Positions 1-64,000 of a DNA stretch of 64,000 nt are shown one piece after another. A model generated the notes under the pieces. It was not told where the DNA came from and searched no databases. It saw only the letters and a list, made by a program, of their open reading frames with translations. Made by a program: the position numbers and the translations under genes. Source of the stretch: Eubacteriales bacterium (GTDB lineage: Bacteria > Bacillota > Clostridia > Christensenellales > Aristaeellaceae); assembly GCA_028693055.1 (NCBI GenBank), contig JAQUWD010000009.1:1-64000 (forward strand), read 5' to 3'. The stretch's first letter is position 1, and each line of letters opens with the position of its first letter.

Positions 1-316
1 GGGGCGGTTGGGAGCGCCCTGTGACCGTTGGTCGCAAGGGTTTCTTCGTGGCTAGGTGCTTGCGTTGCTCTGCCTGGGGGCAGGGGGGGAGGGTTGGAAA
101 CGCCCCGCGACGGAGGGTCGCGGGGCTTCTTCGTGGTTGGGTGTTTGTGTTGCTCTGCCTGCGGGCAGGAGGGGCGGTTGGAAACGTCCTGTGACGGTTG
201 GTCGCAAGGGCTTCTTCGTGGTTGGGTGCTTGCGCTGCTCTGCCTGTAGGCAGGGGGTGAGGGTTGGAAACGCCCCGCGACGGAGGGTCGCGTGGACTTC
301 TTCGTGGTTGGGTGTT
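1..316. repeat. Tandem array of ~85-bp structured units, two alternating types
   Basis: Four units are visible with a period of 85-86 bp; the shared block CTTCTTCGTGG recurs near 41, 126, 211 and 297. Units alternate between two forms, giving a higher-order period of about 171 bp. Form B carries a perfect hairpin, CCCCGCGA / TCGCGGGG with a 7-nt loop (at 102-124; the copy near 275 has one changed base in the stem). Form A has a weaker equivalent built on TGTGAC / GTCGCA. Most units also hold a CTGCC...GGCAG hairpin. The array enters from beyond base 1 and its last unit breaks off near 316, just past the ketopantoate reductase stop codon. Open frames through it exist only because the G-rich unit lacks stops. 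I see no gene in it. Confidence 0.85.
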
Positions 317-321
317 AAGCC

Positions 322-1344
322 TTAACGCTTCGAAAGGCCGGGGGATTTTAGGTTTTCCACCTGAATGGGGCGTTTATGGGCTTCAATCTCCTTAATCATT
401 CCCGTTAGGCATTGATTGACGGGACAGGGTACGCCAAACTCTTGACCTTTTTTTGCAATATAGCCGTTGAAGTAATCAATTTCCGTCGGTCGTCCCCGCT
501 CCAGCGATTGCAGGCTGGAGCTTTTCAATCTACGGTATTTCAGGCCCACTACCAGAATCATCAGCTGACGGCGCAGCTCGTCCACAGCGCTTTGGCCATG
601 CATCAGCTTATCGTAGTCCAGCTTTCCTCCAAAGGGAGGCACGGTTAGCTTCATCGCGTGGGCTACCTCCATAGCTTCGCCGATAATAGCCAGAAAAATC
701 GAACGCGCGTCATGGCGCATCAGCATCTTACCCAGCCGTAATCCGCAAATTGCGCCTAGAGAAGTAATGCAGCTATTCACAATTAGCTTGGAATAAAGCT
801 GTGCAAAGATATCCGGGCTGATAACCGTGGGAACCACTGTATGAAGAAGGCGTTGAATGGGCTTCAGCGCAGCGTTATCCCCTTCGATCCGTCCAATAAT
901 GAATTCTCCGGTGCTGGTCATTTCCAGTTCGCCTGCACCATGCATCGTTGCACCCCAACCGATTACGCAGCCTACGGTGCGCTGCCTCCCAACAACCTCT
1001 GCCAGAGCGTCGGTACAGATTCCGTTTTGCAGACTAAACACCAACGAATCCGGCTTTAAAAAAGGGAGAAGCTCCTTTGCGCTTTGTGGCATATCATACG
1101 CTTTAGTGGCAATAAGCGCTGCATCGAAGCTTCCGTCCAACTGGTCTATGGTCTTGACCGCCTTCACAGAAACCTGATGCTCGCCCTTTACGCCCGTTAC
1201 ATGCAGCCCCTTGCCTACTGCCAGCTCTACGATTTCCTGATGCTTACAGACCAGCGTGACGTCCGCGCCGCCCTCTTGCAAAAACGCCGCGGTAATTCCG
1301 CCGATCGCTCCCGCGCCGACGACTACAATTCGCAACTCATTCAT
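322..1344 (-). CDS. Ketopantoate reductase family protein (ApbA/PanE-like)
   Basis: This predicted cytosolic NADPH-dependent 2-oxo acid reductase belongs to the family that converts 2-dehydropantoate to pantoate on the way to coenzyme A. The N-terminus has the Rossmann motif VVVGAGAIGG, followed by the family's LIATKAYD and SLQNGI stretches. The C-terminal ApbA_C helical domain contains KLIVNSCITSLGAICG and ERGRPTEIDYFNGYI, which hold the conserved Lys and Asn/Glu positions. At 340 residues it is somewhat longer than the usual ~300. The ATG at 1344 has an AGAAAGG ribosome site upstream and starts directly before the Rossmann strand, so longer frames are not used. It is divergent from a LysR gene, a common arrangement in which the regulator controls the reductase. 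Paralogues with other 2-oxo acid substrates exist, so the exact substrate is not certain. Confidence 0.85.
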   Translation of the reverse strand: MNELRIVVVGAGAIGGITAAFLQEGGADVTLVCKHQEIVELAVGKGLHVTGVKGEHQVSVKAVKTIDQLDGSFDAALIATKAYDMPQSAKELLPFLKPDSLVFSLQNGICTDALAEVVGRQRTVGCVIGWGATMHGAGELEMTSTGEFIIGRIEGDNAALKPIQRLLHTVVPTVISPDIFAQLYSKLIVNSCITSLGAICGLRLGKMLMRHDARSIFLAIIGEAMEVAHAMKLTVPPFGGKLDYDKLMHGQSAVDELRRQLMILVVGLKYRRLKSSSLQSLERGRPTEIDYFNGYIAKKGQEFGVPCPVNQCLTGMIKEIEAHKRPIQVENLKSPGLSKR

Positions 1345-1484
1345 TCCATATAATTCCTTTCTTGGGTGGTATACGGCTTTTATTGTATCATGACCGTCAA
1401 GTGCCGTGGAGCTTATCAAAAAATCCACTGGGCTTTTTGAGCCGTCTCGTTTATAATAGCATCATTGAAAAGGAGGGGCGCATC

Positions 1485-2411
1485 ATGAATCTTCAACATC
1501 TGCGTTATGCCGTGGAGGTAGACAACGCCCATTCCATCACCTTAGCTGCCGAGAAGCTATACATGAATCAGCCCAACCTATCCCGTGCTATCCGGGAGCT
1601 AGAAAGCGGTCTAGGCTTTACCGTGTTTAACCGCACGCCCCGGGGTATTATCCCCACGGCGCAGGGAGAAGAGTTTCTTCATTACGCCCGGAGTATCCTC
1701 AGTCAGTTTGACGAAATGGTTGCTCGCTATGAGGAAAAAGATACTAAGGAACCAGCCTTTCGGCTCTCCGTCCCCCGGGCCAGCTACATCGCCTCCGCCT
1801 TTTGCCGTTTCGCGGCGGCGCTTCATGGCAAAATCACGCTGGATTACAAAGAAACCAACGCCCTTCGCGCCATCCGCAACGTCAGCGAGGATAATTTTGA
1901 TCTAGGAATCGTGCGCTACCAAGCGATTTACGAGAAATACTTTCTCAATACCTTTCGAGAAAAAAAGCTTCAGTATCGAGACATCTGGTCTTTTCGCTAT
2001 TTAATTACCTTGCGGGAAGATTTACCGCTGGCGAGAAAACCGTTTATTGATCAGCAGGAGCTGGAAAACTGGGTGGAGCTAAGCCACGGGGACACCTACG
2101 TGCCGTCCTTACCCCAACGTGAAATCAAGGTGCACAATCCCAACAACGCCCTGCGTATTTACGACCGAGCCAGCCAATTCGAGCTTTTACGCGCGCTGCC
2201 CAAGGCATACATGTGGGCTAGCCCTATTCCAAACGAGCAATTGAAGCTTTACGGGCTGGTACAACGGCCGGGTCGGAAGCAGTCCGCCCTTTACAAGGAT
2301 GTGCTGATCTTTCAAAAGCAGTACATGCTATCCCCCTTGGGCGAGCACTTTCTTGAGGAATTAGAGAAAGAAAAAAAGGGCCTGACCCCGAAGGAAACGG
2401 GTCGGCCCTGA
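1485..2411 (+). CDS. LysR-family transcriptional regulator
   Basis: A 308-residue protein, normal for LysR regulators. Residues 1-60 form the winged helix-turn-helix (MNLQHLRYAVEVD, then LYMNQPNLSRAIRELE and the wing FNRTPRG). The remainder is a weakly conserved substrate-binding-like effector domain. The start is fixed by AAGGAGGGG seven bases before the ATG at 1485; a longer in-frame extension upstream has no such site. It diverges from the ketopantoate-reductase-like gene across about 140 bp, so that gene is the likely target together with its own promoter. The effector cannot be read from sequence. The last ~12 codons lie inside a hairpin that serves as terminator for the convergent SulP gene. 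Confidence 0.85.
   Translation: MNLQHLRYAVEVDNAHSITLAAEKLYMNQPNLSRAIRELESGLGFTVFNRTPRGIIPTAQGEEFLHYARSILSQFDEMVARYEEKDTKEPAFRLSVPRASYIASAFCRFAAALHGKITLDYKETNALRAIRNVSEDNFDLGIVRYQAIYEKYFLNTFREKKLQYRDIWSFRYLITLREDLPLARKPFIDQQELENWVELSHGDTYVPSLPQREIKVHNPNNALRIYDRASQFELLRALPKAYMWASPIPNEQLKLYGLVQRPGRKQSALYKDVLIFQKQYMLSPLGEHFLEELEKEKKGLTPKETGRP
2371..2410 (-). terminator. Terminator of the SulP gene, embedded in the LysR coding end
   Basis: On the minus strand the arms AGGGCCGACCC and GGGTCAGGCCCT pair with a one-base bulge and are followed by a run of seven T. The T run lies downstream for minus-strand transcription, so it ends the SulP transcript. The same bases encode the C-terminus of the LysR protein. 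Confidence 0.75.
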
Positions 2412-2453
2412 ATGAATTGCTTGCGTTTGATTACGAAAACTACAGTTTCACTG

Positions 2454-4088
2454 TCAGGAGGCTAGCAGCCGCGCCCGTTCAAGGGCCGCGTCAATGTTGG
2501 GGCACAGGTTTTCCTCTCCCAGCGCTTCATCAAAACCCGCCTTGTGCATGACCTCCATAGGCTGGGGCATCACGTGGGACAGAATCATCGTCACCCCCTG
2601 CGCCTTGCAGGTGTCCAGCAGCTTTTGCATACTCTGCATAGCCGTTGCATCCATGGCGCTCACGCCCCGCATGCGTAGCACCAGCGCTCGTGTATGAGCC
2701 TCGGTGGTAATGGCCAGCAGCTTATCCGCCGCCGCGAAGAACAGCGAGCCCTCCAGCTCGTACACCAGCGTCCCCTCCGGTACGGGGCGCAGGTGCTCAT
2801 CCTCCGACATAGCCGCTTCGTCAATGGTCCAGCTGCGCACATCAGCCACCTGAGCCATACGCTTCATCAGTAGCAGCATACTCATCAGCATACCGACCTC
2901 GATGGCGATTACCAAATCAAAAATCACCGTGAGCAAGAAGGTAATGACCAAAACGGCAATATCGCTCTTTGGCGCGGTTTTTACCAGCTTGGCAAAACGC
3001 CGCCACTCGCTCATATTATAAGCCACCATCAGCAGAATGGCTGCAATCGCCGGCATAGGAATCAGCGCTGCATAAGGCATCAACGCCACCAGTATCAGCA
3101 ACAGCACCACGGCGTGCACCATTCCCGAGACAGGGGTGCGTCCTCCGTTTTTCACGTTAGCAGCCGTGCGGGCAATCGCGCCCGTAGCGGGAATGCCGCC
3201 GAACAGCGCGGAGGCGATGTTGCCTGCACCCTGTGCAATCAATTCCATATTGGGATTGTGTCGAGCGCCGATCATACCGTCGCTGACCACGCAGCTTAAC
3301 AGCGATTCGATTCCCGCTAGCAGTGCGATGGTCAATGCATCGGGAAGCATATCGCGTATCAGAACAAAGTCAAATGCGGGCAGGCTCACCGTAGGCAGTG
3401 CGCTGGACAGGGTGTACAGGCTGCCGATGGTATTGACCGGCAGCTTGAAAAGCTGCACCATTCCGATGGAAACCAGCACCGCGATCAGCGAACCGGGAAT
3501 CCGTTTGGACACCTTCGGCCACAGGATGAGAATCGCCAGCGAAACCGCGCCCACCAGCAACGCCCATAGATTGACCGTACCAAAGGCGGCAGCCGCACCG
3601 GAGAGCTTTTCCATGGTTTCAACGGGCGCGCCCTGAACCGTAAGGCCGAAAAAATCCTTTAGCTGACCAATGGCAATGGTGATGGCGATGCCGCTGGTAA
3701 AGCCGGTGGTAATGGTGGCGGGTATATACTTAATCAGGCTGCCGAACCTCAGCAAGCCCATAATGATCAAAATCAAGCCAGCCATTAGGGTGGCCACAAT
3801 CAAGCCGGTCATTCCACTCTTGGCTACAATGCCGGCAACAATGGTGGCAAATGCGGCGGTAGGTCCTGCGATTTGCACCCGGCTGCCGCCCAGCAGCGAT
3901 ATGATAAACCCAGCGGCTATCGCCGTGTACAGCCCGATTTCAGGGCCCACGCCGGACGCCAGCGCCAGCGCAATGGAGAGGGGAAGCGCGATAATCGCCA
4001 CAATAACGCCCGCGACAGCGTCGCGGCCAAATTGGGCGGCCGTATAACCCTTGAGTGTAGAAAACAATTGGGGACGAAGCTTTTCCAT
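2454..4088 (-). CDS. SulP-family anion transporter with STAS domain
   Basis: This is a 544-residue integral membrane protein of the SulP/SLC26 family, whose members move sulfate, bicarbonate or other anions. Residues ~1-400 hold about 10-12 hydrophobic segments, including GLYTAIAAGFIISLLGGSRVQIAGPTAAF, the family's anion-site region with the QIxGPTxA motif. Residues ~430-540 form a cytoplasmic STAS domain (LVYELEGSLFFAAADKL, then MRGVSAMDATAMQSM). The ATG at 4088 is preceded by AGGAGGACCTT; a start 22 codons further upstream is open but lacks a ribosome site. It is convergent with the LysR gene and divergent from adhE. Substrate specificity cannot be decided from sequence. Confidence 0.9.
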   Translation of the reverse strand: MEKLRPQLFSTLKGYTAAQFGRDAVAGVIVAIIALPLSIALALASGVGPEIGLYTAIAAGFIISLLGGSRVQIAGPTAAFATIVAGIVAKSGMTGLIVATLMAGLILIIMGLLRFGSLIKYIPATITTGFTSGIAITIAIGQLKDFFGLTVQGAPVETMEKLSGAAAAFGTVNLWALLVGAVSLAILILWPKVSKRIPGSLIAVLVSIGMVQLFKLPVNTIGSLYTLSSALPTVSLPAFDFVLIRDMLPDALTIALLAGIESLLSCVVSDGMIGARHNPNMELIAQGAGNIASALFGGIPATGAIARTAANVKNGGRTPVSGMVHAVVLLLILVALMPYAALIPMPAIAAILLMVAYNMSEWRRFAKLVKTAPKSDIAVLVITFLLTVIFDLVIAIEVGMLMSMLLLMKRMAQVADVRSWTIDEAAMSEDEHLRPVPEGTLVYELEGSLFFAAADKLLAITTEAHTRALVLRMRGVSAMDATAMQSMQKLLDTCKAQGVTMILSHVMPQPMEVMHKAGFDEALGEENLCPNIDAALERARLLAS

Positions 4089-4263
4089 AAGGTCCTCCTG
4101 CGTATATTTTTCGACAGCGTTCCCTATTGTAATCCCCTTTGGGAAATTATTCAATTGAAAATTCTGGAGATTTGTAAAACGATGGCTTTTAAGGCATGTT
4201 GTCGCTCATATCATTTATGATATGCAACTATATAAAAACAATTCTTTACTCCTGTTTGGCGTT

Positions 4264-4281
4264 GTGTTAAACTTTTAACGA
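4264..4281 (+). promoter_or_regulatory. Predicted Rex operator upstream of adhE
   Basis: A perfect inverted repeat GTTAA-N4-TTAAC lies at 4266-4279. It matches the core of the clostridial Rex consensus TTGTTAANNNNTTAACAA, with two mismatches at the outermost positions. It sits about 12 bp before the adhE ribosome site, where a bound repressor would block transcription. Rex senses the NADH/NAD+ ratio, and adhE is one of its best-known targets in Firmicutes. The rex gene itself is not in the window. Confidence 0.75.
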
Positions 4282-4303
4282 ACCAGAAAGGGAGGGGTAC
4301 ATT

Positions 4304-6916
4304 ATGACTGAGACACGCCAAATCGTGGACAGTGTAGAACGCCTGGAAGCGGAGATCGCCAGAGTGCGCGCCGCGCAAAAGCTCTATTCCGAATTTACCC
4401 AAGAGCAGGTGGACAAGATTTTCCTTGCCGCCGCTATGGCCGCTAATAAAATGCGGATTCCGCTTGCCAAGATGGCCGTAGCCGAAACCGGCATGGGCAT
4501 CGTGGAGGACAAGGTTATTAAGAACCACTTTGCTTCCGAATATATTTATAACCAATACCGCGATACCAAAACCTGCGGTGTTATTGAAGAGGATGCATCC
4601 TACGGCGTTACCAAATATGCCGAGCCTATCGGTGTGATTGCCGCCGTTATCCCTACCACCAACCCCACCTCCACCGCTATCTTTAAAACGCTGGTGTGCC
4701 TGAAAACCCGTAACGGCATCATCATCTCCCCCCATCCCCGGGCGAAGGGCTGCACCATAGCCGCCGCCAAGGTAGTGCTGGACGCAGCCGTAGCTGCCGG
4801 CGCTCCCGAGGGGATCATCAGCTGGATCGACGTGCCCAGCCTTGACATGACCAACTTGATCATGAAGGAATGCGACTGCACCTTAGCCACCGGCGGCCCC
4901 GGCATGGTTCGCGCCGCCTATTCCAGCGGCAAGCCCGCATTGGGCGTAGGCGCGGGCAACGTTCCCGCCATCATTGACGAAAGCGCCGACGTGGTGCTGT
5001 CCGTCAACTCCATCATTCATTCCAAGACCTTTGACAACGGTATGATCTGTGCCTCCGAGCAGAGCGTGATCGTTGATCAAAAGCTATATAAGGCCGTCCG
5101 CAAGGAATTTGAGGATCGCGGCTGCTACTTCTTAAAGGGCGAAGAGCTGGACAAGGTTCGCAAGACCATCATCATCAACGGCTCCCTTAACGCCAAGATC
5201 GTCGGTCAACCAGCTTATAAAATTGCCGCTCTGGCGGGCGTAACCGTTCCCGAAACCTCAAAGATTCTCATTGGCGAGGTGGAGAGCACCGACATGAGCG
5301 AGGAATTCGCCCATGAAAAGCTAAGCCCGGTGCTAGCCATGTACAAAGCCAAGGATTTCGACGACGCTATGGAAAAGGCTGAGCAGCTTGTGGTTGAAGG
5401 CGGTCACGGTCATACCACCAGCGTATACCTCAACACCAACACCCAGCGCGAGAAGCTCCACAAGCTCGCCGAAAAAATGGAGACCTGCCGCATCGTGGTC
5501 AACACCCCCTCTTCTCAGGGCGGTATCGGCGATCTGTACAATTTCAAGCTGGCTCCCTCCCTCACCTTGGGCTGCGGCTCCTGGGGCGGCAACTCCGTCA
5601 GCGAGAACGTGGGCGTAAAGCACCTGCTCAACATCAAAACCGTTGCCGAGAGGAGAGAGAATATGCTGTGGTTCCGCGCTCCTGAAAAAATCTATATCAA
5701 AAAGGGCTGCCTGCCTGTCGCGCTCAAGGAGCTCAAGGATGTGCTGGGCAAGAAAAAGGTCTTTATCGTCACCGACAGCTTCCTGTACCATAACGGCTAC
5801 ACCAAGGCCATTACCGACCGTCTGGACGAGATGGGCATCCAGCACGCCTGCTTCTTTGACGTAGCTCCCGACCCGACCCTTGCCTGCGCCGAGGAAGGCG
5901 TAAAAGCCATGCGTGCTTTCGGCCCCGACTGCATCATCGCCATCGGCGGCGGCAGCGCCATGGACGCCGGCAAGATCATGTGGGTGATGTACGAGCATCC
6001 CGACGTCAACTTCATGGATATGGCCATGCGGTTTAGCGATATTCGCAAGCGTATTTATCCCTTCCCCAAGATGGGCGAAAAGGCATATTTCATCGCAGTG
6101 CCTACCTCTGCCGGTACCGGCAGCGAGGTAACCCCCTTCGCCATCATCACCGATCAGGATACCCACGTCAAGTATGCTCTAGCCGACTATGAGCTGTTGC
6201 CCAAGATGGCCATCGTAGACGCGGACATGATGATGAACGCGCCCAAGGGTCTGACCTCCGCCAGCGGCATCGACGCGGTGACCCATAATTTGGAGGCCAT
6301 TGCCAGCGTTATGGCTACTGATTACACCGACAGCTTGGCTATCCAGAGCTTGAAAATGATCTTTGAATATCTGCCCCGCGCCTACGACGACGGCCCCAAC
6401 GACAGCATTGCCCGGGAGAAGATGGCCAACGCCGCCACCATGGCCGGTATGGCCTTCGCCAACGCATTCCTCGGCGTATGCCATTCCATGGCTCACAAGC
6501 TGGGCGCGTTCCATCATATCCCCCACGGCATCGCCAACTCCCTGCTGATCGATCAGGTGCTGCGCTATAATGCGGCGGAGGTTCCCGCCAAGATGGGTAC
6601 CTTTCCTCAGTACGACCATCCTCATACCTTGGCTCGCTACGCTTCCGTCAGCCGGGCGCTGGGCTTCGGCGGCAAGAACGATCAGGAATCCCTCGACAAT
6701 CTGATCAAGGCCATCGATCAGCTCAAGGAGCACTGCGGCATCAAGCATACCATCCGGGAGTACAACGTGGAGGAGGAAACCTTCTTAAGCACGCTGGACG
6801 AGATGGTGGAGCTGGCCTTCGACGATCAGTGCACCGGCGCGAATCCCCGTTATCCGCTGATGAGCGAGATCAAGCAAATGTATCTGAATGCCTTTTATGG
6901 CACCAATAATCATTAA
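4304..6916 (+). CDS. adhE: Bifunctional acetaldehyde-CoA / alcohol dehydrogenase
   Basis: AdhE reduces acetyl-CoA to acetaldehyde and then to ethanol with two NADH, regenerating NAD+ during fermentation; the family forms cytosolic filaments (spirosomes). The 870-residue length is typical. Residues ~1-440 are the CoA-acylating aldehyde dehydrogenase half, with catalytic Cys249 in GMICASEQS. Residues ~460-870 are the iron-dependent alcohol dehydrogenase half, with the nucleotide-binding GGGSAMDAGK near 547 and metal-ligand histidines in HSMAHKLGAFHHIPHG (727-742). GGGAGGGG precedes the ATG. It is first in a compact run ending with YqeY and lies behind a predicted Rex operator, so high NADH/NAD+ should raise its expression. 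Company with hydrogenase genes places both NADH- and ferredoxin-linked reductant disposal in one transcription unit. Confidence 0.97.
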   Translation: MTETRQIVDSVERLEAEIARVRAAQKLYSEFTQEQVDKIFLAAAMAANKMRIPLAKMAVAETGMGIVEDKVIKNHFASEYIYNQYRDTKTCGVIEEDASYGVTKYAEPIGVIAAVIPTTNPTSTAIFKTLVCLKTRNGIIISPHPRAKGCTIAAAKVVLDAAVAAGAPEGIISWIDVPSLDMTNLIMKECDCTLATGGPGMVRAAYSSGKPALGVGAGNVPAIIDESADVVLSVNSIIHSKTFDNGMICASEQSVIVDQKLYKAVRKEFEDRGCYFLKGEELDKVRKTIIINGSLNAKIVGQPAYKIAALAGVTVPETSKILIGEVESTDMSEEFAHEKLSPVLAMYKAKDFDDAMEKAEQLVVEGGHGHTTSVYLNTNTQREKLHKLAEKMETCRIVVNTPSSQGGIGDLYNFKLAPSLTLGCGSWGGNSVSENVGVKHLLNIKTVAERRENMLWFRAPEKIYIKKGCLPVALKELKDVLGKKKVFIVTDSFLYHNGYTKAITDRLDEMGIQHACFFDVAPDPTLACAEEGVKAMRAFGPDCIIAIGGGSAMDAGKIMWVMYEHPDVNFMDMAMRFSDIRKRIYPFPKMGEKAYFIAVPTSAGTGSEVTPFAIITDQDTHVKYALADYELLPKMAIVDADMMMNAPKGLTSASGIDAVTHNLEAIASVMATDYTDSLAIQSLKMIFEYLPRAYDDGPNDSIAREKMANAATMAGMAFANAFLGVCHSMAHKLGAFHHIPHGIANSLLIDQVLRYNAAEVPAKMGTFPQYDHPHTLARYASVSRALGFGGKNDQESLDNLIKAIDQLKEHCGIKHTIREYNVEEETFLSTLDEMVELAFDDQCTGANPRYPLMSEIKQMYLNAFYGTNNH

Positions 6917-6930
6917 GGAGGCGGCCACTG

Positions 6931-7680
6931 ATGAAGCTGGAAAAGGTAATCGCGGTTCGTACCAATAAAACCGTCTACCGGGATGGCAAGCTTGCCGTCA
7001 AGGTTTTTGACAGCGACTACAGCAAGGCGGATATCCTCAACGAAGCGCTCAATCAGGCGCGGGTAGAGGAAACCGAGCTTAACGTGCCCAAGCTGGAGGA
7101 GGTTACGAAGGTCAACGATAAGTGGGCCATTGTCACCGACTATGTGGAAGGCAAAACTCTTGCTCAACTTATGGAGGAAAACCCGGACCACTATGACGAA
7201 TACTTAGAGCAGTTCGTTAAGCTTCAGCTGATGGTACATGGACAAAAATGTCCCACCCTGAACAAACTGAAGGATAAGATGAACCGCAAGATCTCGGAAA
7301 GCGGCTTGGACGCTACCACCCGCTACGAGCTCCACACCCGCTTGGAGGGCATGCCTACCCACAACAAGCTGTGCCACGGAGATTTCTGTCCCCAGAATAT
7401 CATAGTGAAGGCTGACGGCTCCCTATGGATTCTGGACTGGGCGCACGCCACCCAGGGCAACGCCAGCGCCGATGTAGCCCGTACCTATCTGCTATTCTGG
7501 CTCAACGGTGATATTAACGGTGCAGAAAAGTATTTGACTCTTTTCTGCAAGCTAAGCGACACAGCCAAGCAATACGTACAGAAATGGATTCCCATTGTAG
7601 CGGCAAGCCAAAGCGTAAAGGGCAAGCCGGAGGAGCGCGAGTTCCTGCTCCATTGGGTAAACGTTGTAGATTACGAATAA
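6931..7680 (+). CDS. Aminoglycoside phosphotransferase / choline kinase-like protein
   Basis: A 249-residue protein kinase-like fold enzyme of the APH/ChoK superfamily. The catalytic loop is HGDFCPQNI (His149, catalytic Asp151, Asn156) and the metal-binding aspartate is Asp169 in ILDWAHA, replacing the DFG motif of protein kinases. The N-lobe is short and ATP-binding residues are weakly conserved. AAGGAGGCGG precedes the ATG and only 14 bp separate it from adhE, so it is co-transcribed. Members phosphorylate small molecules or proteins; a drug-resistance role is not implied. Its place beside a sensory hydrogenase and a PP2C-like phosphatase suggests, by inference only, a phospho-regulatory role in redox control. 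Confidence 0.8.
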   Translation: MKLEKVIAVRTNKTVYRDGKLAVKVFDSDYSKADILNEALNQARVEETELNVPKLEEVTKVNDKWAIVTDYVEGKTLAQLMEENPDHYDEYLEQFVKLQLMVHGQKCPTLNKLKDKMNRKISESGLDATTRYELHTRLEGMPTHNKLCHGDFCPQNIIVKADGSLWILDWAHATQGNASADVARTYLLFWLNGDINGAEKYLTLFCKLSDTAKQYVQKWIPIVAASQSVKGKPEEREFLLHWVNVVDYE

Positions 7681-7693
7681 GGAGCGAAAGACC

Positions 7694-7936
7694 ATGAAAA
7701 TCACCATTTGCATTGGTTCCAGCTGTCACCTGAAGGGCTCCCGCCAAATCGTGGAGGAATTGCAGCGGTTGGTTGCCGAAAACGACCTGAAGGATCAGGT
7801 TGAGCTAGCCGGAAAGTTCTGCATGGGCAATTGTCAAAACGGCGTATGCGTCACCCTTGACGAGGAAAACTTTTCCTTGAAGCCTGAGGATACCAAGAGC
7901 TTCTTTGAAAACGAAGTCCTGAAACGCTTAAAGTAA
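7694..7936 (+). CDS. Thioredoxin-like [2Fe-2S] ferredoxin (NuoE/HydC-like small protein)
   Basis: An 80-residue protein of the thioredoxin-fold ferredoxin family. The cluster ligands are Cys6 and Cys11 (CIGSSC) and Cys43 and Cys47 (CMGNC), the Cx4C...Cx3C pattern of NuoE-type [2Fe-2S] domains; Cys52 is an additional cysteine. It lacks the N-terminal helical part of full NuoE subunits. It lies 13 bp after the kinase-like gene, with ribosome site AAGGAGCG spanning the previous stop. Small ferredoxins of this kind often precede sensory [FeFe] hydrogenases, as in hfs-type operons of thermophilic clostridia, and could pass electrons to or from the next product. Confidence 0.85.
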   Translation: MKITICIGSSCHLKGSRQIVEELQRLVAENDLKDQVELAGKFCMGNCQNGVCVTLDEENFSLKPEDTKSFFENEVLKRLK

Positions 7937-7947
7937 ACATCCTTGCA

Positions 7948-7979
7948 GGGGCTGATGATGGGATTTCCTCGTCAGCCCC
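7948..7979 (+). other. Intra-operon hairpin before the sensory hydrogenase
   Basis: Arms GGGGCTGATGA and TCGTCAGCCCC form an 11-bp stem with one wobble pair and a 10-nt loop. Only a weak T-containing tail (GTTATTTGC) follows, so it may be a leaky terminator or an mRNA processing or stabilising element. It separates the adhE-kinase-ferredoxin part from the hydrogenase part of the operon. Confidence 0.6.
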
Positions 7980-8011
7980 GTTATTTGCTATTATACCGGG
8001 GAGGCTTTACC

Positions 8012-9673
8012 ATGATTCTGAACCTGAACAAAAACAACTGCGCCGACTGCTACAAATGCATCCGCACCTGCTCGGTGAAGGCTATCACCTTTGCCAACGA
8101 TTTAGCGGAAATCGTACATGAAGATTGCATTCTGTGCGGCAGCTGCTTTGTGACCTGCCCTCAAAAGGCCAAGCAGATTCGCAACGACGTTTCGAAGGTC
8201 AAAGCCGCCATTGCCGCGGGGAAAAAAGTGATTTGCAGCCTCGCCCCCTCCTTTATCGCCGATTTCCGCATTGCAGGTATTGAGGTCATGCGGGAAGCGC
8301 TGGTAAAGCTGGGCTTTACCGACGTAGAGGAAACCGCCGTGGGCGCGCAGATGGTCAGCGACCGCTACGCCGCCATTATGAGAGAGAAAAAAAAGGGCGT
8401 GCTGATTTCCAGCTGCTGCCCTTCCATCAATATGCTCATTGAAAAATATTACCCTACCATGCTCCCCTATCTGGCCAATGTGCTGACCCCCATGCAGGCA
8501 CACTGCAAGGCCATTAAGGAAAAGGAGCCGGAGGCCTTTACTGTGTTTATCGGCCCCTGCATCGCTAAAAAGGCCGAGTCGGACGATAGCCCCTATACGG
8601 ACGTTGCCCTGACCTACGACGAGCTGCGGGATTGGCTGGAGGCGGAGAAGATCACGCTGCCGCCCGAGCGTACGCAAGTGGGCGACGGTATGCGCGCCCG
8701 CTTCTATCCCGCCACCGGCGGCGTGCTTAAGGCCACCGACAAGGTGGAGGGCTTCCGTCGGGTTGCCATTGACGGCATCGACAACTGCCGGGCAGTATTT
8801 GACGAGCTGGAAAACGGCACCATGAGCGACGTTTTTATTGAAATGAGCGCCTGCGAAGGAAGCTGCATCAACGGCCCCTGCATTCGCGAATACCACGAGC
8901 GCCGTTTAAAGGGTGCGCTGCGGGTGGATACCTACGCCGGTGAAAAGCGTTTTGATCGTCAGTCGCCGGAGGATATCAACCACCGCTACGCCTTCACCGG
9001 CGGCCAGCATGTGAAGTTCGGCAGCGAGGCCATTCAAGAGATGCTCTATAAAATGGGCAAAACCAGCCCTGAAAAAGAGCTGAACTGCGGCAGCTGCGGC
9101 TATCCCACCTGCCGAGACAAAGCCGTCGCCATTTTAGAGGGCAAAGCGAAGATCGAAATGTGCCTGCCCTTCCTTAAGGAAAAGGCGGAAAGCTTCTCCG
9201 ATACCATCATCAACAACACCCCCAACGCCATCATCGTGATGGATGAAAACCTGATGGTGCAGCAGATCAACCGCGCCGCCGTGCGCATGTTCAAGCTGAG
9301 CGGTGCAGGCGACATCCTTCACGATAACATCATCAGGATTCTGAACCCCGCCGATTATCAGAACGCCATCAACGCGGCGCTGCATATTACCACCAGCAAC
9401 CATTATATCGCCGATTATCAGCTCTATGTGGAGGAGACCATCCTCTACGACCGGCAGTATCACATCATCATCACCATTCTCAAGGACGTAACCGAGCGGG
9501 AAAATCTGCGCGGCCAGGAGGAAACATTGCGCAGCCAAACCGCCGAAATCGCCGACAAGGTCATCGACAAGCAGATGCGCGTGGTACAGGAAATTGCCTC
9601 TCTGCTGGGTGAAACCACTGCCGAGACCAAAATCGCGCTCACCAAGCTAAAGGATGCGATGAGCCATGAATGA
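8012..9673 (+). CDS. PAS-linked sensory-type [FeFe] hydrogenase domain protein
   Basis: A 553-residue multidomain iron-sulfur protein. Two [4Fe-4S] ferredoxin motifs come first (Cys10/13/16/20 and Cys39/42/45/49). The hydrogenase H-cluster domain follows, with SSCCPS (Cys135/136), GPCIAKK (Cys183) and MSACEGSCINGPC (Cys281/285). Next is a CxxCGYxxC cluster (NCGSCGYPTC, from Cys359) and then a PAS domain at ~395-500. The catalytic motifs deviate from those of H2-producing enzymes (MPC is replaced by GPC, MACxGGC by SACEGSC), as known for group C sensory hydrogenases. It probably senses H2 or redox state and signals to the next gene, a PP2C phosphatase that overlaps it by 8 bp. The ATG at 8012 has GGGGAGG upstream; a longer frame has no such site. 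Confidence 0.85.
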   Translation: MILNLNKNNCADCYKCIRTCSVKAITFANDLAEIVHEDCILCGSCFVTCPQKAKQIRNDVSKVKAAIAAGKKVICSLAPSFIADFRIAGIEVMREALVKLGFTDVEETAVGAQMVSDRYAAIMREKKKGVLISSCCPSINMLIEKYYPTMLPYLANVLTPMQAHCKAIKEKEPEAFTVFIGPCIAKKAESDDSPYTDVALTYDELRDWLEAEKITLPPERTQVGDGMRARFYPATGGVLKATDKVEGFRRVAIDGIDNCRAVFDELENGTMSDVFIEMSACEGSCINGPCIREYHERRLKGALRVDTYAGEKRFDRQSPEDINHRYAFTGGQHVKFGSEAIQEMLYKMGKTSPEKELNCGSCGYPTCRDKAVAILEGKAKIEMCLPFLKEKAESFSDTIINNTPNAIIVMDENLMVQQINRAAVRMFKLSGAGDILHDNIIRILNPADYQNAINAALHITTSNHYIADYQLYVEETILYDRQYHIIITILKDVTERENLRGQEETLRSQTAEIADKVIDKQMRVVQEIASLLGETTAETKIALTKLKDAMSHE

Positions 9674-10838
9674 TCTTTGGACGGAAACCGGCTACATCAG
9701 CCTGAACAAAACGGGCGAGTCCCTCTGCGGCGACCGTGTAGAAATGCACGGCGGCGGTGACGAGGACTTGATTCTGGTGCTGGCGGACGGCCTTGGCAGC
9801 GGAGTCAAGGCCAATATACTGGCAACCTTGACCAGCAAAATCCTGTGTACAATGATCTCCGGCGGCATTCCGCTGGAGGAATGCGTATCCACCATCGCCA
9901 GCACTTTACCGGTGTGTAGCGTGCGTCAGGTGGCGTACTCCACCTTTACCGTGCTGCATATCACCGACAACAAGACCGCTCACATCATCCAGTTTGACAA
10001 CCCCGCCACCATCGTGCTGCGGGACGGAGAGCTTTACGATTATCCCAAAACCACCAGCCAGATTTCTGGCAAAACCATCTGGCAAAGCAGCTTTCCGATT
10101 CAGAAAAACGATGTGCTGATCGCCATGAGCGACGGCGCGGAATTTGCCGGCGTGGGCATGACCATGAACTTTGGCTGGACGCGGGACAGCATCGCCGACT
10201 ACGCCGTAGCCAACTATCTGCCGGAGAACAGTGCCAAATCCACCTGCGGTATCATTTCCGATGAATGCAACCGCCTGTACGGTGGCAATCCCGGCGACGA
10301 TACCACCATCGCGGCAGTGCGCATTCGCAGCCGACATACCGTCAACCTTGTGGTGGGCCCTCCCGCTAACAAGGAGGACGATACCCGGATGATGAACCTG
10401 TTCTTTTCCAAGGAGGGAACCTCCATCGTCTGCGGCGGCACCACCAGCAACGTGGTATCCCGTTATTTGAAAAAGCCAATCGTCGCCTCGCTGGATTACA
10501 GCGACCCGGAGGTCCCGCCCATCAGCGCCATCGAAGGAGTTGACTTGGTAACCGAGGGTGTGATAACCTTATCGAAGGTGTTGGCTTACGCGGAGGATTT
10601 TCTGGATGCGGCCAAGCTTGCGCCCAACTGGGCCGTGCAAAAGGACGGCGCCAGCCTGATTGCCCGGGAGCTGTTTGAAAACGCCACGGATATCAACTTT
10701 TTCGTGGGACGCGCCATCAATCCGGCTCACCAAAACCCCAATCTGCCCATCACCTTCGCCATCAAGCAGCAGCTGATTCAGAACCTGACCGATTGCTTAA
10801 AGCGCATGGGCAAGCATATACGCGTTTCCTATTTCTAA
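9666..10838 (+). CDS. SpoIIE-type PP2C-family serine phosphatase
   Basis: A 390-residue cytosolic protein. Residues ~1-225 are a SpoIIE/PP2C phosphatase with metal-binding aspartates in LVLADGLGSG (~residue 40) and GNPGDDTTIAAV (~215). Residues ~235-390 are an extra C-terminal domain seen in homologues encoded beside sensory hydrogenases; I do not recognise its fold. The ATG overlaps the end of the hydrogenase gene by 8 bp, implying translational coupling and a direct functional link. In hfs-type operons the equivalent gene lies between the PAS-hydrogenase and the catalytic hydrogenase. The expected role is output of the H2/redox sensor by dephosphorylation of an unknown phosphoprotein. Confidence 0.85.
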   Translation: MNDLWTETGYISLNKTGESLCGDRVEMHGGGDEDLILVLADGLGSGVKANILATLTSKILCTMISGGIPLEECVSTIASTLPVCSVRQVAYSTFTVLHITDNKTAHIIQFDNPATIVLRDGELYDYPKTTSQISGKTIWQSSFPIQKNDVLIAMSDGAEFAGVGMTMNFGWTRDSIADYAVANYLPENSAKSTCGIISDECNRLYGGNPGDDTTIAAVRIRSRHTVNLVVGPPANKEDDTRMMNLFFSKEGTSIVCGGTTSNVVSRYLKKPIVASLDYSDPEVPPISAIEGVDLVTEGVITLSKVLAYAEDFLDAAKLAPNWAVQKDGASLIARELFENATDINFFVGRAINPAHQNPNLPITFAIKQQLIQNLTDCLKRMGKHIRVSYF

Positions 10839-10857
10839 ACTGATGAGGAGTGATCGT

Positions 10858-12297
10858 ATGTTACTATTCGACACCTACGTTCAGAAATTAAAATATAAGG
10901 TGCTCAAGGAGGTCGCGATTCACGCCTATAACGACACCCTCCGCGACTGCTATCTGGACATTCCCAAGGTTATATCCCCCGGCCCAGAGAGCGAGCTGCG
11001 CTGCTGCATCTATAAGGAGCGCGCCATTGCCGCCGAGCGGGTAAAGCTCGCTATGGGCGGGGACAAGAATAACGACAACATCGTAGAGGTGATCGGCATT
11101 GCCTGCGACGAATGCCCAGTCAGCGGCTACAAGGTAGGCCCGGACTGCCGGGGCTGTCTGGCCCATCGCTGCAGCTCCGCCTGTCCCCGGGACGCGATTA
11201 CCTTTGACGAAAAGCATCATGCTCATATCAACCCGGACAAATGCGTCAATTGCGGCAAATGCGCCTCTCAATGCCCCTACAGCGCCATCCAAAACCATGT
11301 GCGGCCCTGCGAACGGGCCTGCAAGGTCAAGGCCATCTCTCAGGGCGAAAATCACGTAGCCCAGATCGACGACTCCAAATGCATTCAATGCGGCGCTTGC
11401 GTTTATCAATGCCCCTTCGGCGCGGTACAGGATAAGTCCTTCCTGCTGGACGCTATTCAAATGATTCGGGAAAGCGACGATAACAAAAAGTACAAGGTCT
11501 ACGCGGTTGTAGCCCCCTCCATCGCCAGCCAATTCCGCTACGCAAAGCTTGGGCAGGTCATTACGGCGCTGCGCAGATTAGGCTTCTTCAACGTGGTGGA
11601 AGCCGCTTTAGGCGCGGACATGGTGGCTTATCAGGAAGCAAAAGAGCTGAGTGAGAAGGGCTTCCTCACCTCCTCCTGCTGCCCCGCCTTTGTTACTTAT
11701 ATCGAAAAGGCCTTCCCCAAGCTTAAGCCGTTGATCAGCCACAACCTCTCCCCCATGGCTGAGGTTTCCAAGTTCATCAAGGCCACCGATCCCGACGCGA
11801 AGATCGTCTTTATCGGGCCTTGCACCGCCAAAAAGCACGAGGTACAGCTGCCCTCCGTCAAGCCCTATGTGGACTGCGCCCTGACCTTTGAGGAGTTGCA
11901 GGCGTGGATCGACAGCCGAGAGCTTGACCTGCCCGCCTTAGAGGAGGATGTGCTGGACAACGCCAGCTTCTTTGGGCGAATCTTTGCCCGTAGCGGCGGC
12001 TTATCCGATTCGGTCAAGCAGGCGCTGGCAGAGCAGAAAAACGAGGACTTCATTTTAAACCCCATCGCCTGCGACGGCATCGAGCAATGCCGCTTGGCGC
12101 TGCTTAAGAAGGAAAAGAACGTACTAAAGGAGAATTTCATCGAGGGCATGGCTTGCGTAGGCGGCTGCATTGGCGGCGCAGGCTGCCTGACCCACGGCGA
12201 TAAGGATAAATCCGAGGTGGACAAATACGGCAAAGAAGCCTACGAGAAGAATATTACCGACGCGCTAGCCCAGTGCAGCTATCATATGGACAAATAA
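10858..12297 (+). CDS. [FeFe] hydrogenase, ferredoxin-rich, group B-like motifs
   Basis: A 479-residue iron hydrogenase. The N-terminal half is cysteine-rich with several [4Fe-4S] sites (CDECP...CRGCLAHRCSSACP, CVNCGKCASQCP, CIQCGACVYQCP). The H-cluster domain follows, with TSSCCPAF (Cys274/275), GPCTAKKHE (Cys322) and GMACVGGCIGG (Cys433/437). All cysteines needed to hold the H-cluster are present, so catalysis is plausible. However, TSCCPxW and MPC of standard group A enzymes read TSSCCPAF and GPC, as in group B enzymes. The ATG at 10858 follows GAGGAG at good distance; an ATG five codons earlier overlaps that site. It probably exchanges electrons between ferredoxin and protons, with expression tied to the sensor genes upstream. 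Confidence 0.85.
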   Translation: MLLFDTYVQKLKYKVLKEVAIHAYNDTLRDCYLDIPKVISPGPESELRCCIYKERAIAAERVKLAMGGDKNNDNIVEVIGIACDECPVSGYKVGPDCRGCLAHRCSSACPRDAITFDEKHHAHINPDKCVNCGKCASQCPYSAIQNHVRPCERACKVKAISQGENHVAQIDDSKCIQCGACVYQCPFGAVQDKSFLLDAIQMIRESDDNKKYKVYAVVAPSIASQFRYAKLGQVITALRRLGFFNVVEAALGADMVAYQEAKELSEKGFLTSSCCPAFVTYIEKAFPKLKPLISHNLSPMAEVSKFIKATDPDAKIVFIGPCTAKKHEVQLPSVKPYVDCALTFEELQAWIDSRELDLPALEEDVLDNASFFGRIFARSGGLSDSVKQALAEQKNEDFILNPIACDGIEQCRLALLKKEKNVLKENFIEGMACVGGCIGGAGCLTHGDKDKSEVDKYGKEAYEKNITDALAQCSYHMDK

Positions 12298-12309
12298 GGA
12301 GGAATTTTC

Positions 12310-12756
12310 ATGTCAAAAATTGACGTTGTACGCGCGGCGATGAACGACGCGCTGAAGGCGGGCGACAAGCCCCGCAAGGATGCGCTGTCCTTGCTTCTAT
12401 CCGCGCTAAAGGCGAAATGGATCGACAAACGCGCCGACCTGACGGAGGAAGAAGAGAACGCGATTGTGTTAAAGGAGATCAAGGAAGCGAAGGAGCAGCT
12501 AGACACCACCCCTGCCGACCGCACCGATACCATCGCGGAATGCAAGCTGCGCATGGACGTCTACAGCGAGTTCGCGCCTAAGCTGATGAGCGAGGAAGAG
12601 ATCCGGCAGACGATCGCCGATACGCTAAAGGAAATCGGCGTAGAGGCTCCTACCGCCAAGGACAAGGGCAAGCTGATGAAGAGCCTCATGCCCAAGGTGA
12701 AGGGCAAAGCCGACGGCGGGCTGGTCAATAAGCTGGTGGGAGAATTATTAGCATAA
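12310..12756 (+). CDS. GatB/YqeY domain protein
   Basis: A 148-residue, largely helical, charged protein matching the stand-alone YqeY family (related to the C-terminal domain of GatB in tRNA-dependent amidotransferase). Family features visible are KDALSLLLSALK near the start and the C-terminal GKLMKSLMPKVKGKADGGLVNKLV. The family is thought to contact tRNA or aminoacyl-tRNA but its role is unsettled. AAGGAGGAATT lies across the hydrogenase stop, and a strong terminator follows, so it is the last gene of the redox operon. It may simply be carried in the operon rather than take part in hydrogen metabolism. Confidence 0.85.
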   Translation: MSKIDVVRAAMNDALKAGDKPRKDALSLLLSALKAKWIDKRADLTEEEENAIVLKEIKEAKEQLDTTPADRTDTIAECKLRMDVYSEFAPKLMSEEEIRQTIADTLKEIGVEAPTAKDKGKLMKSLMPKVKGKADGGLVNKLVGELLA

Positions 12757-12764
12757 TCTTTATT

Positions 12765-12806
12765 CTGCGCATGAATGCCGGACAAGCGGCGTTTATGCGC
12801 AGTTTT
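12765..12806 (+). terminator. Terminator of the adhE-hydrogenase operon
   Basis: The arms CTGCGCATGAATGCCG and CGGCGTTTATGCGCAG form a 16-bp stem with wobble pairs, followed by TTTT. It sits 9 bp after the YqeY stop. Confidence 0.85.
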
Positions 12807-12893
12807 CCTGTATAAGTGCAAATCATTGACGGCTTACAGCGCTTACGGAAGTTTTGGAATTAGATTATTTATATTCGATTGGGAGGTCGCTTC

Positions 12894-13334
12894 ATGACAA
12901 TTAGAACGATGAAAATAGAAGATTACGATAGCGTTTATTCGTTATGGTTAAGTACGCCCGGAATGGGCTTGAATGATATTGACGACTCAAAGGAAGGTAT
13001 TTCTCAATACCTAAAAAGAAACCCAAACACTTGCTTTGTCGCTGAACATAATCATCAAATTATTGGGGTGATTATTTCCGGTCACGATGGCCGCAGAGGA
13101 ATCATTTATCATACCGCCGTAGCGGAAAATATGCAGCGCAACGGCATTGGTAAAGCATTAGTGCATACTGCTTTAAATGCGTTAGAAAAAGAAGGCGTCC
13201 ATAAAGTTTTTCTTGTAGTCTTTGAGAAGAATGCCAAAGGAAATTCTTTCTGGGAAAAGCAAGGCTTTGAAATGCGAAACGATTTAATTTATCGAAATAA
13301 AGCACTGTCTGCACTGCAAAGAATTGATACCTAA
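12894..13334 (+). CDS. GNAT-family N-acetyltransferase
   Basis: A 146-residue cytosolic acetyl-CoA-dependent transferase. The central GNAT core is visible: β4 with IYHTAVAENMQRNGIGKALVHTAL, which contains the acetyl-CoA pyrophosphate loop (Q/RxxGxG/A as QRNGIGKA), then the β5 segment VHKVFLVVFEKN and FWEKQGFE. GGGAGG precedes the ATG at 12894; five codons upstream in frame are not needed. The gene is clearly richer in A/T than everything around it and stands alone between two operons, suggesting recent acquisition. The substrate is unknown. Confidence 0.85.
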   Translation: MTIRTMKIEDYDSVYSLWLSTPGMGLNDIDDSKEGISQYLKRNPNTCFVAEHNHQIIGVIISGHDGRRGIIYHTAVAENMQRNGIGKALVHTALNALEKEGVHKVFLVVFEKNAKGNSFWEKQGFEMRNDLIYRNKALSALQRIDT

Positions 13335-13468
13335 ATGAGCATCACACGCATGACGCTGATCTGCTCCTGGATAACACGATCATAGATCTAATTGGGATAG
13401 ATAGAGAGCCTGTAATCATGCCGCGAGCGAGGCCGAAAATTGATTTCCCTCTGTTTTCCTATTGTATT

Positions 13469-13499
13469 TTCACAAAAAAAGCATATAATGGAACCTACA
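13469..13499 (+). promoter_or_regulatory. Promoter of the ABC importer operon
   Basis: TTCACA at 13469-13474 and a perfect TATAAT at 13494-13499 are separated by 19 bp. No other good -10 box lies before the solute-binding gene. Confidence 0.55.
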
Positions 13500-13540
13500 T
13501 AACGTCGTTAAATATAAGTCAATCTTAACGAGTGACGTTA
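13500..13540 (+). promoter_or_regulatory. Inverted repeat at the predicted transcription start
   Basis: TAACGTCGTTAA (13500-13511) is the inverted counterpart of TTAACGAGTGACGTTA (13525-13540), with a small bulge. It begins directly after the -10 box, so it could be an operator or a 5'-UTR hairpin controlling the importer. The PucR/CdaR-like regulator downstream is a candidate ligand, by inference only. Confidence 0.5.
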
Positions 13541-13568
13541 CGTAATTGAATGAGGAGGTTTTCCCGTT

Positions 13569-14771
13569 ATGAAGAAATGGCTCTCTGTGTTAATGGTCAT
13601 GACCATGATCATGTCTCTGTTTGCAGTCGGCACCGCCGGCGCTGCCGGAGACTATACCATCCGTATCTATTCCAACTCCAACTCCCCGGAGCGCACCACT
13701 TGGTTGATCGCTGCGGCTAAGGATGCTGGCTTCACCATCTCCATCGACGATAACTCCGTTATCTCCGGCGATACCGCCGCCATTCAGGCTGCCAACGAAA
13801 AGAAAGATGGCGATATCCTTTTCGGTCTTAACGAAACCCGCTGGGGGCAGGTTGTGAGCGGCACCTATGAAAACCTGTCTCTGATGGATTGGACTCCCGC
13901 TTGGGCAGAGGAAGTCGGCCAGTACAACTATCCCGGCAAAGCCTATGGCTTGGTTATCCAGAACGTATTGATGCTGTACCGCAACGACGAGCTTGGCACC
14001 AACGGCGAAGCCCTCAAGTTCGACCATTGGGCGGACATCGTTAATTGCGGCTATAAGTGGTATCGTCAGGGCAAGGTTGGCGGCACCACCAACTCCAACA
14101 TCAACAGCGCCATGCTGTACGCTTTCACCGATCCCACCTCTCCCGCCGGCGGCATCTCGCTGGACGGCTGGAAGACCCTGTGGAAATACTGCAACGACGG
14201 TATGAATACCGGCGACAAGTACGGCTTTGATCCCCTAAACCGGGGCGACGTACAGGTATCCACCTTCTATTCCTCTTCTCTGTACGGCAACATCGACGCC
14301 GCCGCCGAAAGCTCCGAGCATCCTCTCAAGGGCGCTTTGGAACCCGAAAACTGGGCGCTGGTTGACATCGCCGACGGTACCTACTACATCGCCGAGTACC
14401 TTGGCATTCTGAACCGCGAAGGCCGCACCGACGAAGAAACCGAAACCGTTAAGGCCTTTGCCGAGTGGTTCGGCTCTGCCGAAACTCAGGCTGCTTGGGG
14501 CGAGGAGTTTGACTCTTATCCCTGCAACACCAAGGCCGCCGGTATGCTGTACGATTCCGTTCCCGCCATCTATGACATCAAGAACTTCTCCTTGGAGAAG
14601 GTTGCAGGCACGGAAATGACTTATGCCGAGTATGTAGGCGCTCATTCCAGCGAATGGACCAATATCATGACCAACCTTGGCTTCTACTGGGCTGACGACA
14701 GCTCCAAGGTAGCCGAGCCCGATTGGGAGAACCTTGACTGGGCGACTCTGACCCAAGCCAAGCCCGAATAA
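13569..14771 (+). CDS. ABC transporter extracellular solute-binding protein
   Basis: A 400-residue secreted binding protein for an ABC importer. Residues 1-26 form a Sec signal peptide (KKW, hydrophobic core, TAGAAG), with no lipobox cysteine, so lipoprotein anchoring is not predicted. The mature part has the two-lobe family 1 pattern, with a conserved hinge region around YGLVIQNVLMLYRND. GAGGAGG precedes the ATG. A stable hairpin follows the gene, which would leave it expressed more strongly than the ATPase and permease. The partner genes resemble iron(III), polyamine or aminoethylphosphonate systems; the ligand cannot be named. Confidence 0.85.
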   Translation: MKKWLSVLMVMTMIMSLFAVGTAGAAGDYTIRIYSNSNSPERTTWLIAAAKDAGFTISIDDNSVISGDTAAIQAANEKKDGDILFGLNETRWGQVVSGTYENLSLMDWTPAWAEEVGQYNYPGKAYGLVIQNVLMLYRNDELGTNGEALKFDHWADIVNCGYKWYRQGKVGGTTNSNINSAMLYAFTDPTSPAGGISLDGWKTLWKYCNDGMNTGDKYGFDPLNRGDVQVSTFYSSSLYGNIDAAAESSEHPLKGALEPENWALVDIADGTYYIAEYLGILNREGRTDEETETVKAFAEWFGSAETQAAWGEEFDSYPCNTKAAGMLYDSVPAIYDIKNFSLEKVAGTEMTYAEYVGAHSSEWTNIMTNLGFYWADDSSKVAEPDWENLDWATLTQAKPE

Positions 14772-14794
14772 TCCCTCTCTTTCCAAAGAAGAGC

Positions 14795-14870
14795 GGAAGG
14801 GGCTGTCTCAAAATGCGAACGGGCTGCGTAGGCTGCCTACGGGGCGTTTTGAGACGGCCCTTTCCCGTTT
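14795..14870 (+). terminator. Intra-operon terminator/attenuator after the solute-binding gene
   Basis: A 22-nt arm (14795-14816, GGAAGGGGCTGTCTCAAAAT...) pairs with 14844-14865 (...TTTTGAGACGGCCCTTTCC), allowing wobble pairs. CGTTTTAT follows. It lies between binding-protein and ATPase genes, where partial termination is common. Confidence 0.75.
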
Positions 14871-14916
14871 TATACTCGGCTTTCCGCAATCCAGAAGAAT
14901 GGCAGGTGTTCCCATC

Positions 14917-15936
14917 ATGATCGATCTGAATCATATTGTCGTCAAATTTGGCGACTTCACCGCACTCCACGATATCAACGTCCACGTTAAGGAAGGCGAG
15001 TTTTTCACCTTTCTAGGTCCTTCCGGCTGCGGCAAGACGACCACCTTGCGCACCATTACCGGCTTTATTGAGCCTGCCGAGGGCACGGTATTTATGAAGG
15101 ACCGTGATATTACCCATGTTCCGATTGAGGAACGCAGCATCGGCATCGTATTCCAAAGCTATGCCCTCTTCCCCACCATGACCGTCTATGACAATATCGC
15201 TTTCGGTCTGAAGGTCAAGAAGCTGAAAAAGACCGAGATTGACCAAAAGGTACGCCTTATTGCAAAAAAGGTCGACCTTACCGACGAGCAGCTGAAAAAA
15301 GCCGTTTCCCAGCTTTCCGGCGGTCAGCAACAGCGCGTAGCCATCGCTCGGGCGCTGGTGACCGAGCCTGCCATTATCTGCATGGACGAACCGTTGAGCA
15401 ATTTGGACGCGAAGCTGCGCGTTCAGCTGCGTAACGAATTAAAGGCCATGCAAAAAGAATTCGGCATTACCACGATTTACGTCACTCACGATCAGGAAGA
15501 GGCGCTGACCCTTTCCGACCGCATCGCCGTATTCAACAAGGGCTGCATCGAGCAAATCGGCACGCCCAACGAGGTTTATAACGGCTCCCAAACAGAGTTC
15601 GTGTGCAATTTTATCGGTGATATCAACCTGCTTGACACTGAAATTTCCGCCGAATTGGCTAAGAAAAACAGCGCTATTCTGGCAACCAATCATAATTATA
15701 TCCGTCTGGAGCGCGTGCAGCTCAACGTTCCCCCCACCGATCAGGTAGTGGTTCTGGACGGCGTTGTGGAAAGCCGCGAGTATTACGGCCTGTATATCAA
15801 GTATTATATCAACGTGGGTCACCAGACCATCAAAGCGATTGAGAAAAACGACGGCATCAATCTGCACGAGCCCGGCGACAAGCTAAAGGTTGGGATCGAC
15901 GCGGCGCATATCATGGCCTACCCCGCGGAAGCGTAA
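14917..15936 (+). CDS. ABC transporter ATP-binding protein (PotA/FbpC type)
   Basis: A 339-residue cytoplasmic ATPase of the importer. It has Walker A (GPSGCGKTT), the Q-loop (VFQSYALFP), signature LSGGQQQRVAIARAL, Walker B (AIICMDEPLSNLDA) and the switch His in VTHDQEEA. Residues ~240-339 are a TOBE-like C-terminal domain. The start is taken as the ATG at 14917 with AGGTG upstream; an ATG six codons earlier is also possible. It belongs with the binding protein before it and the fused permease 13 bp after it. The domain layout matches iron, spermidine/putrescine and aminoethylphosphonate importers. Confidence 0.9.
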   Translation: MIDLNHIVVKFGDFTALHDINVHVKEGEFFTFLGPSGCGKTTTLRTITGFIEPAEGTVFMKDRDITHVPIEERSIGIVFQSYALFPTMTVYDNIAFGLKVKKLKKTEIDQKVRLIAKKVDLTDEQLKKAVSQLSGGQQQRVAIARALVTEPAIICMDEPLSNLDAKLRVQLRNELKAMQKEFGITTIYVTHDQEEALTLSDRIAVFNKGCIEQIGTPNEVYNGSQTEFVCNFIGDINLLDTEISAELAKKNSAILATNHNYIRLERVQLNVPPTDQVVVLDGVVESREYYGLYIKYYINVGHQTIKAIEKNDGINLHEPGDKLKVGIDAAHIMAYPAEA

Positions 15937-15949
15937 AGGAGGGAACCCT

Positions 15950-17878
15950 ATGCAGCATACCTTACAAGCGCCAAAAAAATGGCGCGTCAAGCCGGAAAAG
16001 CTTGTACGCGTATTAGGCGTTCTGTTTTTTGTCTATCTCTTCTTTGGGTTCATGCTCATTCCCTGCCTAAACACGCTGACGCAGATTTTTACCACGAAGG
16101 ACGCTGCGGGCAATACCGACCCATGGGCGGTCATCCGTTTTTTCTTTGCGGGTAGCATGGGCAAATACGTGCTCAACTCCCTCAAGCTAGCCCTGTGCTT
16201 GGTGGTTACCGTCAATGTGGTAGGCGTATCCTCCGTGCTGTTGACGGAATACTTTGATATCAAGGGCGCGAAGATTCTGCGCATGGGCTATATGACCACC
16301 TTGATTTACAGCGGCGTTGCGCTGGTTACCGGCTATCTGTTCCTTTATGACAAGGACGGCATGATTACCACCTTGCTGGTGAATGCCTTTCCGGGGATGA
16401 ATCCCAACTGGTTCTCAGGCTTTAACGCCGTACTTTTCACCATGACCTTTGCCTGCACCAGCAACCATATGCTGTTTTTGCGAAACGCCATTCGCGGCAT
16501 CGATTACAACACCGTGGAGGCAGCCCGAAACCTTGGCGCAAAGCCCTTCAAGGTTCTATGGAAGGTGGTTTTCCCCACCTTGATCCCCACCATGTTCTCC
16601 CTCACCATCATGACCTTCATTACCGGCCTGTGCGCCATGTCCGCGCCTACCTTGCTGGGCTTTGACTCCATCAACCCGGAAATCGTCCGTCTGGCGGGCT
16701 CCTCCATTGCGGACGAAGCCTTTCCCCAAGCGCGGGCCGCTCTTTTGTCCATCATCTTGGCTTCCTTCACCATCATATTACTGACGGCGCTGTCCGCCTA
16801 CGAGCGCAAGGGGCATTACCTTTCCGTCTCCAAAACCAAAGCCAAGCTGGTTAAGCAAAAGATCACCAACCCCGTTGCGAACGTTTTTGCCCATATCTAC
16901 GCCTATGTGCTGTTCATCATCTACATGACTCCGGTGGTGATGATCGTGGTTTTCTCCTTCCAAACCTATGGCGCAATCCGTATGAAAAAGCTGGACGTTT
17001 CCAACTGGACGCTGCTTAATTTCTTCGGACAGGCAGACTACGAGTATCTCACCTCCCGGGGTACCACCAAGACGCGTGTCGGGTCGATTTCGGGCTTGTT
17101 TAACAATGACGCGACCTTAGGGGGGATCAAGCTGAGCTTTTTGCTCAGCATTCTGGCGGCGGCGCTTGCCTGTATCATTGTGGTGGTAGCCTGCAACTAT
17201 ATTTTCAAGCATAAGAAAACAGGCGTTGCGCTAGAATACAGCTTACTTTTCCCATGGCTCCTGCCCACCATTTTAATCTGCTACTCCTACCGTACCTTCT
17301 TTAACAGCGATGATATCTTCTATGTATTCAACAACAACCTCTATTTCATGAACAACGTGAAATTCCTGATTATCCTTGCCTATACGGTGGTCAGACTGCC
17401 CTTCTCCCTGCGAATGATCAAGGCCAGCTTTTACGCCATAGACGAGGAGCTGGAGGACGCAGCCAAGAATTTGGGCGCCAGTCCGCTGCGCACCTTTACC
17501 AAGGTGAAGCTGCCCATCATTCTGCCCAGCGTATTGGCGGTATTTGCGCTGAACTTCAACTACCTGTTCACCGAGTACGATATGTCCGCCACCTTCGCCA
17601 GTTCTTATGGAACCTCCTATGCCATGGTCATCCAGAGCATGTGCCAGGACGAGGGCCTATACGGCTACAACATCAACGCCTCCGGGCGGCGGTGCGCCTC
17701 CACGGTATTCATCATGATCGTGTCCGGATTGATTCTGTACCTTGTGTACGGTATCGGCGCACGGGATTTGGCGGAACGAATCGATGCGCGAAACCGCTGG
17801 AAAAAGAGAGGAAAACGTATCTCCGCACTTTTCCGACCCTCGAAAGCGGTAGCGGAGGAAGAAGAAAAGCTGACTTGA
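15950..17878 (+). CDS. Fused double ABC permease (FbpB/PhnU-like)
   Basis: A 642-residue membrane protein with about 12 hydrophobic segments, carrying both transmembrane domains of the importer in one chain. Each half has its own ATPase-contacting EAA loop: EAARNLGAKPFKVLWKVVFP in the first and DAAKNLGASPLRTFTKVKLP in the second. Such tandem fusions are typical of iron(III) and aminoethylphosphonate importers. AAAGGAGGGAA precedes the ATG at 15950, 13 bp after the ATPase stop. A large terminator hairpin follows. Confidence 0.88.
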   Translation: MQHTLQAPKKWRVKPEKLVRVLGVLFFVYLFFGFMLIPCLNTLTQIFTTKDAAGNTDPWAVIRFFFAGSMGKYVLNSLKLALCLVVTVNVVGVSSVLLTEYFDIKGAKILRMGYMTTLIYSGVALVTGYLFLYDKDGMITTLLVNAFPGMNPNWFSGFNAVLFTMTFACTSNHMLFLRNAIRGIDYNTVEAARNLGAKPFKVLWKVVFPTLIPTMFSLTIMTFITGLCAMSAPTLLGFDSINPEIVRLAGSSIADEAFPQARAALLSIILASFTIILLTALSAYERKGHYLSVSKTKAKLVKQKITNPVANVFAHIYAYVLFIIYMTPVVMIVVFSFQTYGAIRMKKLDVSNWTLLNFFGQADYEYLTSRGTTKTRVGSISGLFNNDATLGGIKLSFLLSILAAALACIIVVVACNYIFKHKKTGVALEYSLLFPWLLPTILICYSYRTFFNSDDIFYVFNNNLYFMNNVKFLIILAYTVVRLPFSLRMIKASFYAIDEELEDAAKNLGASPLRTFTKVKLPIILPSVLAVFALNFNYLFTEYDMSATFASSYGTSYAMVIQSMCQDEGLYGYNINASGRRCASTVFIMIVSGLILYLVYGIGARDLAERIDARNRWKKRGKRISALFRPSKAVAEEEEKLT

Positions 17879-17889
17879 TCTCGCAAATA

Positions 17890-17960
17890 GGGGCTGTATC
17901 GCCAAGAACGTTTTGAGGCTTGCGTAGCGCTCAACGTCGCGGCCTACAGCCCCTCGTTTT
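17890..17960 (+). terminator. Terminator of the ABC importer operon
   Basis: GGGGCTGTA (17890-17898) pairs with TACAGCCCC (17945-17953). An inner arm pair based on ACGTTTTGAG / CTCAACGT lies between them, and TCGTTTTTCT follows. It resembles the 14795 hairpin in its GGGGCTGT outer arm. Confidence 0.8.
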
Positions 17961-18005
17961 TCTCTTTCAGTAATCAGCCAAAATGTAACGTCCTCCTTCG
18001 ACTGG

Positions 18006-18034
18006 TTTTATTTCTGCGTTTTTTATGGTATAAT
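18006..18034 (+). promoter_or_regulatory. Promoter of the PucR/CdaR-type regulator
   Basis: A perfect TATAAT lies at 18029-18034 with a weak -35 (TTTTAT at 18006-18011) 17 bp upstream. Confidence 0.5.
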
Positions 18035-18079
18035 GCCTGACATCCACTGATTTCGCTATGGGAGAGGAGCCGCTACTGC

Positions 18080-19150
18080 ATGTACATCGAGAAGAGATAT
18101 ATACGTAAAATTGCCAAAGTTTTTGAGGAATTGCACGTTCCCATCCGTTTGCTGGATTCCGTGGGCGCTTGCGTTGTTCCCGAGGACGGTGAATCACTGC
18201 TCATCCCCGCAACGGTGCTTGCGCCGGGGCTTACCCATCACATTGGCGACCAGCTTTGCAGGGTGCTGGATATGAACCCGCCCATGTATTTAGCGCTCCC
18301 TCAAAACGCCACGGGCGGCGAGGATTTGCTTTGTGTAACCGACGCGATGCTCATGAGCCTGTTTAAAAGCAGCCTGTCCATTTCCGGTTACAGCGACGTA
18401 TACCGCCGCGCCCTCAAGCAGGAGCTATCCGGTTCCGAGCTAATCTCCCGTGCCTCCGAGCAACAAATACCGCTGGAAATGCCACGTAGCATTCTCATTT
18501 TTCAAATGGATCAGACAGAAAAAGCCAGCGCCTACAGCGTTTTAGGCGAGCTGGTACCCCTTAGCGACACGGATGTGCTGGTGGAAATGAACCGCCATAC
18601 GGTTGCGCTGGTCAAGGATATGAACGGCGCGGACGGCATGGACGAGCTTTTTCAATTTGCACGCGCCGTTCAGGAAACGCTGATGGAGGAAGCCGTTCAA
18701 ACAGTGCGAATCGGCATTGGGGAAGAGAAGCATACCTTCGCCCAGCTTGGAGAAAGCTATGCCGAGGCCAAGCGCGCGATGGAGGTAGGCTATCTTTTCA
18801 ACCCAGAGGAAACCATTTACGTCTTTAGCCGCCTTATGCTGGAGCGCTTCTTGATGAGCACGCCCCGGGAAGAAAGCATGCATTATCACTCTCTGCTGTT
18901 TAACCGCAAAACAGCAAAGTTGTTTAACGATGAAATGCTGCAAACCATCGAAATGTTCTTTCGCAAGGATCTGAACCTTTCCGATACCGCTCGCCAGCTA
19001 TTTATCCACCGCAACACCTTGGTCTATCGGCTGGATAAAGTGCAACGCCAAACCGGCTTGGATCTGCGCCATTTTGACGATGCGGTCACCTTCAAGATTC
19101 TTTACAAATTGAAGCGCTGCGGCCAAGAAAAGCCCAAGGAAATTCTCTAA
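18080..19150 (+). CDS. PucR/CdaR-family transcriptional regulator
   Basis: A 356-residue regulator whose C-terminal ~60 residues are a helix-turn-helix of the PucR/CdaR type (LNLSDTARQLFIHRNTLVYRLDKVQRQTGLDLR). The middle is the GGDEF-like regulatory module usual for this family (RIGIGEEKHTFAQLGESYAEAKRAMEVG). The N-terminal ~120 residues are poorly conserved and may bind the effector. Relatives control uptake or breakdown of sugar diacids and purines. It follows the ABC importer operon after a terminator and has its own promoter, so it is a plausible regulator of that importer. GGAGAGGAG lies about 12 bp before the ATG. Confidence 0.85.
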   Translation: MYIEKRYIRKIAKVFEELHVPIRLLDSVGACVVPEDGESLLIPATVLAPGLTHHIGDQLCRVLDMNPPMYLALPQNATGGEDLLCVTDAMLMSLFKSSLSISGYSDVYRRALKQELSGSELISRASEQQIPLEMPRSILIFQMDQTEKASAYSVLGELVPLSDTDVLVEMNRHTVALVKDMNGADGMDELFQFARAVQETLMEEAVQTVRIGIGEEKHTFAQLGESYAEAKRAMEVGYLFNPEETIYVFSRLMLERFLMSTPREESMHYHSLLFNRKTAKLFNDEMLQTIEMFFRKDLNLSDTARQLFIHRNTLVYRLDKVQRQTGLDLRHFDDAVTFKILYKLKRCGQEKPKEIL

Positions 19151-19173
19151 CCCAACGAATCGAGGTGCACCCT

Positions 19174-20421
19174 ATGAAGCATATGTCCCGGGCAAGCTGC
19201 AAGCTGCTCATCCTGCTAATGATTCTTCTGATGATGCTGACCAGCTGCTCTCTGCTGCCTACCACCATTACCGACTCGGTTGTCGGGGATTCCGCTCCGC
19301 AAGCTACTGGCGATACGGTTACGATCAGCCGCGCTGAGTACGAGCGGCTAAAGAAATATGAAGAGCTGGACGAGCTAAAAACGATTGTCGACACATATTT
19401 CTATCAAGAACCGTCGGAGCAGGACATGCTGGACGGCGCAGAAATGGGCTTGTTGTACGGACTTAACGATCCCTACACCTATTTCTATACGCCCGAGCAG
19501 TACCAAAAGATGTGGGCGGACGATGAGGGCGATTATGCCGGTGTGGGCATTCAGATTATGGCGAATTATACCACCGGCGTATGCACCATATCCCGCGTCT
19601 TTCTCAACAGCCCCGCTTTGGAAGCGGGCATTCACAAGGGTGATATTCTGGTAAAGGTAAACGATCTGGACGTTGTCGCTACCACGCTGAACGATGCGGT
19701 GGATATCATGCGGGGCGAAGAGGACAGCTTCGTCAACATTCAGGTGCTGCGCGAGGATCAAGTGCTGGATTTTGTCGTCGCTAGGGCGCAGATACACGTA
19801 AACTGGGTCAATTCCTGCATGCTGGACAACGACATCGGCTACATCGCCTTGTATGAATTTAGTGGAGATTGTAGCGTGACCTTCCAAGCCCAAATGGAAG
19901 ATTTGGTTGCTAAGGGAGCAAAAGCCCTGATTATCGACCTTCGGGATAATCCCGGCGGCTGGGTGGACGACGCTGTCAAGGTTGCCGATCTCTTTATGCC
20001 GGAGGGGGACGTAGCGACTCTTCGGTACCGGGACGGTCATGAGGAGAATTACAAAACCAAAGCCGGCGCTTTGGACATTCCCCTCACAGTCTTGGTAAAC
20101 GAGAATTCCGCATCAGCCAGCGAAATTCTTTCCGGCGCCTTTCAGGATCGCGGCCGCGCGACCATCGTAGGCGTTAAAACCTATGGGAAGGGTGTGGTGC
20201 AATACGTGCTGCCCGTTGGTACCCGGGGCGCGGGCATGCAGCTAACGGTAGCCCAGTACTTCACCCCCAACGGAAACGAGGTGCATCATCTAGGCATCAC
20301 GCCGGATGTTGTGATCGAAATGCCTGAGGAGTACGCAACCATGATGTACGAGCTGGGCGACCTAAGCGACGTTCAGCTGAAGAAGGCTTATGATTTAACC
20401 TTGGAGAAGATTTCGCAATAA
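19174..20421 (+). CDS. S41 carboxyl-terminal processing protease (CtpA/B-like lipoprotein)
   Basis: A 415-residue exported serine protease. Residues 1-26 are a lipoprotein signal ending in LTSC, so it should be membrane-anchored outside the cell. An N-terminal helical segment is followed by a PDZ domain (~110-200) and the S41 catalytic domain. The dyad is Ser314 in NSASASEI and Lys339 in TYGKGVVQ, with the expected 25-residue spacing. Relatives trim extracytoplasmic proteins or regulate sporulation signalling. GAGGTG precedes the ATG at 19174; a GTG three codons earlier overlaps that site. No partner is obvious in the neighbourhood. Confidence 0.92.
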   Translation: MKHMSRASCKLLILLMILLMMLTSCSLLPTTITDSVVGDSAPQATGDTVTISRAEYERLKKYEELDELKTIVDTYFYQEPSEQDMLDGAEMGLLYGLNDPYTYFYTPEQYQKMWADDEGDYAGVGIQIMANYTTGVCTISRVFLNSPALEAGIHKGDILVKVNDLDVVATTLNDAVDIMRGEEDSFVNIQVLREDQVLDFVVARAQIHVNWVNSCMLDNDIGYIALYEFSGDCSVTFQAQMEDLVAKGAKALIIDLRDNPGGWVDDAVKVADLFMPEGDVATLRYRDGHEENYKTKAGALDIPLTVLVNENSASASEILSGAFQDRGRATIVGVKTYGKGVVQYVLPVGTRGAGMQLTVAQYFTPNGNEVHHLGITPDVVIEMPEEYATMMYELGDLSDVQLKKAYDLTLEKISQ

Positions 20422-20426
20422 ACCCT

Positions 20427-20454
20427 TTTCAACTTTCCTCTTTCGGGGTATACT
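20427..20454 (+). promoter_or_regulatory. Promoter for the structured leader
   Basis: TATACT at 20449-20454 with TTTCAA at 20427-20432, spacing 16 bp. Transcription would begin near 20461, at the base of the first leader stem. Confidence 0.5.
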
Positions 20455-20458
20455 ATAC

Positions 20459-20690
20459 GCATCCAAGCTGGCAAGTCCAAGCGGAAACGCGCGGGTTAGG
20501 CGGTATGGATGCGTATTTTTATCCTACTCTCAATGAAAACGGCGAAAAGCATCCGTTATTTCGATGCAGATTAGGATTATCTCCCGGTTGCGGGCGCGGG
20601 GAAACCATCGCCCTAGACGAGGAAGGAGGGCCTTACCATGAGCATTCTTTTATCACCGTAGACGCTTGCAGGAGCACGTCTGCGGTTTTT
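20459..20690 (+). promoter_or_regulatory. Structured 5' leader with terminator, class unassigned
   Basis: The leader opens with GCATCC (20459-20464) pairing with GGATGC (20507-20512), enclosing a GNRA-capped hairpin (GCG-GAAA-CGC). Further candidate hairpins include GGGCG / CGCCC near 20593-20613. The region ends in a terminator (separate entry) just before a TM1266-type regulator and a NitT/TauT-type transporter. This layout is what a riboswitch or attenuator would show. I compared it from memory with TPP, FMN, cobalamin, SAM, THF, Moco, glycine and cyclic-di-GMP consensus motifs and found no convincing match. Confidence 0.45.
20655..20690 (+). terminator. Leader terminator upstream of the TM1266-type gene
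   Basis: ACCGTAGACG (20655-20664) pairs with CGTCTGCGGT (20677-20686) with one wobble pair, and a T run extends to 20690. It lies 27 bp before the start codon of the next gene. Confidence 0.85.
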
Positions 20691-20716
20691 GATTCCCTAA
20701 AAAAGAGGTGCGCTTT

Positions 20717-20986
20717 ATGGATGAGGAACGGCTTGGCTTCGTGGGCATCGTGCTGGAAAATCGGGCGGCGGCTCCCGCCGTGAACGAGGTGCTGGGCGGC
20801 TTCGGCCAAATCATTCGCGGACGCATGGGCGTGCCCGACGTGGAAAGCGGAGAAGCCGTTATCTGCCTTGTTGTGCGCGGAACAAACAATCATTTGGGCG
20901 CGTTGACCGGCAGGCTGTAAAATCTTCCCGGCGTTCAGGTCAAGAGCGCGTTGACTACAGTAAAACATTCAACGAATAAGGAGTGA
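20717..20986 (+). pseudogene. TM1266-type [FeFe]-hydrogenase system regulator interrupted by an in-frame TAA
   Basis: The first 67 codons (ATG at 20717, GAGGTG upstream) encode a small ACT-like protein of the family named putative iron-only hydrogenase system regulator, which includes TM1266. Diagnostic stretches are GFVGIVLENR, GQIIRGRMGVPD and VICLVVRGTNNHLGALTGRL. A TAA stop at 20918-20920 follows, and the same frame then continues with NLPGVQVKSALTTV, which is the family's usual C-terminal strand, up to a TGA at 20984-20986. The reading frame is therefore intact except for one nonsense codon. The truncated product would lose its last β-strand. Alternatives are a sequencing error or stop readthrough. 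It is linked to hydrogenase maturation genes elsewhere in the family. Confidence 0.8.
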
Positions 20987-20992
20987 ATCATC

Positions 20993-21955
20993 TTGAAAAA
21001 GCTTTTATCAGCACTGTTGGTGCTTGCTATGATTTTTACGTTGACCCTCGGCATGGCAGAGGACGCCGCGGCTCTACCTCGTATTGCGGCCCTCAAGGGT
21101 CCTACGGCTATGGGCATGGTTAAGATGATGAAGGATGAAGCGGAGCAGTATGACTTTACGATTGCCGCCGCCATTGACGAGTTAACCCCCAAGCTGGTAA
21201 AGGGCGATGTGGACATTGCCGCCGTTCCGGCCAATCTGGCAGCCGTCCTGTACAACAATACAGAGGGCAAGGTTAAGGTGCTAGCCGTGAATACCTTAGG
21301 CGTGCTGTACATTGTGGAAAATGGCGACAGTGTGCACTCTGTGGAGGATTTAAAGGGCAAGACCATTTATTCCAGCGGCAAGGGCGCGACGCCTGAATAC
21401 GCCCTGAACTATCTGCTGACCTCCAATGGCATCGACCCGGAAAAGGACGTAACCATTGAATTTAAGGCCGAGCATGCGGAATGCCTCGCTGCGCTGACGG
21501 CTCAAGAGGGCGCAGTAGCCATGCTGCCTCAGCCCTTTGTAACCACCGCCCAGATGAAACAGCCCAGCATCCGCATTGCCTTGGACATGAACGAGGAATG
21601 GGCCAAAATGCAGGAAGGCATGGAGGAAAAGAGCGCGTTGATCACCGGCGTAGTCGTAGCGCGCAGCGAGTTCATCGAGACGAATCCTCAGGCTGTATCT
21701 GATTTTCTGGACAACTATGCCGCCTCCGTTCAATATGTAAACGAAAACAACGATGAAGCCGCAGCGCTGGTAGGCGAGTTTGACATCATCCCCGAAGCCG
21801 TAGCGAAGATCGCACTCCCCTATTGCCAGATCGTCTATATCGACGGTGAGGAGATGCAAGCGCAGCTATCCGGCTACTTGAAGGTGCTTTATGATCAAAA
21901 TCCCAAGGCCGTGGGCGGAGCCCTGCCGGATGAAGCGTTCTACTTCCAGCGCTAA
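20993..21955 (+). CDS. NitT/TauT-type ABC transporter substrate-binding protein
   Basis: A 320-residue exported binding protein. Residues 1-22 form a signal peptide (KKLLSALLVLAMIFTLTLGMA) without a lipobox. The mature protein has the NMT1/SsuA-like two-lobe fold (DVDIAAVPANLAAVLYNN, then LKGKTIYSSGKGATPEYALNYLL). It starts at TTG 20993 with AAGGAG nine bases upstream. The unread tail of the interrupted TM1266 frame overlaps this ribosome site. It forms an operon with the permease (26-bp overlap) and ATPase. The family covers sulfonates, nitrate, bicarbonate and thiamine precursors; the ligand is not evident. Confidence 0.85.
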   Translation: MKKLLSALLVLAMIFTLTLGMAEDAAALPRIAALKGPTAMGMVKMMKDEAEQYDFTIAAAIDELTPKLVKGDVDIAAVPANLAAVLYNNTEGKVKVLAVNTLGVLYIVENGDSVHSVEDLKGKTIYSSGKGATPEYALNYLLTSNGIDPEKDVTIEFKAEHAECLAALTAQEGAVAMLPQPFVTTAQMKQPSIRIALDMNEEWAKMQEGMEEKSALITGVVVARSEFIETNPQAVSDFLDNYAASVQYVNENNDEAAALVGEFDIIPEAVAKIALPYCQIVYIDGEEMQAQLSGYLKVLYDQNPKAVGGALPDEAFYFQR

Positions 21956-22712
21956 AGCGTTTTCCCCATGGGCGGCGGTCTTTTGGCTATTGGTATGGCA
22001 AGCCGCCGCCCTTTGGGTCAATGAACCGATTTTTCTGGTGTCGCCTTTGGCTGCGATCCAGCGTCTTTTCCAGCTCCTCGGTGTTCCGACCTTCTGGCAA
22101 TCGGTCTGGTTCACCTTGGGGCGCATTTTGCTGGGCTTTGGGCTGAGCTTGCTTCTGGCGCTTGTGTTCTCCGTCGCCGCCTATCGCTTCCGCTGGCTCC
22201 GGGAGCTGCTTTCCCCTTTAACTGCTACCATCAAAGCCATCCCCGTAGCCTCCTTTGTAATTTTGGCTTTATTGTGGGTTTCCAGTAAAAACCTTTCCGT
22301 TTTAATCAGTCTGCTCATCGGCTTTCCCGTGCTATACGGCAATCTGCTGTCAGGACTGGATAGCACCGATCCCAAATTGATTGAAATGGCAAAGGTCTTT
22401 CGCATTCCCTTCTGTCGTCAGCTTCAAGCTATTTATCTATATCAGGTGCTGCCCTTTCTGCGCTCCGGCCTTTCCATCGCCATGGGTCTTTGCTGGAAAA
22501 GCGGTATTGCCGCCGAGGTAATTGGCATCCCGACGGGCTCTATCGGCGAAAAGCTGTATACCGCCAAGGTTTATCTGGAAACTGCCGACCTGTTCTGCTG
22601 GACGCTGTGCATCGTTTTACTAAGCGTCGGCTGTGAAAAGCTGCTGTCCCTGCTGGTCGATATATTGATTAAGGAGGCTGCCGCCCGTGCTGGAAGCCGT
22701 TCATCTGTCTAA
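21930..22712 (+). CDS. NitT/TauT-type ABC transporter permease
   Basis: A 260-residue inner-membrane permease with about six hydrophobic segments and the BPD_transp_1 domain. The EAA-type loop is LIEMAKVFRIPFCRQLQAIYLYQVLP. The start codon is ATG 21930 inside the 3' end of the binding-protein gene, which favours coupled translation. Its 3' end overlaps the ATPase gene by 26 bp. It is the usual size for the SsuC/TauC family. Confidence 0.88.
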   Translation: MKRSTSSAKAFSPWAAVFWLLVWQAAALWVNEPIFLVSPLAAIQRLFQLLGVPTFWQSVWFTLGRILLGFGLSLLLALVFSVAAYRFRWLRELLSPLTATIKAIPVASFVILALLWVSSKNLSVLISLLIGFPVLYGNLLSGLDSTDPKLIEMAKVFRIPFCRQLQAIYLYQVLPFLRSGLSIAMGLCWKSGIAAEVIGIPTGSIGEKLYTAKVYLETADLFCWTLCIVLLSVGCEKLLSLLVDILIKEAAARAGSRSSV

Positions 22713-23241
22713 AAGCTTCGATGGAAAGCCGATCATTGTCGATTTTTCACAACGCCTAGAGACAGGCGTTCACTATTGCCTGATGGGGCCGTCAGGCTGC
22801 GGCAAAACCACATTGCTGCGCTTATTGATGGGGCTGCTACAGCCGGACGCAGGCGAGGTGCGCGGCAGCAGCAAAATGAGCGCGGTTTTCCAAGAAAATC
22901 GACTTTTAGAGCCTTTCAACGCTATTGCTAACGTAGAGCTTGCTACCGGCGCTTCCCGGGGTGAAATCGAAAGGCTGCTGATGGAGCTAGGCCTAGAAAA
23001 AGAAAGCCTATTTCAACCTGTCAGCGCTTTTAGCGGCGGGATGAAGCGGCGCGTCGCTTTGGCCCGGGCATTGCTGGCAGAGTATGACGCCCTGTTTCTG
23101 GACGAGCCCTTCAAAGGGTTGGACGACGAAACCAAGGCTCGCGTCATGAGGATTGTATCGGAGCGAACCAAGGGAAAAACTGTCTTGCTGGTAACCCATG
23201 ACGAAACGGAAACCCTCGGCTTTCAGCCCATTTCCTTATAA
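22687..23241 (+). CDS. NitT/TauT-type ABC transporter ATP-binding protein, short form
   Basis: A 184-residue ATPase of the transporter, clearly shorter than the usual 240-260. All nucleotide-binding motifs are present: Walker A GPSGCGKTT, Q-loop VFQENRLLEP, signature FSGGMKRRVALARAL, Walker B ALFLDEPFKGLDD and switch His in LLVTHDETE. The chain ends shortly after the switch region, so the C-terminal extension is missing. The start is GTG 22687 with AAGGAGG upstream. It may be a naturally compact variant; no frameshift is apparent, as the frame ends cleanly before a terminator. Confidence 0.85.
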   Translation: MLEAVHLSKSFDGKPIIVDFSQRLETGVHYCLMGPSGCGKTTLLRLLMGLLQPDAGEVRGSSKMSAVFQENRLLEPFNAIANVELATGASRGEIERLLMELGLEKESLFQPVSAFSGGMKRRVALARALLAEYDALFLDEPFKGLDDETKARVMRIVSERTKGKTVLLVTHDETETLGFQPISL

Positions 23242-23248
23242 GCCATAA

Positions 23249-23280
23249 ACGCCAAAGCGTCTGCGCAATGCAGGCGTTTT
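23249..23280 (+). terminator. Terminator of the NitT/TauT operon (left copy of a duplicated hairpin)
   Basis: The arms AAAGCGTCTGC and GCAGGCGTTTT (23254-23280) form an 11-bp stem with loop GCAAT. The identical 27 bp recur at 23442-23468 on the far side of the inserted element. Confidence 0.8.
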
Positions 23281-23441
23281 AGTATGTCAAAAAAGCGCTA
23301 CGCGCTTTTTCGCCAGTTACGGGTAATGTTTGCGGCTTTGCCGCAAACTGCCCGCCCGCCCGGCAAAGCCGGTCGATACGAATACAGTCGGGGTAGCCTT
23401 CGGGCTCCCCCGACACCCCCTTAAGAATTTTTCAACAACCT
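23281..23441 (+). mobile_element. Hairpin-rich ~161-bp dispersed element, copy A
   Basis: The element contains a series of hairpins: AAAAAGCGC/GCGCTTTTT, GTTTGCGGC/GCCGCAAAC, CCGGC/GCCGG, and GTCGGGG-AGCC/GGGCT-CCCCGAC. Its ends are imperfect inverted repeats (left AGTATGTCAAAA; right TTTTTCAACAACCT). A near-identical inverted copy lies at 39245-39406 and related copies near 58.7-58.9 kb. It codes for nothing recognisable. It is flanked by perfect 27-bp copies of the local terminator hairpin. It is most likely a non-autonomous mobile element. Confidence 0.75.
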
Positions 23442-23468
23442 AAAGCGTCTGCGCAATGCAGGCGTTTT
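23442..23468 (+). repeat. Right 27-bp copy of the terminator hairpin flanking element A
   Basis: Identical over 27 bp to 23254-23280. It is exactly one hairpin (11-bp stem, 5-nt loop), followed here by TTTTTT. It ends the intergenic repeat region; 62 bp later the nagB promoter begins. Confidence 0.9.
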
Positions 23469-23530
23469 TTTCTGCCGCTAATCACCTGTGGTCGGGACGG
23501 GAGACGTTTAACTTCGGCAGCATTCCAGCC

Positions 23531-23559
23531 TTGACAGCCTCAAAAGGCAGTGTTATACT
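23531..23559 (+). promoter_or_regulatory. Sigma-A type promoter of nagB
   Basis: A perfect TTGACA (23531-23536), 17-bp spacer and TATACT (23554-23559). The remaining ~80 bp to the start codon show no clear operator. Confidence 0.85.
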
Positions 23560-23642
23560 CTATCAAAGATGTATTTAGTATAAAAACCAGTACATCAACG
23601 GTTTTCAGCAATACGTATTACAGTACGAGGAGGGCTTTTTCA

Positions 23643-24368
23643 ATGCAAATTCATCTTTATGATCATGCCGAACAGGTCGGACAGGCTGCCGCTACTTTAA
23701 TCGCCGCGCAGGTAATTTCCAAGCCTGATTCTGTTCTAGGTTTGGCTACAGGTTCTACCCCCATTCCCACCTACCAAGCCCTAATCAAAATGTATCGGGA
23801 TGGCGTGCTAGATTTTTCTAAGGTGCGCACCTTTAATTTGGACGAATACTGCAAGCTGCCCATCGATCACGAGTGCAGCTATCATAGCTTTATGAGGGAG
23901 CAGCTCTTCGACCATATCAACCTTCCCCTTGACCATACCAGAGTACCGAACGGCAATGCCGAAAACCTCCAAGAAGAGGGCGCGAACTACGATATGGCCA
24001 TCTCCCGAGCCGGCGGCATCGATATTCAGGTGCTGGGCATTGGACGCAACGGTCATATCGGCTTTAACGAGCCAGCCAACGCCTTCGTCTACGGCTGCCA
24101 CGTGGTCAATTTAACCCAGAGCACCATCGAGGCAAACCGTCGCTTTTTTGACAGTGAGGACGACGTACCCCGTCAAGCCATCAGCCTAGGCATTGGTAGC
24201 ATTATGAACGCCCGCAAGGTGCTTTTGCTAGCGACCGGCGAGGATAAGGCGCAGGCCATCCGCGATGCGATTTACGGCGATATCAATCCCAAAACGCAAG
24301 CCAGTATTTTGCGTACCCATCCCGACGTTATCTTCCTGCTGGACAAGGCTGCCGCAGGGTTACTATAA
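23643..24368 (+). CDS. nagB: Glucosamine-6-phosphate deaminase
   Basis: NagB converts glucosamine 6-phosphate to fructose 6-phosphate and ammonia, feeding amino sugars into glycolysis. The 241-residue length fits Gram-positive NagB. Motifs seen are LATGSTPIPTY (phosphate loop), the catalytic NLDEYCKL (Asp and Glu), GIGRNGHIGFNEP with the catalytic His, and LLLATGEDKAQAI. GAGGAGGG precedes the ATG at 23643; an in-frame extension of 31 codons lacks a ribosome site. It is monocistronic, with a strong promoter, and converges on the ANTAR gene. Confidence 0.95.
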   Translation: MQIHLYDHAEQVGQAAATLIAAQVISKPDSVLGLATGSTPIPTYQALIKMYRDGVLDFSKVRTFNLDEYCKLPIDHECSYHSFMREQLFDHINLPLDHTRVPNGNAENLQEEGANYDMAISRAGGIDIQVLGIGRNGHIGFNEPANAFVYGCHVVNLTQSTIEANRRFFDSEDDVPRQAISLGIGSIMNARKVLLLATGEDKAQAIRDAIYGDINPKTQASILRTHPDVIFLLDKAAAGLL

Positions 24369-24418
24369 CCATCATTTTTACAAAATAATACAGTTTCTAT
24401 TAGCAAGCCATCCATGTC

Positions 24419-24994
24419 CTACAGCTCAAAGCGCCGGATCAGCTCTTTAGCCACCCGCAGCTTAGGCAAGCGCATATCCATGGCTTGCTTTTCTATGGCG
24501 CGGTGGGCTTCCTCCTCGCTTAGGTGCATATGCTGAATAAGAAGGCATTTGGCACGATCTACCGTTCGGATTTCTTCCAAGCGATTTTGCAGCTTTTCGT
24601 ACTGTGCGCCCAAGGTTTTCAGACGATTGCGCATAGCTACGCCCAGCTGAAGCGTTTGGGTAAAAAGCTGCGGATTCAGCGGCTTTGTCACGACTAATAC
24701 CCCGGCTTCGGTAGCGGGGGTGAAAACCATGCTCAGCAATTCGGCTTTAATCAGCAAAATGACCGCCGAGGTAGATTTCTGGCATAGCTCGATAGCCAGC
24801 TCAAGGCCGCTTTCATCCGGAAGCGGGGCATTGATTACAACCACTGCAAAGCTCTGCCGGGCGATGATTCGCCGGGCTTCTCCGCCATTTAGCACGATGC
24901 ATTCATCAATGAAATCCGCATCCGCCAATAACGGCTTTAGCTTATCGGCTCCTCGACCGCCGGGAAACACCAATAGAACTCCATTGTCACTCAA
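24419..24994 (-). CDS. ANTAR-domain RNA-binding antiterminator with pseudo-receiver
   Basis: A 191-residue protein with an N-terminal receiver-like domain, a coiled linker (~115-135) and a C-terminal ANTAR domain (VDRAKCLLIQHMHLSEEEAHRAIEKQAMD, ~140-190). ANTAR proteins bind paired RNA hairpins and prevent formation of a terminator. The receiver lacks the usual acidic pair at its start (VFPGG instead of VDDE), and the phosphoacceptor position is Asn55 (VVVINAPLPD), so it is probably not phosphorylated in the normal way. The start is TTG 24994; a stop codon lies two codons before it. It follows the glutamine synthetase-like gene after 37 bp and is likely co-transcribed with it. Confidence 0.85.
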   Translation of the reverse strand: MSDNGVLLVFPGGRGADKLKPLLADADFIDECIVLNGGEARRIIARQSFAVVVINAPLPDESGLELAIELCQKSTSAVILLIKAELLSMVFTPATEAGVLVVTKPLNPQLFTQTLQLGVAMRNRLKTLGAQYEKLQNRLEEIRTVDRAKCLLIQHMHLSEEEAHRAIEKQAMDMRLPKLRVAKELIRRFEL

Positions 24995-25031
24995 GGCTCA
25001 TCGCTCTCCCTTCCCGCATAGTGTAAGGGGA

Positions 25032-26303
25032 TCAGTAGCGTAGGAGCTGCTTTTGGAGCCATCGGTCTTTTTCGTCAGGGCTCAAATCAGCCAATTTTTC
25101 TGCGCGAGTAAAATAGCATTCTCGCACGGAAGCAGGAAGCACCGCTTTAACGAATTCACTTTCTCGCGCCAGCCTAAGCGCCTGCGACATGGAAAGGGGC
25201 AACGTTTCCTCGCCGCCTTGGCCAATTTCATCCGGTAGGTTTTCCGCCATGCCCTCCAGCGCCGCGTGAATCAATAGCGCAAAGCCAAGATACACGTTCA
25301 TGGTAGGATCGGCGCTGCTCAGCTGCATGCGCGCAAAATGCTCTTGCGGTTGAGGAATCCATAGAGCGCTGGTTTCGCGGCGGAACGACCAGCGCAGATA
25401 GCGGAAAAAAGCGTCCTCGCCGCAGAGCCGATCGTAACTGTTGGGCTGTGGATTTAAGAACAAAGTGATTTCGGGCAATCTGCGCAGCACACCCGCCATA
25501 GCTTGACGTGCCTCCCGACTCAGGCTGCCGTTCTCCATGCGAAACAGATTCACGTCCCCTCGATAAAAGGACAGCCCTACATGAAGGCCGTTACCGATTT
25601 CTCCCGCTAAGGGCTTGGGCATGAAGGTGGCATGTACGCCATAGCGGGGCGCAATGGAGCGTACCGCATGGACAAAGCCTACATAATGGTCGGCGGCGCT
25701 TAAGGGCTCCGCGCGGTGGAAATCCACCTCGTTCTGCCCCCGTCCCCGCTCGTGATGGCTGCTTTCCGGGCGCATGTTCATCTGCTCCAGCATCAGACAA
25801 ATTTCCCGGCGCACGTCCTCGCACTGATCCAGCGGCGCAACATCCAGATAGCCGCCGTTGTCATGGGGCTCCATGGTTGGCTGTCCCCGGTCATCCATGT
25901 TAAAAAGATAAAATTCGCAATCCGTTCCGATTCGTACATCCAGTCCCTTATCGGCGGCGCGCTCCACCGCCTTGCGCAGCAAAGCGCGGCTGTCGGCCTC
26001 CACAGGCATGCCGTCGCCTGTGGTCAAGTCGCAAATCATACGGCAAACCCGGCCCGATTGAGGCCGCCAAGGCAGCATGCATAGCGTGTCCGCATCAGGT
26101 TTCAAAAGCAAATCGCCGTCGGTAATCCCCCGACAGCCCTCTACCGCCATCGCGTCAAAAGCAATGCCTTCCTCCAACGCTTGGGTGAGCTGGTCGGGCA
26201 ATATGGCAATATTCTTCAGCTGACCAAAAAGATCGGTAAAAGTCAAGCGAATAAACTTTACGTCGTTTTCCTCAATAAATTGCAAAACCTCGTATGCAAG
26301 CAT
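25032..26303 (-). CDS. Glutamine synthetase-like protein with altered active site
   Basis: A 423-residue protein with the type I glutamine synthetase fold: N-terminal β-grasp (FIRLTFTDLFGQLKNIAI), then HHERGRGQNEVDF (Glu185, Glu192), GNGLHVGLSF (His241) and NPQPNSYDRL. Against the Salmonella enzyme, by remembered alignment, Glu129 is Asp128, Glu131 is kept (Glu130), Glu357 is Gln327, Arg359 is Ser and Arg344 is Trp. Several metal- and phosphate-binding residues are thus changed, so ATP-dependent glutamine formation is doubtful. It may use another substrate or act as a nitrogen sensor. The ATG at 26303 has AAGGGGTGG upstream. A terminator hairpin lies only 22 bp before the ATG and an ANTAR antiterminator gene follows. 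Confidence 0.8.
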   Translation of the reverse strand: MLAYEVLQFIEENDVKFIRLTFTDLFGQLKNIAILPDQLTQALEEGIAFDAMAVEGCRGITDGDLLLKPDADTLCMLPWRPQSGRVCRMICDLTTGDGMPVEADSRALLRKAVERAADKGLDVRIGTDCEFYLFNMDDRGQPTMEPHDNGGYLDVAPLDQCEDVRREICLMLEQMNMRPESSHHERGRGQNEVDFHRAEPLSAADHYVGFVHAVRSIAPRYGVHATFMPKPLAGEIGNGLHVGLSFYRGDVNLFRMENGSLSREARQAMAGVLRRLPEITLFLNPQPNSYDRLCGEDAFFRYLRWSFRRETSALWIPQPQEHFARMQLSSADPTMNVYLGFALLIHAALEGMAENLPDEIGQGGEETLPLSMSQALRLARESEFVKAVLPASVRECYFTRAEKLADLSPDEKDRWLQKQLLRY

Positions 26304-26324
26304 GACGCGGCCACCCCTTTCAGA

Positions 26325-26367
26325 CAAAAAACGTCAGCCCATAATACCATAGGCTGACGTTTTTTTA
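26325..26367 (-). terminator. Terminator between P-type ATPase and glutamine synthetase-like gene
   Basis: The arms AACGTCAGCC and GGCTGACGTT form a perfect 10-bp stem with a 12-nt loop, flanked by A and T runs so it works in either direction. It lies 17 bp after the ATPase stop and 22 bp before the synthetase start, leaving no room for a promoter between them. The synthetase must be reached by read-through or from a promoter inside the ATPase gene. Confidence 0.85.
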
Positions 26368-26383
26368 CAGTTCTTTTCGTGTA

Positions 26384-28732
26384 TCAAGCTTGGGCTTTCT
26401 GTTCTGCCTCTCCTTGGTGAAACCGCCCGATTGCTTTTCCCAGCAAGATCTGCAGCGGCAGACCTAGCGCGCCTAAAATCGTAAGCACCCACCATTGGCT
26501 GCCGGTAATAGCGGTTAAATAGAAAACCTGAGGGAAGAAAAGGGCGCAGACGGTGAAGAGCCCTGCCACCAGCAGCACAATACCTCCACGCAGCCAATTT
26601 AAAGGCATGCAGGTCAATAAAAGCACGAACACGCTAGAACCGCCCGCAAGCAAGGTGCATAAGGTACTGACCGTCCCGTCGTCATACCCTAACGCGTTTT
26701 GCAGGCACAATACCACAAGGACCTGCAATGCGATGCAGATGCCCCCCGGCAAAGCCCGAGTGATGATATTGCGCAAGAAGTTGCCCTTCACACGTTCGCT
26801 GCTGGGCTGCAAAGCCAGCACCAGCGACGGCGCGCCCACCGTCAGGGAGCTAATCAACGTCAGCTGAATCGGCGCGAAGGGATAAATAAAGGGCAAACCC
26901 AGCAGCAATAGAGAGATCAAAATGCTATAGATATTCTTCACCAGAAACAGCGCCGAGGCCCGGGTAATATTGTTGATGACCCGCCGCCCTTCCAGCAGAA
27001 TCTGAGGCATTGCATCAAAGCCTCCGCCAAGCAGCGTCATTTGTGCCACTCGACAAGCCGCGTCGCTGCCGCCTGCCATTGCTAAGGAGCAGTTTGCAGT
27101 TTTTAGGGCGGGAATATCATTCACGCCGTCGCCCATCATGGCGACGCTGTGCCCATCCTCCTGCATCGCACGGATCAGCTCCCGCTTATCCTCCGGGGAT
27201 ACTCGGCCGAAAATGGTATATTCCCTACTCAAGGCGGCATAATCCTTTTCACCCTCCACAGCAGACAGGTCAATCAGCGCTTCGGCATTGGGCAGCCCGG
27301 CGCTTTTCGCCACGCAGGATACCGTCAGCGGACTGTCGCCGGAAAGCACCTTCAAGGTTACACCCTGCTCCCCAAAATAACGAACCGTCTCCTTCACCTT
27401 CGGACGCAGCGCATCCTCCATGGAAAAGAGCGCCAAAAACTGTAGCTTGTCTGGCAAGCTCGTCTCGCCGTCAACAAGGCTGGGAGCTTCTTCGCTACGC
27501 ATCAGCGCTACCACCCGAAGCCCGGTAGCCGCCAGCTCCTGTGCCTTTCCAAGTTCCTCCCCTTGCAGCAATCGCTCCGGCGCGCCCAATACAACGCTGC
27601 CCAACCCATCGAAGCGTGCCAGCGACCATTTCCGCGCACTGGAAAACGCAATGATCTCCAGCGCCTTTTCTTCGGTGTGCTTCGGATACGCCTCCGCTAA
27701 AGCGGCTATCGTAGGGCTGTCATTTCCCAGTACAGACAAAAGCGCAGAGGTGCATTCCCGTATTTCTTCCTCCCCCACCCCGGGCGCTGGCGTGCATGCG
27801 TGAAAGCTCATCTGACCAGAGGTCAAGGTGCCGGTCTTATCCATGCACAGCGTATCTGTCCGGGCAAGGGATTCGATGCCATATTGCTCGTTCCCCAGCG
27901 TTTTTTTCCGTCCCAGCGTAACCACCCCATCCGCCAATGAAACGGAGGTCAGCAAAATCAAGCCCTCTGGAATCATCCCGATGACGGAGGCGACGGTTTT
28001 CACCAGCGCGTCGGCATGCGTTAGCTCCATAGCGGCCGTCTGCTTCCAATAAAGCAGCAAGCCCAAGGGCAGCAGCGCCATGGAGACATAGCGAATAATA
28101 CGGTTCATATCGCCCATCAGCACGCTGGAAGCCCTCTTCACCTTTCGGGCCGACATTTGCAGTCGGCCCATATAGCTTTCCGAACCAACCGACGTCAGCC
28201 GCGCCGTCAGGCTGCCCTCCACCAGATAGCTGCCGGAAAACAACGTATCGCCGACCCCCTTGCTCGTGGGAACGCTCTCACCGGTGAGAATGGACTCATC
28301 GACATGAGCCGTTCCCTCCAGCACCTGTGCATCGGCGGGAATCTGATCTCCTCGGCTCAGCAGCACCACATCATCCTGCACCAGCTCGTCCGGGGATAGC
28401 TCCATGGGAACGCCGTCGCGTAGGGTTTTCACCTTACCCAAGGATAGAAGCTGTAAGCGGTCATGGGTTTTCTTCGCTCTCAGCTCCTGAATGGTGCCAA
28501 TCAAGGCGTTGGAAATGACCACGCCCATAAACAGCATATTTCGATAGCTGCCCACCAACAAGAGCAGCACTGCTAGGATAACGTTGATCAAATTAAACAA
28601 AGTCAGTATGTTCCGGCACAGAATTTCGCCAACGCCGCCTTCCTTGGCTTTCGGCATGACGTTTCTGCGTCCCTCACGTATACGGTTTTCCACCTCTTCG
28701 CGGCTTAAGCCGCGTTTCTCATCTGTGTCCAT
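26384..28732 (-). CDS. P-type cation-transporting ATPase
   Basis: A 782-residue membrane pump. It has the actuator motif LTGES, M4 sequence IPEGLILL, phosphorylation site DKTGTLT (Asp298) and the hinge GDGVNDIPALK. The PEGL motif in M4 is the signature of the P2 (Ca2+/Na+,K+-like) group rather than heavy-metal pumps, which carry CPx. About ten hydrophobic segments can be counted, with six after the nucleotide domain. AAGGAG precedes the ATG at 28732, 16 bp after the sortase-peptidase stop, so the two are co-transcribed. The ion cannot be assigned; this compact bacterial subgroup is little characterised. Confidence 0.9.
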   Translation of the reverse strand: MDTDEKRGLSREEVENRIREGRRNVMPKAKEGGVGEILCRNILTLFNLINVILAVLLLLVGSYRNMLFMGVVISNALIGTIQELRAKKTHDRLQLLSLGKVKTLRDGVPMELSPDELVQDDVVLLSRGDQIPADAQVLEGTAHVDESILTGESVPTSKGVGDTLFSGSYLVEGSLTARLTSVGSESYMGRLQMSARKVKRASSVLMGDMNRIIRYVSMALLPLGLLLYWKQTAAMELTHADALVKTVASVIGMIPEGLILLTSVSLADGVVTLGRKKTLGNEQYGIESLARTDTLCMDKTGTLTSGQMSFHACTPAPGVGEEEIRECTSALLSVLGNDSPTIAALAEAYPKHTEEKALEIIAFSSARKWSLARFDGLGSVVLGAPERLLQGEELGKAQELAATGLRVVALMRSEEAPSLVDGETSLPDKLQFLALFSMEDALRPKVKETVRYFGEQGVTLKVLSGDSPLTVSCVAKSAGLPNAEALIDLSAVEGEKDYAALSREYTIFGRVSPEDKRELIRAMQEDGHSVAMMGDGVNDIPALKTANCSLAMAGGSDAACRVAQMTLLGGGFDAMPQILLEGRRVINNITRASALFLVKNIYSILISLLLLGLPFIYPFAPIQLTLISSLTVGAPSLVLALQPSSERVKGNFLRNIITRALPGGICIALQVLVVLCLQNALGYDDGTVSTLCTLLAGGSSVFVLLLTCMPLNWLRGGIVLLVAGLFTVCALFFPQVFYLTAITGSQWWVLTILGALGLPLQILLGKAIGRFHQGEAEQKAQA

Positions 28733-28748
28733 AGGGCGCTCCTTATTT

Positions 28749-30326
28749 TTATTGATTGACTTCCAGTATGTAGTGGGGCGATAAATTGCACTTGGCAGCA
28801 TTTTCTACTGAAATTCTCACCACGCCGGGCGCTAAAACCTCCACATAGTCGCCGGTGAGGTAGCTGGAATAATCGTTATCGCGCAAAGGGTCTAGAATGT
28901 ATACGTATTCATCGTCGGCAGCAGCCATCACAACGTAATGCCCCGTCTTTGTAAAGGGGCTACCACGGGTGGCGCAGCTAATGACAACGCGCTTTCCATT
29001 CCCCTCCTGCAGCATTTGAATAGCCTCGGCAGCGACTCGCGTCGTTGTGATACCAATTCCATAGACTTCGCACAGCTTTTCCAAAAAGCGCATGTTGGTG
29101 CCCTGTCCCGTACCACGGCTAAGGATTCCCCATTGATTGTTGCCGGTGGTAAAGCCCGCAACCGCCAACGGAAGGTAGCGCAAAAACTCCTCAGGCGTTT
29201 TTAGCTGATACTGGACATGGCTGCGGTTGCAGTATAGATTGTTGGCGGAGCAGGTACAGAAGGTATAGCCCGTTCCGCTTCCTGCATAGCTAGACAGCTT
29301 TGGCAGGTCGCTCTGTTCCACCAGATTGGCGATAGCCATAGCGGCGGCGGTAGGCCCGCAGCCCCCCTCGCCAAACTTACGTCGTTTGCCGGAATCCTTT
29401 GCCTCGTAACGAAGACCGTCCCATAGCTCGTCGTTTTGCGCATAGGTCATAAAGTCGCCCACTCCGTCGATAGTGACGAACCCATTCCGGGTGGTGCGTC
29501 GATCCATATCCAGCTTATTGATATCAATCTTGTTCTCGGTTTGATCGTTAACAGTGCGTATGCGCCCATAAAGCACATATCGCCGCCCGCGAGCCACGTT
29601 GCTATAAGTGACCAGTACCAGCAGACGATCATTCCATAAGGGCAGGCTGTCCGACGGGGCTTTCAAAGCGGACTCAGCCAATAGCTTTTCTAGGAATACT
29701 TCGTGCTCCGTCTCATTTTTCCGTGATGGAACCAGCCAAGAATTTGTATCATCCGTGGTCGTTTTCAGTACCGCGAACAGCTCCACCTGTTCGTTAGCCT
29801 GGGGAGTGAGCAGTAGAAAAGATGGATTTTCTTGATAATAGGACTGCTCCATATACTGACTTAGGCTGGCGAAAGCGCCGCTGCCCGCAGTACTGCTACC
29901 GTACAAATAGGTAACGCCGTCGGTAAAGCCGGACGAATTGCCGTAGTCCATGAAAACAGAACCCGTTCTGCTCTTGGAACCGTCATATAAATGGGTTATA
30001 TAATATTCATTGTCCGTTCCTTGCAAAATGGGCGCGTTCAAATCGCTGGATTCCTGAAAAACCCAACCTACAATGCTCCTGTTCAGCTGCTGCAAATAGG
30101 TAAAATCCACTGTGTATTGCACATCGGCTGTCGCTATCGACGACAGCTCCGAGAGATCTGTAGCGCTATTTTCCTTCAAGCTTGCAACAGCTTGTTCCTC
30201 TACTAAAGCCGTTTTAGCGGACGGCTGCGCCGCCAAGCAGCCGCCTTGGGGGAGAAGCGCGGCAATTGTCACAAAAGCGACGGCAAGCGCTCCAAACCGT
30301 CCCATTCCTGTTTTTTTCGCCTTCAA
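28749..30326 (-). CDS. Secreted fusion of inactive class B sortase domain and C39-family peptidase
   Basis: A 525-residue exported protein starting at TTG 30326 (GGAGG upstream). Residues 1-35 are a signal peptide ending in PQGGCLAA, possibly a lipobox-like site. Residues ~75-260 match the class B sortase fold (IVGWVFQE, NEYYITHLYDG, GSVFMDYGNS, VLYGRI). The catalytic His of the YGHN motif is Ser144 and the catalytic Cys of TLSTC is Tyr241; only the Arg remains. Residues ~310-525 are a papain-like peptidase_C39_2 domain with Cys323 in EGGCGPTAAA and His463 in TGHYVVM, apparently intact. It is probably a cell-surface cysteine peptidase with a sortase-derived binding module, co-transcribed with the P-type ATPase. 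Substrate unknown. Confidence 0.8.
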   Translation of the reverse strand: MKAKKTGMGRFGALAVAFVTIAALLPQGGCLAAQPSAKTALVEEQAVASLKENSATDLSELSSIATADVQYTVDFTYLQQLNRSIVGWVFQESSDLNAPILQGTDNEYYITHLYDGSKSRTGSVFMDYGNSSGFTDGVTYLYGSSTAGSGAFASLSQYMEQSYYQENPSFLLLTPQANEQVELFAVLKTTTDDTNSWLVPSRKNETEHEVFLEKLLAESALKAPSDSLPLWNDRLLVLVTYSNVARGRRYVLYGRIRTVNDQTENKIDINKLDMDRRTTRNGFVTIDGVGDFMTYAQNDELWDGLRYEAKDSGKRRKFGEGGCGPTAAAMAIANLVEQSDLPKLSSYAGSGTGYTFCTCSANNLYCNRSHVQYQLKTPEEFLRYLPLAVAGFTTGNNQWGILSRGTGQGTNMRFLEKLCEVYGIGITTTRVAAEAIQMLQEGNGKRVVISCATRGSPFTKTGHYVVMAAADDEYVYILDPLRDNDYSSYLTGDYVEVLAPGVVRISVENAAKCNLSPHYILEVNQ

Positions 30327-30453
30327 AGCATTCCTCCGTTAGGTATTAAGTTGCATCGTAGGGTTTCGCCATGGGGCGGAAAAACTCCTGCCCGTTTGGC
30401 TCATCAAGACCGTTTAGAGTGTGCTTCCACGTTGAATTGAAAAAAGCTGCATC

Positions 30454-30482
30454 TTGCATCCCAGCCCGTGACAAGCTATAAT
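30454..30482 (+). promoter_or_regulatory. Promoter of the β-propeller/CvpA operon
   Basis: TTGCAT (30454-30459), 17-bp spacer and perfect TATAAT (30477-30482), in the divergent region of 252 bp. Confidence 0.75.
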
Positions 30483-30578
30483 GAAAGTCGACGCGGATTG
30501 TACGCGCGGCAACAAACAGCGCCGCCGGTTCGTTTGATAAGCGAACCCTTTTAGGGCGGTCAGCATAAGGGAGCAAGC

Positions 30579-31736
30579 ATGCAAAGAGTAAAACCAAGGA
30601 TGAGCCGGGCCAAAGCCTTCGCCGTACTGATCGGTATCCTTGCGGTCATCGGCGGATTGATCTGGGGCGGTATTGCCATCTTCGGCAATCAATCCGTCAC
30701 CGGCATCAGTGTCTCTCAACTGCCGTGCCCCTCCAGCGATACCATTAAGCCCTTCGGTAATAACGTTCTGTATTACGATGGCATGAGTCTTCATTGCATG
30801 AGCGCCACCGGCGCGGTGCTATGGACCTTTCAGCTGGGGGCGGACGCCGGCTACGATTGCGATACGAAGCATATTGTCGCTTGGGTGGGCAGCACGGTTT
30901 ATGTGCTGGATCAAAGCGGTAATTCCTCTTATAACGACAATCTGGGAGAAGAAATCCAATTCGCCCGCATAGGCAACCAGTATATGGGCGCGGTTGTGGG
31001 AGAAACCAGCTCTCCACGGCTTCTGGTTAAGGATTTAACCGGCGCGCATATGGATGAAGAAGCCGACGCCTATAATCATCTCATCATTCTGGATTTAGGC
31101 TTTTACGGCCCCAATGGAGAGTATATGTGGACGCTAGCGCTGGACGTGTTCGGCACCGCCGCCAATACCACCCTAAACACCTTCGAAGTAGGAAAGATGA
31201 ATACCGGCGAGGTTGCCTTAGGCGAGTCCATCACCTACTCCGTGCTTTATGAAAACAATATGCTTCGCGTGATCAACACCCGCACCATGCTCACCTTCGA
31301 TTACCGGGGTACGGAGGATACCACCGCCAGCGTGCTGGTATACGGCTGGCAGCTTTTGGACCATGAGATTTCCGAACGAGGAAATGCGCTTATGCTTTTC
31401 GCGCCTACCTCCCAGTCGGAGAATCAGTATGATCTGCGGGAGCTGCGCTTGATTTCCGGCAGCAGCTTTGACAAGCGCTATAGCCTGCCCGATACCTGCA
31501 TTGGCGCAACGGTCTGGAACCGAACCATCTATGCGGTTTCCAGCACACAATTATTCCGAGCCGGCATGAGCGACCGCCGCTTTACGACCTATAATCTACC
31601 CCTACAGTACGAAGCGACCCGGCTATTGGGTACCCTAACTGACGGTCGAATCATCGTATCCTGCGACGAGGACGTCTACGTATTAACCTTACCCCATGGC
31701 ACGGCGCTTAACACGGGAGGAGGAACCGAGAATTGA
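30579..31736 (+). CDS. Membrane-anchored β-propeller-like protein (DUF5711-like)
   Basis: A 385-residue protein with one N-terminal transmembrane segment (residues ~12-34) and a short cytoplasmic basic tail; the rest should lie outside. The extracellular part has repeated β-rich segments reminiscent of PQQ/WD-type propeller blades (GAVLWTFQLG, GEYMWTLAL, TLTDGRIIVSCDEDVYVL). This matches an uncharacterised family found next to CvpA genes in clostridia. GGGAG precedes the ATG. Its stop overlaps the TTG start of the CvpA gene by 4 bp, pointing to a joint envelope function that I cannot specify. Confidence 0.7.
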   Translation: MQRVKPRMSRAKAFAVLIGILAVIGGLIWGGIAIFGNQSVTGISVSQLPCPSSDTIKPFGNNVLYYDGMSLHCMSATGAVLWTFQLGADAGYDCDTKHIVAWVGSTVYVLDQSGNSSYNDNLGEEIQFARIGNQYMGAVVGETSSPRLLVKDLTGAHMDEEADAYNHLIILDLGFYGPNGEYMWTLALDVFGTAANTTLNTFEVGKMNTGEVALGESITYSVLYENNMLRVINTRTMLTFDYRGTEDTTASVLVYGWQLLDHEISERGNALMLFAPTSQSENQYDLRELRLISGSSFDKRYSLPDTCIGATVWNRTIYAVSSTQLFRAGMSDRRFTTYNLPLQYEATRLLGTLTDGRIIVSCDEDVYVLTLPHGTALNTGGGTEN

Positions 31737-32446
31737 ACATCATTGACCTTGTGGCAATCGGACTGATAGCGGTTTGCTGCCTGTTTGGATTCTATCGCGG
31801 CTTTATCCAATCTGTGCTTCATCTGGGAGGAGGCCTGCTTTCGATTGTTGGCTCCTTTCTGCTCTATCCCCATATGGCGGATATCGTCAGTTCCAACACA
31901 GACATCACCCGAATGATCAGCACCTATACGGATTCCCGCAGTCTTTTGGGAGATTTGGATTTAAGCAGCCAGACGGTAAGCCAGCTAGCCGCCGCCAATG
32001 TGACGCAGGTGGTGGAAAAAGCAAACCTGCCCGAGCCTATCGGCACGCTGCTGAAGCACAATCTGACCCAGCAGGTATTCAGTCCCTTGGGAAGCTTAGC
32101 CACCACGGTAGGCGATTACGTCAATCAGACCATCCTAAGCGTGAGCATCAATGTACTTAGCTTTCTCATATGCTTTGCCCTCTGCTTTATTGTTCTGGCT
32201 ATCATAACCAATCTGCTTCGGGCGGTTTTCCGTTTCCCGGTGTTAAAGCATCTGGACTGGCTGGTAGGCGGCGCCTTTGGGCTATTGCTGGGCGTGCTGA
32301 TTTGCTATGTGGTATTCGCCGCGCTCCCGCTTTTGGAAAGCGTCGTTCCCCTAGAAGATTTTCGAACGCTGGTGGATCAGAGCACCTTGGCGAAAACCTT
32401 TGAAAATAGCAATTTGATTATATCGATCATGAACCGTAAGCTATAG
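31733..32446 (+). CDS. CvpA-family membrane protein
   Basis: A 237-residue protein with four hydrophobic segments (residues ~5-20, 25-45, 145-170, 180-205) and the family opening IDLVAIGLIAVCCLFGFYRGFIQSV. CvpA proteins were first linked to colicin V production and are now seen as envelope-homeostasis proteins. The start is TTG 31733 with GGGAGGAGG upstream, overlapping the previous stop. A terminator follows within 60 bp, so the operon has two genes. Confidence 0.85.
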   Translation: MNIIDLVAIGLIAVCCLFGFYRGFIQSVLHLGGGLLSIVGSFLLYPHMADIVSSNTDITRMISTYTDSRSLLGDLDLSSQTVSQLAAANVTQVVEKANLPEPIGTLLKHNLTQQVFSPLGSLATTVGDYVNQTILSVSINVLSFLICFALCFIVLAIITNLLRAVFRFPVLKHLDWLVGGAFGLLLGVLICYVVFAALPLLESVVPLEDFRTLVDQSTLAKTFENSNLIISIMNRKL

Positions 32447-32470
32447 CAGAAAGAATTGGATTATAAAGGA

Positions 32471-32510
32471 AGCGTGTGGAAAAGGCATCGCCCGTTCCAC
32501 ACGCTATTTA
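32471..32510 (+). terminator. Terminator of the CvpA operon
   Basis: GCGTGTGGAA (32472-32481) and TTCCACACGC (32495-32504) form a perfect 10-bp stem; TATTTATG follows. It lies between convergent genes and may serve both. Confidence 0.7.
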
Positions 32511-34043
32511 TGTACGCCAAAAAGTCAAGAGCTTGCGTATAGCATCTAGTATCTCCGGGTATACATTCGTGACGTTGCTGTCATCGGGTTTCAAATAAAA
32601 CAACACGCAGGTTATCAGCACAAAAACTGCAGCAGTGGTCGCCATGCGGCTAACAATCTGCTGCTGACGTTCCGTACTGCTACTGTAAAAGAAGCCTAGG
32701 CTTAGAAAGGTTAAAATGGCCATCAGCCAATAGATATCCATGCGGTAGCGCTCCAAGAGAGTCGGTGAATACACCGCATCCACGGCGCTGATGAGCAATG
32801 GGATCAACGCTAGAACCGCCGCAAACCAGTAAAGCCGCGCCTCTCGAAGCGCGATTCTCGTTCCTCTATGAAAGAATGCTACCACTGGGAAAATCAAAAT
32901 AGGAAAGTTCAACACTGCACCACCTGCGTTCAAATAAGGGAAAGCATCGTCAGGCGGCGTATAGCCAAAAAAGTTTTCCCAAATGCCCTTGATGATTTGC
33001 GATGGGCGCAGTAGTGAAAAAATGTTCAGATATCCCGTTTGGTCAGTCAGCGTCAATTGGTAAGCCTGACCAAACTCAAAAGGATTATCAAAACGCATTG
33101 CATTATAAGCCATTAACCCAGCCGCCACAAAAACATAGGGACAGGCCGCAGCTACAAGCTGTCCGCACAATCGCAGGCTCCATTTTCTGCCCCGCAAATA
33201 CTCGATCAGCAGCGGCAGCACCAGTAAATTTGCCAATGCAATAGGCGGGCGGCATCCAAAGGCGAGCGCACCAAAGAGACTGCCCCAAAAAGCCCAATGC
33301 AGACGTTTCTTCTCGTTGATTTCCCCATATACCGCTTTAAAAAAGAAGAAAAAGCTCCATATTTCCATACACAAACCGGCTGTGATCGCGGTGCCATACA
33401 AAGCTGGCGCGCCAACGGCATACCATACGCTCATCACCGAAAAAGCCGAGCACAGCGCCAGAAACATGCCGTAGCTCATTTTTCTAAAAAAGCGCTTTGC
33501 AAGCGAGAAAAAGAAAGCAAATACGCCCAGAATAAACAGAGCCGTAAAGATCTGCGTCGCATGATAGGTAGTCAACCCATAGCCGGTAAGCAGCCGGAAA
33601 GGCAAAAACAGTAGCACCACGGGTACAACCCCGAAATAAACATAGTAATGCCCCTTATAAAATGCATGATCCCAATGATAGTCCACCTGTGCAGCCTGTC
33701 TCACCTTTGTACTATATACATTGGAAACCTGATCCAGCGCAGTAAGCCCGTCTTCCGTATGATCGCCGTAATCCACGTATACGTGGCCGTCTATAAATGC
33801 TTCCGCCAACACTTCGTATTGGTTGCGATGGCCAGTGATCTTTCCATTCCAATAGGGACTAGCGCCCATAGGCAGCGTGCAAAGCAATACGGTTAACAAT
33901 AATACCATCGCTCCGGCACTCTTCTGACCGCGCGATAGTTTTTCAAGAGTTTGGGTATGCAGGGGCTTCCATAACAACTGCCAGATAAAAAGAGCTATAC
34001 AGCCTAGCAAGATTGCCAGCCCTAAAAATGAAAAACCATTCAC
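32508..34043 (-). CDS. Polytopic membrane protein, possibly GT-C glycosyltransferase-like
   Basis: A 511-residue membrane protein with about 11 hydrophobic segments and a soluble-looking loop after the second (residues ~60-125, with WNGKITGHRNQYEVLAEAF and DYHWDHAFYKGHYYVYFG). The layout of many transmembrane helices with an early aspartate-containing outer loop recalls GT-C polyprenyl-phosphate-sugar transferases, but no diagnostic motif is certain. It starts at GTG 34043. It stands alone between the CvpA terminator and the aldolase terminator. I treat the function as unknown envelope glycan-related at best. Confidence 0.6.
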   Translation of the reverse strand: MNGFSFLGLAILLGCIALFIWQLLWKPLHTQTLEKLSRGQKSAGAMVLLLTVLLCTLPMGASPYWNGKITGHRNQYEVLAEAFIDGHVYVDYGDHTEDGLTALDQVSNVYSTKVRQAAQVDYHWDHAFYKGHYYVYFGVVPVVLLFLPFRLLTGYGLTTYHATQIFTALFILGVFAFFFSLAKRFFRKMSYGMFLALCSAFSVMSVWYAVGAPALYGTAITAGLCMEIWSFFFFFKAVYGEINEKKRLHWAFWGSLFGALAFGCRPPIALANLLVLPLLIEYLRGRKWSLRLCGQLVAAACPYVFVAAGLMAYNAMRFDNPFEFGQAYQLTLTDQTGYLNIFSLLRPSQIIKGIWENFFGYTPPDDAFPYLNAGGAVLNFPILIFPVVAFFHRGTRIALREARLYWFAAVLALIPLLISAVDAVYSPTLLERYRMDIYWLMAILTFLSLGFFYSSSTERQQQIVSRMATTAAVFVLITCVLFYLKPDDSNVTNVYPEILDAIRKLLTFWRT

Positions 34044-34118
34044 ACCCTACCACGCCCTTCCCCTACTGCTACCCTATTTTATAATTCTTTACACTGCTTG
34101 TCCAGCCCATGGCGTTAT

Positions 34119-34160
34119 TAAAAAGCCACAGGAGATGCGCGGCCCATCCTGTGGCTTTTC
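34119..34160 (-). terminator. Terminator of the aldolase gene
   Basis: AAAAGCCACAGGA (34120-34132) and TCCTGTGGCTTTT (34147-34159) form a perfect 13-bp stem. The T-rich end lies downstream on the minus strand. Confidence 0.85.
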
Positions 34161-34194
34161 GTATTTCATTCCTTACTGCTTCCAGAGCAGATCA

Positions 34195-35124
34195 TCAGGC
34201 TTTTCCGTTGCAGCCCAGTACATTTACGATCTTATGCCGTACCATACCCCGGATGCCGTCGCGAGCATCGCTCAGATACTGCCGGGGGTCAAAATGATCG
34301 GGATGCTCTGCAAAATGCTTGCGAACCTCGCCGGTAAAGGCCAACCGCAGGTCGCTGTCGATATTGATCTTGCAAACCGCCATGCTGGCAGCCTGACGCA
34401 GCATCGCTTCCGGCACGCCCTGTGCGCCGGGCATGTTGCCGCCGTACTGGTTGATCATGTCCACATATTCGGGAATAACGCTGCTAGCGCCGTGGAGCAC
34501 GATGGGGAAACCGGGTAGGCGCTTGGAAACCTCTTCCAAGATATCGAAACGAAGCTTCGGCTCGCCCTTGAACTTGAAAGCGCCGTGGCTGGTGCCGATG
34601 GCAATAGCCAAGCTGTCGCAGCCGGTGCGGGTAGCGAATTCGACCACCTCGTCGGGCTGGGTATAGCTGGAATCCTCTGCGCTGACCTTTACTTCATCCT
34701 CTACGCCAGCCAAACGGCCCAGCTCGGCTTCTACCACCACGCCGTGGTCGTGAGCATATTCCACAACCTTTTTGGTCTGGGCAATATTCTCTTCAAAGGG
34801 CAGATGGCTGCCGTCGATCATAACGCTGGTGAAGCCGCCGTCAATGCAGCTCTTGCAGGTTTCAAAATCCGGGCCGTGATCCAGATGCACCACGATGGGC
34901 AGATCGGTATCCGCAATAGCGGCCTCGATCATCTTCATCAGGTAGACATGCTTGGCATAGGCGCGAGCGCCCTTGCTGACCTGCAGAATCAGAGGAGCGT
35001 TTTCCAGCTTCGCAGCCTCGGTGATTCCCTGAATAATTTCCATGTTGTTGACGTTAAAAGCGCCAATGGCGTAACCGCCCTCATAGGCCTTTTTGAACAT
35101 TTCCTTAGAAGTAACTAATGGCAT
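34195..35124 (-). CDS. fba: Class II fructose-bisphosphate aldolase
   Basis: This zinc-dependent aldolase splits fructose 1,6-bisphosphate into dihydroxyacetone phosphate and glyceraldehyde 3-phosphate. The 309-residue length is typical. Motifs seen are AFNVNNMEI, HLDHG (His80, catalytic Asp82, zinc His83), SVMIDGS, EAELGRLAGVED, GTSHGAFKF and LHGASSV with the other zinc histidines. The ATG at 35124 lies nine bases after AAGGAGG; an ATG three codons earlier abuts that site. It has its own promoter and terminator. Tagatose-bisphosphate paralogues are similar, but this is most likely the glycolytic enzyme. Confidence 0.92.
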   Translation of the reverse strand: MPLVTSKEMFKKAYEGGYAIGAFNVNNMEIIQGITEAAKLENAPLILQVSKGARAYAKHVYLMKMIEAAIADTDLPIVVHLDHGPDFETCKSCIDGGFTSVMIDGSHLPFEENIAQTKKVVEYAHDHGVVVEAELGRLAGVEDEVKVSAEDSSYTQPDEVVEFATRTGCDSLAIAIGTSHGAFKFKGEPKLRFDILEEVSKRLPGFPIVLHGASSVIPEYVDMINQYGGNMPGAQGVPEAMLRQAASMAVCKINIDSDLRLAFTGEVRKHFAEHPDHFDPRQYLSDARDGIRGMVRHKIVNVLGCNGKA

Positions 35125-35160
35125 AGGTTTCATCCTCCTTACATGAGTTAAGACGTTTAC

Positions 35161-35189
35161 ATTATACAACATGTTTTGCAGCTTGAACA
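35161..35189 (-). promoter_or_regulatory. Promoter of the aldolase gene
   Basis: On the minus strand TGTTCA (35189-35184), 17-bp spacer and perfect TATAAT (35166-35161). Confidence 0.7.
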
Positions 35190-35232
35190 GAGGCGGGTGA
35201 AAAAATGATAATTTTCTGTCAAGCAAGCCTTC

Positions 35233-36735
35233 TTACGCGGGCTTAATCAGCGGCAGAATCACGGAAAACGTGGTTCCCGCGCCTACCTTGCTGCGTACGT
35301 TGATCTTGCCGCCGTGAGCTACCGCAATAATCCGGGCAATGGACAAGCCCAGCCCATGACCGCTGGTTTGAGACTTCCGTGCCTCGTCGCAGCGGTAAAA
35401 GCGATCAAAAATTTTGGTCAAATCCTTGGCGGAAATTCCCTCGCCTGTATCGGTAACGCTTAAAACGCATGTATCCCCGGTATTCTTTACGCCAAGGGTT
35501 ATGCTGCCGCCCTCAGGCGTATACTTGATGGCGTTGTCCACCAAAATCCGCATTAGCTGCTTAATCATTCCCTTGTCGCCGTTGATTTGTGCGTTGTCGC
35601 TGGGCGACAAGCCAAAGCTATGGGCGGTTGAAATCAGCTTTGCTTCCCGGTGTACCTCGCTCATGACCTCCAGAGGGTTGAAATCCTCCATTTCCAGCAT
35701 CAGCGTCTTTTTATCATGCCGTGCCAAGAACAAAAGCCGTTCCACCAGCTCCTTCATGCTCATAGCTTCTTGGGCAATGGCGGTGATGCCTTCATCCAGC
35801 ACTTCCTTATCCGTCTTGCCCCATCGCTCCAGCATGTTCACATATCCCTGAATCACGGCGATCGGCGTGCGCAGCTCATGGGAAGCGTCGCTGACGAATT
35901 GCTTCTGGCTATTGTAGCTCAGCTCGATGCGGTCCAGCATCCCGTTAATCACCAGCGCCAAATCCTTTAGCTCGTTTTTGGCTCCCTCCACGCTGATGCG
36001 GTCGCTCAGGTTGTTCGCGCTTAAGGTGGCGGCGGTTTCCGCCATATCCGTAATGGGCTTTAGCACCTTTTTATTCAGCCGATTACGATGCTTCAAAAAA
36101 TAAAGAACCCGGAACAGATCACAGCACAGGAGCGTCCACAGCATCACGTTCATGATATGCATTTGATTATCCACCCGGTAGGCGAACACCACGCCGCCCA
36201 TAACCGTGTTGCGGTATAGCAGCGCCCGATGCTCTCCGTTTTTGATAAAATCGGAAAACATCAGCCCCAGCTGACGGGCAAATCCGGCTAGTCCATCGGG
36301 ATAGGGCTCCGGCAGCAAATATACCTCCGCAAAGGGCAGGTTACGCAGCTGCTCCTCCGTGTACGCCTTCGCCCCGGCAGGCTCCACGGCAAGCACCGTA
36401 TCCACCGCCTGATCTACCGCGGGAACCTGCGCTACGCACAGGGCCACAGCGGCGATCAGGAGCACCAAAAGGGTACTGCGTAGCAACTGCCCCGCAGCAT
36501 AGATCGCAATCCGCAGCGTTAAGGATAATCGCAGATTGCTTAACACTCGCATCAGGGAGCGATGTACGGATTCCGAGCAGCGGTTCAGCGAGGACAGCGG
36601 CTTGCGGTATTGCGGTTGCTCCACCCCATCCTTCACTTCCCACTGATCCGGGATTTCCGTAACCGGCGGTCTTTTTCGTTTCTGAACGACAACCTCTGGC
36701 TCGATGGTCACCGTTGCTTTTCTACGCTTGTTCAT
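35233..36735 (-). CDS. Sensor histidine kinase, OmpR-system type
   Basis: A 500-residue membrane kinase. A long basic cytoplasmic N-terminus (residues ~1-75) precedes two transmembrane segments (~80-105 and ~195-215) that bracket an extracellular domain of about 90 residues. A HAMP linker (~225-275) leads to the dimerisation domain with His286 in SDASHELRTP. The ATPase domain follows with the N box DNAIKYTPEGG, DTGEGI and GHGLGLSIA. It overlaps the response regulator gene by 14 bp. The unusually long cytoplasmic N-terminus may contact another protein. The signal is unknown; the neighbouring UBA/DUF4342 protein may belong to the system. Confidence 0.92.
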   Translation of the reverse strand: MNKRRKATVTIEPEVVVQKRKRPPVTEIPDQWEVKDGVEQPQYRKPLSSLNRCSESVHRSLMRVLSNLRLSLTLRIAIYAAGQLLRSTLLVLLIAAVALCVAQVPAVDQAVDTVLAVEPAGAKAYTEEQLRNLPFAEVYLLPEPYPDGLAGFARQLGLMFSDFIKNGEHRALLYRNTVMGGVVFAYRVDNQMHIMNVMLWTLLCCDLFRVLYFLKHRNRLNKKVLKPITDMAETAATLSANNLSDRISVEGAKNELKDLALVINGMLDRIELSYNSQKQFVSDASHELRTPIAVIQGYVNMLERWGKTDKEVLDEGITAIAQEAMSMKELVERLLFLARHDKKTLMLEMEDFNPLEVMSEVHREAKLISTAHSFGLSPSDNAQINGDKGMIKQLMRILVDNAIKYTPEGGSITLGVKNTGDTCVLSVTDTGEGISAKDLTKIFDRFYRCDEARKSQTSGHGLGLSIARIIAVAHGGKINVRSKVGAGTTFSVILPLIKPA

Positions 36736-37408
36736 ATCGGAACATATACCCCACTGCGCGTATGGTATGAATCGTTTTCATACCATACTTATCGTCTATT
36801 TTTTGTCTCAGGTAGCGAATATACACGTCTACGATATTGGTATCTCCCGTGAACTCATAGCCCCAAACGTTCGTAAGCAGATCATCCCGGGTAATAGCTA
36901 CGCCTTCATGCTGCCAAAGATAGTTCAATAGATCAAACTCCTTCTTGGTCAGCGGGATGGGCTGATCGCCATAGCCTACGCTATAGCTGGCAGGCTCCAT
37001 ATGGAGCAGGCCGACGGCTCTGGCTCCCGTGGATTGTGCCACATCCGCCCGATGCTTTTTGAGGCAAACACGGATACGAGCTAGCAGCTCCTCGATGGCG
37101 AAGGGCTTGGTCATATAATCGTCCGCGCCCATATCCAACCCCATTACCTTATCGCTTACATCGTCCTTGGCGGTGAGCATGATAATCGGAACATCACTGG
37201 TCTGCCTCAAGCGGCGGCAGACCTCAATACCGCTTAATTGCGGAATCATCAAATCCAAAATGAGCAAGTCTGGCTGCCATTCCTCGCAAAGCTGTAGGCC
37301 CGACCGACCATCATAGGCAGCCTTGACCTCATAGCCCTCGTGTTCCAGCTCCAGCGTTACAAAACGGGCGATTTTTGCCTCGTCCTCCACAATCAGAATC
37401 TTGCTCAT
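36722..37408 (-). CDS. OmpR/PhoB-family response regulator
   Basis: A 228-residue regulator with a receiver domain (acidic Glu8/Asp9/Glu10, phosphoacceptor Asp52 in LILDLMIP, Lys in MTKPF) and a C-terminal winged helix (LTKKEFDLLNYLWQHEG...TNIVDVYIRYLRQKID). AAAGGAG precedes the ATG. It is cotranscribed with and overlaps the kinase gene. It lies 18 bp after the DUF4342 gene, so all three probably form one transcript. Confidence 0.95.
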   Translation of the reverse strand: MSKILIVEDEAKIARFVTLELEHEGYEVKAAYDGRSGLQLCEEWQPDLLILDLMIPQLSGIEVCRRLRQTSDVPIIMLTAKDDVSDKVMGLDMGADDYMTKPFAIEELLARIRVCLKKHRADVAQSTGARAVGLLHMEPASYSVGYGDQPIPLTKKEFDLLNYLWQHEGVAITRDDLLTNVWGYEFTGDTNIVDVYIRYLRQKIDDKYGMKTIHTIRAVGYMFRYEQA

Positions 37409-37426
37409 AGGTGATGCTCCTTTGCT

Positions 37427-38041
37427 TTACTGAATGTCAGCCTCGTGATAGCCGTCCTCGTCCTCCCGCACGTCTACGCTGCCGCCGCCGGGAAACTGTA
37501 CGTTGACAGGGGTGGTGCCGCTGGGAGCGGCTTCGCTGCGCGGCTTCTCCGGCTTTGCCGCATCGGCTTTCCCGGCCTTCTCTGCTTCCCCGAACTGTTT
37601 AGAAATGCTGCTGACCGTACTTTGAACGCTATTCTTGGCGGTTTTGAGCATTTCATCGATGTTATGCACGGAAAAATCCGTGCTATTGCGCTCAAAGCTA
37701 ATCCGATACCCAAGCACTACTGCTAAAATCAGCCCAATAATCACAATGTGTGGGGCCAGCAGAAGCACCGCCAGCATAAACAGCGAGCTTAGGTTCAATA
37801 TCGTGACGTCCTTCTTGTGCGCCTTTACCCTCAGGCGAAACAGATAATCAATCAGCCCGCGAAAGCCGCCGGTTTTCGCAGTTCCGCCTTTATCGGATTT
37901 CAATCTACCATTCTTTTCCAAGTCTACCAATGACCGCGCCAGACTGCCGTTATGGTACTCCAGCAGGTTTACAGCCTCCTCGTAAGTAACGCCGCTTTTC
38001 TTACGCAGAATTTCAATATCCTCTATCGTATACTGTGCCAT
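37427..38041 (-). CDS. UBA-like / DUF4342 domain membrane protein
   Basis: A 204-residue protein. Residues ~1-45 form a UBA-like three-helix motif (MAQYTIEDIEILRKKSGVTYEEAVNLLEYHNG), residues ~65-130 match DUF4342 with one or two hydrophobic segments (LSSLFMLAVLLLAPHIVIIGLILAVVLGY), and the C-terminal ~70 residues are Ala/Lys/Glu-rich and acidic at the end. AAGGAGG precedes the ATG at 38041; a 16-codon extension has no ribosome site. Proteins of this type often sit upstream of two-component systems in clostridia. It may modulate the kinase, by context only. Confidence 0.8.
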   Translation of the reverse strand: MAQYTIEDIEILRKKSGVTYEEAVNLLEYHNGSLARSLVDLEKNGRLKSDKGGTAKTGGFRGLIDYLFRLRVKAHKKDVTILNLSSLFMLAVLLLAPHIVIIGLILAVVLGYRISFERNSTDFSVHNIDEMLKTAKNSVQSTVSSISKQFGEAEKAGKADAAKPEKPRSEAAPSGTTPVNVQFPGGGSVDVREDEDGYHEADIQ

Positions 38042-38161
38042 GTCGATAACCTCCTTCAGGCTTACTTCGTTCATTGACAATACGATCATATCACAGACAA
38101 CGAAAGCTTGCTTGAAGATTTGATAAAGCGTTTCTGAGAATCCAATGAGAACTTTCCACCC

Positions 38162-39061
38162 TTACGGATTCTCCATCGCGCGCCTAGCCGTCCGACGGCG
38201 GTTCATCCACATATCCAGCAAAAGTCCAACCGCTACCAAAAGACCGCCGACCAAGCTGCGCCAAGAAAATACGCCGGTTAAAAGCGTATCCAGCAGCAGT
38301 CCCATTAAAATCTGTCCCACAAATTGTAAAAGGGTAAACAAAACAGACGGCACCTTAGGCACCGTGATATTCAGCAGCGTAATCAAGCCAACGCCTACTG
38401 CGCCGCCCAAATACATGAACCAATTATTGGACAGCGTGAAGCCCTGCGTCCACATAGGCTCGCCCCGGCCAATCAACAGCATGAGCACCGCTGAGGTGGT
38501 GAGGCCTGTAACATAGTTCATTACCGTAGAGCGCATCGGGCTATTCCGCAAGGCCAGCTGGCCGTTGACCACTCTTGCGAACACGATGGTCACGCCGGAG
38601 GCAAGCGCCATCAGCGCAGCCAGCAGGTTTCCCTCGCCCATCGGCAGAATCATAATGACCACGCCAGCAGCAGCCGCCGCCAGCGCTAGGCAGCGCCCCG
38701 CAAAGAACGGGCTTTTCTGAGCCCCAAACCAGCCAAACTGATCCACCGCTATACTGGCTAAAGTTTGGCCCAGCAAGCATAGCGCGCCGATTGCCGTCAC
38801 GCTAACCCCGCCATAGGCCGAGGTTGTCAGCACCACGGTGCCAACGCCAATGACGCCGCCCATGTACATCCACAGAGGTAGCTTTTGCTTCGGCGGCAGC
38901 GTATGTCTAACCGCTGCATACCAACACAGAACCACAACCAAGCCCACTAAATGGATGATCACCGCGCCGGAATATGCGCCATAAAACGCAGACAAATCGC
39001 CATTTTGCATGACGGTAATGGAATTCAGGAAACCAGATACCATAGATAAAATCGTATACAT
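38162..39061 (-). CDS. DMT-superfamily (YdcZ-type) transporter, duplicated form
   Basis: A 299-residue protein with about ten hydrophobic segments. It resembles the YdcZ/DUF606 branch of the drug/metabolite transporter superfamily, with two five-helix halves (GAYSGAVIIHLVGLVVVL in the first half; TVMNYVTGLTTSAVLML in the second). Single-length YdcZ proteins are about 150 residues and work as pairs; here the pair is fused. GGAGGG precedes the ATG. It stands alone downstream of a repeat region. Substrate unknown. Confidence 0.8.
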   Translation of the reverse strand: MYTILSMVSGFLNSITVMQNGDLSAFYGAYSGAVIIHLVGLVVVLCWYAAVRHTLPPKQKLPLWMYMGGVIGVGTVVLTTSAYGGVSVTAIGALCLLGQTLASIAVDQFGWFGAQKSPFFAGRCLALAAAAAGVVIMILPMGEGNLLAALMALASGVTIVFARVVNGQLALRNSPMRSTVMNYVTGLTTSAVLMLLIGRGEPMWTQGFTLSNNWFMYLGGAVGVGLITLLNITVPKVPSVLFTLLQFVGQILMGLLLDTLLTGVFSWRSLVGGLLVAVGLLLDMWMNRRRTARRAMENP

Positions 39062-39215
39062 ACCATCCCTCCAGCTGCTATTGTAGCATAATGAACATCG
39101 ATTGAATAGAGGGGATGTTCCGCAGGAAGGGCAAGGGCGCTAACACCCCTTGATCTCATTTTTCTCACAATCCTCAGGGAAGTCTCGCCAACCATCCTCC
39201 ATGCCGACATACAAA

Positions 39216-39244
39216 GAGCCGGGGAGGCATAACCTCCCCGGCTC
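39216..39244. repeat. Left 29-bp copy of a terminator hairpin flanking element B
   Basis: The arms GAGCCGGGGAGG and CCTCCCCGGCTC pair perfectly (12 bp) around loop CATAA. The same 29 bp recur at 39407-39435. The rest of the 399-bp gap between the DMT and Ig-protein genes, apart from element B, shows nothing. Confidence 0.9.
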
Positions 39245-39406
39245 AGATTGTCGAAAAACTACTTAAGGGGGTGTCGGGGGAGCCCGAAGGCTACCCTGAC
39301 TGCAATCGTATCGCCCGGCTTTGCCGGGCGGGCGGGCAGTTTGCGGCTCTGCCGCAAACAGTACCCGTAACTGGCGAAAAAGCGCGTAGCGCTCTTTTGA
39401 CACGCT
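39245..39406 (-). mobile_element. Hairpin-rich ~162-bp dispersed element, copy B (inverted)
   Basis: The reverse complement aligns with copy A over its full length with only scattered changes, including the GTTTGCGGC/GCCGCAAAC hairpin, the CCGGC/GCCGG hairpin and the segment GGGCTCCCCCGACACCCCCT. Ends read AGCGTGTCAAAA and TTTTTCGACAATCT, an imperfect inverted pair. It is bracketed by perfect 29-bp duplicates of a different hairpin from that at copy A. Confidence 0.8.
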
Positions 39407-39435
39407 GAGCCGGGGAGGCATAACCTCCCCGGCTC
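39407..39435. repeat. Right 29-bp copy of the hairpin flanking element B
   Basis: Identical to 39216-39244. As the copy nearest the Ig-like gene (stop at 39461), it is the probable terminator of that minus-strand gene, although only short T runs follow. Confidence 0.85.
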
Positions 39436-39460
39436 TCTTGAGAATGAAATGATCTTTCCG

Positions 39461-42400
39461 TTAGTCGCCCATGCCAATGCGCTCGCTAGTGTTGGTAACT
39501 ACAGTATTAGCGGAATTTTCAGTCGTCGGGGTCTTGATTTCTTCGGAGACCTCTTCCTTTTCACCCGTTGTACCCTCTTCGTCAATAACGACCTCTTCTT
39601 CAGCGGGATCGATCGTCTCCTCTTTGGCGACAACCGTTACAACGATCACCACTACCTTGGGGCTATCTCCGGCTAGCGTGCCGGTGATGGTGGCTTTACC
39701 AGCGGTCACGCCTGTAACAGTGCCGGTTTCATCCACCTTGGCAATTTCAGGATGACTGGACTGCCACGTCATTCCATCCTTCTTGAGCTTTGCGGACACC
39801 GCTTTTACAGTATCAACCGCAATTTTCATGGTATTCGTTTTCGTTGCAGGCTTCACGATGGTCACTGCGCACTGTGCGGACTTCGTTTCGTCCTCTACAG
39901 AGGTAGCGGTTACGGTTAAGGAGGTAGCGGTTTCCTTCTCGCCGATAACCAAATTGCCCGTATCGGAGAGGGAGGAATTGCCGTCCGTTCCCGCTAGCGA
40001 CCAGTTCACCTGATCGCCATGGTTTAGCGCCGCGCTGAACTGCTTACTCTGTCCGGCTACCATCTGTGCGCTGGCAGTGTCCAGCTGGATGGTAACAGGC
40101 TCCTTCACAATAATGGTTGTGGATGCGGTAACCGTGTTGTCCTCAGTGGATACAGCGGTAACCGTCAGCTGCGTATCATGGGCTTCAGCGCCTACGTTCA
40201 GCGTGCTGCCATCCATACTGGAAACCGTGCCGCCCGTTACCTCTAGCGCTACGCCTCCACGATTGGTGGCTGCAATAATACTCACCTGACTGTTGGTGGG
40301 CGCCGTCTCGGGTGCGGCGATTTGAATGGTTACGGGCTCCTTTACAGGCTCCTTCACGGTAACTGTTACGGAGTTCTTCACGCTTGCGTCTTCGGTAGAA
40401 ATAGCGGTAACCGTCAACTCTGTACCGTCTGCTTCTGCGCCGATGCTCAGCGCACCGTTATTCATTGCGGAGGCCGTGCCGCCCGTTACCTCCCAAGTAA
40501 CGCCGCCGCGGTTCGTGGTTGCATTGATATTGACACTGCTGTTGGGCTCTGCGGTACTCGCTGCAGCGTCTAGGAACAGCACGACAGGCACGTTCACCGT
40601 AATCTGGGCCGTCGCCGTTGCGCTGCTATCCTCATCGGATACAGCCGTAACGGTCAAAACAGTTTGATGCTCTTCCGTCAATCCCACGGTCAGTACATTG
40701 TCAGCCATAGAGGAGCTGCCATTGCCGCCGCTTACCGTTAGCTTGACACTCCCGCTGCTGGCGGCAGCGGTAAAGGTGACGCTTCCACCGGCGTTTACGG
40801 TTTCAGCTTCGGGGCTGATCGTAACCGTAACGGGCTTTTTGACCGTAACCGTCGCCTTCTGCGTCTTGGCGCTATCCAGCGCTGCGGTCGCAACTACCTC
40901 AATGCTTTCGGCGGTTTCGTTCGCGCCAATCGTCAATAAGCCGTTTGCATCGATGGTAGAATCGGCTGCTCCGTTCAACGACCAGTTGATCGCTCCGTCG
41001 CTTACGGCGGCGGTAAAGGTCTGAGAATCGCCCGTTTTCAGCGTGCTCTCAGCGGGAGCAATGTTCTGGGTGAACTCAACGGTCAAGGCTTCCACAGTTA
41101 CGCTCATTTCGGCGGTGAGGGAAGCGTCCTCAGCAGAGGTCGCGCTCACCAGCAGCGTATCAGCGGTTTCCGACAGGGCAACCGTGAGCAATCCATTCTC
41201 GTCGATGGTGGTTCCGCTGTCCTTATTGCCCGACAGGCTCCATGTAACCGCGCTACTCACGCTTCTGCTTTGAACCGCCGCGGCATACATAGCCGTTCTG
41301 CCGGTAGGCACAGACTTTAAGCCCGTCATGGTAATCTTACTGCGAGAGGAAGGCAAGACGGTAATGAACTTCGTTTGATAAATATCGCTGTTGCCGCTGT
41401 ACACGGCGGTTACAGCAATTAAGCTTCCTTCTGCCGCATCGTCGTTGACCTTAATGTTGCAGGAGTAATCATTGCCGGAGGTCGACGTTTTAGAGACGGT
41501 CGCGCCGCTGCCGAGGACGAATTTGATCGTCTCGCCGCTCTTACCATTGGCTAGGGTTGCCTTAAAGGTTCCCTCTCCTCCGGGCGCCAGCGTTCCGGCA
41601 GACTCAACGAAGCTAATAGAAACCGGTGTTTCCGTCTTAAAATAATCCACTACGATGGAGCAGGTAGCCGACTTGGTGGTATCCGCAATGGAGGTAGCGG
41701 TTATCGTCAGCTTGGAGGCGGTTTCATCAGCCGCGACCGTCAGTACGCCATCCTTAATCATGGTTGACTTGGAAGTGTTGCCGCTCAAATCCCAATACAC
41801 CATTTCGTTGCTGGTGTTCTTTGCATATGCAACGAAGGTCGTGCTTACCGCAGTGCTCGCTGCGGGCTGCTTGACGCTGGTAGGCGCTTTAATAAACTCT
41901 ACCTCAACGGTGCCGGTTGCAGCGTCGCTGGATACCAGCGTAATCAAAATCGTGTTGGAGTAGGTAGAACCGCTAATTGCAGCCGTTACGCTAATGTTGC
42001 CCACCGGCTCGTTGCGGTCGATGACCAGTACGCCTTCATTGGGGCTGTCCGCATCCCAAGTGATAGCCGTGTTGACGCCGCTTTGTCCGTTGATGCTCCA
42101 CGTCCAAGGCAAATCGCTCTGCTTGCCCACGTAATTGGACAGCGTAGCGTTCAACACCACGCTCTTAGCGGAGGTGCCAACCGGAACGGTGATTCTGCTG
42201 GCGCTGATGGATATCTTCGCGTCAGCGGAGGCCGCGTCAAAGACGGCGGTCACCGTTGCTTTGGTAGGATCAGCGTTGACGGTAAAGGTGGTGCTCTTCG
42301 CGCCCGCTACCGTGAACAACGACGTTCTTCCCTGCAAAGTGTCAAAGGTATATCCCGTAAGCGCGGTTAGCTCAATGGTGGCAGTATAGGTCTGCCCGAT

Positions 42401-44995
42401 CACATAGTTCGTATCGGTAGGAGACACAGAGGTTACGGTACCGCTGAACTGGGAGTTAGCCGTAACAGCGTAGCCTGTTTTAACCAGCTCGCCCACAGCG
42501 GGAATCTGCACACCGGAAATATAGTAGGAGGATACTGGCTCTGTGCCGCCGATAGCGGTAAAGTCGCAGTAGCCGAAGGTAGCCGAAGCCACACGCAGTG
42601 CCTTTGCGCTACCGGTGGTATCCGTAAAGGTAACCGTGGTCGTGGAATCCAACAGACTGTAAGCGCCGTTCATGGAGAAGGATACATCCGCGCGATAAGC
42701 AGTATCCTTCATGAAATGACCATATTGATCCAGCTGCCCCAGCCACGATACGCTAGCCGTATAGTACTGATCCTTGATCGCCGCTCCAGCCGCGTCGTAA
42801 ACTTGGCCGCTAAAAGAAGTTAAGGGTGACTTTCCTGCCACAGGAGTCAAGGTATTCGGCATGGTAATAGAGATCTGCTGCGTATTGGCAACTGCCGCAG
42901 TGGTCACTGATACTTTTTCCGTATAAATACCATTACCGGAGGCTGTCACAGTCAATGCGGAGCCCTTATCGGCGGTAGTTACCGTATAAGACCGAGTGTT
43001 GGAAACAACGACTCCATCCTTGTTGCGAACCCACGCATAGCTGACCTGCGTACCGCTTTCAGCCTGCCACGGGCTCACGTCCGCCCGCAAGGTCTGTCCG
43101 CTTAGGGGCGCATTGGAGCCTAGGGCTCCGGCAGCGGACTCATTATAGATGCTAATCCCTGTCAGCTTCATGGCGGCAACCACAGCGTTGGTAGGATCGC
43201 TCACTACCGTACCGGCATTGGCTCCACCGCCGTTGACCTGCACACGAATTTGCTTGCCAATATCGGAGGCTACAACCTTGTAGGATTGCCCACCTACGGA
43301 GGATTCGTTATTTACAAACCAGATATAGGTATTGCTTGCAGCCTGGCGATCGGGTGTTACAACAGCAGTGACAATATCGCCAACTACGGGAGAAGTAATA
43401 TTCAACGCCACGGAGGTTAACGGTGAAGCATCGGAGACCACCGCAGTTCTAGCAGTGGTAATGGAACCGCCGTAAGCGCCCGTACCAGTGGCTACAGCAT
43501 AAAGACGGAGGTTTTTATCGCTGCTCTTCACTGTATAAGCAGCGCCGTTGCCAACAGCGGTAGCATTTCCCTCTTGGAACCATTGGATATCGGCAGTGCA
43601 GTACGCCGGCCCGATAGCAATCCCCAGCGTATCGCCCACCACGGGAACCGTGGAGCCGATCGCAACATTGTTAAAGGTAATGCTAAAGTTAGTCAGCAAG
43701 GTCTTTGCCACCGGCGAGCTAGCTTCGCTACTGGCGACGCCGCTGTAGCCATCCTTGCCCGTTACGGTAACAGTGATCGTCTTGCCCATATCAAAGGCGG
43801 TCACCAGATAGGTGGGATTGGTACCCATCTTAATGCCGTCCACATACCACACATAATCAGCCGATGCAACGACAGGCGTAATAACGGCGCTTAGCGTATT
43901 GCCTACTACAGGCATCGTAGAGCTGAGCTTTACACTGATGATGTCATTGCCGCTGACAACCTTGCCGGTGGCCAAGCTGCTAGCGCTGCCGGTAAACTGA
44001 TCAGTAGCGGTAACAAATACCTGTACGCTCTTTTCTTTATCCGCAGCGGTCACCGTATAGGATGCGGTGGTGGCCTTTTCCACACCCGCCACGCGCCAGC
44101 TGTAGGTAACAGTGGCCGAGGAGGGAATGATGGCTGCGTTTAGCACATCTCCAACCACAGGCACGCTGTGGTCCTTATTAGCGTTTACAATGCTAACGCC
44201 GGTAATTTTACGTTCGTTGGTTACTGCGGCGGTATCATAGGTAACGGTCGCGCCGGAGTATTCTCCCGTTCCCGTGGCCGTGATACGAATCTGGCAACCG
44301 TTATCGGAGGAGGTAACCATATAGCTAGCGCCCGTTCCAAGAGCGGTGAGATTTCCTTTGGAATCCACCCGCGTCCATGTAAAGGTGGCGGTCGCCTGCT
44401 GGGGTACGGTGACGGGCGTAAGCCGATCGCCGACGACAGGATAGGGGTAATTCGCGCTGACAGCCGTCAGCGGCGCAAAGGTAGGCGTAGGAGTAGGCGT
44501 AGGCTGCTCAGGCATTTTCAGGAACTGAGTCATCATATACCCGATGCTGCTACCGATTCTCACCTGACACCATTCGTCCCCATAGGTCAGAATGCTGACA
44601 GGCGTGCCCACACTGTACAAGCCGAGCCGCTTGCCGCTCTTGGAGGAGCGCAGCCAGACCTTTAGCCCATTACCGCTGGTAACGGTGGCGGTACCCTTCG
44701 ATACAAGGCTGGCGTCCGTACCGGCGGCAATCAAATAACGGCTCATCATGTAGCCGATATTCGTGCCAGCCTGAATACGCGTCCAAACAGCGCCCTGCTC
44801 CAAAATAACGATGCTGGTACCAGACGGCAGCGTTATTGTACTGTCATAAGTGGTCGCGGGGCCGCTACGCATACGTACGCCATACTTATTGCCGCTGTAA
44901 ACGGTAGCATAGTTTTCCGCCAACGACACACTAAGCGGCGCCAAGCTGCACAGCAGCGCTATCAACAATAATGTGATGAGAATTCGCTTCTTCAT
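39461..44995 (-). CDS. Very large secreted SH3 / multi-Ig-like repeat surface protein
   Basis: An 1844-residue exported protein. A signal peptide (residues 1-27, KKRILITLLLIALLCSLAPLSVSLA) is followed by two bacterial SH3 domains (~30-165, each ending GYMMSRYL or GYMMTQFL) and a Pro-Thr linker. Six Ig-like repeats follow, each opening with a variant of PVVGDxL, then a divergent middle section (~690-900). About ten BIG2-like repeats (typified by TVTAVSTEDASV) lead to an acidic Glu/Thr-rich tail. There is no LPxTG motif or transmembrane anchor, so attachment may rely on the SH3 domains. The ATG at 44995 has GGAGGG upstream. It is likely a cell-wall-bound adhesin or stalk; the ligand is unknown. 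Confidence 0.88.
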   Translation of the reverse strand: MKKRILITLLLIALLCSLAPLSVSLAENYATVYSGNKYGVRMRSGPATTYDSTITLPSGTSIVILEQGAVWTRIQAGTNIGYMMSRYLIAAGTDASLVSKGTATVTSGNGLKVWLRSSKSGKRLGLYSVGTPVSILTYGDEWCQVRIGSSIGYMMTQFLKMPEQPTPTPTPTFAPLTAVSANYPYPVVGDRLTPVTVPQQATATFTWTRVDSKGNLTALGTGASYMVTSSDNGCQIRITATGTGEYSGATVTYDTAAVTNERKITGVSIVNANKDHSVPVVGDVLNAAIIPSSATVTYSWRVAGVEKATTASYTVTAADKEKSVQVFVTATDQFTGSASSLATGKVVSGNDIISVKLSSTMPVVGNTLSAVITPVVASADYVWYVDGIKMGTNPTYLVTAFDMGKTITVTVTGKDGYSGVASSEASSPVAKTLLTNFSITFNNVAIGSTVPVVGDTLGIAIGPAYCTADIQWFQEGNATAVGNGAAYTVKSSDKNLRLYAVATGTGAYGGSITTARTAVVSDASPLTSVALNITSPVVGDIVTAVVTPDRQAASNTYIWFVNNESSVGGQSYKVVASDIGKQIRVQVNGGGANAGTVVSDPTNAVVAAMKLTGISIYNESAAGALGSNAPLSGQTLRADVSPWQAESGTQVSYAWVRNKDGVVVSNTRSYTVTTADKGSALTVTASGNGIYTEKVSVTTAAVANTQQISITMPNTLTPVAGKSPLTSFSGQVYDAAGAAIKDQYYTASVSWLGQLDQYGHFMKDTAYRADVSFSMNGAYSLLDSTTTVTFTDTTGSAKALRVASATFGYCDFTAIGGTEPVSSYYISGVQIPAVGELVKTGYAVTANSQFSGTVTSVSPTDTNYVIGQTYTATIELTALTGYTFDTLQGRTSLFTVAGAKSTTFTVNADPTKATVTAVFDAASADAKISISASRITVPVGTSAKSVVLNATLSNYVGKQSDLPWTWSINGQSGVNTAITWDADSPNEGVLVIDRNEPVGNISVTAAISGSTYSNTILITLVSSDAATGTVEVEFIKAPTSVKQPAASTAVSTTFVAYAKNTSNEMVYWDLSGNTSKSTMIKDGVLTVAADETASKLTITATSIADTTKSATCSIVVDYFKTETPVSISFVESAGTLAPGGEGTFKATLANGKSGETIKFVLGSGATVSKTSTSGNDYSCNIKVNDDAAEGSLIAVTAVYSGNSDIYQTKFITVLPSSRSKITMTGLKSVPTGRTAMYAAAVQSRSVSSAVTWSLSGNKDSGTTIDENGLLTVALSETADTLLVSATSAEDASLTAEMSVTVEALTVEFTQNIAPAESTLKTGDSQTFTAAVSDGAINWSLNGAADSTIDANGLLTIGANETAESIEVVATAALDSAKTQKATVTVKKPVTVTISPEAETVNAGGSVTFTAAASSGSVKLTVSGGNGSSSMADNVLTVGLTEEHQTVLTVTAVSDEDSSATATAQITVNVPVVLFLDAAASTAEPNSSVNINATTNRGGVTWEVTGGTASAMNNGALSIGAEADGTELTVTAISTEDASVKNSVTVTVKEPVKEPVTIQIAAPETAPTNSQVSIIAATNRGGVALEVTGGTVSSMDGSTLNVGAEAHDTQLTVTAVSTEDNTVTASTTIIVKEPVTIQLDTASAQMVAGQSKQFSAALNHGDQVNWSLAGTDGNSSLSDTGNLVIGEKETATSLTVTATSVEDETKSAQCAVTIVKPATKTNTMKIAVDTVKAVSAKLKKDGMTWQSSHPEIAKVDETGTVTGVTAGKATITGTLAGDSPKVVVIVVTVVAKEETIDPAEEEVVIDEEGTTGEKEEVSEEIKTPTTENSANTVVTNTSERIGMGD

Positions 44996-45073
44996 TTGGG
45001 TATCCCTCCATTTAACGTATAGCGGCCGCGCGCATAACACACGACATCGTTATCCTGTTATTCCCCATGACAA

Positions 45074-45102
45074 ATTATACAGAAAATAACCAAGTTTGTA
45101 AA
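45074..45102 (-). promoter_or_regulatory. Promoter of the Ig-like protein gene
   Basis: On the minus strand TTTACA (45102-45097), 17-bp spacer and TATAAT (45079-45074). It gives a 5' UTR of about 70 nt. Confidence 0.8.
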
Positions 45103-45173
45103 GAGTTTGAAATATTTTTGTTACGTTTTTAACGGCATTTGTATCAATTGCGAAGTATTTCTCTTGTCAGGCC

Positions 45174-45950
45174 TTATTTCTCCTGCCGAGCCTCCTCTAG
45201 CACCCGGATAATTCCATCCAAAATTGCAGGGGATTCTTTGGAAATGGTGCAGACATGCGGAACCTCGTGAAGCTGAAGCTTCCACTTTTTCTCACTGCTT
45301 ATGCCGTTTAAAATGCAATCAGCGCTGCCCGGCCATATGGTTTCATCTCCGTCGCTCTGAACGCACAGAAGGGGGCAATTGATATTGAAAAGGTTTTTAC
45401 GAGCCAGTCGGATCAAGTGATAAAGATCCTGTCCGCTAGCCGTGGGAAAACCGGTATAACCATAATCATAGCTCTGATCCAGCAGCTGCTTGCGTTCGGG
45501 ATGATCTACCCAAGAAACACGCTTATAAATAGGCGCGACAATTCTTGAAAGAGGTAGAAAACGGTTTTGTGTCGCCATGGGTGCGGAAATGGGAACGCAG
45601 GCGTTCACCTTCATTTGCTCCGCTACCAACAGCGCCAGCACCCCGCCCATGGATAAGCCGCAAACAGTGGTCGTGGCGCATTGCTCCATAAGCTGCATCG
45701 CGGCTTCCTTCGCAGCCTGTAGCCATTTTTCCCAGCCGACCTTGCGCATGTCCTCTTCCACGGTGGCATGTCCTGGCAAAACAATGCTTTTTACCGTATA
45801 TCCCTTCTCAACCAAGCCGTCCGCTAGCTTGCGCATATGGGCTGGGCTGCCGGTAAATCCATGCATCAGCAAAATCCCGCAGTCGTTGCCTTGGTGGTTT
45901 ACCGGCTGGCAAACGGGAGTGTCAAAGTACCCGATTTTTGTGGGCTCCAT
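45174..45950 (-). CDS. Alpha/beta hydrolase, carboxylesterase Est30-like
   Basis: A 258-residue cytosolic serine hydrolase. The oxyanion segment is LLMHGFTGSP, the nucleophile Ser is in CGLSMGGVLAL, the acid Asp in QSDGDETIWP and the His in EVPHVCTISK, in family order. These features match carboxylesterase/monoacylglycerol lipases of the Est30 type. Of three closely spaced ATGs the one at 45950 is best placed relative to GAAAGG; upstream ones overlap it. It stands alone with no partner gene. Confidence 0.85.
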   Translation of the reverse strand: MEPTKIGYFDTPVCQPVNHQGNDCGILLMHGFTGSPAHMRKLADGLVEKGYTVKSIVLPGHATVEEDMRKVGWEKWLQAAKEAAMQLMEQCATTTVCGLSMGGVLALLVAEQMKVNACVPISAPMATQNRFLPLSRIVAPIYKRVSWVDHPERKQLLDQSYDYGYTGFPTASGQDLYHLIRLARKNLFNINCPLLCVQSDGDETIWPGSADCILNGISSEKKWKLQLHEVPHVCTISKESPAILDGIIRVLEEARQEK

Positions 45951-46106
45951 TTTCATCATCCTTTCGTACCTCGGTTTCCTATCATATGCCGACGCACTTC
46001 TATTTATAACTAACGATTGAAAGCACGCATTGTATGCAATATTTGGAAAAATAATTCATTTGATCAATAGCTCCACATTCTATAGACGCTTTTCCGCCGC
46101 AAAAGG

Positions 46107-46136
46107 TTTAAAAAAGAAAGGGCTGACTAATCAGCC
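46107..46136 (-). terminator. Terminator of the ktr operon, overlapping the stop codon
   Basis: GGCTGA and TCAGCC (46121-46136) form a perfect stem with a 4-nt loop, followed on the minus strand by CTTTCTTTTTT. The stop codon of the RCK gene lies in the loop. Confidence 0.8.
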
Positions 46137-46777
46137 AAGCCCTCAATATCGGTCTTTTTGCCCATAACCAGTAAAGTATCTCCGGCAGCAAAGGGCATAT
46201 CCGGCGCTGGCGAGACCAAAAAGCGGTCGTTGCGGTGAATCGCTAAGATATTAACGCCATACTTACGGCGCACGTCAATACTAATGAGCGATTCCCCCGC
46301 CCATTGAGAGGGCAAAACGATTTCCATAATCTGATAGTCGTCGCTTAAGTCCATCAATTCCAAAACCGTAGGGGTAATAATAGAGCGGGCCAGACGTGCG
46401 CCCATATCCCTTTCGGGAAAAACCACACGATCCACACCGATTTTGCGGAGCACCTTCGCGTGTAAATCATCAGTGGCCTTGGCAACCAAATATGGGATTC
46501 CCATTTCCTTTAGCAAAACACAAACCAAAATGCTATCCCGGGTATTCTGCCCGATGGATACGATCGCACCATCGAAATTCTTAATCCCTAAAGTGGACAA
46601 TGCCGTCTCGTCGGTTGCATCCAGCTGCACCGCTTGGGTCACATAGGGTGCAATATCATTTACTAATTCCTCGTCCGCGTCAACAGCCAATACCTCTTGA
46701 CCTAAGGAACACAGCGATCTAGCCAAGCTGGTACCGAACCGGCCCAAGCCGAAAACCAAGTATTGCTTGCTCTTCAT
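46127..46777 (-). CDS. ktrA: Potassium channel regulatory RCK protein (KtrA/KtrC type)
   Basis: A 216-residue cytosolic ring-forming subunit that gates the KtrB potassium translocator. Residues ~1-130 are the RCK_N Rossmann domain (FGLGRFGTSLARSL; Asp33-type acidic residue in AVDADEEL). Residues ~135-216 are the RCK_C ligand domain, which in relatives binds cyclic di-AMP. AAAGGAGG precedes the ATG, 14 bp after the translocator stop. The pair matches the KtrAB/TrkAH layout of Firmicutes. Confidence 0.92.
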   Translation of the reverse strand: MKSKQYLVFGLGRFGTSLARSLCSLGQEVLAVDADEELVNDIAPYVTQAVQLDATDETALSTLGIKNFDGAIVSIGQNTRDSILVCVLLKEMGIPYLVAKATDDLHAKVLRKIGVDRVVFPERDMGARLARSIITPTVLELMDLSDDYQIMEIVLPSQWAGESLISIDVRRKYGVNILAIHRNDRFLVSPAPDMPFAAGDTLLVMGKKTDIEGLAD

Positions 46778-46791
46778 TAGGGCAGCCTCCT

Positions 46792-48174
46792 TTATCCAAT
46801 CATAATTTTCTCTTCGGGGTGATGTACACGGTTGGCTACATTGCTCTTCATGCGATGCGCCAGCGCCACCGCCAGCGTCAGCGGGCCCACGCGTCCTAAG
46901 TACATCAACGGCATCAGCAGAATCTGGGAACCGATGCGCAGGTTAGACGTACCGATGCTAGAAAGCCCCGTCGTGGTAATCGCAGAGGTGGTCTCAAAGG
47001 TTAAATCCATGATCTCAAAGCCGGAATGACGTTCCAGTATGGAAACCACACAGGTGACCAGCATCAAAAACGCAACGGCTATTGTGACAATCGCCACAGC
47101 GCGTCTAGCCGTTTCCTGCGAGATTTCCTTACCAAAGACGGTGATCCGCTCCCGACCTTTGATTACGGTAATCACCAGCAAAATCAAAATGGCGAAGGTG
47201 GTGGTTTTTACGCCGCCGCCCGTTGATGCAGAGGACGCGCCTACAAACATCAGTAGGCAGGTAATAAGCTTTGTGGTATCGTTGAGCTGCGCCTGATCCA
47301 ACGAGGCGAAACCAGCCGTGCGGCTAGTAACCGATTGGAAGAAGCTGTTGCACAGCTTTTGCCAAAAGCTCAGGTGCCCCGCGCCCAGCGTTCCGGGATT
47401 CCCCCATTCCAGCAGCAGTACGGAAACAGTGCCAAAAAGCAGCAGGATACCCGTAATGGAAAGCACAAGCTTGGTATGGAGCGACAGTCGATGCATGCTT
47501 TTGCGATATTGGAGAAATTCGAGAAGCACCGCGAAGCCCATACCTCCCAGAATAATCAGGCAGGAAAGCGTCAGTAGCAGCACCCCGTCTTGCTGGAAGC
47601 CTAACAGGCTCTGGTTATTCCCGAGCAAATCGAAACCGGCATTGCAAAAAGCACTGACTGCATGAAAGATTCCGAACCAAATGCCCTTTCCCCAGCCATA
47701 AATGGGGACGAAGCTGGTAGAAAGAATCGCCGCGCCAATCAATTCAATCACTACCGCCATAGCGGAAAACCACATGGTCAGCCGAACCATTCCCGTTAAG
47801 CCGTTTTGGTTCATGGATTCGCTGATCACCATTCGATTTCTCAGGGAGATTCGCCTGCCCAGCAGCACCATGGCCAGCGTGGCAAAAACCATGAAGCCCA
47901 AGCCGCCCATCTGGATTAGCAGCAGCAGCACCAGCTGGCCGAAAAAGGATAAATCCAGCCCAGCATCAATGATGGATAGCCCGGTGACGCAGACCGCCGA
48001 GGTGGCGGTAAACATGCCGTTATGCAGCCCCAACGACCGTCCGTCGGACGAGGAAATGGGCAGGGTTAGCAAAAAGCCGCCCACAAGGATCAAAATCAAA
48101 AAACCCAGCACCAAAATCTGTCCGGGCTGTAAGGACTTTTTTTCCGTAGCTTTGTGGTTCGCAGAAGCAGTCAA
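46792..48174 (-). CDS. ktrB: Potassium uptake translocator KtrB/TrkH family
   Basis: A 460-residue membrane protein with four pore-forming repeats, each with the selectivity glycine (SAVCVTGLS, AFCNAGFDL, SRTAGFAS, AITTTGLSS). This is the superfamily of K+ transporters, and the length fits KtrB. The start is TTG 48174, six bases after AAGGAGG; a much longer open frame upstream has no ribosome site and low-quality sequence. Co-transcribed with the RCK subunit. It serves K+ uptake and osmotic balance. Confidence 0.92.
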   Translation of the reverse strand: MTASANHKATEKKSLQPGQILVLGFLILILVGGFLLTLPISSSDGRSLGLHNGMFTATSAVCVTGLSIIDAGLDLSFFGQLVLLLLIQMGGLGFMVFATLAMVLLGRRISLRNRMVISESMNQNGLTGMVRLTMWFSAMAVVIELIGAAILSTSFVPIYGWGKGIWFGIFHAVSAFCNAGFDLLGNNQSLLGFQQDGVLLLTLSCLIILGGMGFAVLLEFLQYRKSMHRLSLHTKLVLSITGILLLFGTVSVLLLEWGNPGTLGAGHLSFWQKLCNSFFQSVTSRTAGFASLDQAQLNDTTKLITCLLMFVGASSASTGGGVKTTTFAILILLVITVIKGRERITVFGKEISQETARRAVAIVTIAVAFLMLVTCVVSILERHSGFEIMDLTFETTSAITTTGLSSIGTSNLRIGSQILLMPLMYLGRVGPLTLAVALAHRMKSNVANRVHHPEEKIMIG

Positions 48175-48217
48175 GTCAATCCTCCTTACAGGTCGCAGAA
48201 TCATATCTGAGCAATCT

Positions 48218-48245
48218 ATTATAATCATTTTTTTGCGTTTGTACA
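48218..48245 (-). promoter_or_regulatory. Promoter of the ktr operon
   Basis: On the minus strand TGTACA (48245-48240), 16-bp spacer and perfect TATAAT (48223-48218). Confidence 0.55.
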
Positions 48246-48340
48246 GCATTAGCGTGGAAACGGCGGCCCCTGCACAATGCAAGGCCGCCATCTCAAAAGG
48301 ATTTTCTCTTTTTTTTAAAAGGCCATGGGAATCTCCAGCC

Positions 48341-48952
48341 TTACACCAAAGGCTCGAAATCTGCTGCGCCGTGCTTGCACAGCGGGCAGATAAAGTCCGG
48401 CGGAAGCTCGTCCCCCTCATAGATGTAGCCGCAGATTTTGCAGATAAAGCCGCGCTTGGCTTTCGGTTGAGGCTTGGGCTTGATATTCTTGAAATAATAA
48501 TCATAGGTCAAGGAGGGCTCGTCGTTTAGCTTAAAAGCCTCCGTCAGCTCCGCCACGAAAAGGGTATGCGTTCCGTAATCCAGCGCGTCAATCACCTTTC
48601 CGGACAACACTCCGTTACAATGCTCGTTTAAATAGCGCACGCCGTTTTCGCTACGCGGGTCGGTGCGTCCGGCGAACTTATCCACGTCGCGCCCGCTTTG
48701 AAAGCCGAAATGCTGAAAGACCGAAAATGGCGTAGAGGTAGTCAGCATATTGACATTAAACACGCCCGTCTTTCGAATTAGCTCGTTGGTTTGGTTCTGG
48801 CGGTTCACATAAATCGTGATACGCTGCGGGTCCTGTGTAAGCTGCGAAGCCGTATTGATAATACAGCCGCCGTCCTGCTCGCCGTCTCTGGCTGTAAGCA
48901 CGTAAAGGCCGTAGCTCAGGTTAAAAAGCGCCGTGGTATCCATTTTGGCCAT
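48341..48952 (-). CDS. Flavin reductase-like protein fused to rubredoxin (Hrb-like)
   Basis: A 203-residue two-domain redox protein. Residues ~1-155 are an FMN-binding split-barrel of the flavin reductase family (GLYVLTARDGEQDGGCIINTASQLT). Residues ~165-203 are a rubredoxin with the CKICGY and CPLC iron ligands (FICKICGYIYEGDELPPDFICPLCKHG). The layout matches high-molecular-weight rubredoxin of acetogens, which passes NAD(P)H electrons to flavodiiron proteins that detoxify O2 or NO. GGGAGGG precedes the ATG. No flavodiiron gene lies nearby, so its partner is elsewhere. Confidence 0.88.
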   Translation of the reverse strand: MAKMDTTALFNLSYGLYVLTARDGEQDGGCIINTASQLTQDPQRITIYVNRQNQTNELIRKTGVFNVNMLTTSTPFSVFQHFGFQSGRDVDKFAGRTDPRSENGVRYLNEHCNGVLSGKVIDALDYGTHTLFVAELTEAFKLNDEPSLTYDYYFKNIKPKPQPKAKRGFICKICGYIYEGDELPPDFICPLCKHGAADFEPLV

Positions 48953-49038
48953 ATCGTTTCCCTCCCGGTTTTCTTACTGACTGTTGGATTCGTTTACAAG
49001 ATACCCGAAACCTCTATTTCCGAAACAAATATTTGTGT

Positions 49039-49172
49039 TATAATAGGTAGGAATGAGGCCGCTTTTCTGCTCTGAGAGTTAGGAAAGGAAGCGGCTGCGA
49101 TTCGCCGGTAGCCCTTGCGCACGGCTCCATTATCCTGTACAATGGCACAGTGCTTTTCGCATAAAGGGGGGT
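49039..49172 (+). promoter_or_regulatory. Promoter and long leader of folT
   Basis: A perfect TATAAT lies at 49039-49044 with a weak -35. The ~130-nt leader contains a GCCGCTT / AAGCGGC stem and a second hairpin near 49117-49153 (GCAC...GTGC outer arms). FolT genes in Firmicutes can carry a THF riboswitch, but I do not find its consensus here, nor an evident terminator. Function of the leader is open. Confidence 0.4.
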
Positions 49173-49176
49173 AACG

Positions 49177-49746
49177 ATGATGACGAAGCGAAATAAAGGC
49201 TGGCTTTCCACAGAAAAGCTTACCTTCCTTGCCCTATTAACCGCATTGCAAATCGTGCTTGGCAATGTCACTCAGCTTCCTTTTTTAGGTAAGCAATTCA
49301 CCTTTGGATATCTTCCCATCGCTGCGGCAGGCGCAATGATGGGCCCCGTAGCCGCGATGATCGTAGGCGGGCTGGGGGATCTAGTGGGCGCGCACCTCTT
49401 TCCTCAAGGCGCATACTTTGCCGGCTTTACCCTTACCAATGCGCTGGTCGGGCTCTGCTACGGCTTCCTGCTGTACCGCAAAAAGCCGAGCTGGCTTTGG
49501 GTGCTGCTGGCAACGGTAGCTATGTCCTTCCTTAATTTGTTTCTAAACTCTCTGTGGTTGAGCCTTTTATATACCAGCCGCGCTTACTGGGGCTGGGTGA
49601 GCGTGCGGACGGTCACTTACCTGATTGAAGCGCCCTTTCAAATTGTCTTAACCTATTTTACGCTGCGTGGGCTGCAAAAGCTCAACCTTCCCGCCTCCAT
49701 CCGGATAAACGGCGGCAAAGACGCACATCAGAAGGAATCGCTATGA
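49177..49746 (+). CDS. folT: ECF transporter substrate-specific component, folate type
   Basis: A 189-residue membrane protein with about six hydrophobic segments. The motif FGYLPIAAAGAMMGPVAAMIVGGLGDLVGAHLFPQGAYFAGFTL is characteristic of FolT, which captures folate and works with a shared ECF ATPase/EcfT module encoded elsewhere. GGGGGG precedes two adjacent ATGs; the second (49180) is equally possible. Its stop overlaps the nth start by 4 bp, so it opens the folT-nth-obg run. Confidence 0.85.
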   Translation: MMTKRNKGWLSTEKLTFLALLTALQIVLGNVTQLPFLGKQFTFGYLPIAAAGAMMGPVAAMIVGGLGDLVGAHLFPQGAYFAGFTLTNALVGLCYGFLLYRKKPSWLWVLLATVAMSFLNLFLNSLWLSLLYTSRAYWGWVSVRTVTYLIEAPFQIVLTYFTLRGLQKLNLPASIRINGGKDAHQKESL

Positions 49747-50414
49747 GAATTAGTAAAAAGGCCATTTTGGAGGAACTAAAACGCACCTATCCCGACGCCG
49801 GGCCAGAGCTGCATTTCTCCAATCCCTACGAAACCTTAGTAGCCGTCATGCTGTCCGCCCAATGTACGGATAAGCAGGTCAACAAGGTAACACCCGGACT
49901 CTTTGAACGCTACCCCACCGTAGAAGCGATGGCGGGCTCCAAGGTGGAGGATGTGTACGCCATGGTGAAAAGCTGCGGCTTTAAAAGCAAGGCAAGCAAT
50001 ATTGTGGAAACCTGCCGACTCATTATGCAGCGCCATGGCGGTCAAGTGCCGGGAGACATGAAGCTTCTCACCGCTCTGCCCGGGGTTGGGCAGAAAACCG
50101 CTAACGTGGTACTGGCAAACGCCTTTGGCGTTCCCACCATTGCGGTAGACACTCACGTCTTTCGGGTCAGTAATCGGCTGGGTCTAGCTGACGCAAAAAA
50201 CGTGGAGTTAACAGAGGAGCAGCTTAAAAAAGCTATTCCCAAAAAAGACTGGGTAGCCGCCCATCATTGGCTGATCTTTCACGGTCGACGGGTATGCCAC
50301 GCCCGAAACCCGGAATGCGGACGCTGCACTTTGCAAACCCTATGCAAGACCTACAACGCCGAGCACGCGGCAAAGTCCAAGGTCGACCGCAAGGAAAGCT
50401 CCTTGCAATCCTAA
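49743..50414 (+). CDS. nth: Endonuclease III, DNA glycosylase/AP lyase
   Basis: This enzyme removes oxidised pyrimidines and nicks the abasic site in base excision repair. The 223-residue protein has the helix-hairpin-helix LPGVGQKTANVV with the catalytic Lys, the catalytic Asp in AVDTHVFRV, and the [4Fe-4S] ligands in CHARNPECGRCTLQTLC (Cx6Cx2Cx5C). Start overlaps folT by 4 bp. The last ~15 residues are a Lys/Ser tail. Confidence 0.95.
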   Translation: MRISKKAILEELKRTYPDAGPELHFSNPYETLVAVMLSAQCTDKQVNKVTPGLFERYPTVEAMAGSKVEDVYAMVKSCGFKSKASNIVETCRLIMQRHGGQVPGDMKLLTALPGVGQKTANVVLANAFGVPTIAVDTHVFRVSNRLGLADAKNVELTEEQLKKAIPKKDWVAAHHWLIFHGRRVCHARNPECGRCTLQTLCKTYNAEHAAKSKVDRKESSLQS

Positions 50415-50437
50415 CAAGTACAACATCAGGAGGAACC

Positions 50438-51706
50438 ATGGCATCATTTGTGGATCGGGTTACGATTATCGCCAAGGCTGGCAACGGGGGCAACGGCTGC
50501 GTGTCGTTCCACCGGGAAAAATTTGTCCAAAACGGCGGACCGGACGGGGGCGACGGGGGCAACGGCGGCAACGTCGTCCTGTTTGCAGACCCCAATATGC
50601 ACACGCTGCTGGATTTCCGCTTTCATACAAAATATCTGGCGGAGAATGGTGTGGATGGCAGTGCTAACCGCTGCCACGGCAAACGGGGAGAGGATTTGCT
50701 CATCAAGGTGCCGGTCGGCACGGTATTTATGCGGGAGAGCGACGAAACGGTAGCGGCAGATATGACCGAGGCGGGACAGACGAAAATTCTGCTGCGAGGC
50801 GGCATGGGCGGCCATGGCAATCAGCATTTTGCCACCCCTACCCGTCAAGCGCCCAACTTTGCAAAGCCCGGCCTGAAAACCGAAGCCCATACCTTCCGCT
50901 TGGAGCTGAAAACCATCGCGGACGTTGGGCTGGTCGGCTTCCCCAACGTTGGTAAGAGCACGATTTTGGCCGCTTTAACCGCAGCCAAGCCGAAAATTGC
51001 TAACTATCACTTTACCACGCTGACCCCGAATTTAGGCATCGTCAAATGGCGGGATACAGATTTTGCGTTGGCAGATATCCCCGGCTTGGTAGAGGGAGCC
51101 AGCGAGGGCGTAGGCCTTGGGCACGATTTTCTGCGCCATGTGGAGCGTACCCGGCTTTTATTACACGTGGTTGACGCGGCTGGCAGCGAAGCGCGGGATC
51201 CCATGGAGGATTTCCGCATTATCCAGAACGAGCTGGAAAAGTACGGAGAGCCCATGGGCAGGCCTCAGCTGCTGGTGCTGAACAAATGCGACCTGATCGC
51301 CGACAAGGTGCAGATCGACGATTTGCAAAAAGCCTTCTCGGACTTGGGGTATGAAGCCTTCCCCGTTAGCGCCGCCACTCGTCAGGGCTTTGATAAGCTG
51401 CTGGATCGCGTTATTCAGCTTCTGCCGGAGCTTCCTCCGCCCCGCATCTTTCAGGAATTTGAGGAGGAGGAGCCTACCGGGCCGGATAACAGCTTTACTG
51501 TTACCCGTGAAAACGATTTGTTCATCGTGGATGGGCCGGCTATCCAGCGGCTTATTGACAGCGTCAACTTCGACGATGACGATAGCATGGCATGGTTCCA
51601 TCACCAGCTGCGGGATCGGGGCATCATCGACGCGCTGCGGGAAAAGGGTGCGACAGAGGGCAGCACCATTCAGCTGGGAGATATGGAATTCGATTTTGTG
51701 GAATAA
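50438..51706 (+). CDS. obgE: Obg/CgtA ribosome-associated GTPase
   Basis: A 422-residue essential GTPase of 50S ribosome assembly and stress control. Residues 1-158 are the glycine-rich Obg fold (GGNGCVSFHREKF, GGDGGNGGNV). Residues ~160-330 are the G domain with GFPNVGKST, DIPGLVEGAS and NKCD. The C-terminal ~75 residues are the OCT domain found in Gram-positives (FTVTRENDLFIVDGPAIQRL). The ATG at 50438 has AGGAGGAA directly upstream; the open frame extends further back but overlaps nth. Confidence 0.97.
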   Translation: MASFVDRVTIIAKAGNGGNGCVSFHREKFVQNGGPDGGDGGNGGNVVLFADPNMHTLLDFRFHTKYLAENGVDGSANRCHGKRGEDLLIKVPVGTVFMRESDETVAADMTEAGQTKILLRGGMGGHGNQHFATPTRQAPNFAKPGLKTEAHTFRLELKTIADVGLVGFPNVGKSTILAALTAAKPKIANYHFTTLTPNLGIVKWRDTDFALADIPGLVEGASEGVGLGHDFLRHVERTRLLLHVVDAAGSEARDPMEDFRIIQNELEKYGEPMGRPQLLVLNKCDLIADKVQIDDLQKAFSDLGYEAFPVSAATRQGFDKLLDRVIQLLPELPPPRIFQEFEEEEPTGPDNSFTVTRENDLFIVDGPAIQRLIDSVNFDDDDSMAWFHHQLRDRGIIDALREKGATEGSTIQLGDMEFDFVE

Positions 51707-51718
51707 GAGGAAATGCGA

Positions 51719-52006
51719 ATGTTAACAAGTAAGCAACGAGCCACGCTACGCAGCATGGCTAACACCATGGATACCATTCTCTACATCGGCAAGGAGGGCG
51801 TAACGCCCAACACCGTGAAGGAAGCCTACGATGCGCTGGAGGCGCGGGAGCTGATCAAATGCGCGGTACAGCAGGGCTGCGACCTAAGCGCCCGGGAAGC
51901 GCTGGACGAGCTGTGCGAGAAGGTGCACGCCGAGCCTGTTCAATGCATCGGGCGGCGCTTCGTGCTCTACCGTCCCAGCCGTCAGCGCAAGATTGAGCTG
52001 GACTAA
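51719..52006 (+). CDS. yhbY: YhbY-type CRM-domain RNA-binding protein
   Basis: A 95-residue protein of the YhbY/CRS1 family, which binds pre-50S ribosomal particles. The family signature is IGKEGVTPNTV (GKxG loop), and the C-terminal IGRRFVLYRPS completes the fold. The ATG at 51719 is 8 bases after AAGAGG; an ATG two codons earlier is too close. It follows obg by 12 bp, a common pairing in Firmicutes. Confidence 0.93.
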   Translation: MLTSKQRATLRSMANTMDTILYIGKEGVTPNTVKEAYDALEARELIKCAVQQGCDLSAREALDELCEKVHAEPVQCIGRRFVLYRPSRQRKIELD

Positions 52007-52041
52007 CGGCAGCACCAAACCATAAGCAAGGGGGAATCGCA

Positions 52042-52401
52042 ATGCTCCAAACGGTGGTAAACGCCTTAATGGAGCTGCGTTCTCCCTTTTTGCCATACGA
52101 GACGGATATCCACATGCAAGTAGAGAAACGGCTTTGCGACGCGGGGCTGCCACATATCCACGAGGCTAAAATCGGTCCCGGCTGCCGCATCGATTTCCTT
52201 GTCGGCGACGTTGGGATTGAAATCAAAAAAGGAAAGCCCATTCCCGCCGTGCTAACAGCCCAGCTGGAGCGATATGCCCGCTGTGAGGCCATCGGCTCGA
52301 TCGTGGTGCTGACCCAACGCAGCGTCAAGCTGCCCAAGCAGCTGGCGGGTAAGCCCGTGCGCCAAATGACATTGAGTCAGCTATGGGGACTGGCTATTTA
52401 A
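52042..52401 (+). CDS. Small PD-(D/E)XK-like nuclease-fold protein
   Basis: A 119-residue protein that I do not recognise as a named family. It contains a restriction-nuclease-like core: Asp51 in RIDFLV, then Glu60-Ile-Lys62 in GIEIKKG, the D-(X)n-ExK spacing of PD-(D/E)XK enzymes. A third element, IGSIVVLTQ, fits the next core strand. AAGGGGG precedes the ATG. It lies 35 bp after yhbY and 21 bp before a SNF2 helicase. In phages and mobile loci, small nucleases of this kind pair with SNF2 helicases; the pairing here suggests a joint DNA-processing role. Nuclease activity is inferred only. Confidence 0.65.
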   Translation: MLQTVVNALMELRSPFLPYETDIHMQVEKRLCDAGLPHIHEAKIGPGCRIDFLVGDVGIEIKKGKPIPAVLTAQLERYARCEAIGSIVVLTQRSVKLPKQLAGKPVRQMTLSQLWGLAI

Positions 52402-52422
52402 CAGGGAAGGAAGGGATCCGCC

Positions 52423-54183
52423 ATGAGCGACGAAACCGAATACGCGCTGCTGCCTCCCTACCTGACGGATTGCGACGGGGCGCAATCCGAGGAATGCCAA
52501 ACCCAGCGCACCTATGGAACCCTTAGCTACAATACCCGGCGCAAATGCTGGATGGTGAAGGGCGACCCTACCGTAACGGAGCTGTGCAAGCGGCTGTTTC
52601 CCGGAACGGAAACAGCCCGCCGGGGCGAGGCTCGCTTTACCGACCATCGCCGGGTAGTAGGCGACCTCAACTGGCTGATGCTGCGCTATCCACTGCTGGT
52701 AAAGCGGCAGGATCAGGAGCGCTGGCAGCGAGCGTTAAGCGATGCGAGAGAATACGCGGTGAAGCGGGAGCTAGCCTTTCGGACGTCGGACAAGGTGGAG
52801 CCGAATCCCACCGCTTTTTTAGGTAAGCTCACCTCTTTTCAGCAGGAGGGGCTAGCCTTTCTCCTTCGCACGGACCGCTGCCTGCTGGCAGACGATATGG
52901 GCCTTGGCAAAACGGTACAGGCGCTGGCCTTACTAAGCCAAACGGGAGCCTATCCCGCTATGGTAATCGCGCCGCCCCACCTGATGCGCAACTGGGAAAA
53001 CGAAATCGCCCGTTTTGTCCGGAAGCCCGACGGAGAACCCCTCAAGGTGCATATCGTGAAGGGGTTAAAGCCTTACGAGCTGCCATCGGCTGATCTTTAC
53101 TTGATGCATTATCTGCTTTTACGCGGCTGGAAGGAGTCTCTACCAAAGCTTCAGCTGCCCGTGGTCATCTTCGATGAAATTCAAGAGCTGCGCCACAGCG
53201 GCACCGAAAAATACTCCGCCGCAAGCCTTCTAGCCCAGAACGCCCAACGGGTGGTTGGCTTAAGCGGCACCCCCATCTACAACCAAGGCGCAGAGATATG
53301 GAACGTCATCAATATACTGGACTTTCACCTGTTGGGGGATTATGAAAGCTTCACGCGAGAGTGGTGCTACGGCTACGGAAACCGCATCGTCGCCAAGCCC
53401 GAGCTGCTAGGCGAGCGGCTGCGCACAGAGGGAATCATGCTGCGCCGTACCAAGCAAGAGGTCTTAACGGAGCTACCGCCAAAGCGGCGGCTGGTGATGG
53501 TCATCGACAGCGATGAAAGCGTCTATAAACGCCTGATGCAGCCTCTTACCGAAACCCTGCGGCTACTAAAAAACGAAACCGGCGCGGATGGCTCCCAACG
53601 CGCGCTGTGGGAGATGGAGGTAGAGCGGGGCGAGCGACAGGCTACGGGCATTGCCAAGGCTCCTTATGTGGCGCAGTTTGTGCGGGCATTGCTGGATTCC
53701 GATGAAAAAGTACTGCTATTTGCCCATCATCATGAGGTCATGGATATCTATCAAAAAGAGCTGAAAAGCTTCTCGCCGGTCTTTATCACAGGACGGGAAA
53801 CGCCCGCCATGAAGGAGCGCAGCGTGGAGCGCTTCATGACGGGACGTACCAATGTATGCTGCATTTCCCTTCGCGCTGCCTCCGGCTTGAACCTTCAACG
53901 CGCCACCTGCGTGGTCTTTGGGGAGCTGGACTGGTCTCCAGCCGTGCACAGCCAAGCCGAGGATCGGGCCCACCGTATGGGGCAAACGGATTCCATCCTA
54001 TGCTATTACTTGGTCACTCAAGGAGGCAGCGATCAAGAGATGCAGGACGCACTTGGACTTAAGGTCAGCCAGTTTGTAGGCCTTATGGGCGATGCGCCCC
54101 AAAGCGGCGCGGATGCGCTTATCGGCGCACAGGAAGCCAAGCAGTACGTCGAGCGGTTGGTGCAAAGGCTGATCGCCGGGTAG
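52423..54183 (+). CDS. Compact SNF2-family DEAD/DEAH-type ATPase
   Basis: A 586-residue SNF2 helicase-like translocase. Motif I is DDMGLGKT (Lys163), motif II is FDEIQ (Asp251, in place of DEAH), motif III GLSGTP, and motif VI QAEDRAHRMGQ. Residues ~1-130 are an N-terminal region without a domain I recognise. Such proteins usually translocate along duplex DNA rather than unwind it. GGAAGG precedes the ATG. It forms a tail of the obg-yhbY run with the small nuclease-like protein, and the gene ends 3 bp before a convergent gene. It may act in DNA repair, replication or defence; no evidence separates these. Confidence 0.85.
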   Translation: MSDETEYALLPPYLTDCDGAQSEECQTQRTYGTLSYNTRRKCWMVKGDPTVTELCKRLFPGTETARRGEARFTDHRRVVGDLNWLMLRYPLLVKRQDQERWQRALSDAREYAVKRELAFRTSDKVEPNPTAFLGKLTSFQQEGLAFLLRTDRCLLADDMGLGKTVQALALLSQTGAYPAMVIAPPHLMRNWENEIARFVRKPDGEPLKVHIVKGLKPYELPSADLYLMHYLLLRGWKESLPKLQLPVVIFDEIQELRHSGTEKYSAASLLAQNAQRVVGLSGTPIYNQGAEIWNVINILDFHLLGDYESFTREWCYGYGNRIVAKPELLGERLRTEGIMLRRTKQEVLTELPPKRRLVMVIDSDESVYKRLMQPLTETLRLLKNETGADGSQRALWEMEVERGERQATGIAKAPYVAQFVRALLDSDEKVLLFAHHHEVMDIYQKELKSFSPVFITGRETPAMKERSVERFMTGRTNVCCISLRAASGLNLQRATCVVFGELDWSPAVHSQAEDRAHRMGQTDSILCYYLVTQGGSDQEMQDALGLKVSQFVGLMGDAPQSGADALIGAQEAKQYVERLVQRLIAG

Positions 54184-54186
54184 CGT

Positions 54187-54909
54187 TTATCTCGGCAATA
54201 CCACCGTTACGCCCGCCTCAAAATCCTGCGGTGCAAGGCAAGGGTTCGCCCGAAGAATACTCGCCACGGGAAGATTGAACTGCACGGCTACGGCTTCCAG
54301 CGTTTCCGATTGGGTTAGGGTATAGGTATCGGGCAAGGTACAGGGCACGTTTTCCGTGGGGACGCAAATGGTCTGTCCCACCCGGAGGGAATCGAGATCC
54401 ACACCCGGATTGGCCGTGTCCAGCGTGTGGCGGCTCAACAACGTCCGTAGCTGCACATCCGCTACCGTCTGCCCCCGCTGGATAATGAATTGTTGCTCCA
54501 CGGGACAGCTAGGCGTCACCTCTGTCGTGCTGCCGCTAGAGCTGTCTGTGGTGCCGCTGGTGCTTCCACTTGACCCTCCTGTTGAGCCATTGGTGTTACC
54601 CGTTGAACCGCCGGTGCTTCCGCCGCTTGTCGAACCGCCCGTGGTTCCTGTGGAACCGTTGGTTGAACCGCCTGTGGAGCCGCTGCCTGTGGAGCCGCTG
54701 GCGCTTCCATTGGTCGCGCTGTCGTCCTCCTCCCTAGGAATACACAGCACATCTCCCACCATCAGCCGTGCAGGATGGATATCCCGATTTGCCGCCAGCA
54801 AATCCCGCAGCGGCACCCCCAGCTTATGGGCGATCAAGTAGAAGCTATCCCCTCGTTTAACGGTGTATTCCTCCGCGCAAATAGTGCCTGTTGTGTTATT
54901 CTGGGTCAT
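54187..54909 (-). CDS. Triple-LysM protein with Gly/Ser/Thr linker
   Basis: A 240-residue protein with three LysM modules: ~14-58 (YTVKRGDSFYLIAHKLGVPL), ~138-185 (FIIQRGQTVADVQLRTLLSRH) and ~193-239 (YTLTQSETLEAVAVQFNLPV). Between the first and second lies a ~70-residue run of Gly, Ser and Thr encoded by short DNA repeats (about 54530-54720), prone to length changes. No signal peptide is visible, as in spore-coat LysM proteins such as SafA, which reach peptidoglycan without Sec export. AAGGAG precedes the ATG. It follows a 59-residue gene by 60 bp. Spore localisation is inference. Confidence 0.85.
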   Translation of the reverse strand: MTQNNTTGTICAEEYTVKRGDSFYLIAHKLGVPLRDLLAANRDIHPARLMVGDVLCIPREEDDSATNGSASGSTGSGSTGGSTNGSTGTTGGSTSGGSTGGSTGNTNGSTGGSSGSTSGTTDSSSGSTTEVTPSCPVEQQFIIQRGQTVADVQLRTLLSRHTLDTANPGVDLDSLRVGQTICVPTENVPCTLPDTYTLTQSETLEAVAVQFNLPVASILRANPCLAPQDFEAGVTVVLPR

Positions 54910-54969
54910 AGGGCTGCTCCTTTCGGATTTTTCTCCCTATACCCTATGACGATTCTTTTGTTTTTTTGC

Positions 54970-55149
54970 CTACCAGCCTCGCCGACGCTCCTCAAAACTT
55001 GCGGCGATTTTTTGCAGGTCGTCGTAGGTGTGGATACTTTGACGTTGCTCCTGGAGCGCCACTTGGGCGTCGGGTGTGAACTTGCTAAAAAGCTGACGGC
55101 TTTGCTCGCTGCCTTCCAGTAGCTCTCTCAGGGTTGGGTAGTGTTCCAT
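54970..55149 (-). CDS. Small 59-residue helical protein of unknown function
   Basis: The minus-strand frame from ATG 55149 to TAG 54970 encodes 59 residues, opening MEHYPTLRELLEGSEQSRQL and ending SFEERRRGW. GGGGGAGGTGAG lies about 7 bp upstream, a strong ribosome site. The chain is charged and predicted helical, with a central FSKFTPDAQVALQ. It resembles short unnamed proteins of Firmicutes with the layout YPxLxELLExS...LSPxxQ. It is 60 bp upstream of the LysM gene and probably in its transcript. Divergent from the zinc-ribbon gene. No function can be given. Confidence 0.75.
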   Translation of the reverse strand: MEHYPTLRELLEGSEQSRQLFSKFTPDAQVALQEQRQSIHTYDDLQKIAASFEERRRGW

Positions 55150-55215
55150 ATGCTTCTCACCTCCCCCTCAGTATGTCCGCCTGTTTTTTGCGTTATGCGT
55201 GAAAGGATTGATGCT

Positions 55216-55944
55216 ATGCCTGCTGTTCAATACTGCCGAAAATGTAAAACCGAGGTCCCGCTGGGCGACTCCTGCCCTCATTGCGGTGGTAAGCTAGCAA
55301 AAGCCGGGGAGCAGCTCTCCTTCGGCGTCGTTCGCCGTCCCCTTCGTGACTGGTTTGAATGGAACCGTTTTCTCAGAATCGGCTTGCCCGTGCTTGCCTT
55401 GGTTTTTCTTTCGGCGGTAGGGGCGGAGCTGATCTCCGGAGGGGTAACGGGCATTATCGCGCTGTTTAAGCAAGGATTTTTAGGAACGCTGCTGTGGCTG
55501 CTAGCCGGTCTGCTAGCGCTGATCGCTCTTTTGCTATGGATCCAAGGTGGGGAAAAGATTCATTTTGTGCTGGATCGGGAAGGGGTGAAGGCGTACAGCT
55601 ATCTGCCGGAGCCAAGTATTCTACAGCTATATGCTCGTTTTCTCACCCCCGGTCAGGTGGAACAGCTAGCAGAGCAGGAGCCCCAACTGCCGGGACTGAC
55701 GCTGGTACGCAGAGTGATCCTGCCTTGGACGGAAATCCGCAGGGTGCGCGTATGGCGGGAAGGCTCGGTTCTGCTTTTCTTTCGCCCCTCCTGCTGGCAG
55801 GCGCTAGCCGTTTCCTGTCCCGTTCAAGAGCTGGACGTAACGGAAGCCTACGTGCGCGCCAAGCTGAAACGATTTAAAAAGGTGAAAATCCTTCCGCTTC
55901 TGAAGCCGCAGGAAAAAGCTCGCGAAAATGTTACAGGCACGTAA
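55216..55944 (+). CDS. Zinc-ribbon membrane protein
   Basis: A 242-residue protein. Residues 5-25 are a zinc ribbon (CRKCKTEV...CPHCGGKL). Two hydrophobic segments follow (~57-80 and ~90-112). The C-terminal half (~115-225) has alternating β-strands (GGEKIHFVLDREGVKAYSYL, LPWTEIRRVRVWREGSVLLFF) resembling a PH-like domain. GAAAGGA precedes the ATG at 55216. It stands alone; zinc-ribbon-plus-PH membrane proteins are common and uncharacterised in clostridia. Confidence 0.7.
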   Translation: MPAVQYCRKCKTEVPLGDSCPHCGGKLAKAGEQLSFGVVRRPLRDWFEWNRFLRIGLPVLALVFLSAVGAELISGGVTGIIALFKQGFLGTLLWLLAGLLALIALLLWIQGGEKIHFVLDREGVKAYSYLPEPSILQLYARFLTPGQVEQLAEQEPQLPGLTLVRRVILPWTEIRRVRVWREGSVLLFFRPSCWQALAVSCPVQELDVTEAYVRAKLKRFKKVKILPLLKPQEKARENVTGT

Positions 55945-56029
55945 TGGAAAAGCTTGACACCCTTAACATATTTACATACAATAACAAATGTGGCTTTCTG
56001 TATATTTCTGTACCTTTGGAGGGGTTACG

Positions 56030-58642
56030 ATGAGTTTTTTCAGCATCAAGAAGCGCTGTCTTGCGGCACTGTTGGCGGTATTGCTGGTGATGCCTGCGTG
56101 GATTACAGCCTTTGCGGCAACCTATCCCTACGACACCGTCAGCATGGATAGCGTCAACATGCGGCGTTATGCCAACACCACCTCCACGATTCTGAAAAGA
56201 ATCAACGAGGGCGACACCGTTACGGTGCTGAGTGCAAAGGGCAGCTACTACGAAATTAAATTTGACGGCAAGACCGGGTATGCCCAAAAGAAGTATATCG
56301 ACGGCACCGACCCATCGCCCGACCCCAGCCCTGAGGGGGTTGTGCAGCTAAGCCCTCCGCTGGCTGTCAGCAGCTATCCCTATGATACCACCACCGCCGG
56401 ATATGTGAAGTTCCGCAAGACCGCGTCGGAAACTGGCGAGGTCATCCGCACCCTTCCCAAGGGCTCCTTGGTGACGGTATACAGCGTGCAAAACAACTTT
56501 GCCCGCATTGATTTTGAAGGCACCAAGGGATACGTGTACAGCGGTTACCTCAATCTGGCGAATATTCCTACTGACAGTCCCGTACCGGGAGCCACCGTTA
56601 AGCCTGACGCAGCCAAATACACCTCCGTAAAAAACGGCGATACTGGTACTGTCGTGCGCGCCTTGCAGGAAGCTCTCATTGAGCTGGGTTATTTAACCGG
56701 CGAAGCGGACGGAAAATTCGGAAAAAACACCCAATCCGCCCTTGAGCTCTTCCAAAAGCGCAACGGCTTGACCCAGACTGGCGTTGCCGATCAGGAATTG
56801 CAGCTTCTGCTATACGAGGGTACGCCTAAGGATCAAAAAGGATATCGCCAATATGTACGTGTGGTTGCTCCGGTAGCGGGCGCGCTCATCCGTGAAAACT
56901 CCGTTGGCGAAGCCGTCGAAAAGGCGCAGACCCGCTTAAAGGAACTGGGCTTCTACTTGGGCGCTATCAACGGTGTGTGCGATCAGACCACCGTGGCAGC
57001 CATTTCCAGCTTCGAAGCCAGAAACAACCTCAGTCAGGACGGCACGCTGACCGCCGCCGACCAAAACATTCTATACGGCGTGGGCGCTGCCAACGCCTAT
57101 ACGCAGGTCACTCCAACTCCCTCCCCCACTCCTCAGATTCCTAAGGATACCGTGCGGCAGAACGATAAGAGCGACGACGCAAAGCTGGTTCAGGAACGCT
57201 TGAAGGAGCTTGGCTACTACACGGGCAACATTACCGGCACCTTTAACACCGCCAGCGTAGAGGCTATGAAGAAATTCCAAAAAGCCAACGGTCTCACCGC
57301 CGACGGCGTATGCGGCATTCAAAGCCGTGCGGTGCTCTTTGCACCACACCCCATCTACGCCGTTCCCACCGCTGCGCCCATCATTGTTGAAGCCACCGTA
57401 ACGCCTACCTACGCCCCCATCACCGAGGACAATGTGGTGGTGCTTAAGGCCGGCAGCCGCGGCGAAAGCGTTCTGCGCGCACAGACGCGCCTTCAAGAGC
57501 TGGGCTACTATACCTCCCGATTGGACGGTATTTATCTAACCGATGATATCAACGCCGTCCGCGCATTCCAAAAAGCCAATAAGCTGACCGTTGACGGCAA
57601 GGCGGGCTATAACACCCAGACCGTCCTATACAGCAACGCAGCTGTGCGGGGAGACATCAGCACCGATACTACCAGCAATACCGTAACCGCCGACAGCTCC
57701 ATTTCCGTCGTGCTGCGCTACGGCAGTGAAGGCACGCAGGTCACGCTGCTGCAGAATCGCCTGATCGAGCTAGGATATCTTGTGCAAACAGCGGATGGCA
57801 AGTTTGGTGCGGCTACCAAAGCAGCTGTGGTGGCGTTTCAACGCGCCAACAACCTAACCCGGGACGGTGTGGTAGGCACTACCACCTTGGCTGCCTTGAA
57901 CAGCACCACCGTAACAGACAACAAGCTCAGCTATACCATGCTTTACCCCGGCGCTGTCAGCGATGCGGTAGCGGATTTGCAAAACCGCCTGATTACACTG
58001 GGATATCTAACCGGCAAAGCAGACGGCAAGTTCGGCACGCAAACCAGCCTTGCCCTGATTGCCTTCCAAAAGGCCAACGGTCTTACCGCCGACGGCATTG
58101 TAGGCAGCCAAACCGTGAAGAAGCTCAACGCTTCCAGCGTGGTAACCTCCACTGGCAGCACAAGCTCCACCACCACTTTGGGCGCGCCCACCGTCAGCAC
58201 GGTCAGTGCGGCAAGCGTGCGCTACGCTAACTGGTATACGGAAATCCGCGCTAAGGTTCGCACCTATCCCAACGTTACGGTGTACGACTTTACCACCGGC
58301 ATTTCCTGGCAGCTGAATATTTTCAGCAACGGCGCTCATGCCGACGCAGAACCGCTAACCGCCGCCGATACCGCCAATATGAACCGAGCCTTTGGCGGTA
58401 AAACAACTTGGACGCCCAAAGCCGTATGGGTGGTACTCAGCGACGGAACGGTCTACATGGCCTCAACCCATAATACTCCCCACTCCCCATCTCATATTAC
58501 CAGCAATGACTTCAACGGCCATCTCTGCATCCACTTCCCCCGCACGCAAGCGCAGGTGGAATCCATTGGGCCGTATGCCACCTCTCACCAAAAGGCCATC
58601 GATCTTGGCTGGGAAGCCACCCAGCGCAGGGCGGGGAACTAA
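56030..58642 (+). CDS. Secreted SH3 / six-fold peptidoglycan-binding protein with conserved C-terminal domain
   Basis: An 870-residue exported protein. A signal peptide (~1-30) is followed by two SH3 domains (~32-85 and ~115-170). Six PG_binding_1 repeats follow between ~195 and ~705 (typified by LQNRLIELGYLxxxADGKFG and FQKANGLTADG). Pro/Thr-rich linkers separate some. The C-terminal ~140 residues form a distinct domain (VTVYDFTTGISWQL, NGAHADAEPLTAADT, NGHLCIHFPRT), with invariant-looking His/Asp residues that could bind metal, seen at the end of other clostridial peptidoglycan-binding proteins. GGAGGGG precedes the ATG at 56030. The likely place is the cell or spore wall; a hydrolytic role is inferred. 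Confidence 0.85.
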   Translation: MSFFSIKKRCLAALLAVLLVMPAWITAFAATYPYDTVSMDSVNMRRYANTTSTILKRINEGDTVTVLSAKGSYYEIKFDGKTGYAQKKYIDGTDPSPDPSPEGVVQLSPPLAVSSYPYDTTTAGYVKFRKTASETGEVIRTLPKGSLVTVYSVQNNFARIDFEGTKGYVYSGYLNLANIPTDSPVPGATVKPDAAKYTSVKNGDTGTVVRALQEALIELGYLTGEADGKFGKNTQSALELFQKRNGLTQTGVADQELQLLLYEGTPKDQKGYRQYVRVVAPVAGALIRENSVGEAVEKAQTRLKELGFYLGAINGVCDQTTVAAISSFEARNNLSQDGTLTAADQNILYGVGAANAYTQVTPTPSPTPQIPKDTVRQNDKSDDAKLVQERLKELGYYTGNITGTFNTASVEAMKKFQKANGLTADGVCGIQSRAVLFAPHPIYAVPTAAPIIVEATVTPTYAPITEDNVVVLKAGSRGESVLRAQTRLQELGYYTSRLDGIYLTDDINAVRAFQKANKLTVDGKAGYNTQTVLYSNAAVRGDISTDTTSNTVTADSSISVVLRYGSEGTQVTLLQNRLIELGYLVQTADGKFGAATKAAVVAFQRANNLTRDGVVGTTTLAALNSTTVTDNKLSYTMLYPGAVSDAVADLQNRLITLGYLTGKADGKFGTQTSLALIAFQKANGLTADGIVGSQTVKKLNASSVVTSTGSTSSTTTLGAPTVSTVSAASVRYANWYTEIRAKVRTYPNVTVYDFTTGISWQLNIFSNGAHADAEPLTAADTANMNRAFGGKTTWTPKAVWVVLSDGTVYMASTHNTPHSPSHITSNDFNGHLCIHFPRTQAQVESIGPYATSHQKAIDLGWEATQRRAGN

Positions 58643-58662
58643 TTCTCCTATTGCTGCGGTTC

Positions 58663-58739
58663 GCGTGCAAAGCCGGTCGATACGAATACAGTCGGGTAGC
58701 CTGCGGACTCTCCCGACATCCCCTTTGAGAGTAAGACAG
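58663..58739 (+). mobile_element. Truncated copy of the dispersed element (right half only)
   Basis: Matches the second half of copies A-C (AAAGCCGGTCGATACGAATACAGTCGGG and TCCCGACATCCCC...). The left half with the first two hairpins is missing. It lies directly after the peptidoglycan-binding gene. Confidence 0.75.
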
Positions 58740-58750
58740 ACTCAGGCAAC

Positions 58751-58778
58751 AAAAAAACAGGCTCGCGCCTGTTTTTTT
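58751..58778 (+). terminator. Bidirectional terminator hairpin left of element C
   Basis: Arms A7CAGGC and GCCTGT7 form a 12-bp stem with loop TCGC. A near-identical hairpin with loop TTTC closes the region at 59099-59139. Confidence 0.85.
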
Positions 58779-58784
58779 GCTCTC

Positions 58785-58939
58785 AGCGTGTCAAAAAGCG
58801 CTACATGCTTTTTCGCAAGTTACGGATGATGTTTGCTGCTCTGCTACTAACTGCCCGTCCGTCCGGCAAAGCCGGTCGATACGAATACAGTCAGGGTAGC
58901 CTGCGGGCTCCCCCGACATCCCTTGGGGTACGACAATCT
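58785..58939 (+). mobile_element. Hairpin-rich dispersed element, copy C (full length, diverged)
   Basis: Begins AGCGTGTCAAAAAGCG and ends ACGACAATCT, like copies A and B, and follows them in order over about 155 bp. The two inner hairpins are decayed (e.g. GTTTGCTGCTCTGCTACTAAC), so it looks older. Confidence 0.8.
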
Positions 58940-58953
58940 AAGGCAACAAAAAA

Positions 58954-59098
58954 TCACTTGCATAGTTTTGCCGCGCATCGAGCGGCATACGCCGCCGATG
59001 ACGCTTACGCTTCAAAGCATTGTGATGTAAGGCCTCCGGCGGGCAGGGTTTCACCCTGCACCCATTTCCGCCTTCGGCGGGGTTCTTTGACAATCTAA
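58954..59098 (+). repeat. Second type of hairpin-rich repeat with the same right end
   Basis: A 145-bp segment unlike copies A-C except for the shared right end TTTGACAATCTAA plus GGCAAC. It contains perfect hairpins CAGGGT/ACCCTG and CCGCC/GGCGG with TTC loops. Short open frames across it in both directions are not genes. Confidence 0.65.
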
Positions 59099-59139
59099 GG
59101 CAACAAAAAAAACAGGCTTTCGCCTGTTTTTTTGTTGCC
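59099..59139. terminator. Bidirectional terminator, shared by the converging genes
   Basis: GGCAAC-A8-CAGGC pairs with GCCTG-T7-GTTGCC around loop TTTC. It ends 3 bp before the stop of the minus-strand dehydrogenase gene and is the right-hand partner of the 58751 hairpin. Confidence 0.9.
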
Positions 59140-59142
59140 CTA

Positions 59143-60303
59143 TTAGATTTCAGGAATCTGGATTTCAATCTCGTGTCCCACCTCGGCAGACTTGCAGATG
59201 CCGTCGATGATGGCCTGATTATACAAAATCTGGCTGGTAGGAACGGGCGCGGGCGTATGGTTTAAAATTGCGTCTAGGAAGGAGCGAATCTTTCGATCGA
59301 ATAGACCGGGCTCGCCCATGGGGATAATCGGGATTTCCGTAACCACCTGTTCGCCAGCCACGTCATGGTACAGCTTCATGGGGCCGCCCACTGTACCGTT
59401 CCAGCATTCGGTGGAAGGAATGCGCAATGCGCCCTTCTTGCCCAGAATAACCGTATCACCCGGCGTATCCAGATGCATTGCCCACGCGATACGGAAGTCC
59501 AGAATGATTCCGCCCTCCAAGCGAATAAAGGCGGCGGCAAAATCGTCAACATTAAACCGCTTGGCGTTTTCCTCCGCCGTGTGGTACATGTCAGAATACT
59601 GGGTGGCGGGGTTGGTGCCAAAGAAATTAGAGGTATAGCCCGTAATGGTCAGCGGCTTCGGATAGCCAATGGCGTTGAGCACCATATCCAGCGAATAGCA
59701 GCCGATATCGCCCAACGCGCCAATGCCCGCTGTCTTTTTCTCGATAAAGGTACTATTGGGAATACCGCGCCGACGACCGCCGCCGGTCTGAATGTAGTAA
59801 ATCTCACCCAGCTCGCCGGACTCCACGATCTTCTTGATCATCTGCATGTTTACGTCCATCCGGGGCTGGAAGCCAATGGACAGGAGCTTTCCGCTGGCTT
59901 TCTCGACCCGGACAAGCTCGGCGGCTTCCTCTAGCGTAACGGTCATGGGTTTTTCCAGCAGCACATTCACGCCCGCCTCCAAGGCGGCAATGGCGCACTC
60001 TGCATGGGTAGTGTTGTAGGTGCAGATGGATACGCCGTCCAGCTCCTTCTCGGCAGCCAGCAGTGCCTTGTGATCGGGATAAAAACGCACGCCCTCCACA
60101 CCGTACTGCTTAGCAAATTTCTCTGCCTTGCCGGGAATTAAATCTGCCATCGCCACCACTTCAACGTCCGGCATATGCAGATAGCTTTCAATATGGGCTT
60201 CGGCAATCCAGCCGGTGCCGATAATACCGATTTTTAGTTTGCGGTCATAGGTGCGTTCGTCCCGCGCCATAGGGGTATAATTACTCAATACCGTATCGCT
60301 CAT
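59143..60303 (-). CDS. Gfo/Idh/MocA-family oxidoreductase
   Basis: A 386-residue NAD(P)-dependent dehydrogenase of sugars or inositols. The Rossmann motif is IGIIGTGWIAEAHIESY, followed by the family's LLEKPMTVTLEEA, with the conserved EKP lysine, and a GDIGCYSLDMVLNAIGYP segment carrying the catalytic Asp/His-type position. C-terminal β-sheet domain follows. AGGAGG precedes the ATG. It forms an operon with the xylose-isomerase-like gene upstream and is controlled by the divergent AraC gene. The substrate is not identifiable. Confidence 0.88.
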   Translation of the reverse strand: MSDTVLSNYTPMARDERTYDRKLKIGIIGTGWIAEAHIESYLHMPDVEVVAMADLIPGKAEKFAKQYGVEGVRFYPDHKALLAAEKELDGVSICTYNTTHAECAIAALEAGVNVLLEKPMTVTLEEAAELVRVEKASGKLLSIGFQPRMDVNMQMIKKIVESGELGEIYYIQTGGGRRRGIPNSTFIEKKTAGIGALGDIGCYSLDMVLNAIGYPKPLTITGYTSNFFGTNPATQYSDMYHTAEENAKRFNVDDFAAAFIRLEGGIILDFRIAWAMHLDTPGDTVILGKKGALRIPSTECWNGTVGGPMKLYHDVAGEQVVTEIPIIPMGEPGLFDRKIRSFLDAILNHTPAPVPTSQILYNQAIIDGICKSAEVGHEIEIQIPEI

Positions 60304-60318
60304 TTTCCATTCCTCCTG

Positions 60319-61140
60319 TTATTTCAGTCCAAGCTTCTTTAGGGTTTCAATGCTCATTTCTGCCGCCTCCAAGGGAGTGCGGCCCACGGACATATCCTGC
60401 TCCACGATGAACCAATCGGCGCCGCTTTCAATACCGGCCGTTAGCAGGCTCTCCACATCCTGACAGCCATGACCAACCGGACGGAATTCAAAGCTGCTGA
60501 CCGCCTTCTTTTCGTTCTCGTCTAAGCCGATTAGAGCGTAGGGAGTAGCCTCGCCCTTGCGTCCTACATAGTCCTTCAAATGGATAATGGGGCAGCGTCC
60601 GGCATATTTACGGATATAAGCGGCGGGATCCTCACCGGCATATTTCACCCAGCAGGTATCCAGCTCGGTCTTTAGCAGATCCTCAGGCACGGCATGATAT
60701 AGGAAATCAAGACCGTACTCGTCGCTGAGCTTCACAAACTCGAAATCATGATTATGATAAAGCAGCGTCATGCCCGCTTCCTTCATCAGGCGTGCAAAGC
60801 GGTGAATCACCGCAATAGCATGGCCGAAGCCTGCCGCGCCGGGGCGCATGGTCTCATCCAAATAAGGCACGGCGATATATTTGCAGCCGATCGCCTGATG
60901 ATAGGCGATGATGCCAAACATATCCGCCTCAATGCTCACAAAAGGCACATGGCTGGAAATAGCAATTAAGCCATGCTTTTTCAACAGCTCTGCTACCTCC
61001 TGAGCGGTATGACCGTAAAAACCGGCGAACTCCACGCCGTCATAACCCATTTTCTTTAGGCTGGCAAGAACGCTGTCCAAATCCTTTTCCGCTTCCTCGC
61101 GGGCAGAATATACCTGATACCCAATCGGACGTTTTTCCAT
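60319..61140 (-). CDS. Sugar phosphate isomerase/epimerase (xylose isomerase-like TIM barrel)
   Basis: A 273-residue AP endonuclease 2/xylose-isomerase-like barrel protein. Conserved elements are VEFAGFYG, LLYHNHDFEF, ELDTCWVKYAG and IIHLKDYVG, which hold the metal-binding Glu, His and Asp. These proteins often act with Gfo/Idh/MocA dehydrogenases on inositol or uncommon sugars. GGAGGT precedes the ATG. It heads a two-gene operon, divergent from an AraC regulator. Confidence 0.88.
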   Translation of the reverse strand: MEKRPIGYQVYSAREEAEKDLDSVLASLKKMGYDGVEFAGFYGHTAQEVAELLKKHGLIAISSHVPFVSIEADMFGIIAYHQAIGCKYIAVPYLDETMRPGAAGFGHAIAVIHRFARLMKEAGMTLLYHNHDFEFVKLSDEYGLDFLYHAVPEDLLKTELDTCWVKYAGEDPAAYIRKYAGRCPIIHLKDYVGRKGEATPYALIGLDENEKKAVSSFEFRPVGHGCQDVESLLTAGIESGADWFIVEQDMSVGRTPLEAAEMSIETLKKLGLK

Positions 61141-61172
61141 TTCCGGGGCACCTCCAAATTCTTTATGCCCAT

Positions 61173-61201
61173 ATTATAACTTTTCAGGGCTTCCCTGTCG
61201 C
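61173..61201 (-). promoter_or_regulatory. Promoter of the isomerase-dehydrogenase operon
   Basis: On the minus strand GCGACA (61201-61196), 17-bp spacer and TATAAT (61178-61173). Confidence 0.6.
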
Positions 61202-61210
61202 GCCATAACA

Positions 61211-61219
61211 TGATATACT
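61211..61219 (+). promoter_or_regulatory. Extended -10 promoter of the AraC-type regulator
   Basis: TG-A-TATACT at 61211-61219, with no strong -35. It lies back to back with the operon promoter, about 40 bp apart. Confidence 0.5.
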
Positions 61220-61263
61220 TGTGCCAAAATACGCTATCTCGCACAAGGGAGAGGGAGCAAGCC

Positions 61264-62064
61264 ATGGAAGAATACTACGAGCTGCACAGAGATGAAATGA
61301 ACCGTACCTACGGCTGGCACTCCACAAACGACTATTGCGTCGCCCATTTTCACAGCAGCATTGAAATGCTCTATGTGGAAAGCGGCTCCATCGTCGCGCT
61401 ACAAAACGGAGTGTCCTATCACGTGCTGCCCGGACATATGATTGTCAATTCCTGCTATGATATCCATAGCTATCTGACCCCTGAGCATTCACGCTCGATG
61501 ATCGTGATTATTCCATTAGCGACGGTGCCCGCGCTTGGGCAGCAATTAGAGCACAATCATTTTGCAAAAAGCGACGTGGATCTGCGACAGCTGCCGGAGG
61601 TAGTGCAGCTTATGAAAATGCTGTCGGAGCCTGCGAACCGCGACCAGCTTTGCTATATGAACAGCCTGGGACAGGCGGCGCTAGCCCTGCTGATTGCACG
61701 CATCGGCCTAGTTCCCAACGAAATCAACGCGGAAGCCAACTTAATCAAGCGTATCCTAAAATACTTACAGGCTCATAAAGAAGAGCCGCTTACCGTAACC
61801 TCGGTAGCGGCCCATTTCGGATACAGTGCCGGACGATTTTCCCATATTTTTAACGAGCGTGTTGGCTGTCCCCTGACCCGTTATGTGAACAATCTGCGCT
61901 GCCGCAACGCTCAGCAGCTGATGCAGACGTCCGACGCGCCCCTTACGGAAATCGCGGAGCTATGTGGATTTTCCAGCATCCGCACCTTCCATCGGGTCTA
62001 TCGCGAGGTCATCGGCGAAACGCCGCGCTTAACGAAAAGAGCGTCTGTGGGGCAAAAGGAATAA
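61264..62064 (+). CDS. AraC-family transcriptional regulator
   Basis: A 266-residue regulator. The N-terminal ~140 residues form a cupin-type effector domain (HFHSSIEMLYVESGSI, SYHVLPGHMIVNS). The C-terminal ~100 hold two helix-turn-helices (VTSVAAHFGYSAGRFSHIFNERVG and LTEIAELCGFSSIRTFHRVYREVIG). GAGGGAG precedes the ATG at 61264. It diverges from the isomerase-dehydrogenase operon and most likely activates it when its sugar is present. Its 3' end overlaps the convergent Nudix gene by 67 bp. Confidence 0.9.
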   Translation: MEEYYELHRDEMNRTYGWHSTNDYCVAHFHSSIEMLYVESGSIVALQNGVSYHVLPGHMIVNSCYDIHSYLTPEHSRSMIVIIPLATVPALGQQLEHNHFAKSDVDLRQLPEVVQLMKMLSEPANRDQLCYMNSLGQAALALLIARIGLVPNEINAEANLIKRILKYLQAHKEEPLTVTSVAAHFGYSAGRFSHIFNERVGCPLTRYVNNLRCRNAQQLMQTSDAPLTEIAELCGFSSIRTFHRVYREVIGETPRLTKRASVGQKE

Positions 62065-62396
62065 TGGCAAAGCTCTTCGGGCGATACCCATGCCGCTTTA
62101 CCATGCACCCGTAGCGCAAGCTCGGTTCCCCCATCAGGGATAGCCTCCACAAAGGCGAAATGGATCGCTCTTTCCGGCGTTTTCTCATCCCATTCCCAGA
62201 GGATGCGTCCGGGTAGAACTCGCAGCTCCAGCTCCTCCAGCAACTCACGTTCCAAGCAACGTTGAAAGCTTTCCCCCGGCTCGCGTTTGCCGCCGGGGAA
62301 TTCCCACAGTCCCTCCAGTGCGCCCTTGCGGCGGCAAATAAGCACGCGGCCCCGGTCGTCCCAAACAACGCCAGCCGCTACCTCAATCCATTGCAT
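61998..62396 (-). CDS. Nudix hydrolase, MutT-like
   Basis: A 132-residue pyrophosphohydrolase. The Nudix box GKREPGESFQRCLERELLEE (Gx5Ex7REUxEE pattern) is complete, and GLWEFPGGK and VSPEEL match MutT-type 8-oxo-dGTP diphosphatases. It probably cleanses oxidised nucleotides. Its last 67 bp are antisense to the AraC gene's 3' end. It follows tgt by 10 bp on the same strand, so it is the end of the pseudouridine synthase-tgt-nudix operon. Confidence 0.9.
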   Translation of the reverse strand: MQWIEVAAGVVWDDRGRVLICRRKGALEGLWEFPGGKREPGESFQRCLERELLEELELRVLPGRILWEWDEKTPERAIHFAFVEAIPDGGTELALRVHGKAAWVSPEELCHYSFCPTDALFVKRGVSPMTSR

Positions 62397-62406
62397 TTGG
62401 GCCCTC

Positions 62407-64000
<1,594 letters not shown>

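Follow-up and report, generated by a model that had tools for sequence, protein, structure and literature searches.

A dispersed MITE between two copies of one hairpin and its probable mobilization by an IS1182-family transposase at hairpin targets

The window analysed here is a stretch of 64,000 nucleotides (contig JAQUWD010000009.1 of an Eubacteriales bacterium) in which a short element lies between two copies of one hairpin, with a second copy and two degenerate copies further along. The features are as follows.

23254-23280, plus strand: left hairpin copy, exact repeat; 27 nt, or 25 nt (23255-23279) if the TAG/CTA ends are counted in the element
23280-23442, plus strand: MITE, 163 bp including the terminal TAG..CTA (161 bp, 23281-23441, without the terminal bases), from genome copies and end motif
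23280-23293, plus strand: left terminal inverted repeat TAGTATGTCAAAAA, family form CAGnnTGTCrAAAA
23289-23311, no strand: subterminal hairpin of the MITE
23328-23348, no strand: internal hairpin of the MITE, compensatory changes among relatives
23360-23372, no strand: internal hairpin of the MITE, compensatory changes among relatives
23387-23414, no strand: internal hairpin of the MITE, paired only partly in the consensus structure
23429-23442, minus strand: right terminal inverted repeat (TTTTCAACAACCTA on the plus strand)
23442-23468, plus strand: right hairpin copy, exact repeat, followed by a T-run read from the sequence
39217-39243, no strand: 27-bp hairpin adjoining the second MITE, identical to 39408-39434
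39244-39407, minus strand: second MITE copy, 164 bp
39408-39434, no strand: 27-bp hairpin at the opposite end of the second MITE
58667-58922, plus strand: two degenerate MITE copies separated by one hairpin (58667-58725 and about 58785-58922)

The sequence AAAGCGTCTGCGCAATGCAGGCGTTTT is present at 23254-23280 and again at 23442-23468 with 27/27 bases identical, and this repeat is the sole direct-repeat family reported within 23000-23700. A previous sequence-only reading of this DNA had described an exactly duplicated 27-bp hairpin, with an 11-bp stem and a 5-nt loop, enclosing a 161-bp element with inverted ends. Both copies lie where it had placed them, the 27-mer folded as RNA is paired end to end (11 pairs and a loop of 5), and the rechecked coordinates of the element agree, its length being 163 bp if TAG and CTA are included. 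In this alternative drawing the 163-bp element (23280-23442) lies between 25-bp repeats (23255-23279 and 23443-23467). The window copy ends in TAG..CTA, while most copies of the family end in CAG..CTG. The hairpin had also been called a terminator, a label owed to the stem followed by seven T residues in the right copy, as read from the sequence; however, a strict terminator scan of 23150-23560 returned no terminator-like site (0.9 expected by chance). Just downstream of the right hairpin there is a sigma-70-like match (23531-23559, 11/12 with a 17-nt spacer), which precedes an ORF whose ATG is near 23643.

No ORF of at least 60 aa was found inside the element and an Rfam search of 23000-23700 gave no match. 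Three internal hairpins are predicted from an alignment of 19 relatives, some of them incomplete, and at 7 of the 22 pairs at least one sequence is changed on both sides with pairing kept. Two relatives discussed below, L182 and L174, likewise have an inverted repeat just inside their left end (read by eye). A search of the bacterium's own genome with the window element produced 45 matches, of which 42 are near-full copies (at least 135 bp aligned) and 3 are short inverted pieces. With 163 bp, 42 near-full copies, a terminal inverted repeat and no long ORF, the element is a MITE, and it is dispersed, as had been supposed from the window. The pattern TCAGnnTGTCrAAAA is found in 15 of the 17 genomes of the genus, at 0 to 62 per genome, with 0 to 1 per genome for the reversed-pattern control. 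A different group of MITEs (L122 1353-1514 and L161 562-724, in genomes G006 and G005, with a longer form of 280 bp at L162) differs from the window type in its interior but has the ends and the hairpin duplication in common with it. Elements and hairpins alternate in tandem arrays at L051 5061-5390, at L048 4872-5201 and at 58667-58922 of the window, as would result if a second element inserted into one of the duplicated hairpins. The second MITE copy in the window adjoins a repeat-rich ORF of 1,859 aa (39461-45040, minus strand), whose product is by its look perhaps surface-exposed.

At most copies in this genome the left and right flanks are two copies of one hairpin, which differs from locus to locus. 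When flanks were swapped between different loci, 32 of 43 true pairs scored above 12, the highest value among 1,792 swapped pairs; the fragment at 58667-58725 was left out of the 44 pieces, and the terminal 12 nt of the element, which do not differ between true and swapped pairs, are included in the comparison. These between-locus pairs replaced an earlier swap control that was contaminated by the tandem arrays and in which 0/44 exceeded the maximum. For three of the 32 (L051:5201, L048:5013 and window:58789) the match is partly the end of the neighbouring element in a tandem array. Relative to 2,000 random stretches of the window, the left 42 nt fold within the top 5% at 28/43 copies, the right 42 nt at 22/43 and both at 20/43. 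Where the two hairpins of a MITE are mismatched, the differences amount to 16 in total: 6 in the stem with pairing kept in both, 4 in the stem with pairing lost in one and 6 unpaired. Two of the six that keep pairing are the two sides of one compensatory change at L062, and 16 differences are too few to claim selection on paired hairpins.

Copies without a hairpin duplication had been named beforehand as one observation that would speak against the idea, and they do exist as a minority: 11/43 have no significant flank duplication in the swap control. Several of the 11 have one hairpin, the opposite side being lost, recombined or decayed. L005 and L050 have a left hairpin only, L002 (1501-1654) has differing left and right hairpins, L018 and L019 are nearly the same in their right-side sequence, L052 has an IS1182-type end on the right, and L023, L029, L048:5201 and L054 are decayed or truncated. 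L008 has no strong hairpin and a 5-bp repeat, TAAAT, read by eye. Together with the deletion copy L074, where only a 5-bp repeat is present, this shows that a hairpin is preferred but not required. The unlike hairpins on the two sides of L002, and of the relative L174, could have arisen by recombination between copies or by assembly joins at repeats.

Larger elements with the same habit carry a transposase. A search of 150 genomes of the taxonomic family with Pfam DDE_Tnp_1_6 matched 44 of them, and at L182 a transposase of 449 aa is flanked by CAGCCTGTCAAAAA-type ends and by a hairpin present in two copies. Scanning with this transposase gave 43 loci, and a plasmid search for relatives gave 1,321 records, from which 8 loci were taken; 7 of these have a hairpin as target-site duplication (TSD), L246 and L250 having the TSD and the neighbours in common. 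At L249 an IS66 gene adjoins and no right end was recovered. In all, 25 of 82 related-transposase loci, several of which are one place taken twice, have a TSD of at least 14 bp beside CAG..CTG ends, representing 23 distinct TSDs. Full elements between duplicated hairpins are found in Lacrimispora, Tetragenococcus, Enterococcus, Streptococcus and Mogibacterium among others, and the TSD loci also include Peribacillus, Salinivibrio and Providencia, so that among the loci sampled the behaviour spans Bacillota and Gammaproteobacteria. Their terminal inverted repeats match at 10-14 of the 14 end bases at the 25 TSD loci, where CAG..CTG and at least 9 matching bases were required. No 14-bp TSD was seen at the other 57 of the 82, many of which are contig-end pieces or fragments; four loci where both ends are present, L225, L228, L232 and L174, likewise lack a TSD of at least 14 bp.

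All six transposases compared with the NCBIfam IS1182 model NF033551 pass it, at 375-495 bits against a cut-off of 270; five come from hairpin-TSD loci and the sixth, L166, has other ends. The DUF772 and DDE domains were present in 4/4 transposases tested, L166 included. For IS1182, ISfinder reportedly lists variable direct repeats. The CAGnnTGTCrAAAA ends of the MITE resemble CAGCCTGTCAAAAA of L182, from the same taxonomic family, and CAGTCTGTCAAAAA of L174, from the same genus. L174 matches in its ends, but its hairpins differ between the sides and there is a stop within the range tested. The bacterium's own genome yielded no intact autonomous element with the ends of the MITE. The one intact IS1182 element found there (L166, gene at 2145-3716) has ends GGG..TGTCTCAAAA and was rejected as the source of the MITE's transposase on account of these different ends and because a hairpin TSD was not observed; its end sequence also abuts the MITE in L052. 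It is the common ends and the target behaviour that lead us to infer that an IS1182-family transposase moves the window MITE.

Comparison of occupied with empty loci had been proposed along with the sequence-only reading, and it bears out the expectation of a single hairpin in two plasmid cases and, for a MITE that has the same ends but a different interior, in a sister species. The five empty sites (L255, L256, L257, L258 and L269) have one hairpin each. Among the pELF plasmids of E. faecium, AP026614 is occupied by an element with two hairpins, while AP026606 and AP026619, read as empty sites among the 37 records matched by the left flank, have one hairpin between 60-nt flanks that are the same as in AP026614. 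Likewise, CP114591 of Salinivibrio is an occupied plasmid, and CP114589 and CP114585 have one hairpin at the corresponding place; Salinivibrio L254 was discarded as a comparison site, its downstream region being different and no such hairpin being found there. The G005/G006-type MITE in G006 has a 34-bp hairpin on each side, and the sister species G010 has one homologous, not identical, hairpin with no end motif in the stretch read. G010 has the same left gene as G006, with about 0.5 kb more before the hairpin, and a right side that is 89% identical. For the window-type MITE no empty site was found, and the search for an empty L161 site in a sister species gave only distant partial matches.

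The duplicated unit had been described as precisely one complete hairpin with its edges at the foot of the stem, and this description stands up well across the wider set. In 42 distinct cases (19 MITEs, collected with strict end motifs and ungapped repeats, and 23 full IS) the TSD is 16-34 bp long and centred on the dyad of the hairpin. Neither edge is more than 1 nt from the stem foot in 34/42 (15/19 MITEs and 19/23 IS), and in 27/42 both coincide with it. Among the MITEs a TSD of at least 14 bp was seen for 15/18 pairs in the own genome and 4/5 in other genomes. Complementarity of the outer six bases is 0.86 for MITEs and 0.88 for IS at the observed place and 0.21-0.48 after sliding by 1-6 nt. 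The length of the TSD correlates with the span of the hairpin (0.93 and 0.96), partly by construction as the span is measured inside the TSD. Pairing sometimes runs outward beyond the TSD, by up to 8 pairs, and some edges therefore fall short of the outermost base pair that could form. The target duplications of most DDE transposons are short and of constant length.

These data are best accounted for by strand transfer at the 5′ feet of an extruded cruciform, and we infer extrusion because the length of the duplication follows that of the hairpin. The dyad-centred TSDs would also suit a symmetric transposase assembly that binds the inverted repeat as duplex DNA and cuts at the outer limits of the repeat without any cruciform, and the outermost bases, A and T in 26 of the 42, might betray some sequence preference of such an assembly. 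However, the site sequences are unrelated and the TSDs vary from 16 to 34 bp, when a fixed protein geometry on B-form DNA should fix the spacing of the cuts, and this explanation is in our opinion an unlikely one. Equally doubtful is that the hairpin forms in single-stranded DNA at a replication fork, where the element enters and the second strand is joined or filled later: single strands readily form hairpins, but the two edges of the duplication are symmetric, and DDE transposases, to which this enzyme belongs, act for the most part on double-stranded targets. That two hairpins predate the element, or that the element brings one along, is very improbable in spite of the fact that terminator hairpins can occur in tandem, since the hairpin varies by locus yet matches its partner and empty sites carry one.

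We consider it highly likely that the window element is a MITE moved by an IS1182-family transposase at hairpins, with the whole hairpin copied by way of an extruded cruciform. The transposase would pick its target by an inverted repeat able to form a hairpin, often a terminator, which suggests that it senses the shape of the DNA rather than its sequence. The two 3′ ends of the element would then be joined to the target, one on each strand, at the 5′ foot of the hairpin there; these points are 16-34 bp apart along the DNA and would be near each other at the four-way junction of the extruded cruciform. Gap repair would copy the whole hairpin to leave a complete one on each side. The sequence-only reading had envisaged a staggered cut at the cruciform base followed by repair; the hairpin duplicated at the stem foot and the empty sites with one hairpin agree with it, and a likely IS1182-family DDE transposase takes the place of its unknown endonuclease. 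At 15/19 MITE sites the 8 nt before the hairpins contain 5 or more A, or the 8 nt after them 5 or more T (an uncontrolled count). These A-rich and T-rich tails outside the hairpins would remain in place, and neighbouring genes may keep working terminators. The more general proposal, that a clade of the IS1182 family and its MITEs perform structure-specific strand transfer in which the size of the extruded cruciform sets the joining distance and the terminator is spared, seems to us rather probable, with less assurance. Hairpin duplication could explain dozens of entries into terminators at little cost, and duplications that track the size of the hairpin would let these elements serve as natural reporters of hairpin extrusion in vivo.

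Duplications of hairpin length had been thought foreign to known insertion sequences. Full IS1182-family elements produce them and stem-loop targeting by this family is in print, but duplication of the whole stem-loop is, in the sections of PMC5678879 available to us, only proposed. A search of the open-access literature (ISfinder pages and most subscription papers fall outside its scope) returned no observed whole-hairpin target duplication in the portions of text it covers, which is weak evidence of novelty. According to the accessible parts of PMC5678879 and PMC4923244, IS1272 and TnSha1 of the IS1182 family target stem-loops, several of them terminators, with no sequence consensus, and the stem-loop is wholly or partly lost. 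They resemble the present elements in their IS1182-family transposase and stem-loop targets. In contrast to IS1272, where the target is replaced and lost with no TSD, the whole stem-loop is doubled here; the available text of PMC5678879 depicts this outcome as possible pathway b, with joining at the 5′ foot. The IS1182-family MITEs of ISMac2 are short like the window MITE (160 and 169 bp), but have direct repeats of 4 and 0, and the part of PMC3852290 at hand describes no hairpin duplication. ISEfa7, an IS1182-family name taken from the annotation of L246, L249 and L250, has ends CAGACTGTAGACAAAG .. TTTTGTCTACAGTCTG and a hairpin TSD like the MITE, and an ISEfa7-like element annotated only as transposase (L248) has an empty site with one hairpin. 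ISEfa7 is a full element of 1,536 bp with a transposase, whereas the window element is a MITE of 163 bp whose ends are related to those of ISEfa7 but not the same. The present elements are a hairpin-duplicating variant of the hairpin-targeting IS1182 family.
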